Below are positions 1-64,000 of a stretch of 64,000 nt of DNA, one piece after another. Where the stretch lies: contig NZ_CP017042.1 of assembly GCF_001717585.1 (NCBI RefSeq), forward strand, positions 1,449,001-1,513,000, given 5' to 3'. The position numbers and the translations under genes were made by a program. This DNA is from Selenomonas sp. oral taxon 920. GTDB lineage: Bacteria; Bacillota; Negativicutes; Selenomonadales; Selenomonadaceae. The stretch's first letter is position 1. Every line of letters starts with the position of its first letter. The notes below the pieces were generated by a model that saw nothing but the letters and a program-made list of their open reading frames with translations, did not search any database and was not told where the DNA came from.

Positions 1-428
1 ACGCGATCGGTACGGCACTCGCGCAGGCTGTCCTCTATCACTGTGCCATGCAGAGAGCTGAAAACACAGAGGAGCGCGCGCGTGCCGCCTATGCAAATCT
101 CGCGTTTCTCACGGGACGCATCGCAGAGGACGAATTTTATCTGAAGGAGACGATCGACCGCGTCAACGATGCGCTCCGCAATGCGGGCTATCGGAACACT
201 GCCGACCTCGACCTCACGCGCAGCTGGCGCTGGGCAAATGATCTGCTCGCAAACGATCTGAACCGCCGCATCCGCAGCTATGAATCCACCGCCGCATTTC
301 GCGCCCCGTTTGTGCAAAACAATATACGGCTGCGTGCGGTGCGGAGCAATATCACGGCATACTATCCGTGGCCACGCACGTTCGAGATTCGGATGGAGTC
401 GCATCCGAATCTCGAAATATCCCCATAA
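1..428 (+). CDS. Unknown protein, 5'-truncated by the window edge
   Basis: The reading frame is open from base 3, so the gene begins outside the window; only the last ~141 codons are visible. The visible part is charged, helical-looking and rich in Arg, Asn and Ala, with the stretch AFLTGRIAEDEFYLKETIDR, and has no clear membrane segment. I do not recognise the family. An in-frame ATG at 48 is an internal methionine at best, because the upstream codons stay open. The gene converges with exbD and a hairpin terminator lies just after its stop codon. The real start and function need the upstream sequence. Confidence 0.6.
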   Translation, partial: AIGTALAQAVLYHCAMQRAENTEERARAAYANLAFLTGRIAEDEFYLKETIDRVNDALRNAGYRNTADLDLTRSWRWANDLLANDLNRRIRSYESTAAFRAPFVQNNIRLRAVRSNITAYYPWPRTFEIRMESHPNLEISP

Positions 429-431
429 CAC

Positions 432-463
432 AAAGACCGAAGCCGCAATGACTTCGGTCTTTT
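432..463. terminator. Bidirectional rho-independent terminator
   Basis: An AAAGACCGAAG arm pairs with CTTCGGTCTTTT across a ~9-nt loop. It lies between two convergent genes and has T-rich or A-rich flanks on both sides, so it can serve the truncated upstream gene and the exbBD operon. Confidence 0.8.
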
Positions 464-474
464 CATATACATCC

Positions 475-873
475 TCATTCCGCCGCAAGTCCGAACCGCG
501 TGATCCCTTCCCTGCGGAACTTGTCCAGCAGCTCCATGACACCGCTGTAGTTCAGATCCCCATCTGCACGGACAACAACGGCGAACCGCTGATTTTTCTG
601 GCTCTCGACACGCGCACGGCGCAGGAGCGTCGCCTCGTCGATCTGCTGATCCTCAAGCCAGAGCGAGCCGTCCTTGCGCACGGTAACGAGATAGGTCACG
701 TTCAGCTGCGTCTGTGCCGTCTGTGCCTTTGGCAGATTCACATCCACGGTTTTGAGGTTCACCATGTAGAGCGTGCTCATGATAAAGAACACAAGCAGGA
801 AGAACATGATATCGATCATGGGGATGATCATGATCTCAGGCTTTTCAAACGCCCTCCTGTCGCGCAGCCTCAT
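475..873 (-). CDS. exbD: ExbD/TolR-family biopolymer transport protein
   Basis: A 132-aa protein with the ExbD layout: a short cytoplasmic start, one membrane segment at about residues 14-38 holding the Asp of the IPMIDIMFFLLVFF motif (the proton-path residue of the family), then a periplasmic domain of about 90 residues. With ExbB it uses proton-motive force to energise TonB-dependent outer-membrane import, or acts Tol-like. It overlaps exbB by 4 nt (ATGA), implying translational coupling. No tonB is visible nearby. Naming it exbD rather than tolR rests on the two-gene layout and the adjacent Fur-like site. Confidence 0.88.
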   Translation of the reverse strand: MRLRDRRAFEKPEIMIIPMIDIMFFLLVFFIMSTLYMVNLKTVDVNLPKAQTAQTQLNVTYLVTVRKDGSLWLEDQQIDEATLLRRARVESQKNQRFAVVVRADGDLNYSGVMELLDKFRREGITRFGLAAE

Positions 874-1559
874 ACCCCATCACCTTCCACCGATTCTCCC
901 ATATGCAAAGAGGTATCAATCACGCCCTTGACTCCTGCCGCACGCGCCAGTTCTACACGGCTGCTCTCAGCAGCCGAGAAGCACATCTCCATATCCGTGA
1001 CAATGTTCTCAATGCGCTGCGAGAAATACGCGTGTACGGCAAGCGCGATGATCGCAACGCACAGCCCCATTGCCGTCGCAATGAGGGCCTCGCCGACACC
1101 GCCTGTAATGGCACTCGGCTCCCCCGCCTCGATGTTGAAGACACTGAACGTCGAGATCATACCGCTGATCGTACCAAGGAGCCCGAGGAGCGGCGCCATT
1201 GTGACAATCACACTCAGATAGTACATGCGGCTGCGCAGCTTCGAAAGTGCGATACCGGACTGAATCTCCATGTAGGAGGACATCTTGCGCGAGTTCTTGC
1301 TGTTCTTCGTAACAGCACCAAACAGGATGTCCGCAATCGAACCGCGCTGCGTGTTCGTCAGCTCGACTGCCTCCTTGAAGCGCTCGTTGGAAATATTCAG
1401 CATGAATTCCCGTGCAAATGCGCGTCCCGCATCTGCGCGGGCAAAGTAGAATGCGCGCTCAATGCCGATAAAGACAACAAAAATGGATGCCGCAAGCAGG
1501 AAGTACATAACGAGACCACCCTGCCGAAAAAAATCAAAGCCTTGTGAAATAAACTCCAT
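870..1559 (-). CDS. exbB: ExbB/TolQ/MotA-family proton channel protein
   Basis: A 229-aa inner-membrane protein with one N-terminal membrane helix (GGLVMYFLLAASIFVVFIG), a cytoplasmic loop and two C-terminal helices containing the conserved region APLLGLLGTISGMISTF. This is the MotA/TolQ/ExbB proton-channel fold. The start at 1559 (MEFISQ) is chosen because AAAGG lies ~9 nt upstream; an in-frame ATG at 1604 has no comparable site. First gene of exbB-exbD. A good promoter and a Fur-like box lie immediately upstream, so iron regulation is likely. Confidence 0.9.
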   Translation of the reverse strand: MEFISQGFDFFRQGGLVMYFLLAASIFVVFIGIERAFYFARADAGRAFAREFMLNISNERFKEAVELTNTQRGSIADILFGAVTKNSKNSRKMSSYMEIQSGIALSKLRSRMYYLSVIVTMAPLLGLLGTISGMISTFSVFNIEAGEPSAITGGVGEALIATAMGLCVAIIALAVHAYFSQRIENIVTDMEMCFSAAESSRVELARAAGVKGVIDTSLHMGESVEGDGV

Positions 1560-1622
1560 TCGTACAACCTTTCTTTCCCCTGTGGGGCATGACAGTGCAA
1601 TCATCGTCTGATAATTTCCCCT

Positions 1623-1651
1623 ATTTTACTATATATTTATTCTTGCGTCAA
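1623..1651 (-). promoter_or_regulatory. Promoter of exbB-exbD
   Basis: On the minus strand, TTGACG (1646-1651) and TAAAAT (1623-1628) are separated by exactly 17 nt, a good sigma-70-type promoter that would start transcription near 1616. Confidence 0.65.
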
Positions 1652-1652
1652 C

Positions 1653-1671
1653 GATAACAAATATCATTATA
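1653..1671. promoter_or_regulatory. Fur-box-like operator between exbBD and the ABC transporter
   Basis: The minus-strand 19-mer TATAATGATATTTGTTATC matches the classical Fur consensus GATAATGATAATCATTATC at 15 of 19 positions by eye. It abuts the -35 of exbB and lies 24 nt before the -35 of the divergent ABC transporter, so one site could control both directions. Confidence 0.55.
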
Positions 1672-1694
1672 ATGCTTTATCAGCACCGAATGTC

Positions 1695-1723
1695 TTGCAG
1701 ACCATGTGAAAAAATATTATAAT
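1695..1723 (+). promoter_or_regulatory. Promoter of the ABC transporter/amidase cluster
   Basis: TTGCAG (1695-1700) and a perfect TATAAT (1718-1723) are spaced 17 nt. Transcription would start near 1730, which rules out the in-frame ATG at 1706 as the start of the following gene. Confidence 0.7.
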
Positions 1724-1756
1724 GAAAACCGTTCGTTCAATGAAGGAGGATATGGA

Positions 1757-3469
1757 TTGAAGTTCCCTCTTGCACGCGGTTTTTGGCATCTGTTCAAAGG
1801 ATATTGGAGTTCCCCCGAAAAGTGGAAGGCACGCGGATTGCTCACCTCGGTCATCGCGCTCAACCTTATCATGGTCTATCTGCTCGTGCGGATCAACGAC
1901 TGGTATCGCGTCTTCTACGACGCGCTGCAGGCGTATGACTGGGCATCGTTCTGGCCGCTCATCGGTGAGTTCACGGGACTCGCGTTCATCTATATTGTCA
2001 TTGCAGTCTACGCTGTTTATCTGCGGCAAATGCTTACGATCAACTGGCGCACATGGATGACGGAGCAGTACCTCGCACGCTGGATGCACGGACAGGTCTA
2101 CTACCGTCTGCAAGTCCTGCGCAGCGACACGGACAACCCCGATCAGCGCATCAGCGAGGACATCAACCAGTTCGTCAGCCTGACGCTGACGCTGCTCATC
2201 GGCATCCTCAAACAGCTGACGACGCTCGGAGCCTTCGCCGTCGTGCTCTGGAATCTCTCGGGCGCGATCACCGTCCCCGTCGGCGGCACAGAGTTTACCA
2301 TCTACGGCTATATGTTCTGGCTGTCCCTCCTCTACTCGGGGCTTGGCACATACTTCGTCCACGTCGTCGGAAAGAAGCTCATCCGCCTGAACTTCGACCA
2401 GCAGCGCTATGAGGCGGACTTCCGTTTCAGTATGATGCGCGTGCGCGAAAACAGCGAGAGCATCGCATTCTATCGCGGTGAGATGGCGGAGGGTGTCGGG
2501 TTCAAGGAGCGTTTTGCAAACGTCATCAAGAACTACTGGGGGCTCATGCGGCGCACGAAGCTGCTGAACTTCTACGTCAACGGCTACGGTCAGCTCGCGA
2601 TCATCTTCCCGCTCATTATGGCGGCTCCGCGTTACTACGCAGGCGAAATGGCGCTCGGCGGGCTCATGCAGACGATATCTGCATTCGGCCGTGTGCAGGA
2701 TGCGCTCTCATTCTTTGTCGACTCCTACGGTTCGATTGCCGAACTTGCAGCCGTGATTCAGCGACTCTCCGGCTTTACGGAGCACATGGAGGAATCCGCT
2801 CGCGTCACGAGCAATATTGTACACAGAGAAGGCACAGGAGATGCACTTGCGCTGCACAATCTCTCGATCGCCCTGCCGGACGGCGCACCTCTTCTCACAG
2901 CATGCACGCTCACGCTGCCACACGGCAGCCGCATCCTTGTGACGGGAGCCTCAGGGGCGGGCAAGAGCACGCTGCTGCGCACACTCGCAGGGATCTGGCC
3001 GTACGGCAGCGGCACAGTCGAAATGCCGCAGGATTCCTCTCGCCTCTTTCTCCCGCAGCGCCCATATCTCGTCCTTGGGACTCTGCGCCGCGCGCTCTCC
3101 TATCCGCGCACGGCGACAGCGCCCGACACGGAGATTACACGCGTTCTTGGGCTGGTCGGACTGACGCATTTTTCCGCACGCCTTGACGATGCAGACGACT
3201 GGAGCCGCATCCTCTCGCTCGGCGAGCAGCAGCGGCTTGCCTTTGCCCGCATCCTGCTCATCCGCCCCGACTGGATCTTCCTCGACGAGGCGACATCTGC
3301 CCTCGATGAGGCACGCGAACACGCTCTTTATCAACTCTTATATCAGGAACTCCCCAACGCAAGCATCATCAGCGTCGGACATCGCTCGACCCTTTTTGCC
3401 CTTCATGACAGGGAGCTCCACCTATCAAACCAAACGTATACCTATCAGGAGATCCCCCATGAATCGTAG
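1757..3469 (+). CDS. SbmA/BacA-like (YddA-type) ABC transporter, fused permease and ATPase
   Basis: About 570 aa. The N-terminal half has several membrane helices and the SbmA/BacA-type permease pattern (for example NPDQRISEDINQF). The C-terminal half is an ABC ATPase with Walker A GASGAGKST (~396-404), signature LSLGEQQR (~486), Walker B WIFLDEATSALDE (~505) and H-loop VGHRS (~540). Members of this group move peptides or vitamin-like molecules across the inner membrane; the substrate here is unknown. The start is taken as TTG 1757, with GGAGG 7 nt upstream; the in-frame ATG at 1706 lies inside the promoter. It overlaps the amidase gene by 11 nt. Confidence 0.85.
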   Translation: MKFPLARGFWHLFKGYWSSPEKWKARGLLTSVIALNLIMVYLLVRINDWYRVFYDALQAYDWASFWPLIGEFTGLAFIYIVIAVYAVYLRQMLTINWRTWMTEQYLARWMHGQVYYRLQVLRSDTDNPDQRISEDINQFVSLTLTLLIGILKQLTTLGAFAVVLWNLSGAITVPVGGTEFTIYGYMFWLSLLYSGLGTYFVHVVGKKLIRLNFDQQRYEADFRFSMMRVRENSESIAFYRGEMAEGVGFKERFANVIKNYWGLMRRTKLLNFYVNGYGQLAIIFPLIMAAPRYYAGEMALGGLMQTISAFGRVQDALSFFVDSYGSIAELAAVIQRLSGFTEHMEESARVTSNIVHREGTGDALALHNLSIALPDGAPLLTACTLTLPHGSRILVTGASGAGKSTLLRTLAGIWPYGSGTVEMPQDSSRLFLPQRPYLVLGTLRRALSYPRTATAPDTEITRVLGLVGLTHFSARLDDADDWSRILSLGEQQRLAFARILLIRPDWIFLDEATSALDEAREHALYQLLYQELPNASIISVGHRSTLFALHDRELHLSNQTYTYQEIPHES

Positions 3470-4310
3470 AGATTTTTTACGCCGTCTGGCGCTCATCGGC
3501 ATCGGTGCCGCTGTCTTCCCCCTCTTCCCCTCCGCAGCGGAGGCATCATGGTACATACCATCCGTACTGCCGGGTGTCAGCATTCGCCCGACACATTTGA
3601 AATTCAAATCTCTTGAAAACCGCTTTGTGACGGACTGTATCGTCGTCCATCACATCGGCATGCCAAACGACGACGACGTCGCAGCAGCAACCGTACATGA
3701 ATGGCATTTGAATCAAGGGTGGGCAGGCATCGGCTATCACTTCCTCATCCGCAAAGACGGCACGATCGAGGAAGGTCGACCGCTCGGCACGATCGGTGCG
3801 CATGTTTACGGCGAAAACAACCATACCGTTGGCATCAATCTCGCAGGCAATTTCGAGATCGGGGCTCCAACCGAGGCGCAGAAATCCTCAGCGGCGCATC
3901 TCATCGCCTCGCTCTGCACGATCTATCAGCTCGACCCACGGTGGCAGGGTACGGTCAAGGGACACCGCGACCTCAACGCGACCGCCTGTCCCGGCCGCTA
4001 TCTCTACGCCCAGATGCCCGATATTGTCCAACAGGCACGTCTCTACTACGCATCCGAGGAGCTGCAAGCGGAGCGTCTGCGCATCGCGCAGCGTGAACGC
4101 GAGGCACAGGAAGCACAGCGTGCACGCATCCGCGCACAGATGGAGGAGACACAGCGCAGGAACGGCATGACACGCCCCTCACATCCGACACCGAGCAGCC
4201 CCAACCCGCCCGTGCAGCCCCCACCGGCAAAGCCGAACATCAAGCCGAGCAAACGTCCCGATCTGCCGAAACCAAATCCGAATCCCGCACAGCGGCGTAT
4301 CGCAACATAA
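3459..4310 (+). CDS. Tat-exported N-acetylmuramoyl-L-alanine amidase (Amidase_2/PGRP fold)
   Basis: 283 aa beginning MNRRDFLRRLALIG, a twin-arginine signal peptide with likely cleavage after SAAEA (~29). The zinc amidase domain spans about residues 55-190: IVVHHIG (~64), TVGINLAGNF, and GHRDLNATACPG supplying His ~169 and Cys ~177. The tail has an Arg/Glu/Gln-rich helix (~195-240) followed by a Pro/Asn-rich stretch, possibly wall-associated. It should cleave the amide between MurNAc and the stem peptide outside the inner membrane. The N-terminal part of the open frame is only an overlap with the ABC gene; ATG 3459 is the first start that gives the signal peptide. Confidence 0.88.
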   Translation: MNRRDFLRRLALIGIGAAVFPLFPSAAEASWYIPSVLPGVSIRPTHLKFKSLENRFVTDCIVVHHIGMPNDDDVAAATVHEWHLNQGWAGIGYHFLIRKDGTIEEGRPLGTIGAHVYGENNHTVGINLAGNFEIGAPTEAQKSSAAHLIASLCTIYQLDPRWQGTVKGHRDLNATACPGRYLYAQMPDIVQQARLYYASEELQAERLRIAQREREAQEAQRARIRAQMEETQRRNGMTRPSHPTPSSPNPPVQPPPAKPNIKPSKRPDLPKPNPNPAQRRIAT

Positions 4311-4330
4311 CACACAGGAGGTGAAGAACG

Positions 4331-4678
4331 ATGGGGTTTCACTACCGCTGGTTCGACCGCGATCAGGAGAAGGTCGATGAAATGGGCATTCCACTCACGC
4401 GTGCGCAGATCGACGCACGGGAACACGACAAGGAACCCGAGCGCATCTTCTCACGCGGCGAGCAGACGGGCATCGTTCTCTCCGCGCTGATCTTTGCCTA
4501 CGGCTGGACGGAGGGCGATCTGCCGCTCATCTTCTTCTGCCTTTCCTTCCTGATCTTCGAGCTGCGAAAAATTGTCGCACGATACTCCCGAACCTATGGA
4601 AAGAGCATCGCAAACGCCATGCAGGGATTCAGCATTGCGCTGATTCTCGGTGCACTCACGCTGGTGCTGACCACCTAG
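4331..4678 (+). CDS. Small membrane protein of unknown function
   Basis: 115 aa. A charged N-terminal ~45 residues (many Asp, Glu, Arg) precede three hydrophobic segments (about 46-58, 62-74 and 95-113). AGGAGGTGAAG lies directly upstream of the ATG. I do not recognise a family. It sits between the amidase and a TVP38-like protein in what appears to be one transcription unit, so an envelope role is likely but not shown. Confidence 0.7.
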   Translation: MGFHYRWFDRDQEKVDEMGIPLTRAQIDAREHDKEPERIFSRGEQTGIVLSALIFAYGWTEGDLPLIFFCLSFLIFELRKIVARYSRTYGKSIANAMQGFSIALILGALTLVLTT

Positions 4679-4692
4679 GAGGTTCAATTTTC

Positions 4693-5418
4693 ATGAAACA
4701 GCAAATGGGTATGGGCGTTTTGAAGGTCTGCGCCGCGCTGGCGATTGTCCTGCTCTTCGTCATCATCCACCTCATCGCACCAGAATTTCTGCCCGAGATG
4801 TTCGCCCTGCTCGCCAGCGGCGATATCCCTGCAACGGTGGAGTACATTCGCTCGTTTGGTGAAGGCGCACTCGTTTTCGCCTTCCTTCTCACCCTCTTTA
4901 CGAACGCGCTCGGCTTCCCGCCTGCCGTCATCTTCTCGACGGCGAACGTCATTCTCTTCGGCATCGTTCCCGGCATCATCCTCTCCTGCGTGGCAGAGAC
5001 AGTCGGAGTTACGATTGCATTCGCCCTCATGCGCTTCTACTTCCGCGAAGCGGCGGAAAAGGCAATCGCGAAGAGCCCCTTCCTCGCAAAGGTTGATCAA
5101 TACAGCGGCAGCAAGGGCTTCTTCATCATGCTGATCGGACGTATGGTGCCCTATCTCCCCTCTGCCGTCATGAACGCCGTCGGTGCCCTCTCCTCGATTC
5201 GCTTCCGCGACTATGTGCTCGCCTCGCTCGTCGGCAAATTCCCCTCGACGGGCATCGAGGCAATCATCGGGCATGACATCATCATGCAGCAGGAGAACAA
5301 CACGCGCCTCATCATTGTCATCATCGCCGCCGGTATCCTGATCTACGCTGCCATTCGCTACGAGAAACATCTCATGCGTGAAGAGGCTGTCCCACAGGAA
5401 ATGGAGAAAAAAGAATGA
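4693..5418 (+). CDS. TVP38/TMEM64 (VTT-domain) membrane protein
   Basis: 241 aa with about six hydrophobic segments. The VTT/DedA-like core includes FTNALGFPPAVIFSTANVILFG and, near residue 150, MLIGRMVPYLPSAVMNAVGA, which carries the conserved G-R-x-P-x-x-P pattern. Proteins of this superfamily are implicated in lipid scrambling or transport; the exact substrate is unknown. The start follows AGGAGG by 10 nt. Its stop overlaps the next gene's ATG (ATGA), so the two are probably translated together. Confidence 0.85.
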   Translation: MKQQMGMGVLKVCAALAIVLLFVIIHLIAPEFLPEMFALLASGDIPATVEYIRSFGEGALVFAFLLTLFTNALGFPPAVIFSTANVILFGIVPGIILSCVAETVGVTIAFALMRFYFREAAEKAIAKSPFLAKVDQYSGSKGFFIMLIGRMVPYLPSAVMNAVGALSSIRFRDYVLASLVGKFPSTGIEAIIGHDIIMQQENNTRLIIVIIAAGILIYAAIRYEKHLMREEAVPQEMEKKE

Positions 5419-6650
5419 CGCGACGCTCGTTTTTGCAGGCTGCCGCCAAGACCATCTTCACGATGAGCTTCGGCGGTCTCTTTTCGTCCCGCTCTGCCCA
5501 CGCCGCTGCTGACGGCATCCATCATCTGCGCCAGATCGTGACGGCGAATCCCGCACGCACGCGCATGATTCAGTGGGACAGCCCGCAGCTGCTCCAAAAT
5601 GTGCGCGTTGAGCTGCGCAGCCCCCACAAGCAAGTGGAGAGCCTGATCCCCGCCTACACCTATCTTTCGATGGACGACGAGGTACAGTTTATCTATCATG
5701 CAGAGATTTCTTTCGCTGAGGACAGTGCCTACCGCGTCACGCATGCGGGAAGTGCGACGGAATGGATCCCACTACTCGGTGTGGGTAATCCGGTACGTGC
5801 CCTGCTCTTCTCGGACAGTCAGTGCGGCGAGAGCTACGATGTGTGGCGCACGACCTATCAGACGGCATGGCAGCGTCATCCGGACGCTGACGCTGCCGCC
5901 ATCGTCGGCGACCTCACGGACAACGGGGAGTCCGCATGGCACTGGCGCTCATTCTTCGAGGCGATGGAGGCGGCAGGTGCACCGCTCGCCCGCCATCCCC
6001 ACATCCCCGTCCTTGGCAATCACGAATACTACGGATTGCAGTGGACTGCCGTGCCGCCCGTCCGCTATCTCCGCACCTTTGCCCTGCCCGACAACGGCAG
6101 CCGTGATTTTCGCGGACACTACTACTCCTTTGACCTCGGCGCGGTGCACTGCATGGTCCTCGATACCCAGTTCCTTGAGGCGGAGGAACGCGGCGCGGCA
6201 CTGAGGGCAGAGCAGATGGACTGGCTAAGAAAGGATGCTGCGGCAAGCACAGCACCGTGGAAGCTCGTCCTCATGCACAAGGATATTCTCGCCTACGGTG
6301 ACTATCAGGTCGAGCAGAATACAAATCACGGCATCAGCGACGTGGGACAGGTTTTTTTGGACACATTCGATCGTCTCGGCATCGATCTCGTCGTCTCAGG
6401 ACACGTTCACGCCTACCGCCGCCGTCAAATGCGCGCACGTCAGACGGACAAGAATGGAACTCTCTACCTCCTCGCGGGACCTGCGGGGAATCAATACTTC
6501 AACGTCCCCGCAGAGACATACGACATCATCGCCGGTCCCGATCCCACACCGTCCAACTACCTCTATATGGAAGCGGACACACAGCGCCTTCACATCCGCT
6601 GTGAGACTTTAGACGGGCGTGTATTGGATGCAGTGGAACTGCACAAATAA
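5415..6650 (+). CDS. Tat-exported metallophosphoesterase, purple-acid-phosphatase-like
   Basis: 411 aa. MTRRSFLQAAAK starts a twin-arginine signal with a likely cleavage site at SAHA (~31). A short beta-rich region (~32-125), resembling the Fn3-like domain of purple acid phosphatases, precedes the calcineurin-like domain: FSDSQ (~134), GDLTDNGE (~165), GNHEYYG (~201), LMHKDI (~287) and SGHVHAYR (~328). These supply the Asp, Asn and His ligands of a two-metal site. It should hydrolyse a phosphate ester outside the inner membrane; the substrate is unknown. It is the last gene of the cluster starting at 1757, and its stop codon lies inside a terminator arm. Confidence 0.88.
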   Translation: MTRRSFLQAAAKTIFTMSFGGLFSSRSAHAAADGIHHLRQIVTANPARTRMIQWDSPQLLQNVRVELRSPHKQVESLIPAYTYLSMDDEVQFIYHAEISFAEDSAYRVTHAGSATEWIPLLGVGNPVRALLFSDSQCGESYDVWRTTYQTAWQRHPDADAAAIVGDLTDNGESAWHWRSFFEAMEAAGAPLARHPHIPVLGNHEYYGLQWTAVPPVRYLRTFALPDNGSRDFRGHYYSFDLGAVHCMVLDTQFLEAEERGAALRAEQMDWLRKDAAASTAPWKLVLMHKDILAYGDYQVEQNTNHGISDVGQVFLDTFDRLGIDLVVSGHVHAYRRRQMRARQTDKNGTLYLLAGPAGNQYFNVPAETYDIIAGPDPTPSNYLYMEADTQRLHIRCETLDGRVLDAVELHK

Positions 6651-6699
6651 AAGAACTTACCCCATGTGACAGGTCGACATGGGATAAGTTCTTTTATTT
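6645..6699. terminator. Long bidirectional terminator
   Basis: Near-perfect inverted repeat: AAATAAAAGAACTTA and CCCATGT pair with ACATGGG and TAAGTTCTTTTATTT. It overlaps the metallophosphatase stop codon and separates convergent genes. Confidence 0.9.
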
Positions 6700-6707
6700 G
6701 TCAATGG

Positions 6708-7028
6708 TCAATGCTTCCACGGTGTCCGATCTCTGTAGTCTCTCTTGATCCTCTTCACCGCCTGATCGTGGCGCTTCTGCTCCTCCTGCATCGCTCGGTC
6801 ATACTTCGCCTGATCGCCGTCACGTTGGAACTCAAAGCGGATCTTGCGCACATTCTGCTCGTGCACGCGATCCTCCTCCTTCATGCGGAAGCTGTACTCA
6901 TTCGCTGCACCGCTGATGCATTCAAGCGGCTGATAAACAGGTGTCGCCTCCGCCGCAGGAGATACCGCCATAATGCCAAGCCCCAAAGCTGCAGCCAAAA
7001 CACCAGAGATATATTTTTTGTTCTTCAT
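6708..7028 (-). CDS. Small secreted charged protein, unknown function
   Basis: 106 aa. MKNKKYISGVLAAALGLG is a Sec signal peptide with a likely cut after AEA. The mature part is very rich in Arg, Lys, Glu, Asp and Gln and probably forms a long helix (FEFQRDGDQAKYDRAMQEEQ). ATG 7028 is chosen because AAAGGAG lies ~9 nt upstream; an in-frame ATG at 7061 lacks a site and spoils the signal. I do not recognise a family. It stands alone between two terminators. Confidence 0.7.
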   Translation of the reverse strand: MKNKKYISGVLAAALGLGIMAVSPAAEATPVYQPLECISGAANEYSFRMKEEDRVHEQNVRKIRFEFQRDGDQAKYDRAMQEEQKRHDQAVKRIKRDYRDRTPWKH

Positions 7029-7131
7029 GATCTTTGCTCCTTTGCCACGTGTTCCTCCCACCTTTACCCTACTGCCTTTGGGTTGGAGTGTATTTAAGCG
7101 GAGGTAAACAATGCGTTAGAGTTATGAAATT

Positions 7132-7161
7132 AAAAACGCCGCACCGATCAGGTGCGACGCT
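7132..7161 (-). terminator. Terminator of the rpsF-ssb-rpsR operon
   Basis: On the minus strand GCGTCGCACC pairs with GGTGCGGCG (one mismatch) and is followed by TTTTT. It lies 11 nt after the rpsR stop codon. Confidence 0.8.
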
Positions 7162-7171
7162 GAGGTCTCCC

Positions 7172-7405
7172 TTACTCCGCTGTGAACGGAAGAAGCGCAA
7201 TGTTGCGCGCGCGCTTGATCGCAAGCGTCACCTGACGCTGATGCTTCGCGCAGTTGCCGGAAATACGGCGCGGCAGAATCTTGCCGCGCTCCGTCGTGAA
7301 GCGGCGCAGCTTTGCGGCGTCCTTGTAGTCGATATGATCCACCTTGTCCACGCAGAACGAGCAGACCTTACGACGAGGCTTACGGCCTCGATCTCGTTTC
7401 ATCAT
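7172..7405 (-). CDS. rpsR: 30S ribosomal protein S18
   Basis: 77 aa with the S18 signature: [15 protein letters not shown], then [15 protein letters not shown] and a C-terminal basic region ([19 protein letters not shown]). S18 pairs with S6 on the platform of the small subunit. It keeps a CxxC pair near the N-terminus, as in zinc-binding S18 variants, although only two Cys are close together. GGAGG lies 9 nt before the first ATG; a second ATG follows immediately. Third gene of rpsF-ssb-rpsR. Confidence 0.97.
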
Positions 7406-7449
7406 TTCGCTGTCCCTCCTTATTACGGGATGTACTGAGCATCACGCGC

Positions 7450-7896
7450 TCAGAATGGAATGTCGTCGTCAGGAATCACGGGACCCATCATATCCGGTGT
7501 ACCGCCGCCCGCAGCGGGCGCGGCACTGTGCCCCATCGGCGCGTCATAGCCGCCAGAGGAACTGCCGGCATTCTTGGAATCGAGAAACTCGACATTGTCC
7601 GCCACAACATCCGTCGCATACTTGCGCTGTCCGTCATTGCCGTCGTAGCTGCGCACTTGGATGCGCCCCTCAACGCCGACGCGGCGCCCCTTCGTCAGAT
7701 TGTTTCCGCAGATTTCAGCAAGTTTTTCCCAGCAAGTGACGGGAATAAAGTCCGCCGTCTGCTGACCTTCCTGCTGTGCCGCCCGCGAAAAGCGACGATC
7801 CACCGCGATCGTGAAGCGGCAAAACGCCTTGCCGCTCTGTGTGTAGCGAATCTCCGGGTCGCGCGCAAGGCGACCGATCAATATGACTCTGTTCAT
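7450..7896 (-). CDS. ssb: Single-stranded DNA-binding protein
   Basis: 148 aa. The N-terminal OB-fold (~1-105) begins MNRVILIGRLARDPEIRYT and includes FIPVTCWEKLAEICGNNLTKG. A Gly/Ala/Ser-rich linker follows, and the end is the acidic tip DDDIPF that recruits repair and replication partners. Tetrameric SSB coats single-stranded DNA during replication and repair. It lies between rpsF and rpsR, the usual order in Firmicutes. Confidence 0.97.
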   Translation of the reverse strand: MNRVILIGRLARDPEIRYTQSGKAFCRFTIAVDRRFSRAAQQEGQQTADFIPVTCWEKLAEICGNNLTKGRRVGVEGRIQVRSYDGNDGQRKYATDVVADNVEFLDSKNAGSSSGGYDAPMGHSAAPAAGGGTPDMMGPVIPDDDIPF

Positions 7897-7932
7897 CGGT
7901 TTCTCTCTCCTGCATGGATTCCCGTCAGTCGA

Positions 7933-8226
7933 TTACTCCTCGACGCCGTCCGCACGGACGATCATGTGCTTCAAAAGCTCGTCCGTGATCTTCATCACGC
8001 GGTCGCACTCAGCGACACAGGCGGGCTCTGCATTGACGTACAGCAGAACATAGTATCCTTCACTGTTGTCCTTAATCTCATAGGCGAGGCGCTTCTTGCC
8101 CCAGCGGTCTTCTTTCTCGATCTTACCGCCGTTTGCCTGAATGAGCTTTGTGAATTTCTCGATGACGGCGTTTGTCGCTTCTTCCTCCATCGGCTTCACA
8201 ATAAATATGACTTCGTACAATCTCAC
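7933..8226 (-). CDS. rpsF: 30S ribosomal protein S6
   Basis: 97 aa beginning (V)[11 protein letters not shown], with the S6 strand [22 protein letters not shown]. The start is the GTG at 8226, preceded by a near-perfect AGGAGGTGAT 7 nt upstream; the frame continues 24 codons further but that part is the 5' leader. First gene of rpsF-ssb-rpsR, with a promoter at 8330-8358 and a putative S6:S18-binding leader. Confidence 0.96.
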
Positions 8227-8235
8227 GAAATCACC

Positions 8236-8277
8236 TCCTCTTCGGTCTATGGCCGCCGCTTTGTGCAGCGGCAGAGT
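8236..8277 (-). promoter_or_regulatory. Putative S6:S18-binding leader (rpsF leader) in the 5' UTR
   Basis: On the minus strand CTCT pairs with AGAG, enclosing a GCCGCT/AGCGGC hairpin and an unpaired 3' side with ACCGA just before the lower stem. A hairpin next to a CCG-containing bulge is the described binding site of the S6:S18 dimer that lets it repress its own operon. The structure ends at the Shine-Dalgarno region, so binding could block translation. It is drawn by hand and not energy-checked. A second hairpin (8287-8320, T-rich loop) lies upstream in the same leader. Confidence 0.5.
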
Positions 8278-8329
8278 TACTCCTATGTGAGCGCGCACGA
8301 AAAAAGCACACGCTCACGCGACAAGGGTT

Positions 8330-8358
8330 AGTATATCATGTTTGAGGACGGCGCGCAA
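8330..8358 (-). promoter_or_regulatory. Promoter of rpsF-ssb-rpsR
   Basis: TTGCGC (8353-8358) and TATACT (8330-8335) on the minus strand, spaced exactly 17 nt. It predicts a leader of about 100 nt before rpsF. Confidence 0.65.
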
Positions 8359-8615
8359 GGGCTTAATTCCCAATTTCCGTGGGACGGCTCTGTAGGAGGT
8401 TCATTGTAAAACGAAATCGGATACGCAAAGAAGGAGACTATACAGAATCAAACCTGTAAAATATCTTTGCCAAGACACCACCATGAGGTTCTGTGTACCC
8501 CTGCACATTGAAGATCTGATTCTTCAAGAGCGATACAAAGATTCTTGCACACACTCAATGTAAGTCTTATGTTGCAAGGTTGCTCGACCATAACAAATTC
8601 TCGTATGCAAAAGTA
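8359..8615. other. Intergenic stretch without a recognised gene
   Basis: About 250 nt between two divergent promoters. It holds an isolated AGGAGG (8395-8400), followed only by a TTG and an immediate stop, and a 26-codon ATG frame starting near 8482 without a ribosome site. I see no tRNA, terminator or convincing coding pattern. Confidence 0.4.
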
Positions 8616-8624
8616 TGCTATAAT
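8616..8624 (+). promoter_or_regulatory. Extended -10 promoter of the ACR3-like permease gene
   Basis: TGC followed by perfect TATAAT (8619-8624) forms an extended -10; the -35 region is weak. It lies 26 nt before the start codon. Confidence 0.5.
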
Positions 8625-8650
8625 TATGTTCTTGCAGAGGGGGTGAATGG

Positions 8651-9607
8651 ATGATTTTTTCTGCAATATATCAGCCGCTGCTCATCATTGCAGCGGCACT
8701 GGCAGGGATTATTCTCGGATCTGTGGAGGGACTCCGCGAAGCCTCTGCTCATATCATTACGCCCTCACTGGCGGCACTGCTCTACATGGTCTTTCTCTCC
8801 GCCGACGGCAGCAAGCTGCGTGCGGCGTTTCAGAATGTCCGCTTCACGCTGACCGCCGTCGCTGTCAATTTCCTGTGGACTCCCGTTTTTTCCTATGCAT
8901 TGGGACTTCTTTTCTTTCATGAAAGCATTGATATGCAGATCGGCCTGATGATGCTTCTCGTAACGCCATGCACGGACTGGTACCTTGTCTTTACGGCACA
9001 GGCGCGTGGAAACACCGTGCTCGGGGCATCAATCCTGCCGCTGAACCTCACACTGCAAATCCTGCTCCTGCCCGTCGATCTGGCTCTATTCTACGGGGAT
9101 ATTGTCCACATGACCGATGCAGAGGTTGTTCGCAGCGCGCTGATTGTGCTGCTCCTGCCGTTGACTCTTGCCGTATGCAGCCGAATACCTGGACGTTCCT
9201 TTCCGCGCGCGGCACATGGCATCACACACCTCCGCAGATGGGGAGACGGGCTGCAGCTCGCTTTTCTCATGACCGCTGTCCTTGCTATGTTTGCATCGGA
9301 AAGCACGCTGCTGTGTGCACATCCTAAGCTCTTCGCCGATATGCTCCTCGTCATGCTGATCTTCTTCATCGTCAACTATGTGTTCGTACGCCGTCTTGGC
9401 ACACGGCTGGGATTTCGTGGCGCAGACCTCACGGCACTCAGCTTCACCACCCTCGCACGCAACTCACCGCTCGCACTGGCAATCGCCGCTGCTGCATTCC
9501 CCGACCGCCCTCTGACCATACTCGCCCTCATCATCGGCCCGCTGATCGAGCTGCCTGTACTCGCGCTGATCGCACAGCGAATCCGAAAGACACAATCCGG
9601 CGAATGA
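8651..9607 (+). CDS. ACR3-like/bile acid:sodium symporter-family permease (arsenite efflux-like)
   Basis: 318 aa with about ten hydrophobic segments. The family-type motif TPCTDWYLVFTAQA (~112-125) resembles the Cys-containing helix of ACR3-type arsenite exporters, and a second discontinuous-helix motif, TALSFTTLARNSPLALAIA, lies near residue 265. ACR3 proteins export arsenite by proton exchange. No arsR, arsC or other arsenic gene is adjacent, so the substrate is an inference. GAGGGGGTG lies just before the ATG. Monocistronic, with its own promoter and terminator. Confidence 0.78.
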   Translation: MIFSAIYQPLLIIAAALAGIILGSVEGLREASAHIITPSLAALLYMVFLSADGSKLRAAFQNVRFTLTAVAVNFLWTPVFSYALGLLFFHESIDMQIGLMMLLVTPCTDWYLVFTAQARGNTVLGASILPLNLTLQILLLPVDLALFYGDIVHMTDAEVVRSALIVLLLPLTLAVCSRIPGRSFPRAAHGITHLRRWGDGLQLAFLMTAVLAMFASESTLLCAHPKLFADMLLVMLIFFIVNYVFVRRLGTRLGFRGADLTALSFTTLARNSPLALAIAAAAFPDRPLTILALIIGPLIELPVLALIAQRIRKTQSGE

Positions 9608-9677
9608 TATCCGCAAACATGGCACTATTTTCAGCGTTCCTTCATATGCGATATCCCTGTGCTCGTTTGCACACAGC

Positions 9678-9719
9678 AAAAAGCGCGCCCCCCTAGAGAG
9701 CGCGCTTGTCTTATTTTTT
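9678..9719. terminator. Bidirectional terminator between the permease gene and the feo operon
   Basis: AAAAAGCGCGC pairs with GCGCGCTT across an ~11-nt loop, with T-runs on both strands. The minus-strand reading frame of the small Cys-rich gene ends inside it. Confidence 0.85.
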
Positions 9720-9878
9720 CAGTTGTTCCGATGAATGGCAGCAAGAAGGTGGTTCGTCACAGGACGAGCAGCTGCTGCCGCAGCAGTCCTCCCTGCCCAG
9801 ACAAAAGTTCCGATAGACGTGGCGGACTGCAAAAAAGAGTGCGACCGCCACGAATGCACCAACGACATAGGTCGCCAT
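9711..9878 (-). CDS. FeoB-associated Cys-rich membrane protein
   Basis: 55 aa. One N-terminal membrane helix (YVVGAFVAVALFFAV) is followed by a Cys-rich tail: C26, then DCCGSSCSSC (31-40) and SCCHSS (45-50). GGAGG lies 8 nt before ATG 9878. Tiny Cys-rich proteins with this layout next to feoB are known as FeoB-associated proteins and are thought to assist ferrous iron uptake, perhaps in place of FeoC. Third gene of feoA-feoB-this; its stop codon lies within the operon terminator. Confidence 0.85.
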   Translation of the reverse strand: MATYVVGAFVAVALFFAVRHVYRNFCLGREDCCGSSCSSCDEPPSCCHSSEQLKK

Positions 9879-9910
9879 AGGAATCCCTCCTCAGAAAACG
9901 AATCCTTTCA

Positions 9911-11806
9911 TCAGAATCCGAGTGTCCGACCGATCTGATAGACGAGAAGTGAAACAAACCAAGCAATCGCGAACATATAGACGGCAGAGAAGCCGACCCA
10001 TTTCCACGCGCCCGTCTCTTTCTTGAGCGTACCGAGTGACGTGACACACGGCGTGTAGAGCTGTGAGAACACCATGAAGGCAAGTGCCGAAAGACTTGTA
10101 AACGCTGCGCCCATTCCCGTCTGGAGCATCGTGGAAGCCGTATCGACTGCATCTGCCGCCTCTGTCGAGACATCGGCAACACCGTAGAGAATGCCGATTG
10201 TCGCAACAACCGTCTCCTTCGCCATGATGCCGGAGAGGACAGCCGCGCCGGCCTCCCACGTTGCAAAGCCGTGGAATGTGAAGAGCACAGACATCCAGCT
10301 GCCAAGTGTTGCGAGAATGCTCTCCTCGATCTCGCACGGCCCGCTGAAGTTGTAGTTCGACATAAACCAGAGGATGACCGATGCCGCAAAGATAATCGTA
10401 CCGGCCTTGATGAGGTATCCCTTGCCCTTATCCCATGTCTCCAAGAGAACCGAATTCATATCGGGCATACGGTACGGCGGAAGCTCCAACAGGAAGGTTG
10501 AGCCCTGTGCCTTGAACATGGTCGAGCCGAGCAGCTTTGCCACAACGATTGCCATGACCATGCCGATAACATACATGAGGAAGACAACGTTCGCCGCATT
10601 ATCGGGGAAGAACATCGCTGCAAACAGTGCCATGATCGGCAGCTTCGCACCGCACGTCAGGAATGGCGTAACGAGGATCGAGACCATGCGGTCTTTTTCC
10701 GAGTCGAGCGCACGTGCACCCATGATGGCAGGAACAGCGCAGCCGAAGCCCATCATCAGAGGCATGATGCCCTTGCCCGTCAGACCGCAGCGGCGCATGA
10801 TCGGATCGGTGATGAACGCGATGCGCGCCATGTAGCCCGTGCCGTCGAGGAACGAGAGGCAGAAGAACAGGACGAAGATGAGCGGGACGAATGTCAGCAC
10901 CGAGCCGACACCCGCGATGATGCCGTCCGTGACGAGCGAGACCATCCAGTCCGCAACCCCCGCCGCCACAAGCGAATCCTTTGCAAAGTTCAAGAACTCA
11001 TCATTGATGAGTACCTCAAGCTCGTCGGCAATGGGCTGTCCAATCCATGTAAACGTGATCTGAAACACAGCATAGAGAATCAGGAAGAAGATCGGCAGCG
11101 CAAGAGCTCCATTTGCAAGGAAACGATCAATCTTCTCCGAGCGCGTTGCACCGACACTTTGAACCGTCACCGCCTGCGCCATGACCTGATCGATGAGTGC
11201 GTAGCGCGCCTCAATGATCGCCTCCTCCTTCTCCGCCTCCGTACGCGAACTGCCCTCGATTTCATGGATCTTCGCAATGTGCTCCTTGACAAGATCACTC
11301 GGCTGATACCTCGCCATGACCGTACTCGTAAAGACATCGAGCAGCGTCTTTGTACTCTTGCTGCTGCGCCCCGTCGTCTCGACCGTGGGCATGCCGAGTG
11401 CCTCTTCGAGCTTCGCCGTGTTGATCTTGATGCCGCGCCGCTGTGCATCGTCCTGCATATTGAGGTCGATGAGGAGCGGAATCCCCTTCTCAAGGAGCTG
11501 CACCGTGAGGAAAAGATTGCGCTCGATGTTTGAACTGTCCACAACATTCAGGACGAGATCCAGCTTCGTATTCGTCAGATAGTCAATGACGATTTTCTCC
11601 TCCGGCGAGCGTGCGTTGATGCTGTACGTCCCCGGAAGATCAACGATGGAAATTGCCCGCCCCTTATAATGCGTGTGGCCGATCTTCTTGTCGACCGTAA
11701 CCCCCGGCCAGTTGCCGATTTTCTGACGTGCTCCCGTCAGCGCGTTGAAAATGGTCGATTTACCGGTATTCGGATTGCCGGTCAGAGCGACTGCAAGTGT
11801 TGACAT
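9911..11806 (-). CDS. feoB: Ferrous iron transporter FeoB
   Basis: 631 aa. The N-terminal G domain has G1 GNPNTGKST (~10-18), switch I with NWPGVTVDKK and G3 DLPGTYS. A helical region (~165-215) follows, then a membrane part with the two Gate/nucleoside-recognition-like repeats, including CGAKLPIMALFAAMFF. FeoB imports Fe2+ across the inner membrane. The length fits the shorter FeoB form (E. coli FeoB is 773 aa). Downstream of feoA, gap 14 nt. Confidence 0.96.
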   Translation of the reverse strand: MSTLAVALTGNPNTGKSTIFNALTGARQKIGNWPGVTVDKKIGHTHYKGRAISIVDLPGTYSINARSPEEKIVIDYLTNTKLDLVLNVVDSSNIERNLFLTVQLLEKGIPLLIDLNMQDDAQRRGIKINTAKLEEALGMPTVETTGRSSKSTKTLLDVFTSTVMARYQPSDLVKEHIAKIHEIEGSSRTEAEKEEAIIEARYALIDQVMAQAVTVQSVGATRSEKIDRFLANGALALPIFFLILYAVFQITFTWIGQPIADELEVLINDEFLNFAKDSLVAAGVADWMVSLVTDGIIAGVGSVLTFVPLIFVLFFCLSFLDGTGYMARIAFITDPIMRRCGLTGKGIMPLMMGFGCAVPAIMGARALDSEKDRMVSILVTPFLTCGAKLPIMALFAAMFFPDNAANVVFLMYVIGMVMAIVVAKLLGSTMFKAQGSTFLLELPPYRMPDMNSVLLETWDKGKGYLIKAGTIIFAASVILWFMSNYNFSGPCEIEESILATLGSWMSVLFTFHGFATWEAGAAVLSGIMAKETVVATIGILYGVADVSTEAADAVDTASTMLQTGMGAAFTSLSALAFMVFSQLYTPCVTSLGTLKKETGAWKWVGFSAVYMFAIAWFVSLLVYQIGRTLGF

Positions 11807-11820
11807 ATTCCGGCCCTCCC

Positions 11821-12045
11821 CTAACCGACCTGCTCGACGGATATAAGTACTGCATCCTCACGGCGCAGCGCGAGATTGTACGAGCGAATGCCAATCGCGA
11901 TCGGATCCCCCATGGGGGCTGAGCGCAGAACCGTCACCTTCGTTCCCGGAATGAGTCCCATCGACATGAGACGCTGCTTGAGCGGTGACTCACCGATTTG
12001 CAGAATCTTCAGTGTCATTCCTGTCTTCCCATCCTTCAGTGTCAA
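11821..12045 (-). CDS. feoA: FeoA, SH3-like accessory protein of ferrous iron transport
   Basis: 74 aa with the FeoA core: SPLKQRLMSMGLIPGTKVTV and DPIAIGIRSYNLALRREDA. It is a small cytoplasmic SH3-like protein that supports FeoB. The preferred start is TTG 12045, because AGGAGG lies 8 nt upstream; an ATG at 12018 (also followed by TLK) is the alternative and would give 65 aa. Confidence 0.92.
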   Translation of the reverse strand: MTLKDGKTGMTLKILQIGESPLKQRLMSMGLIPGTKVTVLRSAPMGDPIAIGIRSYNLALRREDAVLISVEQVG

Positions 12046-12071
12046 TCAAGATACCTCCTAAAACCCACATT

Positions 12072-12092
12072 ATTATCAATGCAAATGATAAT
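12072..12092. promoter_or_regulatory. Candidate iron-responsive operator in the feoA leader
   Basis: A perfect 21-bp dyad: ATTATCA, 7-nt spacer, TGATAAT. The half-sites are the hexamers of Fur boxes (GATAAT/ATTATC), though the inverted arrangement with a 7-nt gap differs from the 7-1-7 form. It lies just downstream of the predicted transcription start of feoAB. Confidence 0.5.
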
Positions 12093-12113
12093 GAAACTAT
12101 CTCTGCACTGTGT

Positions 12114-12143
12114 ATGATACCTTATCTCATATCATTCCGTCAA
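12114..12143 (-). promoter_or_regulatory. Probable feoAB promoter
   Basis: TTGACG (12138-12143) and TATCAT (12114-12119) on the minus strand, spaced 18 nt. Transcription would run into the dyad at 12072-12092 and then feoA. Confidence 0.5.
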
Positions 12144-12194
12144 GTACTTCCATTCGTGGAATCATACTTGGACAACAACTATCTGTTTACAGCG

Positions 12195-12235
12195 GAAAAA
12201 CAACCGCCCATCCTGTCCAATGAGCGGTTGTTGAA
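12195..12235 (-). terminator. Terminator left behind by the decayed glycosidase gene
   Basis: On the minus strand CAACCGC pairs with GCGGTTG (the second arm read as GGGCGGTTG) and is followed by TTTTT. It lies 23 nt after the final stop of the remnant at 12258-12512. Confidence 0.75.
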
Positions 12236-12257
12236 AATCCATATTCATCTGTATAAG

Positions 12258-12512
12258 TTACTTTTCACGCACGACGATCTCGTACGAGTGCAGATCCGCC
12301 GCAAGGCCCTCCTAGTTGTCGAAGAGTTTCGACCGGCCCGTATCCGTGGGTGCCGCGCGTCTGTTCTCCATCCGTGCGACTTTCGCCGCACGGAAGTTGC
12401 AGCAGACGCGAAGCTTCTGCCACGTACACTCACATTCGTAGGCAACGACGCTCGCATTCTCACGCCCGAGAAAGAAGATGTCCCCCTTCTGGATGCAGCT
12501 GCCGAATGGATA
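12258..12512 (-). pseudogene. C-terminal remnant of a GH13 alpha-glucosidase-like enzyme
   Basis: 85 codons in one frame, open from a TAA at 12513-12515 to a TAA at 12258, with an in-frame TAG at 12312-12314. The reading GDIFFLGRENASVVAYE, then WQKLRVCCNF, then KLFDN-stop-EGLA and LHSYEIVV matches the C-terminal beta-domain pattern of oligo-1,6-glucosidases and trehalose-6-phosphate hydrolases (S-V-F-A-Y ... L-V-V-x-N-F ... N-Y ... L-R-P-Y-E). The TAG replaces the Tyr expected in the NY motif. The catalytic barrel is gone. The family assignment is by motif memory. Confidence 0.6.
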
Positions 12513-12515
12513 TTA

Positions 12516-12781
12516 TGCACTTTTAAAGCCGGGCGGTAATCGCAGCCGTCAGACCAAAGATGATGCCCGGCGAATTGGCGATTACAAGCGACCAGTCGCG
12601 AGGTCTTCCTCCTATACCATAATACATCCAACTTCCGCTTTGATTGTACGCTGTTTCTCCATGCAAGGCAAGAAAAAAAACTATCGACAAAGGAAAACAC
12701 CTCTGATGCACCGAATACCTCATACAGTAAATTATACCTCGTAGCAAGAGAATTGTTTCTACAAAATGGGAGGGATCCACA
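12516..12781. other. Decayed/AT-rich intergenic stretch
   Basis: The part near 12523-12620 reads on the minus strand as a hydrophobic tail (SPGIIFGLTAAITARL, then stop), as if from the C-terminus of a lost membrane protein. From 12620 to 12760 the DNA is A/T-rich with no coding pattern. GGGAGG at 12768-12773 is the ribosome site of the next gene. Confidence 0.4.
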
Positions 12782-13717
12782 ATGACAGATCTGCCAAAGA
12801 TTGCGCTTGGTGCATGGGCATGGGGCAACGACGGCACATTCGGCACAAACTACACAGAGGAGCAGCTGCGCCCCGTCTTTGACGATGCGATGGCTCACGG
12901 GCTGAATCTCTGGGACACGGCGTACGCATACGGCATGGGCACATCGGAGCAGATGCTCGGTGCATTCCTCAAAGGACGTGCACGCGACTCCTATCTGATC
13001 GCGGACAAGCTCACGCCACAGTGCTTGGATCCGTCCTCGGACACCCCCGTGGCGGATATGTGGGAAATGCAGCGGAAGATGCTCGGCGTGGAGACCATGG
13101 ACATCTACTGGCTGCATAACACAACAGAAGCTCCGCGCTGGATTGAACGCATAGCGAGGTTCTTTGAGGGCAAAGCCGATGCGCCGATGATCGGTGTCTC
13201 AAACCACAATCTCACAGAGATCAAGGAGGCGGACAAAATCCTTCGCGCGCACGGGCGAAAACTCGGTGCGGTACAGAACCACTACAGTCTCATGAACCGT
13301 TCCTCCGAGGAGTCGGGGATTTTGGACTACTGCCGCGCAAACGACATCCGATTCTTCTCGTACATGGTGCTCGAGCAGGGTGCGCTCTCGGGGCAGTACA
13401 GCACGCTGAATCCTATGCCGAACAACTCTGAACGTGCAGCAATCTACAATCCCATCATGGATAAAATCGAGATGCTGAACACTTCGCTCAAACTGCTCGC
13501 AGACAAGTACAAGGTCAGCATCGCGCAGATCCCCCTCGCATGGGCGATCGGCAAGGGCACGCTGCCCATCATTGGTGTGACAAAAAAGAGCCATGTCACA
13601 GATGCCGTACAGGCAATGAAGATAACGCTCACCCCGGAGGAGATCGCGCTGATTGAAAGCACGGCGGACAAGCTCAACTTCAACACCATTCGTTTATGGG
13701 AAAAAGAAATGGTGTAA
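12782..13717 (+). CDS. Aldo/keto reductase
   Basis: 311 aa, a TIM-barrel NAD(P)H-dependent oxidoreductase. The catalytic tetrad is visible: Asp and Tyr in LWDTAYAYG (~41-49), Lys in LIADKLTPQ (~75) and His in IYWLHNTTE (~109). The C-terminal part has the cofactor-loop pattern PIIGVTKKSHV and ends with a conserved helix. It reduces a carbonyl or opens a hydroxy substrate; which one cannot be read from sequence. GGGAGG lies 8 nt before the ATG. Single gene. Confidence 0.9.
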   Translation: MTDLPKIALGAWAWGNDGTFGTNYTEEQLRPVFDDAMAHGLNLWDTAYAYGMGTSEQMLGAFLKGRARDSYLIADKLTPQCLDPSSDTPVADMWEMQRKMLGVETMDIYWLHNTTEAPRWIERIARFFEGKADAPMIGVSNHNLTEIKEADKILRAHGRKLGAVQNHYSLMNRSSEESGILDYCRANDIRFFSYMVLEQGALSGQYSTLNPMPNNSERAAIYNPIMDKIEMLNTSLKLLADKYKVSIAQIPLAWAIGKGTLPIIGVTKKSHVTDAVQAMKITLTPEEIALIESTADKLNFNTIRLWEKEMV

Positions 13718-13737
13718 TTACCTATACCGCCGGATAC

Positions 13738-13792
13738 AAAAAGGTGGATGCTGCACGAGGGTTTTCGAACCTTCATGCAGCATTCACTTTTT
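13738..13792. terminator. Long bidirectional terminator
   Basis: AAAAAGGTG, ATGCTGCA and GAGGGTT pair with AACCTTC, TGCAGCAT and CACTTTTT in a nearly unbroken stem. It separates the convergent reductase and DUF364 genes. Confidence 0.9.
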
Positions 13793-13835
13793 AATGGCCG
13801 CCGTAAGCTGCGAAAATGTACGACAACTCCGTTAT

Positions 13836-14615
13836 TCAATTCAGATGCGGAAGAACATCTGCCATCTTACCGCAGCTTGCAATATCGGTCTCATAGCCGA
13901 AATGCACGAGATCAGCGGCAAGCGCGGCATCCGTTACAGTGAATCCCGAAAGCCCGTCTGCCCCGTAGTCAAAGAGGCAGGGGTGCATGGGCACCGAGGG
14001 CCCGACGAGAACGGTTACCGCATTCCTTGCGAGCTCCAAGAGGCGCGGCAGAGTCTTATTCGCAAACGTCGCTCCCGTTATAAAGACAAAGTCCTGCTGC
14101 GGCAGAAGGAACTCCGCCGCCTCCGCAGGATAGTCCCCCCACTCGGGCTGCATCTCAAGGATGGAAAGCTCGCAGATCGGCTCCCATTTCTTTTGGAAAT
14201 GGGGAAAATGTCCGACAACAGCAACCTTCTTCCCGCGAATCTGCTCCATGTACATGGCGAATGCTTCAAGCTTCTTGCGCTCGCCAAGTGTCTTGGCAGA
14301 GGCATTGTCTCCGTGAAATCCCTGCATCGCCTCTACCTTCGACGGCTGATTGTAAAAGGCGTTGATGGCAGCGGCGGCAATGGATGCCTCCTGTCCCTGC
14401 CACGAGCGCACATACTCTCCCACCTCACGCAGCGAACAGCCGAGAAAGCTCTCCTTGCGCAGACGCGGACGGCTGTACGCAGGGATTGTCATGCAGACAC
14501 CGACCAGATCACCGGCGCGGACGTACGTCCACGGACGCCCGACAGCATAGTCATCGATGTGGATATCCTGCGGCAGCTCATCGATGATCTCGTCGTAAAG
14601 ATTCCAGTAGTTCAC
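13836..14615 (-). CDS. DUF364/DUF4213-type putative heavy-metal chelation protein
   Basis: About 259 aa. An N-terminal DUF4213-like part (DLVGVCMTIPA, SLREVGEYVRSWQGQEASIA, then an AINAFYN segment) precedes a Rossmann-like DUF364 part (KVAVVGHFPHF, FVFITGATFANKTLPRLLE, VLVGPSVPMHPCLFDYG). The family is described only as putative heavy-metal chelation and often lies near metal-cofactor genes. The start is the GTG at 14615, because GGAGG lies 7 nt upstream; an ATG at 14633 lies before that site. It follows the nitrogenase-like operon after 110 nt and has its own promoter. Confidence 0.78.
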   Translation of the reverse strand: MNYWNLYDEIIDELPQDIHIDDYAVGRPWTYVRAGDLVGVCMTIPAYSRPRLRKESFLGCSLREVGEYVRSWQGQEASIAAAAINAFYNQPSKVEAMQGFHGDNASAKTLGERKKLEAFAMYMEQIRGKKVAVVGHFPHFQKKWEPICELSILEMQPEWGDYPAEAAEFLLPQQDFVFITGATFANKTLPRLLELARNAVTVLVGPSVPMHPCLFDYGADGLSGFTVTDAALAADLVHFGYETDIASCGKMADVLPHLN

Positions 14616-14649
14616 AAAAACACCTCCATTCATCCCTTATGTTGACTTT

Positions 14650-14678
14650 AGGATAACACAGCCGCCTATGAGATTCAA
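14650..14678 (-). promoter_or_regulatory. Promoter of the DUF364 gene
   Basis: TTGAAT (14673-14678) and TATCCT (14650-14655) on the minus strand with a 17-nt spacer. It shows that the DUF364 gene can be expressed separately from the nitrogenase-like operon. Confidence 0.55.
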
Positions 14679-14725
14679 CAGTGAATAGGGACGAAAGAAA
14701 ATGCTTATTTCATAAAACAACCGTC

Positions 14726-16018
14726 TTATCCGTGCAGACCTGCGCGGACAGATAGCTCGCGCCTGAGGACGCTCCCGTTCCAGAGCGTGTCCTCGATGTG
14801 CCGTGCGCCGCGCAGCCCCATAAACGGCTGATCCGAGATATGCAGACGATCCACGACGGGATAGGCGACGGGAATGTAGAGCATCCTGTGTGGGTCGGCA
14901 AGCACGGACTCGCTGCTGCTCCCTATGAGCAGCCCACGTTCCATTGCCGTGAGGAGTTCCTGTGCCCGCGCCGTGTCCGTCTCCGAGAGCTGCTCGTCCG
15001 CGATCTGTGCGGCGGCAGCGTCCTCGCGCAGCTGCGCTGCAACCGCGAGATGGCGCACATCCGCCCACTCTGTCCGCAGCGCCTCGGCAAGTCCCCACGC
15101 CGTCGAGCGCGGTGTACGGATGAGCGCGGTATCAAAGAGCAGTTCTCCCCAGGTATTCTTGAGATCGTTGATCCGCAGGAAATCCCTGCGCTCCGCCGCC
15201 GCAATCTCCGCCACGGCATCCTCCCCGCGCGTGGGCGGCAGCGCGGCAAAGATCGCCGCAAGCCACCGCCGCGTTCCCGCACGGCCGTACGGGGGAAGCG
15301 GCGCGATATACGGCGTGCCGCAGCGCTCCTCTATATATTTTGCCGCCGGAAGTCCGAGCTCGTCATGCACAACGATATTGAGCTCTGCCTGTGCAAGATC
15401 GTCAATGCTCGCGAGCGGCATATCGCAGCCGAATACGTGGCGCACCTCATATCCTGCCCCCGTCAACAGGCGTACAAGCTCCCGTGCATCGTTCTCACCG
15501 TTGTAGTAGGACGAGGTCATGCCGATGAGGTTGACCCCGCGCCGCACCTCTCCCCGTGTCTCTCTGAGCAACACATCGAGCGTCGCGCAGGAGGCACGCG
15601 CCCATCCGTCTGCAAAGCTGCCGATCAGTCCGCCGCTGTCAATGGCGACTACGGGGCAGGTCACCCCCGCCGCACGTGCAATCGCTCCCACATCGTCGCC
15701 GATCAGGCTCGCAGAGCTGCCGCTGATGACGGCGAGCAGCGCGGGCGGCTGCTCAATATGCGGCTGCAGTGCCTCGCGCAGATACGCCTCCGCACCGAAC
15801 ACGATTGCATCGTTGTCGAGCTGCGTACACTTCATGCGGTGCGAGATGTCGCTCTGGCTCTGCTCGATGTGCCGCTGCGTAAAGAGATAACACCACAGCG
15901 GCCCGTTGACGATCACGGCACAGCCGCGCAGCCCTGCGAAGAACGCCGCCGCGCCTGTCAGTGCACAGCTCTCCATCCACACGGACATATCGTCGAAGGA
16001 GAGAAATTCCTCATCCAT
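14726..16018 (-). CDS. Nitrogenase component 1-like protein (NifK/NifN-side homologue)
   Basis: 430 aa of the oxidoreductase/nitrogenase component 1 family. The N-terminus resembles NifK: C18 in ESCALTGAAAF, C43 in VNGPLWCYLF, then KCTQLDNDAIVFGAEAYLRE and ISGSSASLIGDD (~98-109). The third P-cluster Cys position before IGDD is Ser here (S102), while extra Cys occur at 33 and 64. It probably pairs with the 16011-17318 product to receive electrons from the NifH-like protein. GGAGG lies 8 nt before the ATG, which overlaps the upstream gene by 8 nt. The substrate is unknown. Confidence 0.82.
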   Translation of the reverse strand: MDEEFLSFDDMSVWMESCALTGAAAFFAGLRGCAVIVNGPLWCYLFTQRHIEQSQSDISHRMKCTQLDNDAIVFGAEAYLREALQPHIEQPPALLAVISGSSASLIGDDVGAIARAAGVTCPVVAIDSGGLIGSFADGWARASCATLDVLLRETRGEVRRGVNLIGMTSSYYNGENDARELVRLLTGAGYEVRHVFGCDMPLASIDDLAQAELNIVVHDELGLPAAKYIEERCGTPYIAPLPPYGRAGTRRWLAAIFAALPPTRGEDAVAEIAAAERRDFLRINDLKNTWGELLFDTALIRTPRSTAWGLAEALRTEWADVRHLAVAAQLREDAAAAQIADEQLSETDTARAQELLTAMERGLLIGSSSESVLADPHRMLYIPVAYPVVDRLHISDQPFMGLRGARHIEDTLWNGSVLRRELSVRAGLHG

Positions 16019-17318
16019 AGATCAACCCTCCTCTGTCCGTATGCCGATAGAGTACATGCTCCATATCCTCGATGAGCTGCCGCTCCATCGCCCAGCCGAC
16101 CGTGGGCAGTTTGCCGAGCAGGATCTGCCGCAGCTCTGCGTCCACGAGTTCATGTGTGGTAAAGACGAAATCCACCGACCGCAGCAGTTCCTCACTCGCA
16201 GGATCCTCCACCGCAAGGATCGGTACGTCCGTGCACTGACGCAGCCCTTCCTCCACTGCTGTACGCTGTTCCTCGGTAAAAAGCGCGAGGAGGATGATTC
16301 CGGCGAGATATACGCCCGCCTTTTCGATCAGGCGCAGGAGAATCTCCGGCTGCAGCCAGTGCAGCTCGCGCCCGACGACGAGCACCGTACGCCGCTCGTC
16401 AAGCATCTCCCGCGCACGCACGAGAACGCGCTCGAACGCCTCCTCCTCACGTCGGATCACCTCCTCCGCCTCCGACGCGCGCCCGCATTGTGCACCGATG
16501 CAGCGCAGCCAATGCGCCGTCTCCTCCGCACCGCCTGCAAACGCCTCGGCAAAGTACGGTGTGCCAAAGCGCGTATGCAGCTCCTCTGCAAACGCGATGA
16601 GCATCTCCTGCTTCTCGTCCGACATCGCACTGCCGAGCACAATGAGCAGCTCCGCCTCCGGTACCGCCTGTATCTCATCCAGCGGCGTATAGGTGGGAAA
16701 CTGTACCGTAAGCTGCAGCCCGATCCCCGCGAGCAGACGCTTCAGCTCCTGCACATAGGCACTGTAGAAGCCGCCATAGTCCCCGAGAAACGCCACCGTC
16801 CCCTGCCGCATCCGCGCGGGCGGCTGCATAAAGCGGTCGGTCAGCACACGCGCAACCGAGAGATAGCCGTCAAAGGACTCATTGTCTAAAAAACCGCTCG
16901 TGGGGACTGCCACAACGGGCAGACCAAGTTCCTCCTCCATCTCCTCCGCCACTGCCCGCGTATCATCTCCGATGATGCCGCTCACGCAGGAACCTCCGAT
17001 AAAGACAGCACGCGGATGGTACTTCTCCGCCGCATAGCGGACGCACGCACGCAGCCGATCCACCGCACCAAACACCGCATCCCCCTCGCCGATGCCGCTC
17101 GTGAGGAGTGGTACGGGCGACGGCGGTGCATACGTGCCCGCACCGACCAGACGATGAAAGCTGCCGACATCCTTTTCACGCACCACATGGGCGCAGGAGC
17201 GCGGACTGTGAAAGATGACCAGTGCTCCCCGCACGTACGAGAGCGCCCACCAGACAGCGGGCATGCTGCAGCTGCACTGCGCACGCCGCACGCCTGCGCG
17301 TTTTACCTCAATCGCCAT
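16011..17318 (-). CDS. Nitrogenase component 1-like protein (NifD/NifE-side homologue)
   Basis: 435 aa. Three Cys match the P-cluster-type pattern: C15 or C17 in [14 protein letters not shown]42 in HSPRSCAHV and C111 in [13 protein letters not shown] see no equivalent of the NifD Cys275 or His442 that hold the FeMo cofactor, so canonical nitrogen fixation is unlikely. Later segments, such as [20 protein letters not shown], fit the Rossmann-like repeats of the family. ATG 17318 is chosen because it opens MAIEVKRAG; the frame extends further only inside the NifH-like gene. It overlaps that gene by 11 nt, a tight operon. Confidence 0.82.
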
Positions 17319-18126
17319 ACTGCTCCACCAAGTCCTCCAATTCCTCAAACGCCATCGGTGTCGGCACCGCAAAGTGTTCGTTGCGGTCAATGTCTTTTGC
17401 CAGCTGCACATAGCACTGCGTCTGTTCTGCGTCCGGTGCGTAGGCGATGAGCGTCTGCCGGTGAATCTCCGCCTCATGCACAGCACGCGACCGTGGGATA
17501 TAGGCGATGAGCTGCGTCCCGAGCCGCGCGGCAAACGCCGTCAGCAGCTCCTCCTCATGCAGCACATCACGTCCGTTGCCGATGATGCCGCCGAGCTTTA
17601 CTTCCCCGCGTGCGGCGAAACGACACACGCCCTTGGCAATGTTGTTTGCAGCATAGAGCGACATGAGCTCGCCCGAAGAGACAATATAGATCTCCGATGC
17701 ATAGCCCTCGCGGATCGGTACGGCAAAGCCGCCGCAGACCACATCGCCCAGCACATCGTAGAGAACCACATCGACATCGTCGAAGGCATGCAGTGCCTTC
17801 AGACGCTCAAGCGCGACATTGATGCCGCGCCCCGCACACCCGACACCGGGATCCGGGCCTCCCGCCTCGATGCAGCGGATGCCGTTCCACCCCATATGCA
17901 CAAGATCGCCGAGCGTCAGCTGTGTCCCCTTTTTCACGCGCTCCACATCCAGTACCGTGGACGGCGCAATGCGTCCGAGCAGCAGCCGCGTCGAGTCATT
18001 CTTCGGATCACAGCCAATCTGGCAGACCCGCCGCCCCATCTGCGAGAATGCGGCAGACACATGCGCCGCCGTCGTCGACTTTCCGATGCCGCCCTTGCCG
18101 TAGAACGCAATCTTCTTCAATCCCAT
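17308..18126 (-). CDS. NifH-like ATP-dependent electron carrier (nitrogenase iron protein family)
   Basis: 272 aa. P-loop [10 protein letters not shown] (9-18), CDPKNDSTR (39-47), and both [4Fe-4S] ligands: C97 in GVGCAGRGI and C131 in [16 protein letters not shown], matching Cys97 and Cys132 of nitrogenase NifH. As a dimer it should bind one [4Fe-4S] cluster and pass single electrons to the partner complex on ATP hydrolysis. First gene of a three-gene operon. The Shine-Dalgarno site is GAGGAGAG. No nifB, nifE/N accessory or nifV genes are present, so it belongs to the nitrogenase-like rather than the nitrogen-fixing group. Confidence 0.9.
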
Positions 18127-18160
18127 CTCTCCTCACTGCCGGCTGCTGGCTTTGAAGTAT

Positions 18161-18218
18161 GGAAGCACCGATAAATCAGCCGCGCCATCTTAACGGGCTT
18201 TGCTTCCTCAAAGCTTCC
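18161..18218. repeat. Short inverted-repeat element, copy A
   Basis: A 58-bp element starting GGAAGCACCGATAAATC, whose other end, read on the minus strand, starts GGGAAGCTTTGAGG. Its first 17 nt are identical to copy B at 32795. It lies in the 5' leader of the nitrogenase-like operon. Confidence 0.6.
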
Positions 18219-18228
18219 CATGTTTTAT

Positions 18229-18237
18229 AGAATAGCA
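18229..18237 (-). promoter_or_regulatory. Possible extended -10 promoter of the nitrogenase-like operon
   Basis: On the minus strand TGC precedes TATTCT (18229-18234), an extended -10. No good -35 lies at 17 nt. Transcripts would carry repeat copy A in their leader. Confidence 0.35.
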
Positions 18238-18313
18238 CATCCCCGCGAAAAATTCCGTGTCATTTGCACTGTATGATCCAATGTCTTGCATTATTGATGA
18301 ATCTTTCCAACGA

Positions 18314-18341
18314 TAAAAGCACCGCCGGAAATGGCGGTGCC
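18314..18341 (-). terminator. Terminator of the secreted-protein gene
   Basis: Minus strand: GCACCGCC pairs with GGCGGTGC over a 6-nt loop and is followed by TTTTATC. It is downstream of the gene ending at 18407. Confidence 0.8.
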
Positions 18342-18406
18342 GTTACACAAGTATGAGGTTTTCAGTGGTACCGTTGTTAAACAGGAAATCAATAATATTC
18401 CGTCTG

Positions 18407-18901
18407 TTAGCTCCAAGGAAGCGTACTGACGATGGCCTGGACGGCTTCGACAGGAATGGGTTCCTCAAACGAGAGGGAGAAGGTATAGCCGCCGCGCGAC
18501 CAGAGGGCGAGACTGACGAGCTTTTCTGTTCCCTTGACGCGGATATACTGGCGGCCAATCTGCACGACTTGATTGACCTCATAGACGGTGCTGTCCCCGC
18601 TGATGTCCGCATCGCCCTTCGCCATACGGAAGAGTATCTCCTTGCCCGCGTCATTGCGGTAGAAGATCTCAGCGATGCTCTTGTCGATGACAATGATGTC
18701 CTTCTGCGCGTAGCCGACAGGCAGGAGTGTCGGCGTGTAGACAGGCAATCCTACGACTGCCCATGCGTCGCGCACACTCGTATACGTAACGAGCGGCGAC
18801 GGGATCTGCTGCGGATTCTCCGCTGCATGGACGCTTCCCATACAGAGCACCGAAGCCGCGAGACCGACAGTCAGCATACGCTTCATTCCATATGTCTTCA
18901 T
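18407..18901 (-). CDS. Secreted protein of unknown function (DUF4367-like)
   Basis: 164 aa. MKTYGMKRMLTVGLAASVLC is a Sec signal with a likely cut at VHA (~25). The mature part is beta-rich, and VYTPTLLPVGYAQKDIIV plus a closing segment EAVQAIVSTLPW recall DUF4367-like domains found in sigma-factor-linked secreted proteins; this is a weak resemblance. GAGAGG lies 7 nt before ATG 18901. It follows recN after 11 nt and ends with its own terminator, so it may be the last gene of the long recN operon. Confidence 0.65.
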   Translation of the reverse strand: MKTYGMKRMLTVGLAASVLCMGSVHAAENPQQIPSPLVTYTSVRDAWAVVGLPVYTPTLLPVGYAQKDIIVIDKSIAEIFYRNDAGKEILFRMAKGDADISGDSTVYEVNQVVQIGRQYIRVKGTEKLVSLALWSRGGYTFSLSFEEPIPVEAVQAIVSTLPWS

Positions 18902-18912
18902 TGGTAAACCTC

Positions 18913-20637
18913 TCATTTCTTTGCTGCTTTTTTCTTCGTCTGAAATGCAGCTTTCTTCTTCCCTGCTCCCGCAAGCATTTCACGTGCATTTGCCAGTGCC
19001 GCTTCGGTGACATCATCGCCCGATGCCATGCGTGCGATCTCGCGCACGCGCTCCTCGTCGGAGAGTGCCGTCACCTGTGTTATGGTCGTGTCCCCCTTGA
19101 CAGATTTTGCAATGTATAGGTGCTCGTCCGCCATACACGCGATCTGCGGAAGGTGTGTGATGCAGAGGACCTGCTTGTAGTGCGCGACAAAGGCGATGCG
19201 TTCGGCGACCATCTGGGCGGTGCGCCCGCCAATGCCCGTGTCGATCTCATCGAACACCATGCTCATCCCGCCCGTGTCGCGCGCCGCGATGATGGATTTG
19301 ATCGCGAGCGCTATGCGTGAGAGCTCGCCGCCCGAGGCGACCCTCTCGAGGGGCTTCTCCTCCTCGCCCACATTTGCCGAAAAAAGCATGCTGAGACTGT
19401 CCGCACCACGGTTTGTGTACTTCTCCTCGGGGGTAACGACAATGCGAAAACGCGCCTTTTCCATACCAAGGCCCTGCAGTTCACGCGCAATGTCGGCAGA
19501 GAGCACGGTGCCGACCTCCTGCCGGCGTGCAGTAAGCCCTGCCGCGAGGGCTTTGAGTCGTTCATGCAGGGCAGCAATCTCCTTCTCAAGCTGCTCCATA
19601 TCTACATCATAGTTATCGATGCTTTCCAGTTCTTTCCGAACGGAAGCAAGCCGATCGAGTACGGCCGGAATCGTCCCGCCGTATTTCTTTTTGAGACGAT
19701 CAATGACATCCATGCGCATCTGTATCTGATCGAGCCGCGCAGGATCCGCATCAATGCCGTCGAGATAGTCACGCACCTCATAGGATGCCTCCTGAAGCGA
19801 GATGTATGCCTCCTCGATCATCGCCTGCGCATTCGCGAGCCCATCGTCATAGCGCGCAATCTCATCGAGTGCATGCGTGATGCGTGCGAGCGCGGATAGG
19901 ACAGATATCCCTGCCTCCCCATCTTCGCTGAGGAGATTCCCTGCCTCGGCCGCATTTTCCACAAGGCGTTCTGCATTGGAAAGACGACGAATCTCCGCCG
20001 CGAGCTCCTCATCCTCGCCCTCTGTCAGATCCGCCTCGGCCATCTCCCGCTCCTGCCAGCGCAGCATATCCAGACGTGCACCGATGTCCTCGATCTCCTC
20101 GGCACGCTCCTCCCGTATGCGCGTCTTTTCCTTCCAGTCCGCATAGACCGCTGTATATGCCGCAAGATGCGCACGCAGATCACTGTCCCCGCCCTCGAGC
20201 AGGTCCCGCTGTGCATCCTCACGCAGGAGGGCAAGGTTCTCGTTCTGTCCGTGAATGTCCACAAGGTAAGGAGCCAGTTTTTTCAAAAAGGTCAGCGTAA
20301 CATGGTTCCCGTTGATGAGGATCGATCCCTTGCCCGTGCGTGCCACCTTGCGCAGAATGATCAGCTCATCCTCGCATTCGATCTCCTGATCCGCGAGCAA
20401 GGAACGGAGCTCTGTCTCCTTCTCATCGAGCAAAAATACTGCCTCGACACGCAGTGCATCGCAGCCGCTCCGAATTGCGTCGGCGGAGATACGATGTCCG
20501 AGGATCGCGCCGAGCGCGTCGATCAGGATGGACTTCCCCGCACCGGTCTCACCTGTGAGGATATTGAGCCCCGCACCGAACGCAACGGCTACCTCTTCCA
20601 GCAGCGCAAAATTCCACACGCGCAGGCTTTGCAGCAT
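18913..20637 (-). CDS. recN: DNA repair protein RecN
   Basis: 574 aa, SMC-like ATPase. Walker A is GETGAGKSIL (~30-39), the central part is a long coiled coil (~150-370), and the C-terminal head has LERVASGGELSRIALAIK (signature) and MVFDEIDTGIGG (Walker B). RecN acts early in double-strand break repair. ATG 20637 (MLQSLRVWNF) is the true start; the frame continues upstream only as the shifted tail of argR. GGGAGG lies 8 nt upstream. It ends in a basic Lys-rich tail. Confidence 0.95.
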   Translation of the reverse strand: MLQSLRVWNFALLEEVAVAFGAGLNILTGETGAGKSILIDALGAILGHRISADAIRSGCDALRVEAVFLLDEKETELRSLLADQEIECEDELIILRKVARTGKGSILINGNHVTLTFLKKLAPYLVDIHGQNENLALLREDAQRDLLEGGDSDLRAHLAAYTAVYADWKEKTRIREERAEEIEDIGARLDMLRWQEREMAEADLTEGEDEELAAEIRRLSNAERLVENAAEAGNLLSEDGEAGISVLSALARITHALDEIARYDDGLANAQAMIEEAYISLQEASYEVRDYLDGIDADPARLDQIQMRMDVIDRLKKKYGGTIPAVLDRLASVRKELESIDNYDVDMEQLEKEIAALHERLKALAAGLTARRQEVGTVLSADIARELQGLGMEKARFRIVVTPEEKYTNRGADSLSMLFSANVGEEEKPLERVASGGELSRIALAIKSIIAARDTGGMSMVFDEIDTGIGGRTAQMVAERIAFVAHYKQVLCITHLPQIACMADEHLYIAKSVKGDTTITQVTALSDEERVREIARMASGDDVTEAALANAREMLAGAGKKKAAFQTKKKAAKK

Positions 20638-20651
20638 GGTGTTCCCTCCCC

Positions 20652-21103
20652 TCAGCGAATGAGGCCTTGAATACGTGCGACGATCTCCTCTGACGCGTCC
20701 TTCGGTTTGACAAGCACGAAGATGCTGTCGTCCCCCGCGACCGTACCGATGATCTCCGGCCAATCCGAGGAATCCAGCGCCGCCGCAACCGTTGCTGCTC
20801 CCCCGGAATGGTCTTGACGACGACAATGTTTTCACTGTGGTTACAGAACGTCACATTGTCCTTGAAGAGGCGCTTCATCCGCCCTTCAGAGAAGCGTACA
20901 CTCTCGTGCGGAGACACAGCATAGCGATAGCGACCATTGCCCGCAGGCACTTTAATCAGGTATAGCTCCTTGATGTCCCGTGAAATGGTCGCCTGCGTGA
21001 CGCGCATATGCCGCGCACACAGTGCCTCTGCAAGCGCTTCCTGCGTTTCGATGATCTCCTCACCGATGATCTTCTTGATAAGCTCGTGGCGCCGACTTTT
21101 CAT
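20652..21103 (-). pseudogene. argR: Arginine repressor ArgR with a one-base frameshift
   Basis: The first ~115 codons read as a normal ArgR: winged helix MKSRRHELIKKIIGEEI, ATISRDIKELYLIKVP, then ENIVVVKTIPG. At the C5 run 20800-20804 (G5 in the gene) the frame is lost. Adding one base restores GAATVAAALDSSDWPEI and a typical end with GDDSIFVLV and VARIQGLIR, then TGA at 20652. The total is 452 nt, one short of 151 codons. As given, the protein runs into recN as 184 residues with a nonsense tail, losing the oligomerisation and arginine-binding domain. It is either a real mutation or a sequencing error. Confidence 0.85.
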
Positions 21104-21114
21104 TCCTCTCTCTC

Positions 21115-21984
21115 CTAGCAGTTTTTCCAAAGTTTCGTACGCAGAATCTGATAGTAGTCCTTGTCCTCAAATTTGACAATGCCCGCGCGCACATCCGAGC
21201 ATTTGACGGTGACAGTGTCGTCTGGATGAATCGGCGTTGTCTCCTGTCCGTCGAGGGTCACAATAATGCTCTGGCGCGTGTCAACGAGATGGATGTGAAC
21301 AGCGTCCTCCTCGCGGATGATAAGCGGACGGATGTTGAGTGTATGCGGACAGATCGGCGTGAGTACGATCCCCTTTACCATCGGATTCATGATGGGACCG
21401 CCCGCCGAGAGTGAGTACGCCGTGGAACCGGTCGGTGAGGCAACGATGAAGCCGTCCGCCTTGCACTCGACAAGCGGTGTATCGTTGACCACAAGACCAA
21501 GTGAGATAATGCGTGCGGGATCTCCCTTCATCACAACGATATCGTTGATGGCGAGGCCCAAAAAATGCTCCGCACCATCCGGCTTTGTGACGTAGCCTGC
21601 AAGAAAACGGCGCCATTCCACATGGTAGTCGCCCATACAGAGTTTCTCGAGCCGTTCCTCCAATTCGTTCTGCTCGATGTCCGCCATGAAGCCAAGCGTC
21701 CCCATATTGATGCCGCAGACGGGTACGGGATTCTCGGCATACCTGCGGCAGATGCCGAGCAGAGTTCCATCTCCGCCGAGGCTGAGTGCAACGTCTGCCG
21801 GAAGCCGCTCGATCCCGTCCACGCCGCAGTCCGCCATACCGAACTCTGCCGCACGCGCCCGCGGCAGCATGATACGTGCGCCCCGCGCGGCGAAGAATGC
21901 ACAAATCCGCCGAAGAACCGCACTTGTCTCCGGCTTGATTAAATTTGGAAAAACCGCAACCGTCATCAACTGTCCGCACCTCAT
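21115..21984 (-). CDS. nadK: NAD kinase
   Basis: About 289 aa. SLGGDGTLL (GGDGT, ~69-77) is the NAD kinase signature, with GINMGTLGFM, INDIVVMKG and ASPTGSTAYSLSAGGP further on. It phosphorylates NAD to NADP in the cytoplasm. The start at 21984 overlaps the tlyA stop (ATGA); a second ATG at 21966 (MTVAVFPN) is an alternative that many homologues would prefer. It lies between tlyA and argR, the usual order. Confidence 0.95.
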   Translation of the reverse strand: MRCGQLMTVAVFPNLIKPETSAVLRRICAFFAARGARIMLPRARAAEFGMADCGVDGIERLPADVALSLGGDGTLLGICRRYAENPVPVCGINMGTLGFMADIEQNELEERLEKLCMGDYHVEWRRFLAGYVTKPDGAEHFLGLAINDIVVMKGDPARIISLGLVVNDTPLVECKADGFIVASPTGSTAYSLSAGGPIMNPMVKGIVLTPICPHTLNIRPLIIREEDAVHIHLVDTRQSIIVTLDGQETTPIHPDDTVTVKCSDVRAGIVKFEDKDYYQILRTKLWKNC

Positions 21985-22790
21985 CCATCCAACGTGCGAT
22001 GTGCCTCTGTCACAATTTCATGCACGGAAGCCGCATCGAACGGCTCTTGCCCCTCCCCCTGTACTTTCAGATACAGGAGGTATTCAATATTCCCCTTGGG
22101 TCCCTTCACGGGGGAAAACGTCAATCCTGCAGGGAAAAAGCCCTGCTCCTCTGCCACGGTAAGGACTGTGCGAATCACATCCTCATGCACGGCGGGATCA
22201 CGGACAACGCCGTTCTTGCCGACGCGCCCTTTCCCCGCCTCAAACTGCGGCTTAATGAGCGCGATCAACGCGCCGTCTTCTGCGAGCAATGTTCGAACCA
22301 CGGGCAGCACCTTGTCGAGTGAGATAAATGCCACGTCAATCGAAGCAAAATCGAGCATCTGACCCAACATCTCCGACGTGACATTGCGGATATTCGTGCG
22401 CTCCATGTTGACGACACGCGCGTCCGTGCGCAGCTTCCAATCGAGCTGCCCGTACCCGACGTCAATCGCAAATACCTTCGCCGCACCGTTCTGGAGCATA
22501 CAGTCCGTAAAGCCGCCCGTAGAGGCACCGATGTCCGCCGCTGTCTTATCCGCGAGGACGGCACCGAATACCGCCATCCCCTTTTCGAGTTTCAACCCGC
22601 CGCGGCTGACATAGGGCAGATCCTCACCGACAACGCGCAATGCGGCATCCGCAGGAATCGTTGTGCCCGCCTTATCGATCCGCTGCTCATCGACGAGCAC
22701 CTGCCCTGCCATGATGAGCCGCTTCGCACGCTCCCGACTGGGTGCAAATCCCTGTTCCACGAGCAGCACATCCAAACGCTCTTTCTTCAA
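21981..22790 (-). CDS. tlyA: TlyA-family rRNA 2'-O-methyltransferase
   Basis: 269 aa. An S4 RNA-binding domain (~1-60, ERLDVLLVEQGFAPSRERAK) is followed by an FtsJ/RrmJ-type methyltransferase domain with the SAM motif DIGASTGGFTDCML (~86-99). TlyA proteins methylate 16S and/or 23S rRNA at cytidine 2'-OH. It lies in the ispA-tlyA-nadK-argR-recN series; the dxs gene often found between ispA and tlyA is absent here. Confidence 0.93.
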   Translation of the reverse strand: MKKERLDVLLVEQGFAPSRERAKRLIMAGQVLVDEQRIDKAGTTIPADAALRVVGEDLPYVSRGGLKLEKGMAVFGAVLADKTAADIGASTGGFTDCMLQNGAAKVFAIDVGYGQLDWKLRTDARVVNMERTNIRNVTSEMLGQMLDFASIDVAFISLDKVLPVVRTLLAEDGALIALIKPQFEAGKGRVGKNGVVRDPAVHEDVIRTVLTVAEEQGFFPAGLTFSPVKGPKGNIEYLLYLKVQGEGQEPFDAASVHEIVTEAHRTLDG

Positions 22791-22798
22791 AATATCCC

Positions 22799-23674
22799 CT
22801 ACTGCTTCCGATTGACCAGATACGCTACGAGGTCGCGCAGGAAGGAAGCCTCATCGCCAAAGATCCTAAGTGCCGCCTCCGCCTCTGCTGCTGTACGGCG
22901 TGCAAGTTCCTGCGCCTCCGCGAGAGAGGTCAGGCTCACATAGGTCGACTTATGGTTCTTCTCATCGCTGCCAACCGGCTTGCCGATGTCCTCTGCTGTC
23001 CCGATGACATCGAGAATGTCGTCCGTGATCTGGAACGCCAAGCCGAAATGATCGGCATACAGTGTCAGCGCCGCAAGCTGCTCCTCCGATGCACCCGCGA
23101 GGATCGCACCACTGCGCAGCGCCGCATGAAAAAGTGCCCCCGTCTTGCCCATATGCACGCGGCGCAGTTCCTCCATCGTGATCTGACGGTTCTCCGCCTC
23201 GAGATCAAGTACCTGCCCGCCGACCATGCCCTCGGCACCGGCGGCGCGGCTGATCTCGTCCGCCACACGCAGGAGTGCCTCGGCGGCTACATCCTTCTGC
23301 CGCAGGATCACGGTGAATGCAAGCGTGAGGAGTGCATCCCCCGCAAGAATCGCAATGCCGTCGCCGTATACGACGTGATTTGTCGGCTTGCCGCGCCGCA
23401 GATCATCATTGTCCATCGCGGGCAGATCATCGTGAATGAGCGAATACGTATGAATCATCTCGAGTGCGCACGCAACAGGCAGGAACTTCGTTCCATCTGC
23501 ACCAACGGCATCCGCCGCCGCCATCAGGAGGATCGGACGCAGCCGTTTCCCGCCTGCCATGAGGCTGTACTCCATCGACGCACGCAGCGTATCGTCCAGT
23601 ATAGGAGTCTTTGTGAGTTCCTCCCGCAGAGCACGCTCTACCAACATCTGCCGCTTTTTCCAGAGTTCCTTCAT
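22799..23674 (-). CDS. ispA: Polyprenyl (farnesyl/geranyl) diphosphate synthase
   Basis: About 291 aa. Both aspartate-rich motifs are present: the first in HDDLPAMDND (~85-94), the second in FQITDDILD (~215). GGKRLRP binds the isopentenyl diphosphate. It condenses C5 units to farnesyl diphosphate for undecaprenol and quinone synthesis. ATG 23674 is preceded by GGAGG at 5 nt. The start codon lies right after the xseB stop. Confidence 0.93.
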   Translation of the reverse strand: MKELWKKRQMLVERALREELTKTPILDDTLRASMEYSLMAGGKRLRPILLMAAADAVGADGTKFLPVACALEMIHTYSLIHDDLPAMDNDDLRRGKPTNHVVYGDGIAILAGDALLTLAFTVILRQKDVAAEALLRVADEISRAAGAEGMVGGQVLDLEAENRQITMEELRRVHMGKTGALFHAALRSGAILAGASEEQLAALTLYADHFGLAFQITDDILDVIGTAEDIGKPVGSDEKNHKSTYVSLTSLAEAQELARRTAAEAEAALRIFGDEASFLRDLVAYLVNRKQ

Positions 23675-23675
23675 C

Positions 23676-23912
23676 TCAGCCTCCGATCTGCAGCTTTTCT
23701 TCTGAAACACCGTCCGCTGTTTCCTTTACGAGAAGATCCATTGTCTCCTCGGCACGTTTGAGCGACTTCATACAGAAGTCAGACAGTTGGATCCCCTCCG
23801 AATACTTTGCCATGAGATCCGCAAGCGGCAGCTCCCCCGTCTCAATCTCCGCGACAATCTGCTCCAATGCTCCGATTGCCTCCTCGAATGTCATTTCCTT
23901 TTTACGCGCCAT
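23676..23912 (-). CDS. xseB: Exodeoxyribonuclease VII small subunit
   Basis: 78 aa, with the typical pattern MTFEEAIGALEQIVAEIETG and LADLMAKYSEGIQLSDFC. It forms the helical small subunit bound many times to XseA. ATG 23912 has AAGGAG 7 nt upstream; it overlaps the end of xseA by 11 nt. Confidence 0.94.
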   Translation of the reverse strand: MARKKEMTFEEAIGALEQIVAEIETGELPLADLMAKYSEGIQLSDFCMKSLKRAEETMDLLVKETADGVSEEKLQIGG

Positions 23913-25107
23913 GCTGCTTCTCCTTCGCTTCCACAACGGCAGATACTTTCCCATCCGCAAATGTAATATTCAGATGATCTCCGACCGACAGAGCCTTCGA
24001 GCGGCTCACTGTCTGCCCGTCCTTCTCCACAACGCTGAACCCGCGATAGAGAATCTGTACGGGGTTCAGAAGTTCGAGCCGCTTCAGCACGAGTTCGAGG
24101 CGGTGCCGCGCATTTGTACGTGCGTCCTTTGCCGAACGATGCAGGCGCTCCGTCACGCGATCCGTACGCTGCACGGCAGCGGCAAGCAGGAGCGTCGGAT
24201 TCCTGCGCCACGAGCGCTCCGTCAGCCCCTTCAGCCGCTCCATACACCACTCCATCTGACGCCTGCGTCCCGCAAGGAGACGCGTACGCAGCCCCGCTGC
24301 ATGCTGCTGCAGCTCGGCAGCATCCGGCACAGCGAACTCCGCTGCCTGAGACGGCGTTGCTGCCCGGCGGTCACTGACAAAATCCGCGAGCGTTGTATCC
24401 GTCTCGTGTCCGACAGCAGAGATCACGGGAATCCGCGATGCATAGATCGCACGCACAACCGGTTCCTCGTTGAATGCCCACAGATCCTCCGCCGAGCCGC
24501 CGCCGCGCCCGACAATGAGCACATCCACGGGATATTTCTCGTTGAAGAAGCGAATCGCCGCTGCAATCTGCTCCGCTGCCTCCGTTCCCTGCACGAGAAC
24601 TGGATGGAGTATCAGTTGGATGCCCGGCCAGCGCCGCTTCGCAACCTTGTGAATATCGCGCAGCACAGCACCGGCAGCTGACGTGACAATCCCAATCCGG
24701 CGCGGGAATCGCGGCAGAGGCTGCTTATGCGTCTCATCAAAAAGCCCCTCAGCGAACAGCTTTTCCTTGAGCTGCTCAAAGGCAAGCGCGAGTGCCCCTG
24801 CGCCCTCCGGCATCAGCGAATTCACGTAGAGCTGGTAGGCTCCGTCACGTTCGTACACGGACACACTGCCGCCCGCGATGACCTGCATTCCATTCTCCGG
24901 TGTGAAGCGCAGATTACGTGCATAGCCGTTGAACATGACACATTTCATGCTCGCACCCGCATCCTTCAGTGTGAAGTAACAATGCCCCGAGGGATAGCGT
25001 TTGAAATTGGACACTTCACCGCGAATGAGGATGTCCGTGAGGATGGTCTCGCTCTCGAACATCCCCTTGATATAACGCGTGACATCACTGACAGAGTGAA
25101 CGGTCAT
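23902..25107 (-). CDS. xseA: Exodeoxyribonuclease VII large subunit
   Basis: About 401 aa. An N-terminal OB fold (VSDVTRYIKGMFESE, RGEVSNFKRYPSGHCYFTLKD) is followed by the catalytic core with RIGIVTSAAGAVLRDI, IVGRGGGSAEDLWAFN and ISAVGHETDTTLADFV, and then a coiled-coil region that binds XseB. It degrades single-stranded DNA from both ends. ATG 25107 is preceded by AAGGGAG; ATG 25122 is possible but has no ribosome site. A terminator separates it from nusB upstream. Confidence 0.95.
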   Translation of the reverse strand: MTVHSVSDVTRYIKGMFESETILTDILIRGEVSNFKRYPSGHCYFTLKDAGASMKCVMFNGYARNLRFTPENGMQVIAGGSVSVYERDGAYQLYVNSLMPEGAGALALAFEQLKEKLFAEGLFDETHKQPLPRFPRRIGIVTSAAGAVLRDIHKVAKRRWPGIQLILHPVLVQGTEAAEQIAAAIRFFNEKYPVDVLIVGRGGGSAEDLWAFNEEPVVRAIYASRIPVISAVGHETDTTLADFVSDRRAATPSQAAEFAVPDAAELQQHAAGLRTRLLAGRRRQMEWCMERLKGLTERSWRRNPTLLLAAAVQRTDRVTERLHRSAKDARTNARHRLELVLKRLELLNPVQILYRGFSVVEKDGQTVSRSKALSVGDHLNITFADGKVSAVVEAKEKQHGA

Positions 25108-25126
25108 AAGCTCCCTTTCCATATTG

Positions 25127-25178
25127 ATAAAAAAAGAACCATTGCACGAAACGCTCGCGCAACGGATTCTTTCTTTAT
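25127..25178 (-). terminator. Terminator or attenuator between nusB and xseA
   Basis: On the minus strand AAAGAATCCGTTGC and CGAG pair imperfectly with CGTGCAATGGTTCTTT, followed by a T7 run. It ends just before xseA, so it may limit read-through from the nusB side. Confidence 0.7.
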
Positions 25179-25188
25179 CATTGATTGC

Positions 25189-25599
25189 TCAAACAGATTT
25201 TTGCATTGCAGCAAGGATTCCGTTTACATAGCGGCTCGCATCATCCGAGCCGTATTTTTTTGCCAGTTCGACTGCCTCATTGATCGCAATCGGCGGATCG
25301 ATGCCTTCCTCTTGATAGCGCATTTCGTAATACGCCATGCGGATGAGATTGCGATCTACTGCTGGCATGCGGTGGAGTTTCCACTCCTTCGCAAGGCGTG
25401 CAATCTCTTCGTCAATCTCAGTCAGATGGGCACGCGTTCCTTGGACGAGCGCATGCGCATACGGCAGATCCTTCTCCTTGATCCCATCCACCTCGTCGAT
25501 TGCGAGATCACTCGCATTCTCCGCAGTTGCATCGTCCGCACCGAACTCCAACTGGAACAGGGTCAAAAGCGCGGCCTCACGCGCGTGCCTTCGGCTCAT
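25189..25599 (-). CDS. nusB: Transcription antitermination factor NusB
   Basis: 136 aa, all helical. The N-terminal RNA-binding stretch RRHAREAALLTLFQLEFG and the C-terminal pattern PPIAINEAVELAKKYGSDDASRYVNGIL (split by eye into two motifs) are those of NusB, which with S10 drives antitermination on rRNA operons. The start overlaps the DUF2273 gene stop (ATGA). Confidence 0.95.
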   Translation of the reverse strand: MSRRHAREAALLTLFQLEFGADDATAENASDLAIDEVDGIKEKDLPYAHALVQGTRAHLTEIDEEIARLAKEWKLHRMPAVDRNLIRMAYYEMRYQEEGIDPPIAINEAVELAKKYGSDDASRYVNGILAAMQKSV

Positions 25600-25841
25600 G
25601 ACATCCTCCGAAACAGCCGGCTCAGGACAGACGTATCAATCAGTTCCGCCCAGCCGCCGACACGCTCTGCCCGCAGTCCGATATACATACCGATCGCTGC
25701 ACAGAGAATGACAAAGACAATATGCCAAAACCCAAAGATCAGGACACAGATGCCGAACAGTGCTCCGAGCAGCAGCCCCACCGTCCGACTACGGTGATGT
25801 TCCCATTGATCCTGCAGGAGGAGCAGTATATTTTCCTTCAT
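25596..25841 (-). CDS. DUF2273 small membrane protein
   Basis: 81 aa with two hydrophobic segments (GLLLGALFGICVLIFG and IVFVILCAAIGMYIGL) after a charged N-terminus. DUF2273 proteins occur beside amaP and asp23 in Firmicutes and are thought to belong to the same envelope-stress complex. Twelve nt after amaP and overlapping nusB by 4 nt. Confidence 0.85.
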   Translation of the reverse strand: MKENILLLLQDQWEHHRSRTVGLLLGALFGICVLIFGFWHIVFVILCAAIGMYIGLRAERVGGWAELIDTSVLSRLFRRMS

Positions 25842-25853
25842 ACCGTTCCCCCA

Positions 25854-26432
25854 CTAAGATAGCGTGCGCTTCGACGAAGTTCCGGTGTTGGCAATCTCCG
25901 TCACGCGGAGCATCACAGGCACCTCCGGAATGCCGAGCACATCGTGCAGTTCCTGACGCACCTTCGCCGTCAGCTCCTCCGACACCGCATTCACCCCCGT
26001 GTGTTCTGCAAGCGTGACCTTCAGCTCCACCTGCATGGGTGTCGCAGGCGAGTCCTTTGGTGCATCATGCACAGAGATCACGGCAGCTGCCGTCCGAACG
26101 CCCTGCATAGAGAGCGCCGCACGCTCCACGATGCCGCGCACAGCGGGCACAGCCACCTGAACGGCTCCCGCGGGCGTATCGACCACCATGAATTCACCGC
26201 TTGTTCGTACGGGACTTGATGTTCTGGAAAAAACCGCAAAGAAGAACTTGAGACTGACGAGGAAGAATACCCCGCACACCGCCAAGAGTTCCTGACGGGA
26301 TAATGCATAGCGCAGCTCATTCAGCCAGACGCTCTCCGGCACAATGCGAAGTGCCGCGGCAAGAACGACAACGGCAAGTGCCATCGCAACGAGCGTATAG
26401 GGCAGGAGCAGCAGACGATTTATAATTCCCAT
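25854..26432 (-). CDS. amaP: AmaP-like membrane anchor for Asp23
   Basis: 192 aa with two N-terminal membrane segments (~8-28 and ~48-66) and a cytoplasmic C-terminal domain including VRQELHDVLGIPEVPVML, typical of alkaline shock response membrane anchor proteins. It would hold Asp23 at the membrane. Located directly after the Asp23 gene. Confidence 0.82.
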   Translation of the reverse strand: MGIINRLLLLPYTLVAMALAVVVLAAALRIVPESVWLNELRYALSRQELLAVCGVFFLVSLKFFFAVFSRTSSPVRTSGEFMVVDTPAGAVQVAVPAVRGIVERAALSMQGVRTAAAVISVHDAPKDSPATPMQVELKVTLAEHTGVNAVSEELTAKVRQELHDVLGIPEVPVMLRVTEIANTGTSSKRTLS

Positions 26433-26453
26433 CGCTCGGCTCCTCTAGTACAT

Positions 26454-26855
26454 TCAGCGTACACGCGCTTCCTCAACCTTCGGCTCCTCCTCGGGGAAGC
26501 CAACGCCCTGCACATGCACATTGACCTCGATCACCGCCAGCCCTGTCATCGTCTCGATTGCGCGCTTGACGTTCTCCTGTGCAGCGAGAGCAACCTCAGG
26601 GATACGGATGCCGTACTTCACAATGATATAGAGATCGACGGCAGCTTCCTTCTCACCGACCTCAACCTTGACGCCCTTCGAGAAATTCTTGCGCCCGAGG
26701 ATCTCGGCAATGCCGCCGGCAATGCCGCCGCTCATCCCTGCAATGCCCTCGACCTCTGTCGTCGCAAGCCCCGCGATGATGCTGACGACCTCGTCCGCCA
26801 CGCGGATCGTGCCCAGCCCTGTTTCCTTCTTTACTGCATTCTTCTCGTTGTCCAT
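26454..26855 (-). CDS. Asp23/Gls24 family envelope stress protein
   Basis: 133 aa. It shows the family core: GTIRVADEVVSIIAGLA, EGIAGMSGG, GVKVEVGEKEAAVDLYIIV and a closing VIEVNVHVQGV. Asp23 proteins are abundant cytoplasmic-membrane-associated stress proteins. The start at 26855 has GGAGG 7 nt upstream. First of the asp23-amaP-DUF2273-nusB group. Confidence 0.92.
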   Translation of the reverse strand: MDNEKNAVKKETGLGTIRVADEVVSIIAGLATTEVEGIAGMSGGIAGGIAEILGRKNFSKGVKVEVGEKEAAVDLYIIVKYGIRIPEVALAAQENVKRAIETMTGLAVIEVNVHVQGVGFPEEEPKVEEARVR

Positions 26856-26894
26856 GTCATATCCTCCATTCACAAGGGAAAACGTTCGCCGTAC

Positions 26895-27452
26895 TTAGCC
26901 GCGCTCGATATAGTTGCCCGTACGCGTATCAATGCGGAGCACATCGCCCTCATTGATGAAGAGAGGTACGCGAACCTCGTAGCCGGTCTCAACCTTTGCC
27001 ATCTTCGTTGCGCCCGTCGCCGTGTTTCCCTTGACGCTCGGCTCGCACTCGATGACCTTCAGGCTGACCGAGTTCGGCAGCTGAATGCCGATGATGCGCC
27101 CCTTGAACTGCTGCACCGCAACCTCCATGTTCTCCATGAGGTAGTTCAGTGCATCACCGAGCTGCTCACGCGAGAGCTCGGTCTGCTCGTAGGTCTCCGT
27201 ATTCATGAACGTATAGACGCCGTCTGCCTCATAGAGGTACTGCATCGTATGCGTCTCGAGATGTGCGGCAGGCATCTTCTCATTCGGGTTGAACGTACGC
27301 TCAACCACAGCGCCGGTCTCGACGTTCTTGATCTTGGTACGGACGAACGCTGCACCCTTTCCCGGTTTCACGTGCTGGAAATCGACAATCTGCCAGACCC
27401 CCCCATCGTATTCAATGGTAAGGCCAGTGCGGAAATCGGTGCTGTTAATCAT
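26895..27452 (-). CDS. efp: Elongation factor P
   Basis: 185 aa in three beta domains. FQHVKPGKGAAFVR (~27-40) holds the lysine tip that contacts the P-site tRNA; the end shows VRVPLFINEGDVLRIDTRTG. EF-P rescues ribosomes at proline runs. The start at 27452 has GGAGG about 10 nt upstream; the longer frame has an unrelated leader. No epmA/epmB or ymfI-like modification gene is near. Confidence 0.96.
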   Translation of the reverse strand: MINSTDFRTGLTIEYDGGVWQIVDFQHVKPGKGAAFVRTKIKNVETGAVVERTFNPNEKMPAAHLETHTMQYLYEADGVYTFMNTETYEQTELSREQLGDALNYLMENMEVAVQQFKGRIIGIQLPNSVSLKVIECEPSVKGNTATGATKMAKVETGYEVRVPLFINEGDVLRIDTRTGNYIERG

Positions 27453-27501
27453 ATTATTCGTTCCTCCATACAATACATTGTCTTTGCATATTATAACGGT
27501 T

Positions 27502-28572
27502 TTATATGCAGATTTCAATAAATTCTTTTGGTGCGCACGTCAGCGGCTCCGCACCGTCTGCGGTGATCAGCACCGTATCCTCGATACGGATGCCGCCCCA
27601 TTCGGGAATGTATATCCCCGGCTCATCCGTAATCAGCATGTTTGGCTGCAAAAGGGCTTTTCCTGCCTTCGAAAGGCGCGGCTCCTCGTGGATCTCAAGG
27701 CCGAGACTGTGCCCGAGTCCATGTCCGAAATATTGGTCAAGAGCCTTCTCCGCAAGTGCATCCCGTGCAATGCGGTCAACCTCAGCGCCCGTCACCCCCG
27801 GACAAATCGCAGCCAACGCGCGCTGCTGAGCCGCGAGCACAGCAGCATAGAGTTCCCGCTGACGTGTATCTGCCCGCCCAACACAGATGGTGCGCGTGAT
27901 GTCTGAACAGTAGCCTTCCCAGACCGCGCCGAAATCCATTGTCACGAGTTCTCCGCGTGCAATTATCTTATCGCTCGCCACGCCGTGCGGCAGACTGCCG
28001 CGCACGCCCGAAGCGATGATCGTCTGGAACGCAGGGCGCTCCGAACCGAGGGTGCGCATGCGATGCTCGAGCTCTGCCGCGACCTCGCGTTCCGTCATCC
28101 CCGGCTGAATAAAACCTATGATATGAGCGAAGCTCTCGTCCACAATCCTGCACGCGCGGCGAATGCGCATGATCTCATCCGCATCCTTCACCCACCGCAG
28201 CACATCAAGCGTCAGCGAAGTGTCAAAGGAGATCTCCCCGAGGAGCTCCTTCAGCTTTTCATATCGCTCATAGACAAGCGCCGCGCCCTCAAAGCCAAGC
28301 GCAACAACGCCGATCTCTGCAGCAAGCTCTGCAATCTTCCGATCGAGCCCATCTCTTTGCTCCACAATCTCATAGAGGGGGGCTTCCGCCGCTGCCTGCT
28401 CTGTATAGCGGCTGTCCGTCACGAGCAGGAGACGCTCCTGCGTTACAAGAAGCGCGGTCGAATCCCCGCGAAATCCACTGAAATAGCAGACATTCTCCTC
28501 CTTCGTAATCAGGACGGCATCCACAATTTTCTCTCTAAGAACTTCCCGCAGTCGTGCAATACGCGTATTCAT
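27502..28572 (-). CDS. M24-family Xaa-Pro aminopeptidase
   Basis: 356 aa. A creatinase-like N-terminal domain (~1-125) is followed by the pita-bread catalytic domain with metal ligands in [16 protein letters not shown] (two Asp), [16 protein letters not shown] (His, Glu) and [12 protein letters not shown] (Glu). It removes N-terminal residues before proline. Upstream of efp, the usual Firmicutes pair; its start overlaps the aroQ stop (ATGA). Confidence 0.94.
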
Positions 28573-29018
28573 ATTTGCCGCACGCCTCCCATCCGGCAGA
28601 GAATCGCCTCAAGTGCCGCCATATAGCTCTCCGCGCCAAGTCCTGCAATCTGTCCGAGGACGACGGGTGCGATGACAGACTTGTGGCGGAACTCCTCACG
28701 CCGGTGAATATTCGAGAGATGCACCTCGATGACGGGCACCTCCACCGCTGCAATCGCGTCGCGAATCGCGATGCTGTAATGCGTAAACGCAGCGGCATTC
28801 AAGATGATGTAGTCCACCGTTCCGCGCGCCGCCTGAATCGCATCCACGAGCACGCCCTCATGATTCGACTGCATAAACTCGATTGTGTGCCCCGCCTCCT
28901 CGGCGCGGCGGCGCAGACGCTCATTGATGTCTGCGAGCGTCTGCGCGCCGTAGATCTCCGGCTCACGCGTGCCGAGCAGGTTGAGATTGGGTCCGTTCAG
29001 TACCAGTATTTTCCCCAT
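28569..29018 (-). CDS. aroQ: Type II 3-dehydroquinate dehydratase
   Basis: 149 aa with [18 protein letters not shown] at the N-terminus, [11 protein letters not shown], and [15 protein letters not shown] with the catalytic histidine. It catalyses the third step of the shikimate pathway. Another shikimate gene, aroE, lies at 41.6 kb, so the pathway genes are scattered. Confidence 0.96.
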
Positions 29019-29026
29019 GACGACTC

Positions 29027-29308
29027 CTAGTATTTGATGGAAAAGTCTCGCTCACCATCCACGGGTTCACGTTCCTCGATGTCCAGACGCTCTACGCGGA
29101 TAAAATAATTCCCCGCACGCATCGCGGCAAACGCAGCTTCGACCGCAGGCTCCGCCCCCTGCAGCTCCATTGTCACCGTTCCGTCCTCCATATTCATCAC
29201 CCAGCCCGTGATGTCGTTCATCACCGCCTGCTGACGGACGAACATACGGAACCCCACGCCCTGCACACGCCCTGCAGCGCACGCATAGCGGCGAATCACA
29301 GCGCTCAT
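29027..29308 (-). CDS. acyP: Acylphosphatase
   Basis: 93 aa. [16 protein letters not shown] supplies the phosphate-binding loop and catalytic Arg, and [18 protein letters not shown] supplies the catalytic Asn. It hydrolyses acyl phosphates. The start (29308) overlaps the U32 peptidase stop by 4 nt and has AGGAGG 7 nt upstream. The frame further upstream is only the shadow of the peptidase gene. Confidence 0.93.
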
Positions 29309-30546
29309 TGCACTTCCTCCTTTTTCATCGGAACATCGCGGCGCAAAATACTGTTTGGCGCAGCCGGACGCTCCATCCGTATGCGGACGATCTGCTGCGG
29401 ATGCGGCGCTGCTGCGATCGGTTCTCCGTCCGCATCCCACATCTCCGCAAGCTCCTGACGGAACAGCGCTCCCTCGGGTTGGAATACTTCGATCTCCTGT
29501 CCCAGTTTCATATGATTGCGCTGCTCCACCGTGGCAAGCTGTGTTGCCTCGTCGTAGGAGCGCACAAGTCCGACAAAATCCGAGCTCTGTTCATAGGAAG
29601 ACGAGCCGTAGATCTGATCTGCTGCTGTTGTCTTCCCAAAGAAAAAGCCCGTCGTATAGGCACGGTGCGAGACCTTTTCGAGCTCTTCCAGCCACTCCGG
29701 CTGCACCTCATAGGGCACATCCGAGAGGCAGGCATCCAGAGCCATCCGATATGCTTTGACCACACTTGCAACATAGTGGACGCTCTTCATGCGTCCCTCG
29801 ATCTTTAAACTGTCGATGCCGACATCCACAACCTCGTCCAGATACGGCAGGAGACAGAGATCCTTTGAGTTCATGATGTACGTCCCGCGCTCATCCTCTG
29901 CGATGGGATAGTATTCTCCGGGACGAGCCTCCTCTACGAGTGCATATTTCCAGCGGCAGGACTGGGCACAGCTGCCGCGGTTCGCATCACGTCCTGTAAA
30001 ATAGCTGCTGAGGAGACAGCGCCCCGAGTAGGAGATACACATTGCCCCATGTACGAAGAGTTCCAAGTCCACATCCGTGTGCTGACGGATCTCCCGTATC
30101 TCCTCACGCGTGAGTTCACGCGCGAGGACAACGCGCTCCGCCCCAAGCTCCTGCCATGCGCGTACCGTGCGCCAGTTTACATTATTTGCCTGTGTACTGA
30201 TGTGCACGGGCAGTGTGGGCGCCGCTTCACGCACGAGCATGAATACGCCGAGGTCGGCGACGAGTACGGCATCTGCCTGTACTTCGGCAAGAAAGCGCAG
30301 ATAGTCCGGCAGGGATATGAGATCGTTGTTGTGCGGAAAGACATTGACCGTCACATAGATCTTCTTCCCCGCTCTGTGTGCCATCTGCACTGCTGCCCGT
30401 ATTTCCTCGTTTGTGAAGTTGCCGCCGAATGCACGCAGTCCGAACTGTGCGCCGCCGAGATACGCCGCATCCGCGCCGTAGGCGAGCGCCATGTGCAGCT
30501 TTTCCATCGTTCCCGCCGGTGCCAGCAGTTCCGGTCTTTTTTTCAT
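29305..30546 (-). CDS. U32-family peptidase (collagenase-like)
   Basis: 413 aa. It begins with RPELLAPAGTMEKLHMALAYGADA and holds LELFVHGAMCISYSGRCLLS plus RGSCAQSCRWKY, the Cys-rich U32 motif, which may bind a metal or Fe-S cluster. U32 proteins include tRNA/23S hydroxylation factors (TrhP, RlhA) and collagenase-like proteases; TrhP-type tRNA hydroxylation is a likely role here but is not proven. Confidence 0.9.
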   Translation of the reverse strand: MKKRPELLAPAGTMEKLHMALAYGADAAYLGGAQFGLRAFGGNFTNEEIRAAVQMAHRAGKKIYVTVNVFPHNNDLISLPDYLRFLAEVQADAVLVADLGVFMLVREAAPTLPVHISTQANNVNWRTVRAWQELGAERVVLARELTREEIREIRQHTDVDLELFVHGAMCISYSGRCLLSSYFTGRDANRGSCAQSCRWKYALVEEARPGEYYPIAEDERGTYIMNSKDLCLLPYLDEVVDVGIDSLKIEGRMKSVHYVASVVKAYRMALDACLSDVPYEVQPEWLEELEKVSHRAYTTGFFFGKTTAADQIYGSSSYEQSSDFVGLVRSYDEATQLATVEQRNHMKLGQEIEVFQPEGALFRQELAEMWDADGEPIAAAPHPQQIVRIRMERPAAPNSILRRDVPMKKEEVQ

Positions 30547-30565
30547 TCATCAGCCTCCACAGATC

Positions 30566-31663
30566 TCAGCGCACCTGATCGACCAGTGCAAGGTGATCCG
30601 CATAATTCGTCGCATAGTAGTTGTTCCCGTTCCGATCGGCAACGAAGTACAAATAATTTGTTGCCGCCGGGTGAAGCACCGCCATCAGCGACGCTGTCCC
30701 CGGGCTTGCAATTGGTCCCGGCGGCAGCCCGACATTTTGATAGGTATTGTACGGCGACGCAATCTCCGTGTCGCTGAAGAGCAGATCTTCTTTCGGCTCA
30801 TTCAGCAGATACTGCACCGTCGGATCCGCCTGCAGAGGCATGCCGAGACGCAGACGCTTCAAGAAAATCTGTGCAATGATCGGACGATCCTCATCGTGGT
30901 ATGCCTCCTTCTCAACCAACGAGGCAAGTGTCACGAGTTCGTAGATCGAGAGGTTCATCTCCTTGGCACGATCACGCATCTCCTTCGTCAAACGGCGGTC
31001 AAAGTTCTCCGCCATCATCTCCATGATGCGTGCGGCATCGAACTCCCCGTTGATCTCATAGGTATCGGGAAAGAGGAATCCCTCTGCCGCATAGCGCACA
31101 TTTTCATGCTCCTCGACGTAAGGATAGGGGCGGTAGGACTTGGCAAGCGCGATAAAGTCATTCGCCTTGACAAGTCCCTCGGATTCAAGCCGCTCGGCAA
31201 TATCACGCACACTGAACCCCTCGGGGATCGTAAAGCGGATTGTGACTGTATTGCCATAGACCAGCATCTCTAGGGCATCACGCGGGGTCATTCCCGTCTG
31301 CAGAGCAAACGTGCCGCTCTTGACCTTATTCTCAAAGCCGTTCAGCTTCGCCGTCCACCAGAACTTCGTCTCGCTGTCAATGACGCCGCGCGCGTGCAGT
31401 TCCTTCCCGATCTCACTCACACTCATGCCCGGACGCACCGTAAAGTAGACTGGAATCCCCTTCTCCCCCGTATATGCGGGGGACTCCGACAACGGAATGA
31501 TGACAAACACGATCATCAGGACGAGCGCAGCAGCCAGCGCCGGAATCCCAAACACAATCTTCTTCTGGAGCGGCGTCCCCTTCCCGCGATAGACCGCCTC
31601 CATTGCCTTGCGCAAGCCGTCGTTGTTCAAGAAGTCCAATATCCCCTGCAATGACTCCTTCAA
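30566..31663 (-). CDS. mltG: Endolytic murein transglycosylase MltG
   Basis: 365 aa. One N-terminal membrane helix (~33-55) is followed by the YceG domain, with the catalytic Glu in TLASLVEKEAYHDEDR (~225) and YNTYQNVGLPPGPIASPG near the end. It cuts nascent glycan chains. The start codon is TTG at 31663, with GAGAGGAAGGA upstream; no ATG fits. Confidence 0.93.
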   Translation of the reverse strand: MKESLQGILDFLNNDGLRKAMEAVYRGKGTPLQKKIVFGIPALAAALVLMIVFVIIPLSESPAYTGEKGIPVYFTVRPGMSVSEIGKELHARGVIDSETKFWWTAKLNGFENKVKSGTFALQTGMTPRDALEMLVYGNTVTIRFTIPEGFSVRDIAERLESEGLVKANDFIALAKSYRPYPYVEEHENVRYAAEGFLFPDTYEINGEFDAARIMEMMAENFDRRLTKEMRDRAKEMNLSIYELVTLASLVEKEAYHDEDRPIIAQIFLKRLRLGMPLQADPTVQYLLNEPKEDLLFSDTEIASPYNTYQNVGLPPGPIASPGTASLMAVLHPAATNYLYFVADRNGNNYYATNYADHLALVDQVR

Positions 31664-31698
31664 ACGAATCCTTCCTCTCTTCGTGCAAACTCCCTACG

Positions 31699-31730
31699 AA
31701 AAAGCTGTCATCTCCCCACGATGACAGCCT
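31699..31730 (-). terminator. Terminator after the DUF1292 gene
   Basis: Minus strand: GGCTGTCATC pairs with GATGACAGC and is followed by TTTTT. It separates DUF1292 from mltG. Confidence 0.85.
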
Positions 31731-31745
31731 CACCTTCTCATACGG

Positions 31746-32048
31746 TCATTCTTCCTCTTCTTCGAGGAGTTCATAGGCGCGCCGCACCGCATCGAACTCC
31801 TCATCCGTCGGGTCGGTGTAGATGTCCTCGCCGTCGTCGTCCGTGACGATCTTCGCGATTGTCGCCTCATCACCCTCCTCGGCACTCTCAAGTTCATCTT
31901 CGGAGGTAGCGGTAAGCGCAATCAGGACAGCAAAGCGATCCTCACCGATGGGAATGATCATCTCCTCTCGATAGTAGCGCTCATCCCCGTCCTCATTTGT
32001 CATGACAACGATAACGTCCTCGTCGTGAAGCTCTTCATGTTCTTCCAT
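31746..32048 (-). CDS. DUF1292 acidic protein
   Basis: 100 aa, about one third Asp and Glu, with EDVIVVMTNEDGDERYY and ending ELLEEEEE. DUF1292 proteins commonly follow ireB and ruvX in Firmicutes; the function is unknown. The start at 32048 has AGGGAG 5 nt upstream. Confidence 0.87.
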   Translation of the reverse strand: MEEHEELHDEDVIVVMTNEDGDERYYREEMIIPIGEDRFAVLIALTATSEDELESAEEGDEATIAKIVTDDDGEDIYTDPTDEEFDAVRRAYELLEEEEE

Positions 32049-32078
32049 TTTATCTCCCTTGTTCAATACGGTGTGCAT

Positions 32079-32504
32079 TTACTTCAAATGCTGCTGCCGA
32101 TCCAAAAAGCCCTGCAATATGTAGACCGCAGCCATCTTGTCAATAACTTTGCGGCGTTTTTTGCGTGAAACATCTCCCTCTAAGAGCGCACGCGCGGCGG
32201 CAACCGTTGAGAGACGCTCGTCCCAGTAGTGTATCTCGATCGCAGGAAAGCGCTCTGCCGCCTCCGCCATAAAGGCACGAACAATCGCGCAGCGTGCGCC
32301 CTCGTCTCCGTTCATATGCTTCGGCAGTCCTGCCACAAATGCCTGCACCTCATACTCTTGTACGAGCTGGGCAAGGCGATCGAAATCGGCAGAAAGCTCT
32401 GTGCGTCGGATCGTCTCCACCCCCTGTGCCGTGAGGCCGAGGAGATCGCTGACGGCAATCCCAATGGTCGCATCCCCGATATCGAGCGCGAGATAGCGCT
32501 TCAC
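32079..32504 (-). CDS. ruvX: RuvX/YqgF-family pre-16S rRNA nuclease
   Basis: 141 aa, RNase H-like fold: [15 protein letters not shown] (~4-18) and [14 protein letters not shown] (~100), the conserved acidic residues of YqgF. It is implicated in 16S rRNA 5' processing or Holliday junction cutting. It overlaps the ireB end by 4 nt. Confidence 0.93.
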
Positions 32505-32752
32505 TTCTCATGCTCCAGATAGAACCGCACGAGTTCATCGAGCAGCTCGTCGCGCTCGAGGCCCCGGATCTTGCTCCGCGCATCCCTGTGACTCGTTACA
32601 TATGCCGGATCGCCGGAGAGCAGATAGCCGACCAGCTGATTGATGGGGTTATACCCCTTCTCCCGCATGGCTGCTGCTGCCTCCCGTATGACGACGTCTG
32701 CCTTCGGCTTGTCCTCGCCGAAGGAGAACATCATTGTCTTCTGTTCATCCAT
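32501..32752 (-). CDS. ireB: IreB-family regulatory phosphoprotein (DUF965)
   Basis: 83 aa with [20 protein letters not shown] and [20 protein letters not shown], the hallmark of IreB. In Enterococcus, IreB is phosphorylated by the IreK kinase and affects cephalosporin resistance; no such kinase is in the window. The ATG at 32752 has GAGGTGA upstream; a GTG at 32761 is a less likely start. Confidence 0.92.
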
Positions 32753-32794
32753 TTGACTCACCTCATTGGGGAAATAACCGCCCCCTAAGCTATA

Positions 32795-32850
32795 GGAAGC
32801 ACCGATAAATCTGCACCAATCTGACAGAGCTCATTTTATCAGTGTTTTCC
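32795..32850. repeat. Short inverted-repeat element, copy B
   Basis: 56 bp. It starts GGAAGCACCGATAAATC; the other end, read on the minus strand, starts GGAAAACACTGATAAAATG. Imperfect terminal inverted repeats of about 16 nt. It lies between relA and ireB where no ordinary terminator is seen. Confidence 0.65.
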
Positions 32851-32903
32851 ATATGCCTGATCTTACCACAAAATATGAGAAAAGACAATGTGACTGTAAC
32901 GTG

Positions 32904-35135
32904 TCACGCGTCCTCGCTCGAAAGCGCCGAGCTGCCGAGTGTGCGTGTAACGCGATAGACATCCTTGAGCAGGCGCATTTTCGTCATGACCTGCGTGATC
33001 TGGTCGATGTTGCTGACGTTGAGTCCGAGGAGGACGGTCGATGTCTTGTTGCGGCGATTCGGCGTTGCGTTGACGGTGTGAATGTTGACCTTCATCTCGG
33101 CGGGTACGGCGAGGAGCTCTGCGAGCATGCCGTTGCGGTCATTGCAGATGATCTCAATGCCGACAATGTAGTCCTTGTCGAGGCCAATGTCCCAGCTGAC
33201 CTCGATCACGCGCGTAAGCTCCGTATCATTCAGCACATTCGGGCAATCAGAGCGATGCACGGAGACACCGCGCCCACGCGTGATATAGCCTGTGATCGGA
33301 TCGCCGGGGATTGGATTGCAGCAGCGTGCAAGGCGCACGAGATAGCCGCCCTCGCCCTCCACGAGAACTCCGTGACTCGCCTTCTTGCGCTTTCCCCTGC
33401 GGGGGGCCTTGAGCTCGGAGAGCAGCTGCGACACTTCTGGCGGTGTGCTCTCCTTGACGGACTGCTGGTGCAGCTCAATCAGCTTCGTCATAACGCCGCG
33501 CAGGGAGACCCCGCCGTAACCGAGTGCAGCAAGGAGATCCTCCTCGCTCTGTACGTTGAGCTTCTCCGCGACTTTGCCGAGGCGCCCGCCTGCCGTCAGC
33601 TCCTTCAGCACGTAGCCGAGCCGCTTTGCCTCATCGCGGATGAGGTTCATGCCGCGCTCGACATTCTCCTCACGGTTCTCCTTCTTAAACCACGCACGTA
33701 TCTTGCTGCGCGTCGCCGAGGATGCAACCGTGTTCAGCCAGTCAGGGCTCGGCCCATTGCCCGCCTTGTTCGTGACGATGGATACGATGTCGCCGTTCTT
33801 GAGCTTGTATTCGAGCGGTACAATCTTCCCGTTGACCTTCGCTCCGACACAACGGTGCCCGATCTCTGTGTGGATGTGATAAGCAAAGTCGATCGGATTT
33901 GAACCCTTCGGCAGATCGATGACATCGCCGCGCGGCGTAAAGACAAACACCTCGTCCGAGAACACATCCAGTTTCAGTGCCTCAAAGAATTCCTTCGGAT
34001 CGTCGTACTCCTTCTGCAGGCTGACCATCTGGCGCAGCCACGACATCTTCTGATCGTTCTCATCGGTCGCATCGATGCACCGTCCCGCCTCTTTGTATTT
34101 CCAATGCGCGGCAACACCGAACTCGGAGACCTGATGCATGGACTGCGTACGGATCTGGATTTCAAGCGGATCTCCGTGCGTCATGACGGTTGTATGGAGA
34201 GACTGATAGCCGTTGGACTTCGGCATAGCGATGTAGTCCTTGAACCTGCCCGGAATCGGCTTCCACATCGCATGAATGACACCGAGCACGCCGTAGCAGT
34301 CCTTGACGGAGGAGACAAGCACGCGCACAGCGGAGAGATCATAGATCTCGTTGACGCTCTTGTTGTCACGCTTCATCTTGCGGTAAATGCTGTAAAAATG
34401 CTTCGCACGTCCCTTGATCTCCGCCTCAATGCCCGCTGCTTCAAGTTTCTCCCGAATCTGCTGGATCGAATCCCGTATGAACTCCTGCCGCTCCTTCCGC
34501 TTGTGCTTGACCTCCTCCACGAGGGCATAGTACGCTTCTGGTTCCAAGTAGCGCAGGCAGAGATCTTCGAGTTCCACCTTGATGCTGGAGATACCGAGAC
34601 GGTTCGCGAGCGGCGCATAGACTTCGAGGGTCTCCTTTGCAATGCGCATGCGCTTGTCCTCGCGCATGCATTTCAGCGTGCGCATATTGTGCAGGCGATC
34701 GGCCAGCTTGATCATAATGACACGGATATCCTTTGCCATCGCGAGGAACATCTTGCGATAGTTCTCAAGCTTGACATCCTCCTTGGACATATACTCAATC
34801 CGCCCGAGCTTCGTCACACCGTCGATGAGCTCCATGACATTCTTGCCGAACTGAGCCTCCATCTCTTCGAGTGTCGCGCAGGTGTCCTCCACGACATCGT
34901 GCAGGAGCGCAGCACAGATGGTCTCGCCGTCGAGATGAAGCCCCGTGAGGATGTAGGCGACGTTGAGCGGGTGGATGATGTAGGCCTCGCCCGAGATGCG
35001 CACCTGTCCGCTGTGGGCTCTCTCCGCACAGGCGTATGCCTTCTTGATCTTCTCGATATCGGCATCCGCCTGATAGGAGCGCACCTTCTCCAAAATCATA
35101 TCGAGGGTGATTGCCCTCTGCACATCATCTGACAT
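32904..35135 (-). CDS. relA: Bifunctional (p)ppGpp synthetase/hydrolase
   Basis: 743 aa. The HD hydrolase is intact (HSGQVRISGEAYIIHP, AALLHDVVEDT), as is the synthetase domain (YKPIPGRFKDYIAMPKSNGYQSLH-type region ~245-300), followed by TGS (DVFSDEVFVFTPRGDVIDLP), helical and ACT domains, the last ending with VSNIDQITQVMTKM. It makes and degrades ppGpp in response to starvation. The start directly follows the recJ stop. Confidence 0.96.
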   Translation of the reverse strand: MSDDVQRAITLDMILEKVRSYQADADIEKIKKAYACAERAHSGQVRISGEAYIIHPLNVAYILTGLHLDGETICAALLHDVVEDTCATLEEMEAQFGKNVMELIDGVTKLGRIEYMSKEDVKLENYRKMFLAMAKDIRVIMIKLADRLHNMRTLKCMREDKRMRIAKETLEVYAPLANRLGISSIKVELEDLCLRYLEPEAYYALVEEVKHKRKERQEFIRDSIQQIREKLEAAGIEAEIKGRAKHFYSIYRKMKRDNKSVNEIYDLSAVRVLVSSVKDCYGVLGVIHAMWKPIPGRFKDYIAMPKSNGYQSLHTTVMTHGDPLEIQIRTQSMHQVSEFGVAAHWKYKEAGRCIDATDENDQKMSWLRQMVSLQKEYDDPKEFFEALKLDVFSDEVFVFTPRGDVIDLPKGSNPIDFAYHIHTEIGHRCVGAKVNGKIVPLEYKLKNGDIVSIVTNKAGNGPSPDWLNTVASSATRSKIRAWFKKENREENVERGMNLIRDEAKRLGYVLKELTAGGRLGKVAEKLNVQSEEDLLAALGYGGVSLRGVMTKLIELHQQSVKESTPPEVSQLLSELKAPRRGKRKKASHGVLVEGEGGYLVRLARCCNPIPGDPITGYITRGRGVSVHRSDCPNVLNDTELTRVIEVSWDIGLDKDYIVGIEIICNDRNGMLAELLAVPAEMKVNIHTVNATPNRRNKTSTVLLGLNVSNIDQITQVMTKMRLLKDVYRVTRTLGSSALSSEDA

Positions 35136-37115
35136 CTACATATCACCCTTTCTTTCCTCGTGCCGACGGAAGGTCGGCGCATCCATAAGTTCCAGCTTTC
35201 CTGAGGGAGGAATGAACTGGAAGCTGTCCTCCGTCGGGGAAGTGAGCAGCCCGAGTTCACGAAAAATACACAGGGAAGTTTCCATTGTATAGTGCGAAAT
35301 ATGCCCCATTTCACGTGAAAAGCGACACGTGAGTGCAATCTCTCCGTATGGAATCCGATCGTCCTCTGTGCGCAGTCCGCTGAGAAAGCTATAAACGGCT
35401 TTCAAAATGTCACGCGTCGGAAAAATACGCTCCTGTGCGGCAGGCATGATGGAATCCACCATGCACTGCACGGAGCGCATCCCCTGCCACTCGTTGATGC
35501 TTGGCGTGTAGGCGATGTCGCTCGTCTCCTCCGTCACAATTTCCGCAAACTCCCCTGCATTCCAGCAGAGTGCCGCCACACGCTTCTCCCGTGTGCCGAC
35601 CTCCATGCGCAGGTGCCGTCCCTCTGCCCCGATCGCTGCCGCTGTGCGCGGACGAAGCGCCCTGACACCGAAAATCGGCCGCGGATTCCCCATGCCATAC
35701 GGCTCGAGGAGGGTGAGTTCTGTGACCTGAGCAAGCGTCCAGTCGGCGGGGGCAACAAGCCCCTCAATGGGGATCTTCGGTGTGAAGTCTGCTATTTCCA
35801 AATGTGTACGTACATAGTTCGCGAACGCACGCTGAAAATCCTCCACACGCGCGCACGCAAGTGTCAGGCCCGCCGCCATCTCATGCCCGCCGAATTGGAT
35901 GAGCGTATCCCCGCACGCTGCGAGTGCCTCGTACATATGTAGTCCCGCAATGCTGCGGCACGATCCCTTGTATACATCGCCCTGCCGCGTGAGCACTATG
36001 CTCGGGCGGTAGTATGTCTCAACGAGACGGGAGGCGACAATACCAATGACGCCGGAGTTCCAGTCTTCCCCCGCGACCACGATCGCAGGAACATCGGGCG
36101 TAAAATCTGCGAGCAACGCCTTTGCCTCCGCAAGAATCTCCTGTTCCAGATCACGGCGCTCCGTGTTGAGCGCATTCAGCTCACCAGCGAGACGGTCTGC
36201 CTCGCTGGCATCCGCAGAGCTGAGCAGCTCCACGCCGCTGCGCGCCGTCTCAATCCGCCCCGCCGCATTCAGACGCGGGGCAAGCTGGAAGCCGACCATC
36301 CCCGTATTGATTGCTTTCCCCTCACAGCCGGAAACGCGGATCAGCGCCGCAATCCCTGTACAGGGCCGTGCGGACATGTGCGCCAATCCCGCTTGAACGA
36401 TCTTGCGGTTCTCGCCAATGAGCGGCACAAGGTCGGCAATCGTCCCGAGTGCGGCAATGTCGAGATCATCGGCATAGAGCCGCTGCTCCTCCGTCTGCCA
36501 AAGAGCCTGCACGAGCTTGAACGTGACGCCGACGCCCGCAAGCTCCTTGTCCGGATAGGGACAGTCCGCACGGTGCGGATTAATGACGGCATAGGCGGGC
36601 GGCAGTGCCGCCCCCGGGAGGTGATGATCGGTGATGACAATGTCCATCCCCGCCGTCATCTCCGCAACAGTCTGTACGGACGAGATTCCGCAGTCCACGG
36701 TAACAAGCAGCCCGCAGCCCTCCGCCGCAAGCTGCTCCAGTGCCGCACGGTTGATCCCATAGCCCTCCGTAAAGCGGTTCGGAATATAGTAGGAAACTGT
36801 TCCGCCGAGTGCGCGGATATTCTTCATCAGGAGGGTGGTCGAGGTCATACCATCCACATCGTAGTCCCCATAGACAACGATGTGCTCCCCACTGTGAATC
36901 GCATGCAAAATACGCCGTACGGCTTTTTCCATATCCATCATGAGAAACGGATCATGGAACGGCGCATCCTCCGGATGCAGGAAGGCGCGCGCCTCTTTCT
37001 CCGTACGTATTCCCCTATGCCAGAGAATCTGCCCGATGATCGGCGCGATCCCAAGCTCGTGTGCAAGGACCGCTCCCTCTGCCGTATTCTCGTGCACAAT
37101 CCATTCTTTCAGCAT
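35136..37115 (-). CDS. recJ: Single-stranded-DNA-specific exonuclease RecJ
   Basis: 659 aa. DHH motifs are clear: VYGDYDVDGMTSTTLL (~72-88), VTVDCGISS, VITDHHLPG, and DHHA1 with FGGHEMAAGLTL (~400). A C-terminal extra domain (~560-659) is present, as in Firmicute RecJ. 5'-3' degradation of single-stranded DNA in repair. The start at 37115 has GGGGGGAG upstream. Confidence 0.95.
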   Translation of the reverse strand: MLKEWIVHENTAEGAVLAHELGIAPIIGQILWHRGIRTEKEARAFLHPEDAPFHDPFLMMDMEKAVRRILHAIHSGEHIVVYGDYDVDGMTSTTLLMKNIRALGGTVSYYIPNRFTEGYGINRAALEQLAAEGCGLLVTVDCGISSVQTVAEMTAGMDIVITDHHLPGAALPPAYAVINPHRADCPYPDKELAGVGVTFKLVQALWQTEEQRLYADDLDIAALGTIADLVPLIGENRKIVQAGLAHMSARPCTGIAALIRVSGCEGKAINTGMVGFQLAPRLNAAGRIETARSGVELLSSADASEADRLAGELNALNTERRDLEQEILAEAKALLADFTPDVPAIVVAGEDWNSGVIGIVASRLVETYYRPSIVLTRQGDVYKGSCRSIAGLHMYEALAACGDTLIQFGGHEMAAGLTLACARVEDFQRAFANYVRTHLEIADFTPKIPIEGLVAPADWTLAQVTELTLLEPYGMGNPRPIFGVRALRPRTAAAIGAEGRHLRMEVGTREKRVAALCWNAGEFAEIVTEETSDIAYTPSINEWQGMRSVQCMVDSIMPAAQERIFPTRDILKAVYSFLSGLRTEDDRIPYGEIALTCRFSREMGHISHYTMETSLCIFRELGLLTSPTEDSFQFIPPSGKLELMDAPTFRRHEERKGDM

Positions 37116-37139
37116 GGTCTCCCCCCTTTCCGCAACAGC

Positions 37140-37174
37140 AAAAGAGCCTGTCATGGGACAGGCTCTCTTCTTTA
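37140..37174 (-). terminator. Terminator of the secDF operon
   Basis: Minus strand: AGAGCCTGTC pairs with GACAGGCTCT over a CATG loop, followed by TTTTG. It overlaps the secF stop codon by 3 nt and separates it from recJ. Confidence 0.85.
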
Positions 37175-38089
37175 CCCCTCCACCGCTGCCGGCTTCGCGG
37201 CAGGGCGCCGCTCCGTGCGGTTTCTCAGCTCAATCCAGAGCTGGCTCGCAATGAAGATGGAGGAGTAGCATCCGCTCGCAAAGCCGACGAGAAGTGCGAA
37301 TGCAAAGTCCTTCGTCGTCTCTCCGCCGAACCAATACAGTGCAAATGTCGTAAACAGAACCGTAAACACTGTGTAGAGTGAGCGCGTCAGCGTCTGATAG
37401 ATGGAACGATTGACGAGCTCATTCACGTCGCCGCCGCGGCGGAAATGAAGCTTCAGATTCTCACGAATGCGGTCAAAGATAACGATCGTATCGTTGATCG
37501 AGTACCCGACGATGGTAAGCAGCGCCGCGATAAAGGACGAATCAATCTGCCGCTGCGTAAAGGAGAACACTGCGAGCACAATGATAATATCGTGGATAAG
37601 CGCGAGCACCGCCGACACACCGAAGCGCCATTCGAAGCGGTAGGCGACATAGAGGATGATGAGTCCCCACGAAATCACAAGTGCGAGCACGGCGTTTGTA
37701 ATCAGCTCGCCGCCGATGGTCGCGCCAACCTTCTCCTCGCGGAGAACGGTATAGGGGCCGACATCCTGCGTGAGCGACGCCATGACCTCCTTGCGCTGCT
37801 GCTCCTCAAGGTCGATCGTGCGGATCATGACGTTCTCGGAGGACTCCACCGCCGCCTCGTCCCCCGAGAGCTGGATTGTGCTCCCGTCAAGATCGTATTT
37901 CGCAAGGCTCGAACGCACATCGGAGAGCGTCACCGGCTGCTCGAAGCGCAGGTCAATGATTGTGCCGCCCGTAAAGTCGATGCCAAAGTTGAACCCACGC
38001 ACGCCCATGCAGATAAAGCCGGGGATGATGAGTACGAGAGAGAGGAGAAACCAGATCCTGCGATGTCCCGCGATATCAAACTTAGGCAT
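37172..38089 (-). CDS. secF: Protein translocase subunit SecF
   Basis: 305 aa with six membrane helices; DFTGGTIIDLRF (~37) in the first periplasmic loop and VGYSINDTIVIFDRIREN (~200). With SecD and YajC it pulls proteins through SecYEG. ATG 38089 follows a GGGGGATGAG site and overlaps secD by 8 nt. Confidence 0.95.
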   Translation of the reverse strand: MPKFDIAGHRRIWFLLSLVLIIPGFICMGVRGFNFGIDFTGGTIIDLRFEQPVTLSDVRSSLAKYDLDGSTIQLSGDEAAVESSENVMIRTIDLEEQQRKEVMASLTQDVGPYTVLREEKVGATIGGELITNAVLALVISWGLIILYVAYRFEWRFGVSAVLALIHDIIIVLAVFSFTQRQIDSSFIAALLTIVGYSINDTIVIFDRIRENLKLHFRRGGDVNELVNRSIYQTLTRSLYTVFTVLFTTFALYWFGGETTKDFAFALLVGFASGCYSSIFIASQLWIELRNRTERRPAAKPAAVEG

Positions 38090-39341
38090 TCTTCTCATCC
38101 CCCTTCTTCTTTGCACCGAGCATAAAGCCGTTTGCACCATAGAGTGCGGGGCTCTCGGACAGCTTCGAGTTAATCATGAGCTTCAGCAGATACTGCGTCA
38201 GTGTGATCGCCGTAAACATCGAGAGCATTGTGCCGACACCAAGCGTGATCGCAAAGCCGCGGATCGTCCCCGTTCCGAGGAAGAAGAGCACGCCCGCCGC
38301 GATGAGCGTCGTGACGTTCGAGTCAAAAATCGTCGTGAACGCGCGCTTGAATCCTGCATCCATTGCGAGGCGCAGCGTCTTTTGGTTGACCTGATACTCC
38401 TCCTTGAAATGCTCAAAGATGAGGACATTCGCATCGACCGCCATACCGATGGAGAGGATGATGCCCGCCACACCCGGCAGGGTCAGCGTCGCATCCATCA
38501 GGTAGAGAATGCCGAGCAGCATGACCGTGTACGCCATCAGTGCCACGTCTGCAATGAAACCCGAGAGATGATAGAAGAAGATCATAAAGATAACGACAGC
38601 ACCAAGTCCAACGACAAAGGCAAACTGGGACTTATCCTTCGAGTCCTGTCCAAGCGTCGGGCCGACCGTGCGCGTCTCGATGATCTCAACCTTCACGGGC
38701 AGTGCACCGCTGCGCAGAACAACCGCGAGATTCTGCGCCTCCTCGAGGGTCTTCTGCCCCGTGATCTCCGCACGCCCGCCGAGGATCGGCTCGCGCACAT
38801 TCGGCGCCGTGAGGACTTCTCCATCGAGCAGAATGGCGATTGTACGTCCGACATTCTTCATCGTGAGATCGGCAAACTTCTGTGCCCCCTCATCCGAGAA
38901 CTCAAGGTTGACGACGTTCTGTCCCGACTGCGGATTTGTCGATGCCTGCGCATCCTTCAGATCCGTACCCGTGAGGACCGTATGCCCCTCCTCGTCGCGG
39001 AACTCGAGCATCGCCGTCTTGCCGATTGTTCGAATCGCCGCGTCGGGATCCTTGATGCCGGGCAGCTCGATGATGACGCGCCGCTCGCCTTCGCGCTGAA
39101 TGATCGGCTCGGTGAGTCCGAGCGAGTTGACGCGCTTCTCCATGATCGCAACAACGCGGTTCATCGCATCGTCATTGACCTGCGCCTGCTCCGTATCGAC
39201 CGCCTCCAGAACGACGTGCGTTCCTCCCTGCAGGTCAAGCCCCTGCCGAATTGAACTCGCAAGCGGCTGAACTAGGAAAAAAAACGCACCAATGATGGCT
39301 GCAACCGCAATCACAAGCTTTAACAGACTATGTTGTCTCAA
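38082..39341 (-). CDS. secD: Protein translocase subunit SecD
   Basis: 419 aa. RQGLDLQGGTHVVLEA (~34) and the later GMAVDANVLIFEHFKEE plus GFAITLGVGTMLSMFTAI are diagnostic. It is a short SecD compared with E. coli (615 aa), as in Firmicutes. The start is TTG 39341, with GAGG about 4 nt upstream. Order yajC ... secD-secF. Confidence 0.95.
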   Translation of the reverse strand: MRQHSLLKLVIAVAAIIGAFFFLVQPLASSIRQGLDLQGGTHVVLEAVDTEQAQVNDDAMNRVVAIMEKRVNSLGLTEPIIQREGERRVIIELPGIKDPDAAIRTIGKTAMLEFRDEEGHTVLTGTDLKDAQASTNPQSGQNVVNLEFSDEGAQKFADLTMKNVGRTIAILLDGEVLTAPNVREPILGGRAEITGQKTLEEAQNLAVVLRSGALPVKVEIIETRTVGPTLGQDSKDKSQFAFVVGLGAVVIFMIFFYHLSGFIADVALMAYTVMLLGILYLMDATLTLPGVAGIILSIGMAVDANVLIFEHFKEEYQVNQKTLRLAMDAGFKRAFTTIFDSNVTTLIAAGVLFFLGTGTIRGFAITLGVGTMLSMFTAITLTQYLLKLMINSKLSESPALYGANGFMLGAKKKGDEKNA

Positions 39342-39347
39342 CAGTCC

Positions 39348-39956
39348 TCACACCTCTTCCTCAAGGTTTTTCATCCGTTTGCAGGAAATCATGCGCCGCT
39401 CGGTCAAAACGGCATCGATGCGGGCATCCTGCACGCCCATCGGAACATCGGGAACGATCTGAAAATCAAAGGCAAGCACGAGACGCACGGCACGCTGCGC
39501 ACGCGGCAGAAATCGATCGTAATAACCGCCGCCAAGCCCCAAGCGCCCGCCGTATTCATCAAACGCCGCCCCCGGAACAATGACAAGGTCGATCTCCTCC
39601 GGCGGGATGATGCCGCCGCGCGCAGGGTCTGGCGTCCGAATCCCAAAAATGCCGTCTGTCAGCGCGTCCATCGCGGGGAGCTCCCGCGCCTCCATCACTC
39701 CCCGGCCGGTGATCTCCGGAAGTGCAATGTGCCGCCCCTCGGCGAGCAGTTCCTCCATCAGCGGGCAGAGATCAATCTCCTCTCCCGTGGAGGCGTAGAG
39801 CATGATCGTCCGCGCCTCCTGCAGCATCGTCAATGCTCGCACACGCGTGCAGATCATTTCGCTCGCGCGTGTGCGTTCCTCTGCCGAGAGCGCACGGCGG
39901 CGGGCAAGCATCTCCCGCCGCAGCGCCTTTTTTTCGGCAAGCAGATCCCCTGCCAT
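39348..39956 (-). CDS. 5-formyltetrahydrofolate cyclo-ligase
   Basis: 202 aa. LRREMLARRRALS near the start, ATP-binding IMLYASTGEEID, and DLVIVPGAAFDEYGGRLGLGGGYYDRFL, the family signature. It converts 5-formyl-THF to methenyl-THF. It lies between yajC and secD, an unusual but compact position. Confidence 0.92.
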   Translation of the reverse strand: MAGDLLAEKKALRREMLARRRALSAEERTRASEMICTRVRALTMLQEARTIMLYASTGEEIDLCPLMEELLAEGRHIALPEITGRGVMEARELPAMDALTDGIFGIRTPDPARGGIIPPEEIDLVIVPGAAFDEYGGRLGLGGGYYDRFLPRAQRAVRLVLAFDFQIVPDVPMGVQDARIDAVLTERRMISCKRMKNLEEEV

Positions 39957-39965
39957 CGAACCGTA

Positions 39966-40250
39966 TTACTCCTGCTCCGACGTATTCACCGCGCTGATCG
40001 CCGAACGCTCAAAGACAATGCTGACACCATCTGCCACACACAGCGTCACGGTCTTATCGTTAAGCGCCGTGATCTTGCCGTGCATGCCGCCGAGCGTAAT
40101 GATCTCATCGCCGACCTTGAGAGCGCCGAGCATTTCCTCACGCTTCTTCTGTGCCTGCTTCTGCGGGCGATAGAGAAGGAAATAGAAGAAGAGCACCAAA
40201 ATGATAATTGGGCCCCACGAGCTCAGCTGTGCCATCATTTCTGCATCCAT
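39966..40250 (-). CDS. yajC: Preprotein translocase subunit YajC
   Basis: 94 aa, one membrane helix (PIIILVLFFYFLLYRPQKQAQ), then a small SH3-like domain (LKVGDEIITLGGMHGKI). It belongs to the SecDF-YajC complex. Downstream of tgt. Confidence 0.94.
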   Translation of the reverse strand: MDAEMMAQLSSWGPIIILVLFFYFLLYRPQKQAQKKREEMLGALKVGDEIITLGGMHGKITALNDKTVTLCVADGVSIVFERSAISAVNTSEQE

Positions 40251-40276
40251 AAATACAACTCCTTCATTCGATAAGA

Positions 40277-41398
<1,122 letters not shown>

Positions 41399-41418
41399 TC
41401 ATCCACCACCATTCCACA

Positions 41419-41566
41419 GGAAGCATAGATAAACTCAGCACCGTCATCTCAGCAGATCCTTTTTGCCCTGCCTGCGTCAACAAATTCTCCACAGAGCACC
41501 ACTCTGCGTCCGGTTTGTTTCCTCGGCAGGACCACCAATCTGGGTGTCTATTCTATCAGTGATTCC
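41419..41566. repeat. Inverted-repeat element, copy C
   Basis: 148 bp. The left end is GGAAGCATAGATAAACT; the right end on the minus strand is GGAATCACTGATAGAAT. Imperfect ends match copies B and D; the interior differs and codes for nothing evident. It fills most of the tgt-aroE gap. Confidence 0.5.
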
Positions 41567-41615
41567 TCAAAACATCCCATATCATAACACAAAAGCGAGA
41601 GATTTTCAAAATGCA

Positions 41616-42476
41616 TTATCCCCTGCATGCAAGTTCCTCACGCAGGACACGCTTCATGAGCGCTGCATCGGGACGCACGCCCGTCCAGAGATAAAATGCC
41701 TCTGCCCCCTGCGCAGCGAGCATCGTCTCACCGTTGATCGTCACGTGTCCATATCCCTCAGCTTCCCGCAGGAAGCGCGTTGCGGCGGGCGTGTAGATTA
41801 GATCGTAAACCACGGCGGCTGAATGGAATTCCGCCATATCTACGGGCGGCATCTCCCCAACGCACGGCGTCATGCCAAGCGGTGTCGTCTGCACAACGAT
41901 ATCCGCTGTGTGCAGGGCGGCATGAAATGCAGAATCGTCAAAAGCATATGCCCGCACATCTCCGTCCGCCGCAAAGTCTGCTGCAAGGGCTTCTCCCTTA
42001 GCTGCGCTGCGAACACCGATCACGACCGAGGATGTCCCGCTGCGCAGGAGGCCCCAGAGCGCCGCACGCGCAGCACCGCCCGCGCCGAGCAGAACGGCGC
42101 GCTTCCCCGTGAGAGAAACGGCGCGTTCTTCAAATCCTGCGAGGAACCCCGTGACATCTGTATTGTGCCCGACAAGTCTTCCGTCCGCCCCGATAACGAC
42201 CGTATTGACTGCACGGATGCGCTGTGCATCCTCACTCAGTTCATCCATCAGCGGAATGATCTCCGTCTTAAACGGAATTGTCACGTTGAATCCCGCGATC
42301 CCCGCATCGCGCAGTCCATGCACCGCCGACGGCAGGGCATCCGCGTGCACAGGCAGCGCTGCATACACATAGTCCAGCCCTGCGGCCCGCAGGGCTGCAT
42401 TCTGTATGATCGGCGAGAGGCTGTGCTCAATGGGTGCACCGATCACGCCGAGCAGTTTTGTTTTTCCCGTAATCAT
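41616..42476 (-). CDS. aroE: Shikimate dehydrogenase
   Basis: 286 aa. GVIGAPIEHSLSPIIQNAAL (substrate site) and FNVTIPFKTEIIPLMD with the catalytic Lys, then VLLGAGGAARAALWGLL (NADP site). Reduces 3-dehydroshikimate. The start at 42476 has AGGG upstream; ATG 42482 is a close alternative. Confidence 0.94.
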   Translation of the reverse strand: MITGKTKLLGVIGAPIEHSLSPIIQNAALRAAGLDYVYAALPVHADALPSAVHGLRDAGIAGFNVTIPFKTEIIPLMDELSEDAQRIRAVNTVVIGADGRLVGHNTDVTGFLAGFEERAVSLTGKRAVLLGAGGAARAALWGLLRSGTSSVVIGVRSAAKGEALAADFAADGDVRAYAFDDSAFHAALHTADIVVQTTPLGMTPCVGEMPPVDMAEFHSAAVVYDLIYTPAATRFLREAEGYGHVTINGETMLAAQGAEAFYLWTGVRPDAALMKRVLREELACRG

Positions 42477-42485
42477 GCCCATACC

Positions 42486-43943
42486 CTAACTGTGTTTGCC
42501 GCGCACTTCGTCGAGCAGCCCCATCTTCAGCTCGTAGTAATCGGGGGTCATGTCAAGATAGTGGCGGTGCGGATTCTCAAAGCGCTGCTCCTCCGGCCAG
42601 ATCTCCTCCGCCAGCTGCTTTCGGACATAGCTGCGGATTTCATTCAACGACGGCAGTTCCTCCGTGCGTTTCCCGCCGCGCATATACAAACGGCGCAAGT
42701 TCACCGCAGAGAAGCCCTCAAAGAAGCGGTTCTTCCACGGCTTGCGCGGATCGACGTAGCGGAAGGGATGCGAGAGGTCGATCTCCTCCCCCTGCACTGC
42801 GAACATATCCGCAACAGCCTTGCCACGCTTGTCGTAGATGCGGTAGAGATCCTTCAGCCCCGGATTTGTCAGCTTCTCGACATTCTCCGACATCTTGATG
42901 CGCGGCACGAATGCACCGTTTTTCTCCACGGCAACGAGCTTGTAGACTGCACCAAAGACAGGGTCGGACTTCGCCGTGATCAGACGCTCGCCCACACCAA
43001 AGCTGTCCACGCTCGCTCCTTGGAGGAGGAGTGAGGAGATCGTAAACTCATCGAGACTGTTGGACAGAATGATCTTGCAGTCCGTCAGCCCTGCCTCATC
43101 GAGAATCGCGCGGACGCGCTTGGAGAGATATGCGAGATCGCCCGAGTCAATGCGTACACCCGCCAGCCGGTACCCCTGCGGGGCAAGCACCTCGCGCGCC
43201 GTACGGATGGCATTCGGAAGCCCCGAGCGGATCACATCGTAGGTGTCGACAAGGAGCACAGTCGCCTGCGGATAGATCTCCGCATAATTTTTGAACGCGG
43301 TAAATTCATCTTCAAAGAACATGACCCAGCTGTGCGCCATTGTACCCGAGATGGGGATGCCGAACTGCTGCCCTGCTGCAACCGTCGCCGTCATATCAAC
43401 GCCGCCGATGTATGCTGCCCGCGCGCCATACGTTGCAGCATCCATATTGTGTGCGCGCCGCGCACCGAAGTCCGAGACCATGCGCCCCTCTGCCGCGCGT
43501 ACGATACGCGAGGCCTTTGTCGCAATCAGCGACTGATGATTGATCTGCGCGAGCACCGCCGTCTCGATGAGCTGCGCGTCGATGATCGGTGCGACAATCG
43601 TCATGAGCGGCTCATCGGGGTAGATGATCGTCCCCTCCGGTACGGCATAGATGTCCCCACGAAAGCGGAAGCCGCGCAGAAACGTCAAAAATTCTTCCGA
43701 GAACAAATTCTGCGCACGAAAATAGTCGATATCCGCATCTGAAAATGCCAGATTCTCAACGAATTCGATGACGTGCTCCAGTCCCGCGAACACGGCATAG
43801 CCGCCCTTGTCGGGAACAGAGCGGAAGAAGAGATCGAAGGCAACGCGCACATCGCCGTATCCTCCGTGAAAATATCCGTGAGACATCGTCATCTCATAGA
43901 AATCCATCATCATGGACAAATTTCGCTTATCAAACTGCGTCAC
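42486..43943 (-). CDS. pncB: Nicotinate phosphoribosyltransferase
   Basis: 485 aa. FYEMTMSHGYF, VSDFGARRAHNMDAATYGAR (~163), HSWVMFFEDEFTAF and RIDSGDLAYLSKRVR are diagnostic. It turns nicotinate and PRPP into NaMN for NAD salvage. The start is GTG 43943, with AAGGGGGA 7 nt upstream; the 17 codons before it are not part of the protein. Confidence 0.93.
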   Translation of the reverse strand: MTQFDKRNLSMMMDFYEMTMSHGYFHGGYGDVRVAFDLFFRSVPDKGGYAVFAGLEHVIEFVENLAFSDADIDYFRAQNLFSEEFLTFLRGFRFRGDIYAVPEGTIIYPDEPLMTIVAPIIDAQLIETAVLAQINHQSLIATKASRIVRAAEGRMVSDFGARRAHNMDAATYGARAAYIGGVDMTATVAAGQQFGIPISGTMAHSWVMFFEDEFTAFKNYAEIYPQATVLLVDTYDVIRSGLPNAIRTAREVLAPQGYRLAGVRIDSGDLAYLSKRVRAILDEAGLTDCKIILSNSLDEFTISSLLLQGASVDSFGVGERLITAKSDPVFGAVYKLVAVEKNGAFVPRIKMSENVEKLTNPGLKDLYRIYDKRGKAVADMFAVQGEEIDLSHPFRYVDPRKPWKNRFFEGFSAVNLRRLYMRGGKRTEELPSLNEIRSYVRKQLAEEIWPEEQRFENPHRHYLDMTPDYYELKMGLLDEVRGKHS

Positions 43944-44040
43944 AATAGAGTCCCCCTTATTTGGGTCAAGATGGAAAATTATGGAAGCAAACAATATAGA
44001 GGTTATTATACCATTTCCTCAAGATTCACGCAAAAAGAGT

Positions 44041-44784
44041 TTACTCCTCATGTTCGTTCTGTTTTGCCAGAAATTTCAAATCCTCCATTGTGAGTCTTGC
44101 CTTCGGAAGGAGCTCGGGGCGATGACGCAGGGTTGCGAGCAGCGACTGTTCCCGCCGCCAGCGCGCAATCTCCGCGTGATTGCCCGAGAGCAGGACATCG
44201 GGGACAGCCTTGCCTTCGAACTCGCGCGGGCGCGTGTACTGCGGACAGCCAAGCAGGACATCGAAGAAGGAATCCGTCGGCGCGGATGTATCGTCGCCGA
44301 GTACGCCGGGCAGCATACGCGCCGTTGCATCCACGACAAGCATTGCGGGGATCTCACCGCCCGTCAGCACAAAGTCCCCAACGGAGATCATGCGGTCAGC
44401 GAGATCGTAGACACGCTGATCAAAGCCCTCATAGTGCCCGCAGATGAGAATGAGCTGCTCAAAGCCCGCAAGTTCCTTTGCCGTTTTTTGCGTGAATACC
44501 TCGCCCGCAGGGTCGAAGATGATCGTGCAGCGCCGCTCTGCAAGCGTTGTTGTCTGTGCCCAGATGTCGCGCACTGCAGCATAGAGCGGCTCTGGTTTCA
44601 GCACCATCCCAGCCCCCCCGCCGCACGGTGTATCGTCCACATGGCGGTGCTTATCCGTTGAATAATCACGAAAATTCGTATAGTGTATGTCAAGCGCTCC
44701 GCGCTCTGTTGCCCGTCCGATGATGCTCGTACCAAATACGCCCGCAAACATCTCGGGAAAGAGTGTCACAAGATCGATTCTCAT
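44041..44784 (-). CDS. trmD: tRNA (guanine-N1)-methyltransferase TrmD
   Basis: 247 aa with LFPEMFAGVFGTSIIGRA, YSTDKHRHVDDTPCGGGAGMV-type loop (~41-60), ICGHYEGFDQRV and ISVGDFVLTGGEIPAM, the trefoil-knot SAM site. It methylates G37 of tRNAs. The usual neighbours rimM and rplS are not adjacent. A minus-strand TATAAT with a preceding TG (near 44817-44822) is the likely promoter. Confidence 0.95.
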   Translation of the reverse strand: MRIDLVTLFPEMFAGVFGTSIIGRATERGALDIHYTNFRDYSTDKHRHVDDTPCGGGAGMVLKPEPLYAAVRDIWAQTTTLAERRCTIIFDPAGEVFTQKTAKELAGFEQLILICGHYEGFDQRVYDLADRMISVGDFVLTGGEIPAMLVVDATARMLPGVLGDDTSAPTDSFFDVLLGCPQYTRPREFEGKAVPDVLLSGNHAEIARWRREQSLLATLRHRPELLPKARLTMEDLKFLAKQNEHEE

Positions 44785-44863
44785 AGGAACTCCTTATCTT
44801 CGCTGGAATGTCCCCCATTATAACATGAATACAAATGAGAATCGGGGCATTCTTACAAAATAT

Positions 44864-44892
44864 TTTACGAATGCGCCCGGAAGATATATAAT
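44864..44892 (+). promoter_or_regulatory. Promoter of the DUF4931-mtgA pair
   Basis: TTTACG (44864-44869) and perfect TATAAT (44887-44892) spaced 17 nt. Transcription would start near 44899, favouring ATG 44926 as the first start. Confidence 0.65.
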
Positions 44893-44925
44893 AGGGCGAG
44901 AAAGATGATACAATGGGGAGTATTT

Positions 44926-45711
44926 ATGGACATCAATCTGGCCCATTTCAACACGGACATCGGACGGCAAAAGCCCGAGAACATTATCCACAGCGATACG
45001 GCGTGTCCGTTCTGCGCAACGGACGAGCTCACCGATATCATCGCAACAGACGGGGATATCATCCTGCTCAAAAATAAATACAACGTCATCGAAGAGGCAG
45101 ATCAATTCGTGCTCATCGAGGGCAAGGACTGCAATGCCGATATTCCAAGCTATACAAGCGACCATATGCACCGCCTCATTGCGTTCGGCATGGAACATTG
45201 GGAACGCATGCGTACGAGCGGGAAATATGACACCGTACTCTTCTTCAAGAACTACGGACCATACTCGGGCGGCACTATACGCCATCCGCATATGCAGCTT
45301 GTCGGATTCCCCGCATTTCGGCAGGAGCTCGCCTTTCACCGCAGCGAGTTCGAGGGGCTGCCCGTGGACGAGCGGGACGGGGTCGCGCTGAACCTCTCCA
45401 CAGAGCCGCGCGTCGGCTTCTGGGAGCTCAACATCGTGCCTGCGGACGCACGCGCAACGGCGGCGATTGCCGACTACATCCAGATCGGTGTCGACTTCTT
45501 TATGAATGCGTTTCGCAGACCTCTGACGAGCTACAATATATTCTTCTACAATGAAGGCTCGGATATCTTCATCAAGATTATGCCACGCTTCGCCACCTCC
45601 CCCGTCTTCATCGGCTACAACATTCGCCTGCTTCCGTCCAATCTCACAGAAATGCGGGATCTTATGCGCGCAAAATACTTTGAAAACAACAGACCACGGA
45701 GCAACACATGA
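44926..45711 (+). CDS. DUF4931 protein, GalT/HIT-like
   Basis: 261 aa. An N-terminal Cys pair (CPFC) and the late motif GGTIRHPHMQLVGFP, an HxHxQ histidine triad, place it with galactose-1-phosphate uridylyltransferase/HIT-like proteins. It may act on a nucleotide; the substrate is unknown. GGGGAG lies 5 nt before the ATG. It overlaps the next gene by 4 nt (ATGA). Confidence 0.8.
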   Translation: MDINLAHFNTDIGRQKPENIIHSDTACPFCATDELTDIIATDGDIILLKNKYNVIEEADQFVLIEGKDCNADIPSYTSDHMHRLIAFGMEHWERMRTSGKYDTVLFFKNYGPYSGGTIRHPHMQLVGFPAFRQELAFHRSEFEGLPVDERDGVALNLSTEPRVGFWELNIVPADARATAAIADYIQIGVDFFMNAFRRPLTSYNIFFYNEGSDIFIKIMPRFATSPVFIGYNIRLLPSNLTEMRDLMRAKYFENNRPRSNT

Positions 45712-46613
45712 ACGACGCAATGATTGACACACCGCCAAAGCGAAAGCGGCGGCGCAAAACAGCGGCACGGAAGCGTACCGGAAAGAAAAAAACGCCCCGT
45801 AAATATGGGCGTTTTTTCTTGATTCTTCCGCTGTGTACCCTCTTGACCGCAATCGGGGTGTTTTTCTTCGTGCCGCAAGTATGGCAGGAGCTCGGAGGTC
45901 TCCTGCCTGTAGCAGAACGGCAGAAACCTGCCAATCAGCTGCATGAGATCCGCGAGCCGGATACCGCAGAACAGCTTGCGCGCATCCTCTTCATCCGCCG
46001 CGCCGTCGAGGCACGTCTCGACCGTTCGAATTATGTCCCCATCGAACACATCTCGCCGGAACTGAAGAAAGCCATCGTCGCCATCGAGGACCGACGGTTC
46101 TACGAGCACACGGGTTTTGACCTTACGGGCATGGCTCGCGCAACGCTCGTCAACATCCAGTATGGGCGCATCGAGGAGGGCGCAAGTACAATCACACAGC
46201 AGCTCGTGAAAAATCTCTTCCTCGCGAATGAGCAGACCTTCACGCGCAAGGCACAGGAGCTCCTGCTCGCCCTTGACATCGAACTCACCTATTCCAAGGA
46301 TGAAATTCTGGAGATGTACCTGAATGTCGTCTACTATGGCTCGGGCTTCTTCGGCGTAAACGCAGCATCCGAGGGGTACTACGGAAAGTCTCCTGCTGCA
46401 CTGAATCTCCCCGAATCGTCCATGCTGGCAGGCGTGCCGAATGCCCCCTCCGAGCTCTCCCCCTTCACACACTTTATCGCAGCGAAGAAACGGCAGGCAG
46501 TCGTGCTGGACACGATGGAGGCGCAGGGGCTCATTGACGCGCGCACCGCTGAGGATGCAAAGATGCAGCCGCTGATCTTCCGCCCAGAGGAAAGTGAGAA
46601 GAACAAGACATAG
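45708..46613 (+). CDS. mtgA: Monofunctional GT51 peptidoglycan transglycosylase
   Basis: 301 aa. A very basic N-terminus (~10-33), one membrane helix (~36-56), then the GT51 domain: AIVAIEDRRFYEHTGFDLTGM (catalytic Glu in EDRRFYEH), GASTITQQLVKNLFL, KAQELLLALDIE and EMYLNVVYYGSGFFGV. No transpeptidase domain. It polymerises lipid II. An AT-rich island begins just after it. Confidence 0.93.
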   Translation: MNDAMIDTPPKRKRRRKTAARKRTGKKKTPRKYGRFFLILPLCTLLTAIGVFFFVPQVWQELGGLLPVAERQKPANQLHEIREPDTAEQLARILFIRRAVEARLDRSNYVPIEHISPELKKAIVAIEDRRFYEHTGFDLTGMARATLVNIQYGRIEEGASTITQQLVKNLFLANEQTFTRKAQELLLALDIELTYSKDEILEMYLNVVYYGSGFFGVNAASEGYYGKSPAALNLPESSMLAGVPNAPSELSPFTHFIAAKKRQAVVLDTMEAQGLIDARTAEDAKMQPLIFRPEESEKNKT

Positions 46614-46716
46614 GCGCATAGATTCATCAAGAATTATTTCTCGTGAATTGGTAAAAACGAAAGTACAACAGAAAGGATTAAAGGAGCAATAAGAATACAG
46701 GGGGGCAGCCAAGAAC

Positions 46717-47196
46717 GTGGAGCTAGAAAAATTTAAAAACCATATTCGTATATTAGGCAAAGGAGAAGCAGCAAGATATCGGAACTTATATATAAAAAAA
46801 TTTGTAGATCCGTATACGCATGCACAATGTTATCAAGAACGAATTGAACAGCTGTATGAGTTTTCCGATGGATTTTGTTATGAAGGATATTTATGGGATT
46901 TTTTAAAATCAGAAACATATATTGGAGAAACACAGATTGAAGAGTATCGCAAATTTTTAAAGCAAGTATTTGTTTTTTGGGATAATAATTCCAGAGATAG
47001 GATCTTCATAAAAGATTACTGGAAATTTGATAAAAAGGATGTGATAGAACTCGATTATAATCTGTTATTAGATCATCTAGAATTCTTCCCAGAGGATATT
47101 TATATCACAAATGAAACACTGAGATGGACGATTGTATTTACGCATGAAGATGATTTGCTGGGGAAACGTCTGATTATACAGGACGGAAGAATATAA
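46717..47196 (+). CDS. AT-rich orphan gene, possible immunity-like protein
   Basis: 159 aa, acidic, no membrane segment, rich in Asp, Glu, Tyr, Lys and Ile. The base composition is far more A/T-rich than its neighbours, implying transfer. It starts with GTG 46717; a G-rich stretch (GGGGGG) is 12 nt upstream. I do not recognise the family; small acidic orphans like this are common among toxin-immunity genes. No toxin gene is next to it. Confidence 0.55.
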   Translation: MELEKFKNHIRILGKGEAARYRNLYIKKFVDPYTHAQCYQERIEQLYEFSDGFCYEGYLWDFLKSETYIGETQIEEYRKFLKQVFVFWDNNSRDRIFIKDYWKFDKKDVIELDYNLLLDHLEFFPEDIYITNETLRWTIVFTHEDDLLGKRLIIQDGRI

Positions 47197-47204
47197 ATAG
47201 CCGC

Positions 47205-47410
47205 ATGACCGTCCGTGTCAAACTAGTCGGCGATGTTCAGGGAGACCGAATCAAAGCCGTAATGGCAGGCGGAGCGGACAATTCACGATGCGTTCCATCC
47301 CGCCCACGAGTCAGACCTTCGAGTTCGACATCAGACTCCCTGCAAGCAAATCCTGCAATCGCATGGAGGACCTGACCCACGAAGAACCACTTCAACTTTA
47401 CCTCGGGTAA
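47205..47410 (+). pseudogene. Degraded GC-rich coding remnant
   Basis: Starts ATG at 47205 with a protein-like stretch (MTVRVKLVGDVQGDRIKAVMAGGAD). After a shift of frame near 47290, a second protein-like stretch follows (FTMRSIPPTSQTFEFDIRLP), ending at TAA 47408. The G+C is high, unlike the two AT-rich genes on either side. The source protein is not recognised. Confidence 0.4.
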
Positions 47411-47429
47411 AGACAAGGATGCAAATCAA

Positions 47430-47774
47430 ATGAAGCAAATTCATATAACTGATTTTCAAAATTCAGACCTAGACTTACACGATTCATTATTAGAAGACGT
47501 AAAAATCTCATATGGCCGGAAAAATGTAATTATATTTCTAATCTTACCTAAGTCCCCTCCTCTGAGAGACTCGGGGGAACGAGCAAAACTTATTATTGAA
47601 AACACCTCATATTTTGTTATGTCACTAAAAGAACCATGGGGGAAAGGAACATACATTGTATCAGAAGAAATAAAAAACTGTGCAAATGATCAATTAAAAT
47701 TAATAATAACACTAAATTCTGGGGACACCATAGAAATTGCTGGAGCGAAAATCTCTTTGACCGATAATATCTAA
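47430..47774 (+). CDS. AT-rich orphan small gene, possible immunity-like protein
   Basis: 114 aa beginning MKQIHITDFQNSDLDLHDSLLEDV, predicted as mixed beta/alpha, without membrane segments. The DNA is strongly A/T-rich. The LHDSLLEDVKI start recalls small cytoplasmic proteins found with polymorphic toxins, but this is only a resemblance. No clear Shine-Dalgarno. Its end adjoins repeat copy D. Confidence 0.5.
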   Translation: MKQIHITDFQNSDLDLHDSLLEDVKISYGRKNVIIFLILPKSPPLRDSGERAKLIIENTSYFVMSLKEPWGKGTYIVSEEIKNCANDQLKLIITLNSGDTIEIAGAKISLTDNI

Positions 47775-47881
47775 GAAATCGCTGATGAAATGAAGGCCGT
47801 CAGATTAACGCAGATTTTTCCGCTGATGTGCGGACGAAAAAGTTATGTCAAGATGATGACGCTGAATTTATCAGTGATTCC
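47774..47881. repeat. Inverted-repeat element, copy D
   Basis: 108 bp. The left end is AGAAATCGCTGATGAAAT; the right end on the minus strand is GGAATCACTGATAAATT. It closes the AT-rich island and overlaps the last base of the small gene's stop. Confidence 0.55.
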
Positions 47882-47951
47882 TAAAACCGGACATGGAGAG
47901 ACAGAAACTAGACGGAGGGAGGGTGACCGCGAAGCCTCTCCTGCGGAAAGA

Positions 47952-50561
47952 TCATGCTCTGTCGATCAGCGCCACACCGTCTGCGAACAATCCTGTACGC
48001 GTCACATATGCCTCATTTGGGTCAACAGGCAGCCCAAAATCCTGCGCCATTACGCTCAGAACCTCGATGGGCTTCACGCTGCCCTCCGGCGTGACAACAA
48101 GATTCATCCAAAAGATCAGACGTCCGTTCTCCCATACAAAGGAGACGGGCGTTTTTACATACGCCTTTGTCTCTATCGTACGCTTCTTCTTCGGTGTCAC
48201 GCGCTGCCACACGGCGCTCTCCGCCGCATTGTAGCATCGTACGCTCTCGCGCACGGTCTCCGGATCCCCTGTATATGCGACAGCAATGCGGTAGCGAGCC
48301 TCGTCTACATCCGCCATCAGCGCCTTATGCTTTCCTGTCAGCATCTTGAGGCGCACGATCTGCGCTCCGCAAGGCAGATGCGCCCCGAGCCGTTCCATAA
48401 CCACACTCGGCGAAAGTGCCTCCGTCATCTCGAAGTCCACATACTCCGCATCACTCGCCGCACCAAGGGAGAGTGCCGACGCAAACGCCACCTTCATATG
48501 CGGGTTGAACCCCTCCGAGTACGCCATCGGCAGCCCCGCACGCTTGCATGCGCGCACAAAGAGGTTTGCATAGTCGAGATGAGAGACGTAGCGCAGTTCC
48601 TCCCCCTTCGTAATCAGTCCGCGATAGACGAAGAGTCTGTGATCTGCAGGAGTGTTTAAGGGAGCAGCCACAGAAGCACGCTGCTCAACGGGTGCGTCCG
48701 CACGTTCCTTCTCGTCCCTCGCATAGTCGATCACATCTACGCCGAGCGTCGGACAGATACCGCAGCCCGTACAGTGTGTGCGGCGGCAGTCCTCCGTAAG
48801 GGATGCTGCAAGCGCTTTCTGCCACTCGGACTTCAGAAATCGCTCGAGCACGCCGGGTGAGGTATGTGCCCACGGAAGCGGCTCGCCGATCATTCGTGTG
48901 CGGCGGCTGTAGTATTCCCAGTCAATACCGCAAGTTTCAAACGCGGCAAAATAACGGCTGTCGTCGAAGAGATCCGACCAACCGTCAAACTTTGCCCCGT
49001 TCTTCCACGCCTCATATAGTGCGGGCGCAAGGCGGCGGTCGCCGCGTGCAAAGACCCCCTCGATCACCGATAGGCGCGCGTCATGGTAGTGAAAGGTGAT
49101 CGAGCGATCGGTGATATGCTCCTTGAGCAGCTGCTGCCGCCGCTGAAACTCCTCGATCGGCAGCTGTCCGAACCACTGGAACGGTGTATAGGGCTTTGGT
49201 ACAAAGCAGGAGACGGAGACGGTCACCTTGCACCCACGCCGCCCACGCACCTGCGTATAGAGATCAACCACCTTCTTCGCAAGCTGTGCAATCCCGATAA
49301 TGTCCTCGTCCGTCTCCGTCGGCAGCCCCATCATGAAGTAGAGCTTCACTTGTTTCCAACCATGACGGAATGCTGCGCCGCATGCCGTCAGCAGATTCTC
49401 CTCTGTTACTCCCTTGTTGATGACATCGCGCAGACGCTGTGTACCCGCTTCTGGCGCAAAGGTGAGCCCCGACTTGCGCACCTGCTGCATGCGGTGCGCA
49501 AGGTCGATCGAGAAGCTGTCAATGCGCAGCGACGGCAGAGAGAAGCTGAGTTTCTCTTCCGCGTAGTCCGCCAACAGATCGTCCACAAGTCGTCCGAGAC
49601 AGGAGTAGTCCGCCGAGGAGAGTGAGGTTAGGCTCATCTCATCGTAGCCTGTGCTCTCCACCAGTCCGTGCGCCATCTGCCGCAGGCGCTCCTCGGTGCG
49701 CTCGCGTGCGGGACGGTAGGCAATGCCCGCCTGACAAAAGCGGCAGCCGCGCGAACAGCCGCGAAAGAGTTCCATCATCATGCGGTTGTGCACAATGTCC
49801 ATATAGGGCACGATCGGATGTTCCACGGACATGGCTTCATTCATATCGCGCACAACGCGTTTGTAGATGACGGGGCGTGCCTCTGGATGCAGGGAGTGCA
49901 GTTCACGAAAGTTCCCCGCTGCGTCATAGACGGGCTCGTAGAACGCGGGCACATAGATGCCGTCAATCGCGAGCAGACGAGTGAGGAATCCTGTGCGCCC
50001 GCCTTCTCTTCCTGCAGAATCCCATGCAAGGAATGCATCACATATTTCGAGAAGAACCTCCTCCCCCTCACCAATCACGAAGAAGTCAAAGAACTCCGCA
50101 ATGGGTTCGACGTTGTAGACACATGGCCCGCCGCCCACGACGAACGGCATATCTGCGCCGCGCGCCTTCGCATCGAGCGGGATCCCCGCGAGGTCGAGCA
50201 TATTGAGGACATTCGAGTAGATCATCTCGTATTGCAGGGAGAATCCGAGGAAGTCAAAGTCCGCAATGGGGCGGCGGCTTTCCAGAGAAAAAAGAGGAAT
50301 CCCCTGCGCGCGCATCTGCTCCTCCATGTCGACCCACGGCGCATAGACACGCTCTGCTGCGATCTCTGCACGGCGATTTAGAATCTCATAGAGAATGGCA
50401 AGTCCAAGATTGCTCATCCCGACCTCGTAGACATCGGGCAGTGCAAGCGCAAATTTGCATTGGACCGATGTCCAGTCCTTGCGCACGGCATTCCATTCAC
50501 CGCCCGTATAGCGCGCAGGTTTCAGTACCGACTGCAGGATCCTGTGATCGAGCTGCACCAT
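47952..50561 (-). CDS. Fused B12-binding-type radical SAM protein with DUF2344 domain (TIGR03960/TIGR03936-like)
   Basis: 869 aa. The N-terminus (~1-190) has a B12-binding-like fold (ALALPDVYEVGMSNLGLAIL). The radical SAM core has the Cys triad in FRGCSRGCRFCQAG (~275). A distal Cys motif CTGCGICPTLGV precedes the DUF2344 domain (~650-869). DUF2344 is a separate gene in some bacteria; here the two are one protein. Function unknown. ATG 50561 has GGGGGAAT upstream. Confidence 0.85.
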   Translation of the reverse strand: MVQLDHRILQSVLKPARYTGGEWNAVRKDWTSVQCKFALALPDVYEVGMSNLGLAILYEILNRRAEIAAERVYAPWVDMEEQMRAQGIPLFSLESRRPIADFDFLGFSLQYEMIYSNVLNMLDLAGIPLDAKARGADMPFVVGGGPCVYNVEPIAEFFDFFVIGEGEEVLLEICDAFLAWDSAGREGGRTGFLTRLLAIDGIYVPAFYEPVYDAAGNFRELHSLHPEARPVIYKRVVRDMNEAMSVEHPIVPYMDIVHNRMMMELFRGCSRGCRFCQAGIAYRPARERTEERLRQMAHGLVESTGYDEMSLTSLSSADYSCLGRLVDDLLADYAEEKLSFSLPSLRIDSFSIDLAHRMQQVRKSGLTFAPEAGTQRLRDVINKGVTEENLLTACGAAFRHGWKQVKLYFMMGLPTETDEDIIGIAQLAKKVVDLYTQVRGRRGCKVTVSVSCFVPKPYTPFQWFGQLPIEEFQRRQQLLKEHITDRSITFHYHDARLSVIEGVFARGDRRLAPALYEAWKNGAKFDGWSDLFDDSRYFAAFETCGIDWEYYSRRTRMIGEPLPWAHTSPGVLERFLKSEWQKALAASLTEDCRRTHCTGCGICPTLGVDVIDYARDEKERADAPVEQRASVAAPLNTPADHRLFVYRGLITKGEELRYVSHLDYANLFVRACKRAGLPMAYSEGFNPHMKVAFASALSLGAASDAEYVDFEMTEALSPSVVMERLGAHLPCGAQIVRLKMLTGKHKALMADVDEARYRIAVAYTGDPETVRESVRCYNAAESAVWQRVTPKKKRTIETKAYVKTPVSFVWENGRLIFWMNLVVTPEGSVKPIEVLSVMAQDFGLPVDPNEAYVTRTGLFADGVALIDRA

Positions 50562-50642
50562 TGTTTCGTATTCCCCCACATATACACACAGCAAAGAAAA
50601 GAGACTGCCGCGCGAAGGCGAACAGCCTCACCATGATTACTC

Positions 50643-51749
50643 CTAAAACAACAGTTTTTGCCGCCGCAGCTGAATGTTCAGCAGGATCGCAATCGCCATG
50701 ATATTCGTTGTGAGCGAGCTCACACCGTAACTCATCAGCGGCAGAGGGATGCCTGTGACAGGCATAATGCCCATCGTCATCCCAACATTGACAAGTACGT
50801 GGAACGCAATCATCGAGGTGATGCCGACTGCGAGCAGTCTGCCGAAGGTGTCACTCGCATCCTGCGCAATTCGAATGCCGCGCCAGAGCACAATGAGATA
50901 GAGGAGCAGCAGGACGGCACAGCCGACGAAGCCAAGTTCCTCCCCCACAACAGAGAAGATGAAGTCCGTGTGGTTCTCTGGCAGGAAGTTCAGCTGACTC
51001 TGCGTCCCGCCGAACAGTCCCTTCCCGAAGAGCAGCCCGGAGCCAATCGCAATCTTCGACTGGATGATATGGTAGCCCGCACCGAGCGGGTCGACATTCG
51101 GATCCATGAAGACCATAATGCGCATCTTCTGATAATCCTTCAAAAAGTGCCAGAGTACGGGCATCGCTGCAAGTCCGAGTCCGAAGATACCGAAGAGAAT
51201 CCGCAGGCGAATGCCCGCGACGAACACCATGCCAAAGAAGATCGCGAGAAAGACCAGCGACGTTCCGAGATCCGGCTGCTTCAGAACGAGCAGGAACGGG
51301 ACGAGAACATAGCCTGCAATCGGTGCAAGGTCGCTGATCGACCGCATCTTTCCACGCTTTTCCATCATTGCGGCAAGCGCGATGATCATGATGAGTTTTG
51401 AGAACTCCGAGGGCTGTATGCTGATGGGACCGAGTGCGATCCACCGCTGTGCGCCAAGCGCCGTCTGTCCGACCAGCATAACGAGAATCAGGAGGATCAA
51501 ATTGAACACGTAAAAGTGATTGCCGTAGCGCTGCAGTATTTTGTAGTCAAAGTTCATCAGGAATGCCGCAAACGCAATGTCCACGAGAATGGAGATGCCC
51601 TGCCGCTGAACGAACCAGTAGCGCTCCTCGCTCGGCGTATTGACATGGGTTGCACTGCCGATGATGACGAGGCTCATGATGACAATTGCTGCAGCCGCTG
51701 CGATCAAGGTCAGATCTGTGCGGCGTAGAAGCCGCTTCGAGAGGATCAT
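50643..51749 (-). CDS. rodA: RodA, SEDS-family peptidoglycan glycosyltransferase
   Basis: 368 aa with about ten membrane helices. GAQRWIALGPISIQPSEFSKL, YQKMRIMVFMDPNVDPLGAGYH and LPLMSYGVSSL are SEDS motifs. With PBP2 (mrdA) it builds side-wall peptidoglycan. The end of the mre-mrd-min operon; overlaps minE by 4 nt. Confidence 0.95.
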   Translation of the reverse strand: MILSKRLLRRTDLTLIAAAAAIVIMSLVIIGSATHVNTPSEERYWFVQRQGISILVDIAFAAFLMNFDYKILQRYGNHFYVFNLILLILVMLVGQTALGAQRWIALGPISIQPSEFSKLIMIIALAAMMEKRGKMRSISDLAPIAGYVLVPFLLVLKQPDLGTSLVFLAIFFGMVFVAGIRLRILFGIFGLGLAAMPVLWHFLKDYQKMRIMVFMDPNVDPLGAGYHIIQSKIAIGSGLLFGKGLFGGTQSQLNFLPENHTDFIFSVVGEELGFVGCAVLLLLYLIVLWRGIRIAQDASDTFGRLLAVGITSMIAFHVLVNVGMTMGIMPVTGIPLPLMSYGVSSLTTNIMAIAILLNIQLRRQKLLF

Positions 51750-52030
51750 CTCCGGCGCCGCAGATCGCTGCCGCCGTGCTGCACGCTGACCACGGGGATA
51801 TTGACGACGAGCGCCATCGTATCGTTCTCGTTCTCCAGTGCGAATTCCATCTCACGCGTATCAATATACATATACTTTGAGATGACCTGAATGATCTCTG
51901 CACGCATATTGTCCATGATCTCCGGAGAGACATTTGCCCGATCGTTGATGATGACAAGTTGGAGGCGGCGGCGTGCTACATCGCCGGAGCTTTCTTTTTT
52001 CCCGAGAAGCTTTTTCAGTGCCTCAATCAC
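51746..52030 (-). CDS. minE: Cell division topological factor MinE
   Basis: 94 aa. KLLGKKESSGDVARRRLQLV (membrane and MinD contact) and VSPEIMDNMRAEIIQVISKY. It drives MinCD oscillation. Presence of MinE rather than DivIVA control fits a diderm Firmicute. Confidence 0.94.
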   Translation of the reverse strand: MIEALKKLLGKKESSGDVARRRLQLVIINDRANVSPEIMDNMRAEIIQVISKYMYIDTREMEFALENENDTMALVVNIPVVSVQHGGSDLRRRR

Positions 52031-52042
52031 GCCAAAACCTCC

Positions 52043-52837
52043 TTACTTTCTTCCAAAGAGCTTGCCCTTGATCGTCTCCCAGAGACTTTCCTTTGCAAGC
52101 TCGCGGAACGGAATTTCTTCACCGCAGAGGCGCCCGACCACATCGAGGTACGCCTGCCCTGCAGGGGAGTCCGGCATCGTAACGCACGGCTCGCCGCGGT
52201 TCGTGCTCGTCACGACCATCTCATCGTCCGGAATCTGACCGATGCAGACGACCGAAAGGATTTCGTCGATATCGTCCATGTCAAGCATATCGCCCTTTTC
52301 AATCATCTTCGGACGAATGCGGTTGACAACGAGACGGATGTCATCCTTATCTGCGCGGCCAAGCTCGCCGATGATCTTATCTGCATCGCGCACCGCCGAG
52401 ATCTCAGGCATCGTCACAACGATCGCCGTATCGGCTGCGGCGATTGCCGTCTTAAAGCCCTGCTCGATGCCTGCGGGGCAGTCGATGATGATGACGTCGT
52501 AGGAACGACGCAGCTCCTCACAGAGCACTGCAAGCTCCTCTGGATTCACCGCGCTCTTATCCTTGACCTGTGAAGTCGGCAGAAGAAAGAGCGAGTCATA
52601 CTTCTTGTGGCGGACGAGCGCCTTCTTGTACGGCACGCGCCCGGAGGTCACATCGACCAAATCGTACATAATGCGATTCTCGAGTCCAAGCAGGAGATCG
52701 AGATTCCGAAGCCCCGTATCCGTGTCGATGAGGACAACGCTCTTGCCGCGCATGGCAAAGCCAACGCCCAGATTCGCTGTCGTCGTTGTCTTTCCAACGC
52801 CTCCTTTGCCCGACGTCACCACATAGATCTCACTCAT
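52043..52837 (-). CDS. minD: Septum site-determining ATPase MinD
   Basis: 264 aa with the deviant Walker A VTSGKGGVGKTTTTANLG, DTDTGLRNLDLLLGLENRI, and a C-terminal amphipathic helix (~250-264). It recruits MinC to the membrane. Between minC and minE. Confidence 0.97.
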   Translation of the reverse strand: MSEIYVVTSGKGGVGKTTTTANLGVGFAMRGKSVVLIDTDTGLRNLDLLLGLENRIMYDLVDVTSGRVPYKKALVRHKKYDSLFLLPTSQVKDKSAVNPEELAVLCEELRRSYDVIIIDCPAGIEQGFKTAIAAADTAIVVTMPEISAVRDADKIIGELGRADKDDIRLVVNRIRPKMIEKGDMLDMDDIDEILSVVCIGQIPDDEMVVTSTNRGEPCVTMPDSPAGQAYLDVVGRLCGEEIPFRELAKESLWETIKGKLFGRK

Positions 52838-52846
52838 ATTTCGAAC

Positions 52847-53497
52847 CTACCTCTCTATTGGCTCAATGATAATCTGACCATCCCTGACATAGGCACGCTC
52901 TGCCTTGCCTGCGTCCTCCAAGTCATCCGGCGGACGCGCGACATAGTTCGCGATGCGAATCTGCGTCGGCATCAGATGATCGGCTATGATAAATGCTGTC
53001 GAATCCCCCGCGGCCCCCGCGTGCACCACGCCGCGGCAGGTACCGCGAATATCCACACTGCCGCCCGCCGTAATCTGCGCGCCGGGGTTGACATTGCCAA
53101 AGACAATGACGGAGCCCTCTGTCTCAATCGCCTGTCCGCCGCGCAGCGTCTTGTCAACGACAAGCATACGCTGCAGTTCCGGCGTATCCGCTCCCTCCTG
53201 CGGCTGCGGCGGAGCGGATTGTGTCTCTGCAGGAGCAGGCGGCGGGGCGACAGGCTCCGGCTTTGCCAGACGGCAGATCAGCCCGTGTGTTCGAAAGAGC
53301 TCCTGCATCTCTGCGAGTTCTTCCTTCGAGAAGCGATCCCGCGGAACGCGCACAAGCGTTCCGCGAAGGAAAAAGCCTGAGCCCGAGTCCAGCTTTCCCC
53401 CCAGTTCCGCCATGATCTCCGAAAAGGCCATATCGGGGGGGAAGCCGAGCATGAGCCCGCCGTTTTCCCCTTTGATCTTGATCTTATCCTCGCTCAT
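52847..53497 (-). CDS. minC: Septum site-determining protein MinC
   Basis: 216 aa. An N-terminal FtsZ-inhibiting domain (~1-90), a Pro/Ala linker with PPPAPAETQSAPPQP, and a C-terminal beta-helix (VIVFGNVNPGAQITAGGSV, DIRGTCRGVVHAGAAG). It blocks FtsZ rings near the poles. Confidence 0.94.
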   Translation of the reverse strand: MSEDKIKIKGENGGLMLGFPPDMAFSEIMAELGGKLDSGSGFFLRGTLVRVPRDRFSKEELAEMQELFRTHGLICRLAKPEPVAPPPAPAETQSAPPQPQEGADTPELQRMLVVDKTLRGGQAIETEGSVIVFGNVNPGAQITAGGSVDIRGTCRGVVHAGAAGDSTAFIIADHLMPTQIRIANYVARPPDDLEDAGKAERAYVRDGQIIIEPIER

Positions 53498-53506
53498 TTC
53501 CGTCCC

Positions 53507-55297
53507 TCACTTGTTCCCTACACTCTGCGGCACGCGGTTCAGATGGAAGGCAGCCTCCATGATCTTTCGTCCGATCGGCACCGCCGACAGTGAACCAAAA
53601 CCACCCTGTTCCACAATGACTGCCACGACAATGTTCGGATTCACATAGGGTCCGTACGCCACGAACCATCCGTGGTCACGCCCTTGTGAATTTTCCGCCG
53701 TACCCGTCTTGCCCGCAATATCAATCGGAAATCCGGCGAATACGCCCGCCGCCGTTCCGATCTTCGTCACTTGGTGCAGCCCGTCCTGTACGCGGCGCAG
53801 GACAGATGGATCCACATCAAGTTCCGAGAGCAGTTTCGGCTGAACCTCGCGTACCGTATTTCCATTTACATCCACAATGCGCTGTACAAGATGGGGCTGA
53901 TAGCGCTTACCGTTCGCCGCAACCTCTCCCATGACCATTGCTGCCTGCAAGGGTGTCACAAGATTGAACCCCTGCCCGATTGCCGCGTCGAATGTCTCCG
54001 AAAGATACCACTCGCCGTCCTCGTAGTTGTCCGCCTTGTACTTGCGGTTCGGTACAAGTCCCTCCGCCTCATACGGAAGGTCGATCCCCGTGCGGGCGCC
54101 GAGTCCGAACATCCGCGCATACCGCTCGAGTGCGTCAACGCCGAGGCGATTGCCCATCTCGTAGAAGTACACGTTGTCCGAATGCGCCATTGCCTCCTGA
54201 AAGCTGATCCAGCCAAGTGCCTCGCCGCCCGCGTTGGTCTTGGGAATGATCCAGTGCTGTCCGGAGTCAAATATCTTCTCCTGCGGTGTCACCTTATGCT
54301 CTGCGAGTGCCGCCGTGCCCGTCACAATTTTGAACGTCGAGCCGGGCGGATATTCGCCCGTAATCGCCTTGTTGTCCATTGGGTGATAGGGGTTGTTGTT
54401 CAGGACATTCCAATTCTGCGTCGAGATGCCGCCCGCGAAGAGATTTGGGTTGAACGCGGGGCGGCTGACCATCGCGAGCACTTCGCCCGTCTGCGGATTC
54501 ATAACCACTGCCGCCGCCGCATGTGCGTGCACCGCAGCAAGCTGCGCATCCACCGCCTGCTCTGCCGCTTCCTGAATATCCTTGTCGATTGTCAGGATGA
54601 GATCATGCCCCGGCACGGGTGACTGACGGCCGAGCAGCTGGATCGGACGTCCGGACACATCCACCTCCACCTGATCGCCGCCGTTGATGCCGCGCACATC
54701 CTTGTCATAGATGCGCTCCAGGCCAAACTTGCCGATGATGTAGCCGGACTTGTACCCCTCGTCCTTGCGCCGCTCCAGTTCCTCCTCGTTGATCTCACTC
54801 ACATAGCCGAATACATGCGCCGCATACTCTCCATAAATATAATCACGAATCGGCAGAACCTCGATCACAACGCCTGGGTAGTCATCCTTCTGCTCTTCAA
54901 TGATCGTGACAATATCCGGCAGTACATCGCTCTTGATGCGGATGGGGTCAAAACCGACGTGCGCGTCGATCTTGCGTTGAATTTCATCCACAGGTACATG
55001 GATCAGCTTAGATACGCGCGCAATTACTTCGGGCGAGATTGGCTCCGTCAAGGGGAGCAGCGAAACGGCAAAGCCGGGACGGTTCGTCACGAGGAGTTTG
55101 CCGTTCCGGTCATAGAATGTCCCGCGTGCCGCCTCCGCCGGTATGATGCGGATTCGGTTGCCCTCGGCCAGACGTGCATAGAGCTCACCGTCATAGACTT
55201 GCAGATAGCCCGCCCGCCCGATCAGAACGGCGATGATGAGCACAATCACAAAGCTCAGGAATTGCAGGCGTCCGCTGAAATCTTCATGTTCGTTCAC
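53507..55297 (-). CDS. mrdA: Penicillin-binding protein 2 (elongation transpeptidase)
   Basis: 596 aa. N-terminal membrane helix (~12-30), PBP dimerisation domain with VSLLPLTEPISPEVIARV, then the transpeptidase: GSTFK (~322), SDN (~373) and KTGTAEN (~529). It cross-links side-wall peptidoglycan with RodA. Between mreD and minC. Confidence 0.95.
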   Translation of the reverse strand: MNEHEDFSGRLQFLSFVIVLIIAVLIGRAGYLQVYDGELYARLAEGNRIRIIPAEAARGTFYDRNGKLLVTNRPGFAVSLLPLTEPISPEVIARVSKLIHVPVDEIQRKIDAHVGFDPIRIKSDVLPDIVTIIEEQKDDYPGVVIEVLPIRDYIYGEYAAHVFGYVSEINEEELERRKDEGYKSGYIIGKFGLERIYDKDVRGINGGDQVEVDVSGRPIQLLGRQSPVPGHDLILTIDKDIQEAAEQAVDAQLAAVHAHAAAAVVMNPQTGEVLAMVSRPAFNPNLFAGGISTQNWNVLNNNPYHPMDNKAITGEYPPGSTFKIVTGTAALAEHKVTPQEKIFDSGQHWIIPKTNAGGEALGWISFQEAMAHSDNVYFYEMGNRLGVDALERYARMFGLGARTGIDLPYEAEGLVPNRKYKADNYEDGEWYLSETFDAAIGQGFNLVTPLQAAMVMGEVAANGKRYQPHLVQRIVDVNGNTVREVQPKLLSELDVDPSVLRRVQDGLHQVTKIGTAAGVFAGFPIDIAGKTGTAENSQGRDHGWFVAYGPYVNPNIVVAVIVEQGGFGSLSAVPIGRKIMEAAFHLNRVPQSVGNK

Positions 55298-55318
55298 AAG
55301 TTTACTCCGAAAATCTCC

Positions 55319-55816
55319 TTATCGCTTCGGATCACGTACACGTTTGTCCAGTTGAAATGTTGCCCAGTGAATCGGATACGCAAAGATCAGCTGGAACAGG
55401 AGCAGGATAAAAAGCACACGCCCCATGTGCAGGAACAGATTGAAGTGATACCCGAGCAGATACACAAGCAGCGCTGAAATCACATATTTGGCAAAAGTTG
55501 CTGCGACCGACGCCGTAATCGGCAGAAAGAACTGTTCCTTGAACACGCGATCCGAAAACCGCCCGAAAAAGAGCCCGATCAAAGTCAGTGTAAAGGCGTT
55601 TAAGCCAAAGAACGCCCCCATACTGAGATCTTCCATCAGCCCCAGTGCAAATCCGATAAAGCCGCCCCATACACTGCCGCGCAGGAATGCATAGGAAACC
55701 GTCGCGAGGAGAAGCAGATCCGGCACAATCCCATAGACGGCAATCAGCGGCAAAAACGAAAACTGCAGCACAAACAGAGCGATAAAAAACACGAAAAAGA
55801 ACTTATATCTCTTCAC
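55319..55816 (-). CDS. mreD: Rod shape-determining protein MreD
   Basis: 165 aa with about five hydrophobic helices; the middle has GFALGLMEDLSMGAFFGLNA, typical of MreD. It overlaps mreC by 4 nt. Confidence 0.92.
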   Translation of the reverse strand: MKRYKFFFVFFIALFVLQFSFLPLIAVYGIVPDLLLLATVSYAFLRGSVWGGFIGFALGLMEDLSMGAFFGLNAFTLTLIGLFFGRFSDRVFKEQFFLPITASVAATFAKYVISALLVYLLGYHFNLFLHMGRVLFILLLFQLIFAYPIHWATFQLDKRVRDPKR

Positions 55817-56754
55817 TTCCCCGCCGCCTTTGCCTGTTCCGCAGAGAACTGTGCCGCCGCAGCCGCCCCCGGACTGAGCGGCGCGGGCTGAATCGGCGCG
55901 GGAGGAGCCTCACGCGATGCCGTGATGATCGCTACATCTTCGAGACGCTGAAAATCCACGGCTGTCTCAATGAGCGCGACCTTCAGAAGCCCCGTGTCAT
56001 CGCTGCGCTGCGAGACAATGTGCCCTACGGGAATGCCTTTCGGATAGATCCCGCCGAAGCCGGACGTGATGACGACATCACCGTCCTGCACATCTGCGTT
56101 GCGCGGGATGTTCACCATCTGCGGCATATAGGGGTTGTCCATCGTCCCCGTAACAATGCCCGTCACGCGTGATTCTGAACGCTGCACCAACGTCCCCACC
56201 GAGGAGCGAACATCGAGAATGAGCTGCACCTTGGACGAGAGCGGAGCAACCTCCGTCACGCGCCCCACAAGTCCCTTGCCCGTGACCACGGGCATATTCT
56301 CACGTACCCCGTCCTTTGAGCCGCGATCTACCACGATCGTACTCGTCCAGAGAGCTGCATCCCGCCCAATGACACGCGCCGCAAGGAGATCAAACTGATG
56401 CGCTGCCTGCTTGTACGCCAAGAGCTCGCGCAGACGCACATTCTCTGCCGCATATTCCTCTGCCATCGTATTCTGCTGACGCAGCTGCTCAATCTCATTT
56501 TTGAGCATTTTATTCTGCTCGTGCACCGTGGCGATTTCCCACAGATTCGACGTCATATGCTGAATCTGCTGCCCCCCATAGGAAAATGCCATCTCAAAGG
56601 GGGCAAGCACCGTTCCAACCGTACTCGTCGACGCAGTCGCCTGAAAGCGCCCGCGTGCAGCAAAGAAGATGATGCAGAAGAGAGCGAGCAGGACAAAAAG
56701 CAGAGCCCAGATTTTGCGCCCCGACTTTCTTGCTCGTCCAATTCGATCAATCAT
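55813..56754 (-). CDS. mreC: Rod shape-determining protein MreC
   Basis: 313 aa. One membrane helix (~14-35), a coiled coil (~65-110, with [20 protein letters not shown]), then the beta domain ([20 protein letters not shown] and [19 protein letters not shown]). A Pro/Ala tail follows. It overlaps both neighbours by 4 nt. Confidence 0.94.
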
Positions 56755-57785
56755 TGCTTCAATTTCTTCGAGGACATGACAACACTCTTGAGCAGCCCGA
56801 TGTTCTCAAGCGTACGCCCCGTCCCCTCGCCGACGCAGGAAAGTGCCTCCTCGGACACGAGCACGGGCATGCCCGTTTCGTGCGAAAGGAGCTTATCCAG
56901 ATTCATGAGGAGCGCACCGCCGCCCGTCATCATAATGCCATGATCCATGACATCCGCTGCAAGCTCCGGCGGTGTCTTTTCGAGGGTGCCCTTAACGGCA
57001 TCAATGATCTTGTAGATCGGCTCATTCAGCGCCTCACGGATCTCCTTCGCATGGATTGTCAGCGTCTTGGGCAGACCGCTCACAAGGTCACGTCCGCGAA
57101 TATCCATCGTACGATCCGTATCGGGCGTCACAATCGCCGTTCCGATCGTGATCTTGACCTCCTCCGCCGTGCGCTCGCCGATCATGAGGTTATACATACG
57201 TTTGATGTACTGCACAATCGAAGAGTCCATCTCATCGCCGCCGATGCGGATGGAGCGGCTCGTCACGATACCGCCGAGAGAGATGACGGCAATCTCTGTT
57301 GTGCCGCCGCCGATATCGACGACCATACTGCCCGTTGCCTCCTCCACTGGAAGCCCCGCACCAATCGCGGCCGCCATCGGCTCCTCGATCAGATACGCCT
57401 CACGCGCACCTGCCTGCTGCGCCGCATCAATGACCGCTCGCTTTTCGACCTCCGTCACGCCGGATGGAACACCGACCACAACGCGCGGACGCACAAACGA
57501 TTTCGACCGCATTGCCTTGCGGATGAAGTATTTGAGCATTGCCTGCGTCACGTCGAAGTCTGCGATTACGCCGTCCTTCATCGGACGAATGGCAACAATG
57601 TTGCCGGGCGTACGTCCGATCATCTGCTTGGCCTCCTCACCAACGGCAAGCACATCTCCGGAATCACTCTTTATCGCAACAACGGACGGCTCGCGCAGAA
57701 CGATTCCGCGCCCCTTGACATGCACCAATGTGTTCGCCGTACCGAGGTCAATCCCCATATCATTTCCACCAAAAAGACCAAACAT
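56751..57785 (-). CDS. mreB: Actin-like protein MreB
   Basis: 344 aa. [48 protein letters not shown]-type phosphate loops (~145-170) and MMTGGGALL. Cytoplasmic filaments guide the side-wall synthesis machinery. First gene of the shape and division operon. Confidence 0.97.
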
Positions 57786-57867
57786 TGTAAGAGGAGTCTC
57801 CTTCCATCAACTGCGATGTCTAACGTTCTATAATTCCATATGCACTGCCCATAAGACGTGCAGAACC

Positions 57868-57876
57868 AGTATAGCA
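57868..57876 (-). promoter_or_regulatory. Extended -10 promoter of the mreB operon
   Basis: Minus strand TGC then TATACT (57868-57873); no strong -35. It predicts a leader of about 75 nt before mreB. Confidence 0.45.
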
Positions 57877-57965
57877 TAAGCAAACTTATTTTTCCATGAG
57901 ATTTTACGATATGCAGTGCTCTTTGCATCGCTTTTTATTCTGTTAGGACGTTATGGCTATCTTCC

Positions 57966-57994
57966 TTGACGGCGGAAGGTCTTTCCTCTATAAT
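57966..57994 (+). promoter_or_regulatory. Promoter of the SpeD-like gene
   Basis: TTGACG (57966-57971) and TATAAT (57989-57994), 17-nt spacer: a near-consensus promoter. It rules out the in-frame ATG at 57953. Confidence 0.75.
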
Positions 57995-58033
57995 GAAAAC
58001 ATGACTGTGCACTGTAGAAGGAGACGGAAGCGA

Positions 58034-58492
58034 ATGGACATTCAATCAAGGCTGCTGACTGTGGATTTTTATAATTGCAAAGCCGAAAAGTGCAGCGATG
58101 AGAACGCACTTCGCACCAAGGTCTCCAAAGCCCTCACGGAACTGGACTTCGTCCCCCTGCAGATCATTACAGATGTGCAGGAGAGCGGTCACATCTCCCT
58201 AATGGCACTTCTGCCGGACGGACATCTGGCGATTCATGTCCACCCCGAGCTTCGTCATGTTTCACTCGACATTTATCTCTGTGCAGAGGATGCCGAACTC
58301 GACCCAATTGCGCACGTCTTGCGCAAGGCATTCCAACCCGAAAAGACGAAGAGCACACATCTCCGGCGCGGCGACTTCCGCTCCCCCGCCGAGATTCGCC
58401 CCAAGACGACAACGCGCGTCGCCCCTATCCGCAAGATCAAGAGCACGGGCGCAAAGGTCATCCGTATCCTCGCGCGGCGCAACCGCGGATAA
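58034..58492 (+). CDS. SpeD-like protein lacking the pyruvoyl serine
   Basis: 152 aa. The S-adenosylmethionine decarboxylase fold is visible: an N-terminal LLTVDFYNC and the central DGHLAIHVHPELRHVSLDIY (62-81). The enzyme family has E-S-H at this place, where Ser becomes the pyruvoyl cofactor; here it is D62-G63-H64. His68 and Cys83 of the family are kept. It cannot self-process by the known route. A basic tail (~110-152) is an addition. ESGHIS at 50-55 looks like the motif but aligns poorly. AAGGAG lies 10 nt upstream. Confidence 0.75.
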   Translation: MDIQSRLLTVDFYNCKAEKCSDENALRTKVSKALTELDFVPLQIITDVQESGHISLMALLPDGHLAIHVHPELRHVSLDIYLCAEDAELDPIAHVLRKAFQPEKTKSTHLRRGDFRSPAEIRPKTTTRVAPIRKIKSTGAKVIRILARRNRG

Positions 58493-58496
58493 AAAT

Positions 58497-58543
58497 TAAA
58501 AAAGTGATATGCGCTGACTTCTCAGCGCATATCACTTTTTTAA
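58497..58543. terminator. Strong bidirectional terminator
   Basis: AAAAAAGTGATATGCGCTGA pairs perfectly with TCAGCGCATATCACTTTTTT over a CTTC loop; T-runs on both strands. Between the convergent SpeD-like gene and Fur-family gene. Confidence 0.95.
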
Positions 58544-58558
58544 TGCAATCATTCTATA

Positions 58559-59011
58559 TCAGTTTTGTACCTCATGTACCCGCTGGCACTCAGGGCAATA
58601 GCCGAAGAAATACATCTGCTGCGAAACAATGCGGTAGCCTGTGACCGATGCCACATTCTTATCGAGCGAGGGCAAAGAGGCGATGGGGACATCTGCCACC
58701 TTGTCACAGGCGATGCAGCGGACGTGTGGATGTGCAGAGATGTCCGCATCGTAGCGGAATGCCTCCTCACCCACGTTCAGTTCGCGCACGATGCCAATCT
58801 CGCAGAATGCGTCGAGCGACTTATAGACCGTAGCAAGGCTCATCGTCGGATAGTTTGGACGCAGCTCCTTGTAAAGCGTCTCCGCCGTCGGATGCTCCTT
58901 CGTCGCAGCAAGCGCCGCATAGACGGCGAGCCGCTGCGGTGTCACCTTCTTCTTGTTCTGTCGGAGGATATCCGTAACCTCATTCAGTGTCAGCATCATC
59001 TGTTCTCGCAT
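58559..59011 (-). CDS. Fur/PerR-family metalloregulator
   Basis: 150 aa. Winged helix (VTPQRLAVYAALAATKEHPTA, MSLATVYKSLDAF), then a dimerisation domain with the metal site FRYDADISAHPHVRC and two CxxC pairs (CIAC and CPEC) for structural zinc. The HxH and Asp pattern fits PerR-type peroxide sensors or Fur; which cannot be decided by eye. ATG 59011 has AGGA 6 nt upstream. It could regulate the Fur-like sites at 1.65 and 12.08 kb, but that is unproven. Confidence 0.88.
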   Translation of the reverse strand: MREQMMLTLNEVTDILRQNKKKVTPQRLAVYAALAATKEHPTAETLYKELRPNYPTMSLATVYKSLDAFCEIGIVRELNVGEEAFRYDADISAHPHVRCIACDKVADVPIASLPSLDKNVASVTGYRIVSQQMYFFGYCPECQRVHEVQN

Positions 59012-59136
59012 AATCATTCCTACTTCTCATGTTTCCAAAACTAAAATCATTATTATTTATGTATCATAATACTCTATCCGAAAACTCCTGTCAATAGTCC
59101 TGTCATATTCCTTTGACAGAAATCTTTCCTTTACTT

Positions 59137-59164
59137 TTGCGCTGTTCAAAAATCATGCTATAAT
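59137..59164 (+). promoter_or_regulatory. Promoter of tex-cobT
   Basis: TTGCGC (59137-59142), 16-nt spacer, then TGC and TATAAT (59159-59164). The in-frame ATG at 59163 lies in the -10, so the start must be downstream. The upstream 59040-59075 is AT-rich with partial dyads and may hold a PerR/Fur site. Confidence 0.6.
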
Positions 59165-59198
59165 GGGGGCACTGAAACAGAAAGAAAGGGTTGATCCC

Positions 59199-61388
59199 AT
59201 GCGTATTTCCGATATCCCAGCCGCGATTGCGGGCGAACTCTCCATCCGTCCGCAGCAGGTCGAATCCGTCATCACACTGCTCGATGACGGCAACACGATC
59301 CCCTTCATCGCACGCTACCGCAAGGAGGCGACCGGCTCTCTTGATGACGAGACACTGCGCCAAGTGGAGACACGTCTCACGTATCTGCGCAGCCTCGTCA
59401 AACGGCAGGAGGAGATCCTCGCACGCATCGAGGAACAGGGCAAGCTGACAGATGAACTGCGCACATCTATCGAGGCAGCCGAAAAACTTCAAACCCTCGA
59501 AGATCTCTACCGCCCCTACAAGCAAAAAAAGCGCACGCGTGCCTCCGTCGCACGTGAGCGGGGATTGGAAGGACTGGCAAATACGATGCTGCTCCAACGA
59601 GAGACAAAAGGAGCACCCGAGGATATCGCAGCTCCCTATGTAAACCCAGAGCAAGAGGTGCCGAGTGCGGCCGACGCACTTGCAGGGGCTCGCGACATCC
59701 TCGCAGAGACCATCATGGATGACGCGGAGCTGCGTCGCCTGATGCGCGAGAAATTTTGGAAGAACGCCGTTCTCGAGACTGCACTCGATGCCGAAGCAGA
59801 AGATGCACAGGTGTTTCAGATGTACGACGGCTATAGTGAGCCCCTCCGCACACTTCCCTCACATCGCATTCTCGCAATCAATCGCGGCGAGAAAAAAGGC
59901 TGTCTCTCCGTCCGCATTGTCGTCAATCACGATGCCAATATCGAATGGATCTACAAGCGTATTTATGCACGCCCATCGATCTTTGCGGACGAGCTGCACG
60001 CGGCGATTGAGGACGGCTACAAGCGTCTGCTCGTTCCCGCACTGGAACGCGAACTCCGCACCCAATTGACTGAGGCCGCTGAAGAGAAAGCGATTGCCGT
60101 ATTCGGACACAATCTCCGTCAACTCCTCCTGCAGCCGCCGCTTGCCGGACATACGGTTCTGGGGCTTGATCCTGGTTACCGCACGGGCTGCAAGGTGGCT
60201 CTTGTCGACGCAACGGGCAACGTCCGTGCGAGCGGTGTGATTCAGCTCACGAGGAGTGACGGCGAGCGCAAGACTGCGGCGCAGAGTCTGCTGCGGCTCA
60301 TCAAGGCGCACGGCGTCACCCTCATCTCCATCGGCAACGGAACGGCATCCTACGAAACAGAGCAATTCGTCGCCGCGCTGATTCGAGACAACAATCTAAA
60401 GGATGTGCACTATCTCATTACAAACGAAGCAGGTGCCTCCGTCTACTCCGCCTCACAGCTCGCTAAGGAAGAACTGCCCGACTATGATGTCACGATTCGC
60501 GGTGCAGTCTCCATCGCACGGCGCGTACAGGATCCACTCGCAGAACTCGTCAAGATCGACCCGCAGGCGATCGGTGTCGGACAGTACCAGCACGATGTCA
60601 GCCAGAAAGAGCTCAAAGAGACACTGGATGCAACCGTTGAGGATGCCGTGAACCACGTTGGCGTCGATCTCAACACCGCCTCCCCTGCCCTGCTGAATCG
60701 GATTGCGGGCATCAACTCAGCCATTGCGAAGAACATCGTTGCCTACCGCAATAAACACGGGCGCTTTGCAAGCCGCAAGGCACTGCTCAGCGTTTCACGT
60801 CTCGGTGATGCCGCCTTTACCCAGTGTGCAGGCTTCCTGCGCATCTACGACGGGGAGACCCCTCTCGACAGCACCGCCATCCATCCTGAATCCTACGAGC
60901 TTGCACGCTCCATTCTCACGGAGCTTGGCGCATCGGAGGAGGATCTGCACGACCGAACAAAGCTCCCCGCCCTCGCACTCAAAACGGCACAGACCGAGGC
61001 GGCATCCCTTGCGAAAAAACTCGGCGCAGGTGTGCCGACGGTCACAGATATATTGAAGGCAATCGCACGCCCCGGACGCGACCCGCGTGAGGATCTGCCC
61101 GCACCGCTCACGCGGCAGAACATCGTGAAGCTCTCCGACCTCGCCGTCGGTACCATCCTGCCCGGTACCGTCCGCAATATTACAGATTTCGGCGCGTTCA
61201 TTGACATCGGTCTGAAACAGGCGGGGCTGCTCCACATCTCCGAGATGAGCCATCACCGCGTGCGTCACCCGCTTGACGTGCTCGCTGTCGGCGATGCCCT
61301 CGACGTTATGATCATCAGCATTGACGAGGCACGCGGGCGCATCGGCCTCTCTTTGAAACGCATGGAAAAAGAAAAGGCGCGCGCATGA
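59199..61388 (+). CDS. tex: Tex-family RNA-binding transcription accessory protein
   Basis: 729 aa. N-terminal helices (NTIPFIARYRKEATGSLDDE), YqgF-like domain (LGLDPGYRTGCKVALVD, ~330), helix-hairpin-helix region (LLNRIAGINSAIAKNIVAYR, ~500) and C-terminal S1 domain (GTVRNITDFGAFIDIGL). Tex binds nucleic acid and affects transcription in several bacteria. AAAGGG lies 8 nt before ATG 59199. Its stop overlaps the start of the next gene (ATGA). Confidence 0.94.
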   Translation: MRISDIPAAIAGELSIRPQQVESVITLLDDGNTIPFIARYRKEATGSLDDETLRQVETRLTYLRSLVKRQEEILARIEEQGKLTDELRTSIEAAEKLQTLEDLYRPYKQKKRTRASVARERGLEGLANTMLLQRETKGAPEDIAAPYVNPEQEVPSAADALAGARDILAETIMDDAELRRLMREKFWKNAVLETALDAEAEDAQVFQMYDGYSEPLRTLPSHRILAINRGEKKGCLSVRIVVNHDANIEWIYKRIYARPSIFADELHAAIEDGYKRLLVPALERELRTQLTEAAEEKAIAVFGHNLRQLLLQPPLAGHTVLGLDPGYRTGCKVALVDATGNVRASGVIQLTRSDGERKTAAQSLLRLIKAHGVTLISIGNGTASYETEQFVAALIRDNNLKDVHYLITNEAGASVYSASQLAKEELPDYDVTIRGAVSIARRVQDPLAELVKIDPQAIGVGQYQHDVSQKELKETLDATVEDAVNHVGVDLNTASPALLNRIAGINSAIAKNIVAYRNKHGRFASRKALLSVSRLGDAAFTQCAGFLRIYDGETPLDSTAIHPESYELARSILTELGASEEDLHDRTKLPALALKTAQTEAASLAKKLGAGVPTVTDILKAIARPGRDPREDLPAPLTRQNIVKLSDLAVGTILPGTVRNITDFGAFIDIGLKQAGLLHISEMSHHRVRHPLDVLAVGDALDVMIISIDEARGRIGLSLKRMEKEKARA

Positions 61389-63175
61389 ATCTGCTCGAAC
61401 AAACGATATCTGCCATCACCGTTCCTGATGGTATGATTGCTGATGCCGTAAATCGTGCACAGAAGGAGCAGATGAGGGAGGATTTCGGACGGCTGACCCC
61501 CGCTCTGCTCAAATACATTCGCATCACAGGCGAGCGCCATCCCGCACCCCCGCAGACGAGCATCATCATCTCCTGCGCCGACCACGGCGTTGCTGCCGAA
61601 AGCGTCAGTGCCTATCCGCCCGAGACGACGCAGAACATGATGCGCAACTATCTCATCGCGCACGGTGCGGCGGCAAATGCAGCAGCAAACTACGCAAACG
61701 CCGCACTCATCGTTGCCGATCTCGGCGTGAATATGGAATGTGCCGACATTCCGGGACTGCTGCACTACAGCGTTGCACGCGGCACGGCGAATATGACAAA
61801 AGGGCCTGCCATGACACGCGCGCAGGCAATACAGTCCATCGAAACGGGCATTGCGCTCGCAAATGTGCGTGCCGATGCGGGCGACGGCTGTATTCTGCCC
61901 GGCGAGATGGGGATCTCCAACACAACCTCGAGTGCCGCCATTGTTGCGGCATTCCTCGGGCTGAGCGCCGAAGAGGTCACGGGACGCGGCGCGAACATCT
62001 CCGACGCGCGGCTCGCGCATAAGATCGAGATCGTCCGCCGTACACTCGCGGTCAACTGCCCTGACCCGCATGATGCCTTAGACGTATTGGCTAAGGTGGG
62101 AGGGTTCGAGCTCGGCTGCATCGCAGGGCTGATTCTCGGTGCTGCTGCGCGGCGTATGCTCGTTGTCCTCGACGGTGCAAATACGACATCGGCAGCATTG
62201 ATCGCACAATCCCTTGCACCAAGCTGCGTACACTACATCCTCGCGTCGCACTCCTCGCTGACGGAACACTCCCACCCACACGCGCTGCACCGCCTCGGGC
62301 TAACGCCCATGCTGCGTCTCGACATCCGTCTGAGTGAGGCGGCGGGCTCGTCGATTGCGCTGCGCATGCTGGGACAGATGTTGGCAATATGGGAGGCAGT
62401 GGATGCGTCTGTCGATCCGTCCCTTCCACCTCTCATAGCCCGCTCCCCCTTCCCTGCAGACGAGGCAGTCTGTCATAGCGCAATATCAGCTTCTCCTGCC
62501 CCCCCCATCCAATCTATTATGGATGTCTGCCAGTACCGTCTCGACAACCTCGCCAAGCCCATTCACAGTCTCGGCTGTCTCGAACGAATTGCCGTACAGC
62601 TTGCGGGCATAATGGGCTGTGAGCGTCCGCCTCTCAATGTACAGACAGCATTTCTCCTGATCACAGACGGCAAAGAACTCCCCGCCGATCTCACACGGAT
62701 TCTCAGTGCACTGACGAAAGCGGCAAACATCCCTGTCCGTATTGTATCCCGTGATACGAACACAGACATATATGATATGGCGTACACCATTGCTCACAGG
62801 TATCCGCTCCTCATCCTCGGCACATATGAAACAGAGGAGCGGCCCACCGTCTCACAAGCACTCGGTGCGGCACTGCACGGTGCGGCAGCGGGCGGCAGTC
62901 TGATCCTCCCCGGTGACGGACAGACAGATCACATGGCACGCACGGCAGAAAAAAAATCCCCTGCTCTCTGCCCCTACATTCTTCACGTTCTGCCTGATCT
63001 GCTCACCATTGATACAGAGCTGACCGCAGGCATTGCGGGAATCCTCGGCACCGAGATCGTACGTGCCGCTCTCCATGTTGTGAACGATATGAAAACCTTC
63101 ACCGAGACCGGCGTTGCTGTCGCCATCGACGGCGCAGGGGCAGGACGGCAGATCCGCGAAACGGCAAAAAAATAA
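61385..63175 (+). CDS. cobT: Tandem CobT-like protein (NaMN:base phosphoribosyltransferase)
   Basis: 596 aa, against ~350 for CobT. The N-terminal domain (~1-350) has CADHGVAAE (64), GEMGISNTTSSAA (173), KVGGFELGCIAG, VVLDGANTTSAAL and the catalytic Glu (~E318) in RLSEAAGSS. The C-terminal part (~375-596) opens with the CobT start pattern LDNLAKPIHSLGCLERIAVQLAG, missing from the N-terminal domain, then is degenerate, lacking ADHG, and ends with MKTFTETGVAV. The first half attaches the lower ligand base of cobamides. Translation is coupled to tex. The nearest analogy is the ArsA/ArsB pair of Sporomusa. Confidence 0.85.
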   Translation: MNLLEQTISAITVPDGMIADAVNRAQKEQMREDFGRLTPALLKYIRITGERHPAPPQTSIIISCADHGVAAESVSAYPPETTQNMMRNYLIAHGAAANAAANYANAALIVADLGVNMECADIPGLLHYSVARGTANMTKGPAMTRAQAIQSIETGIALANVRADAGDGCILPGEMGISNTTSSAAIVAAFLGLSAEEVTGRGANISDARLAHKIEIVRRTLAVNCPDPHDALDVLAKVGGFELGCIAGLILGAAARRMLVVLDGANTTSAALIAQSLAPSCVHYILASHSSLTEHSHPHALHRLGLTPMLRLDIRLSEAAGSSIALRMLGQMLAIWEAVDASVDPSLPPLIARSPFPADEAVCHSAISASPAPPIQSIMDVCQYRLDNLAKPIHSLGCLERIAVQLAGIMGCERPPLNVQTAFLLITDGKELPADLTRILSALTKAANIPVRIVSRDTNTDIYDMAYTIAHRYPLLILGTYETEERPTVSQALGAALHGAAAGGSLILPGDGQTDHMARTAEKKSPALCPYILHVLPDLLTIDTELTAGIAGILGTEIVRAALHVVNDMKTFTETGVAVAIDGAGAGRQIRETAKK

Positions 63176-63199
63176 GGCAGGATCCTGCCTTATTTTTTT
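63166..63199. terminator. Bidirectional terminator
   Basis: A perfect palindrome AATAAGGCAG/CTGCCTTATT with A/T runs at both ends, overlapping both convergent stop codons. Confidence 0.9.
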
Positions 63200-64000
63200 A
63201 GAGCGCCACTTCAAGCTGTCCCCTCTTAAATACCTTGCCAATCGTACCGAACTGAAAGGTCGCCGTTTCCTTGACAATGAAGCGGCCATACGTGTTTCCC
63301 GCGCGATAGTTCGAGTTGAACGCCTCGCGCATGCCGCCCGCCATATGCATCTCCTCGCCGTAAACGAGAAATGGATTTGGCACAACGGCAAAGAGACCGT
63401 TGCCGAGCGGCATGCCCCAGAAATCGGCATCGCGTGTCGGCGTAACCGCGACGAATCGAGGTTCCAGTTCGGGACGACTAAGGCGCAGCTGCATATTCGT
63501 GCAGCGCATTCCCTGCACCTCGTAGAGCTTTATGAAATCGTCCTGTGCTTTCTTCTTCTGGAACATCGTCCCCACGACATTGTAAAGCGCATTGTAATCA
63601 TGCATATAGTCCGCTGCACGCTCGGCGGGTGTTCGCTCGCGCAGTTCGTGCACGGGAATCTGATCGAGCGCCGCCTCAGCGGTCTTTTTTCGCGCGGCTT
63701 CGTTTTGTTTAACGCGATCACTGGGTACAGGCTCTTTTCCGCCCGTTGCCCGCGCGTAGCTGCCCGCTGCACGCTCCATCGCATTCATCGGCTTGCCCTG
63801 CGGCCTCTCCGGCGCTTTCACGGGCGGAGCTGCATCCGATCCCGTATAGGCACGTGACAGATCGCGCTTCAGTTCCTCGTCGAGCAGGTCGCTCACGGAG
63901 GGAACGGCACGCTGTGCTGTGCTGTTTTCCTCTGCCGCAACGTCTTCGTCTTCCTGCTGCGGCACTTTGCGCCGCGGTGCTGCAGCTGCACGACGCTCGA
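63198..64000 (-). CDS. Unknown protein, N-terminus beyond the window
   Basis: The frame is open to the right edge, so the start is missing; 267 codons are visible. The N-terminal visible half is acidic then Pro/Arg/Ala-rich and probably disordered (ERTPAERAADYMHDYN is helical). The C-terminal half is globular (FVAVTPTRDADFWGMPLGNG, FLVYGEEMHMAGGMREAF). No signal, membrane segment or known motif is visible. A GTG at 63965 is a possible but unsupported start. Confidence 0.6.
   Translation of the reverse strand, partial: ERRAAAAPRRKVPQQEDEDVAAEENSTAQRAVPSVSDLLDEELKRDLSRAYTGSDAAPPVKAPERPQGKPMNAMERAAGSYARATGGKEPVPSDRVKQNEAARKKTAEAALDQIPVHELRERTPAERAADYMHDYNALYNVVGTMFQKKKAQDDFIKLYEVQGMRCTNMQLRLSRPELEPRFVAVTPTRDADFWGMPLGNGLFAVVPNPFLVYGEEMHMAGGMREAFNSNYRAGNTYGRFIVKETATFQFGTIGKVFKRGQLEVAL

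Follow-up and report, generated by a model that had tools for sequence, protein, structure and literature searches.

A nitrogenase-like H-D-K family of Selenomonas and related Negativicutes as a candidate ATP-driven reductase of cobalt tetrapyrroles

Introduction

What might be the substrate of the nitrogenase-like enzyme encoded in a 64-kb stretch of the Selenomonas sp. oral taxon 920 chromosome (the whole 64,000 nucleotides analysed, hereafter the window)? The substrates described for characterised nitrogenase-like enzymes, as far as the available sources go, are N2, chlorophyll precursors, an F430 precursor, C-S compounds and isethionate. A sequence-only reading of the window had assigned the genes to a poorly characterised reductase of unknown substrate. 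That reading holds in part: the genes do not fit the characterised classes, and the substrate seemed unknown because the window copy alone was considered; a second copy in the same genome and the wider family point to cobalt-tetrapyrrole (corrinoid) metabolism. We lean toward the view that the family uses ATP to reduce a corrinoid or another cobalt tetrapyrrole, working in the manner of DPOR, COR and CfbCD while being a member of none of them.

Results

The window encodes the NifH-like protein with cysteines C97 and C131, and the D- and K-side partners with overlapping genes, that had been read from the sequence; Pfam scores bear out each of the three subunits. The features are as follows.

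14726-18126, minus strand: nitrogenase-like H-D-K set (window copy, or copy 2), genes overlapping
17308..18126, minus strand: H, NifH-like ATP-dependent [4Fe-4S] reductase, 272 aa, ATG start; PF00142, 353.7 bits
16011..17318, minus strand: D, NifD/NifE-like subunit, 435 aa; PF00148, 188.8 bits, scored over residues 16-435 (first 15 omitted)
14726..16018, minus strand: K, NifK/BchB-like subunit, 430 aa; PF00148, 194.9 bits
13836..14633, minus strand: DUF4213/DUF364 protein, 265 aa; PF04016, 122.1 bits, and PF13938, 58.8 bits; placed in the system only by position

The overlaps are 11 nt between H and D and 8 nt between D and K, and C97 and C131 are invariant in 47/47 family H proteins. The set therefore has the make-up of the NFL superfamily: a PF00148 pair served by a NifH-like [4Fe-4S] ATPase in which both cluster cysteines are present. 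A TTG two codons past the ATG of H is equivalent to the start of the paralogous H described below. The DUF4213/DUF364 gene is the next one downstream of K and lies near the copy-2 D-K genes in five of nine loci (the window, L048, L049, L051 and L053); the PDB relative of its product is 3l5o.

A D-side pattern of C15/17, C42 and C111 had been proposed. C17, C42 and C111 are invariant in all 62 family D proteins and align with the three P-cluster cysteines of NifD in an alignment to NifD, NifE and BchN. C15 is conserved in just 50 of the 62, and C17 rather than C15 is therefore the ligand-position cysteine. In K, C18 and C43 occupy cluster positions, and Ser101 (codon 15716-15718) stands opposite NifK C153; among 62 loci this serine is found in exactly the nine copy-2 loci. 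The window copy thus has five of the cysteines at P-cluster positions (3/3 in D, 2/3 in K), short of the three in D and three in K that define a P-cluster, and copy 1 has 6/6; from these positions we infer the type of cluster at the window D-K interface. As the sequence-only reading had noted, the FeMo-cofactor ligands of NifD are missing: the window D has Gly in the column of NifD Cys275 and no residue aligned at His442.

Could the set nevertheless be a nitrogenase or one of the characterised nitrogenase-like enzymes (DPOR, COR, CfbCD, methylthio-alkane reductase or isethionate reductase)? The fold and the cysteine frame are shared with them, and the best PDB match of D is methylthio-alkane reductase (82.1 bits). 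However, no NCBIfam nitrogenase-type model matched by the window proteins reaches its cut-off: the best model for D is nifE (106.4 bits, cut-off 505.1), and H scores 220 and 174 bits against BchL and BchX (cut-offs 345 and 331) and 354.5 bits against CfbC (cut-off 402). The claim that nifB is absent holds for the whole genome, where the best NifB model score is 23.8 bits against a curated cut-off of 343.65, and that for nifE/N fares likewise, since beyond the two H-D-K sets PF00148 has a single genome-wide match, below cut-off (18.4 bits). The FeMo-co ligands, NifB and NifEN of a Mo-nitrogenase NifHDK are accordingly not found. The BchN model has two weak matches in the whole genome, namely the two family D genes, and none over its cut-off.

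In midpoint-rooted trees whose references do not include CfbC/CfbD, R. rubrum MarH, group VI or the characterised MarD and IsrD, the family D and K proteins lie on their own side of a 100/99 branch, and one of the group-IV-type references shares about 50% identity with the MarD fragment in the PDB. The H tree, the kind that had been suggested as a check, separates family from references weakly (62/78), with very long BchL and BchX branches. Fold comparison of D gives Z values for MarD (25.9), NifD (24.4), BchB (23.9) and NifE (23.8) that differ by no more than about 2 and does not favour the tetrapyrrole enzymes, and the K model is nearest BchB (Z 38.8, rmsd 2.7, 408 aligned), with MarK 2.2 Z lower (36.6); CfbD is not among the matches listed for D or K. 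Since the group-IV-type references keep the FeMo-co cysteine that is missing here, and since the family has a K subunit and CfbCD has none according to the available text of PMC11423573, membership of a characterised class is highly improbable, and the earlier placement of the system among nitrogenase-like reductases outside those families stands.

A second complete H-D-K set (copy 1) lies elsewhere in the genome, with identities to the window copy of 87% (H), 62% (D) and 61% (K). It is part of a same-strand array with ChlI, ChlD, CobN, TonB receptors, a BtuC-like importer and a radical-SAM protein, the H-D-K genes sitting between ChlI/ChlD, CobN and the importer. A cobalamin riboswitch (RF00174) heads this array of B12-type transport and processing genes, a putative operon; it lies 4.8 kb upstream of ChlI and 12.4 kb upstream of H, and a second riboswitch comes after the array. 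The CobN of the array is above its model cut-off (946 vs 822 bits), and CobN here is nearer the CobN structure (789.5 bits) than HmuS (384.5 bits). For the TonB receptors, no B12, haem or siderophore model is matched above its cut-off. Beside the window copy there is no chelatase gene, and a scan of the 64-kb window for RF00174 gave no match at the gathering score.

Across Negativicutes, 70 of the 75 D-positive genomes encode CobN (Fisher p 7e-40 over 380 genomes of the class, which are not independent of each other), leaving five without it; a further 43 genomes encode CobN but lack the family. The co-occurrence holds within genera (shuffle p 6e-5, from a hand-typed set of 76 genomes in 13 mixed genera that excludes members lacking a displayed genus). 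D-positive denotes a best E <= 1e-50, reached by 75 of the 140 genomes matching at E <= 1e-20; the other 65 were dropped and are mostly weaker homologues, including G073, a genome with CobN whose family D is truncated.

Neighbours were counted by tblastn with seeds from uncurated clusters named from one representative each, and H, D and K positions across loci also come from tblastn; gene calling in these genomes, which are GC-rich, is disturbed by long antisense ORFs. Of the 70 loci, many of them cut by contig ends, 37 have CobN no more than 10 kb from D, and in the other 33 it is absent from the available stretch. ChlI (30), ChlD (29) and a radical-SAM gene (26) also occur near D among the 70, and the first two counts suggest an ATP-dependent chelatase. 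The count for CbiZ (27/70) is an upper bound, as some Selenomonas loci show no ORF for it.

In 8/70 loci a sequence-profile scan found a cobalamin riboswitch that ends upstream of the first family gene and at most 600 bp from it, all eight confirmed by Rfam, which covered 27 of the 70 loci, seven of these picked because the profile already matched them. The other 62 have no riboswitch directly upstream, some stretches starting at the first gene. In a further set, partly of the same species, an upstream riboswitch precedes 10 of 60 loci. Riboswitches number 39 in 1.24 Mb near the family by sequence profile and six in the 2.44 Mb genome by covariance model, two densities that come from different methods. 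The neighbourhood comparison, also suggested by the sequence-only reading, hence links the family to CobN and to riboswitches, but the window copy has neither. Among the matches listed in a search of the open-licence literature, judged by title and the start of the abstract, none connects CobN or cobalamin riboswitches with nitrogenase-like genes.

In related species, the copy-2 D-K pair has no adjacent H in 8/8 loci; in the stretches examined no CobN or riboswitch was found beside it, and a BtuC/FecD-like importer and DUF364 are near it in several loci. The window D and K have dN/dS values of 0.13-0.14, which indicates purifying selection. The window set is therefore a derived second copy, changed at the K cluster site and maintained by selection.

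Discussion

The genes lack a nitrogen-fixing build, and the family lies beside genes for metal insertion and uptake, some under riboswitch control, so the substrate is probably a B12-type ring rather than N2. We propose that the family helps to take up and process a cobalt tetrapyrrole, with a corrinoid the most likely candidate, partly under cobalamin-riboswitch control. A TonB receptor and a BtuFCD-type importer would bring the cobalt tetrapyrrole in, and CobN-ChlI-ChlD would use ATP to insert (or exchange) the metal. The H dimer would then pass low-potential electrons singly, driven by ATP, to an Fe-S cluster at the D-K interface, where the cavity occupied by FeMo-co in nitrogenase may instead hold an organic substrate, as in DPOR, COR and CfbCD. 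The reaction may be a reduction of the macrocycle, or of Co(II) to Co(I) ahead of adenosylation, a step performed in the aerobic pathway by the flavoenzyme CobR, as given in the available text of PMC7242693. By its kinship with the family, the window set presumably shares that substrate or acts on a close relative of it. A narrower version is tentative: a corrinoid reductase (Co(II)-to-Co(I) or corrin-ring) would partner CobN-ChlID, with the window D-K as a Ser variant, and the D-K pairs of the relatives would borrow the Fe protein of copy 1. Replacement of CbiJ was also considered and was rejected for this genome, which has its own CbiJ (253.3 bits, cut-off 28.6). CbiC is present here as well, as it is in 333 of the 380 genomes, and thus no gap at those two B12 steps calls for H-D-K.

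The window copy could have diverged from the family in substrate, its D-K pair acting with DUF364 and the ABC importer on a different metal chelate, or scaffolding or carrying a cluster or tetrapyrrole. The relatives' pairs without H, CobN or riboswitch, the importer and DUF364 close by, and the loss of the Cys101 ligand from K would all fit. On the other hand, D retains its three cysteines, D and K remain close to copy 1, and the H present in the window species, whether never lost or regained, argues for redox turnover; we regard such a shift as rather doubtful. Haem is plentiful where oral species live. An alternative role for the family would be the acquisition of iron from haem or porphyrin, in which haem enters through the array, its iron is taken out by the CobN-type protein and H-D-K reduces iron or porphyrin, as an anaerobic counterpart of HmuS. 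The TonB receptors and FecBCD-type importers suit haem and B12 equally, and a FeoB gene is 3 kb from the window copy. Moreover, HmuS, the CobN homologue of the Bacteroides hmu haem-uptake operon, removes iron from haem, according to the available text of PMC12583661. That reaction needs no ATP, however, whereas ChlI and ChlD recur near D; cobalamin riboswitches head or flank several family operons, and the CobN here is closer to the CobN structure, so that haem is an unlikely substrate.

Group VI nitrogenase paralogues are reportedly those of Meheust et al. 2020. In the available text of later papers (PMC9391474, PMC11257099) they are described as putatively involved in tetrapyrrole cofactor biosynthesis or modification, and the family could similarly make a novel metal-tetrapyrrole cofactor or metallophore that is exported and then re-imported through TonB and ABC systems. 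The radical-SAM gene near D would suit such a pathway, two representative proteins matching AhbC/NirJ-type (tetrapyrrole-modifying) models below cut-off, but both score best against a peptide-maturase model, likewise below its cut-off. Dedicated early biosynthetic genes were not recognised beside D in the stretches examined, and corrinoid supply is the more natural target of cobalamin control; this pathway seems, if anything, a shade less probable than haem use.

If the corrinoid reading is correct, corrinoids would join the substrates of nitrogenase-like enzymes, and the family would be an ATP-driven answer to the hard reduction of Co(II) to Co(I). It would also account for nifH-like genes without NifB in an oral Selenomonas relative. 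Genes otherwise labelled as nitrogenase of unknown function gain a testable substrate class, and the Ser-for-Cys paralogue offers a naturally occurring variant with which to ask which cluster these enzymes require.

Among known systems, MarHDK and IsrHDK (group IV) differ in that the group-IV-type references retain the FeMo-co cysteine in D, at a column that in the family is Gly (Ser in one aligned row); the D and K sides of the trees are separate from the group-IV-type references, and this genome has no NifB over cut-off. The likeness to group VI, compared by its description in later papers, lies in the putative tetrapyrrole link. The Bacteroides hmu system resembles copy 1 in having a CobN-family protein alongside uptake genes; it differs in that ChlI and ChlD figure there as partners of ChlH and not of HmuS, and the available text of PMC12583661 does not contain the word nitrogenase. 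Corrinoid-salvage operon-2 of Dehalobacter restrictus, induced 346-fold on corrinoid starvation according to the available text of PMC4285132, differs in that nitrogenase is absent from the main text of that paper, but its cobalamin riboswitch, FepBCD/BtuCDE-like importers, CobN and magnesium-chelatase-type subunits, together with CbiZ, recall the copy-1 array. CfbCD is likewise an ATP-driven reductase of a metal tetrapyrrole, as the family is proposed to be, and its CfbC model gives the H score noted above, although it is a two-subunit enzyme and the family has H, D and K. DPOR (BchLNB/ChlLNB) and COR (BchXYZ) differ in that BchB has Asp36 where copy 1 has all six P-cluster-position cysteines, and in that the BchL/BchX and BchN/BchB cut-offs are not reached here. 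Nevertheless, they share the H plus D-K architecture and the lack of FeMo-co, the K model of the family is closest to BchB, and in Roseinatronobacter bchN, bchB, a chelatase H subunit gene and bchL adjoin, much as the family genes lie close to the large subunit of a class-I chelatase.

Gene set and placement

Reading of the open reading frames and domains of the window identified three minus-strand genes, overlapping one another, for the NifH-like (H), NifD/NifE-like (D) and NifK/BchB-like (K) subunits of a nitrogenase-like system, each far over its Pfam cut-off:

17308-18126, minus: H (PF00142)
16011-17318, minus: D (PF00148)
14726-16018, minus: K (PF00148)
13836-14633: DUF4213/DUF364 gene, 92 nt after K

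The next genes along, an aldo-keto reductase on the opposite strand and FeoB, are outside the H-D-K set. All three subunits fell under the cut-off of every NCBIfam nitrogenase-type model matched. The window set (copy 2), a paralogous set elsewhere in the genome (copy 1) and relatives in the class Negativicutes make up a family that, in the D tree, forms one side of a branch with 100/99 support against NifD/NifE, BchN/BchY and group-IV-type (methylthio-alkane/isethionate reductase-type) references. The K tree likewise separates the family from the references (100/99) and places it on the BchB/BchZ side of the drawn root (97/88), where long branches call for caution; the split in the H tree is weak (62/78). 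The predicted K structure (pLDDT 89.4) is closest in fold to BchB of protochlorophyllide reductase (Z 38.8, rmsd 2.7, 408 residues), followed by methylthio-alkane reductase K (MarK; 36.6), AnfK (34.5) and NifK (34.1 at most), and the fold comparison for predicted D (pLDDT 85.5) does not discriminate between known relatives. Against these models and references, the window set does not fall within a known family. A 2012 study already noted uncharacterised Firmicutes clades with variable cysteines (PMC3464626).

Cluster ligands

Cys17, Cys42 and Cys111 are invariant in 62 family D proteins gathered from the class, as are Cys97 and Cys131 in 47 family H proteins. In alignments with Rhizobium tropici NifD and NifK (locus L176), the D cysteines match NifD C72, C98 and C164, and K C18 and C43 match NifK C70 and C95. 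The third K position, equivalent to NifK C153, is Cys in 53 of 62 family K proteins and Ser in the other 9, the window included. The FeMo-co Cys of NifD is retained in NifE and the group-IV-type references, whereas window D has Gly in that column, and no residue of window D aligned at the His442 equivalent. Since D lacks FeMo-co ligands and a scan of the whole genome found no NifB over the cut-off, N2 reduction by a FeMo-co-type cofactor would not be expected of the window set.

The copy-1 array

The genome (2.44 Mb, two contigs, 99.8% complete) has one other H-D-K set, on contig C1, with 87% (H), 62% (D) and 61% (K) identity to the window. Its neighbours lie on one strand in a riboswitch-headed array, in this order:

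C1:831055-831247: cobalamin riboswitch at the array head, 4.8 kb before ChlI and 12.4 kb before H
C1:831416-831877 (L206:4917-5378): 153-aa receptor-like remnant, first gene after the riboswitch, named by reading
binding protein (PF01497)
radical-SAM protein
TonB receptor (best model the B12 receptor, 219.7 bits, below cut-off)
ChlI, ChlD, CobN
binding protein
C1:843697-847073: H, D, K
binding protein (PF01497), ABC ATPase
permease (best model BtuC, below cut-off)
TonB protein, another TonB receptor, TIM-barrel protein
C1:856141-856319: cobalamin riboswitch, after the array

The genome has six cobalamin riboswitches in all. By eye, a hairpin and T-run follow the head riboswitch, and the 153-aa protein, for which Pfam gives no match, resembles a TonB-dependent receptor reduced to its two ends. 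Antisense ORFs called by composition over ChlI and H overlap genes with homology support. Past the second riboswitch, and before one more TonB receptor, comes a transposase-like gene pair (L207:11004-12265; an integrase-core match and a weak HTH_Tnp_1 match).

The window set as a derived second copy

Eight other loci in the genus carry D-K 83-95% identical to those of the window; adjacent H is missing in all eight and present in the copy-1 set of each of these genomes. The nine copy-2 loci share a Cys-to-Ser change at K position 101 and Ser at position 12, and DUF364 is close to D-K in five of them. Window H shows 84-88% identity to the 12 copy-1 H proteins from the genus, whose identities with one another are 88-99.6% (75% to two more divergent sets, L062 and L063); these values mark window H as a long-standing or fast-evolving copy, not a recent duplicate. 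The dN/dS of window D and K (0.13-0.14 against three relatives) indicates that they are maintained. An Rfam search of the 64-kb window found no riboswitch. Kinship suggests that the window copy has the function of the family, and its differing neighbourhood would allow for a change of role. The window FeoB (9911-11806) and the FeoB proteins encoded close to copy-2 D-K in two related species (L051, L053) share 99% identity, more than D or K do there.

Distribution and regulation of the family

Among 380 genomes of the class, a two-sequence D model matched 140 at E <= 1e-20 and 75 of these at E <= 1e-50, taken as the family; CobN (PF02514, E <= 1e-50) was found in 113. Both occurred in 70 genomes, D only in 5, CobN only in 43 and neither in 262 (Fisher p 7e-40). 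When CobN was shuffled within 13 mixed genera (76 genomes), the expectation was 27.1 co-occurrences, and 34 were observed (p 6e-5). An alignment of 16 D proteins, scanned against genome contigs from 84,980 species, yielded 70 loci, 68 labelled as Negativicutes groups and the others Pelotomaculum (L171) and a MAG labelled Acholeplasmataceae (L136); this range is a lower bound, because the scan depends on a pair of conserved peptides and misses more distant relatives. Within the stretches around these loci, many of which end at contig ends, the neighbours were a binding protein (39), CobN (37), FecD (36), FecE (34), TonB receptor (31), ChlI (30), ChlD (29), radical SAM (26), CbiK-like (10) and corrinoid adenosyltransferase-like (6) genes.

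Some of the same genomes hold a second, deeper family of D-K pairs (L074:2252-4799, L188, L190, L191, L192; D scores 260-406 bits against the family model), in L074 near TonB-receptor, CbiZ-like and TIM-barrel genes. In two Pelosinus-type loci (L088:3529-4893, L091:10671-12029), an additional K-like protein is encoded away from the D-K pair, adjoining a corrinoid adenosyltransferase-like gene.

As a rule, cobalamin riboswitches keep supply genes repressed while corrinoid is abundant. A sequence profile built from Rfam-found riboswitches located one whose end lies no more than 600 bp upstream of the first gene of the family in 8 of the 70 loci, all eight confirmed by Rfam (L125, L127, L136, L137, L152, L158, L160, L166; including Sporomusa ovata, Phascolarctobacterium faecium, Anaerospora and a Veillonellaceae MAG), and in the same position in 10 of a further 60 loci, whose species partly overlap with the 70. 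In Selenomonas felix (L111), the riboswitch precedes the longer array. Six Phascolarctobacterium loci (L121, L124, L126, L129, L133, L139) instead have a divergent MerR-type gene upstream of H and no riboswitch by the profile, so family members may be regulated differently. In two Schwartzia loci K is closely followed by a ZMP/ZTP riboswitch (L118:12656-12736, L117:12646-12726).

Possible substrate and relation to known systems

The gene neighbourhood makes it likely that the family substrate is a tetrapyrrole that the cell imports, that receives its metal from an ATP-dependent CobN-ChlID chelatase and that is subject, at least in part, to cobalamin control. From gene anatomy and established nitrogenase-like chemistry, ATP-loaded H would dock and pass electrons to a cluster at the D-K interface, which would reduce the substrate bound where FeMo-co would sit. 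In the aerobic B12 pathway, cobalt insertion by CobNST is followed by the action of CobR, which reduces Co(II) to Co(I) ahead of adenosylation (PMC7242693). One possibility is that H-D-K takes the CobR step in an anaerobe. An alternative is that it reduces a ring double bond, as DPOR, COR and CfbCD do; judged by sequence, it could be either. Since the genome already encodes the anaerobic-pathway enzymes CbiC and CbiJ, the system looks more like an extra for salvage or remodelling than a replacement for an absent step.

Our literature searches found no link joining this clade, CobN-ChlID and cobalamin riboswitches, and no description of a serine-substituted second D-K copy. Already known are tetrapyrrole-linked nitrogenase-like enzymes, and a salvage operon under B12 control in which CobN occurs with chelatase subunits. 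The family shares its proposed tetrapyrrole link with DPOR, COR and CfbCD, and group VI enzymes are predicted to be tetrapyrrole-linked, as described in two papers (PMC9391474, PMC11257099). In the Dehalobacter salvage operon (operon-2), a riboswitch, importers, CbiZ, CobN and chelatase subunits are induced by corrinoid starvation (PMC4285132), and CobN is accompanied by chelatase subunits as it is near the family H-D-K.
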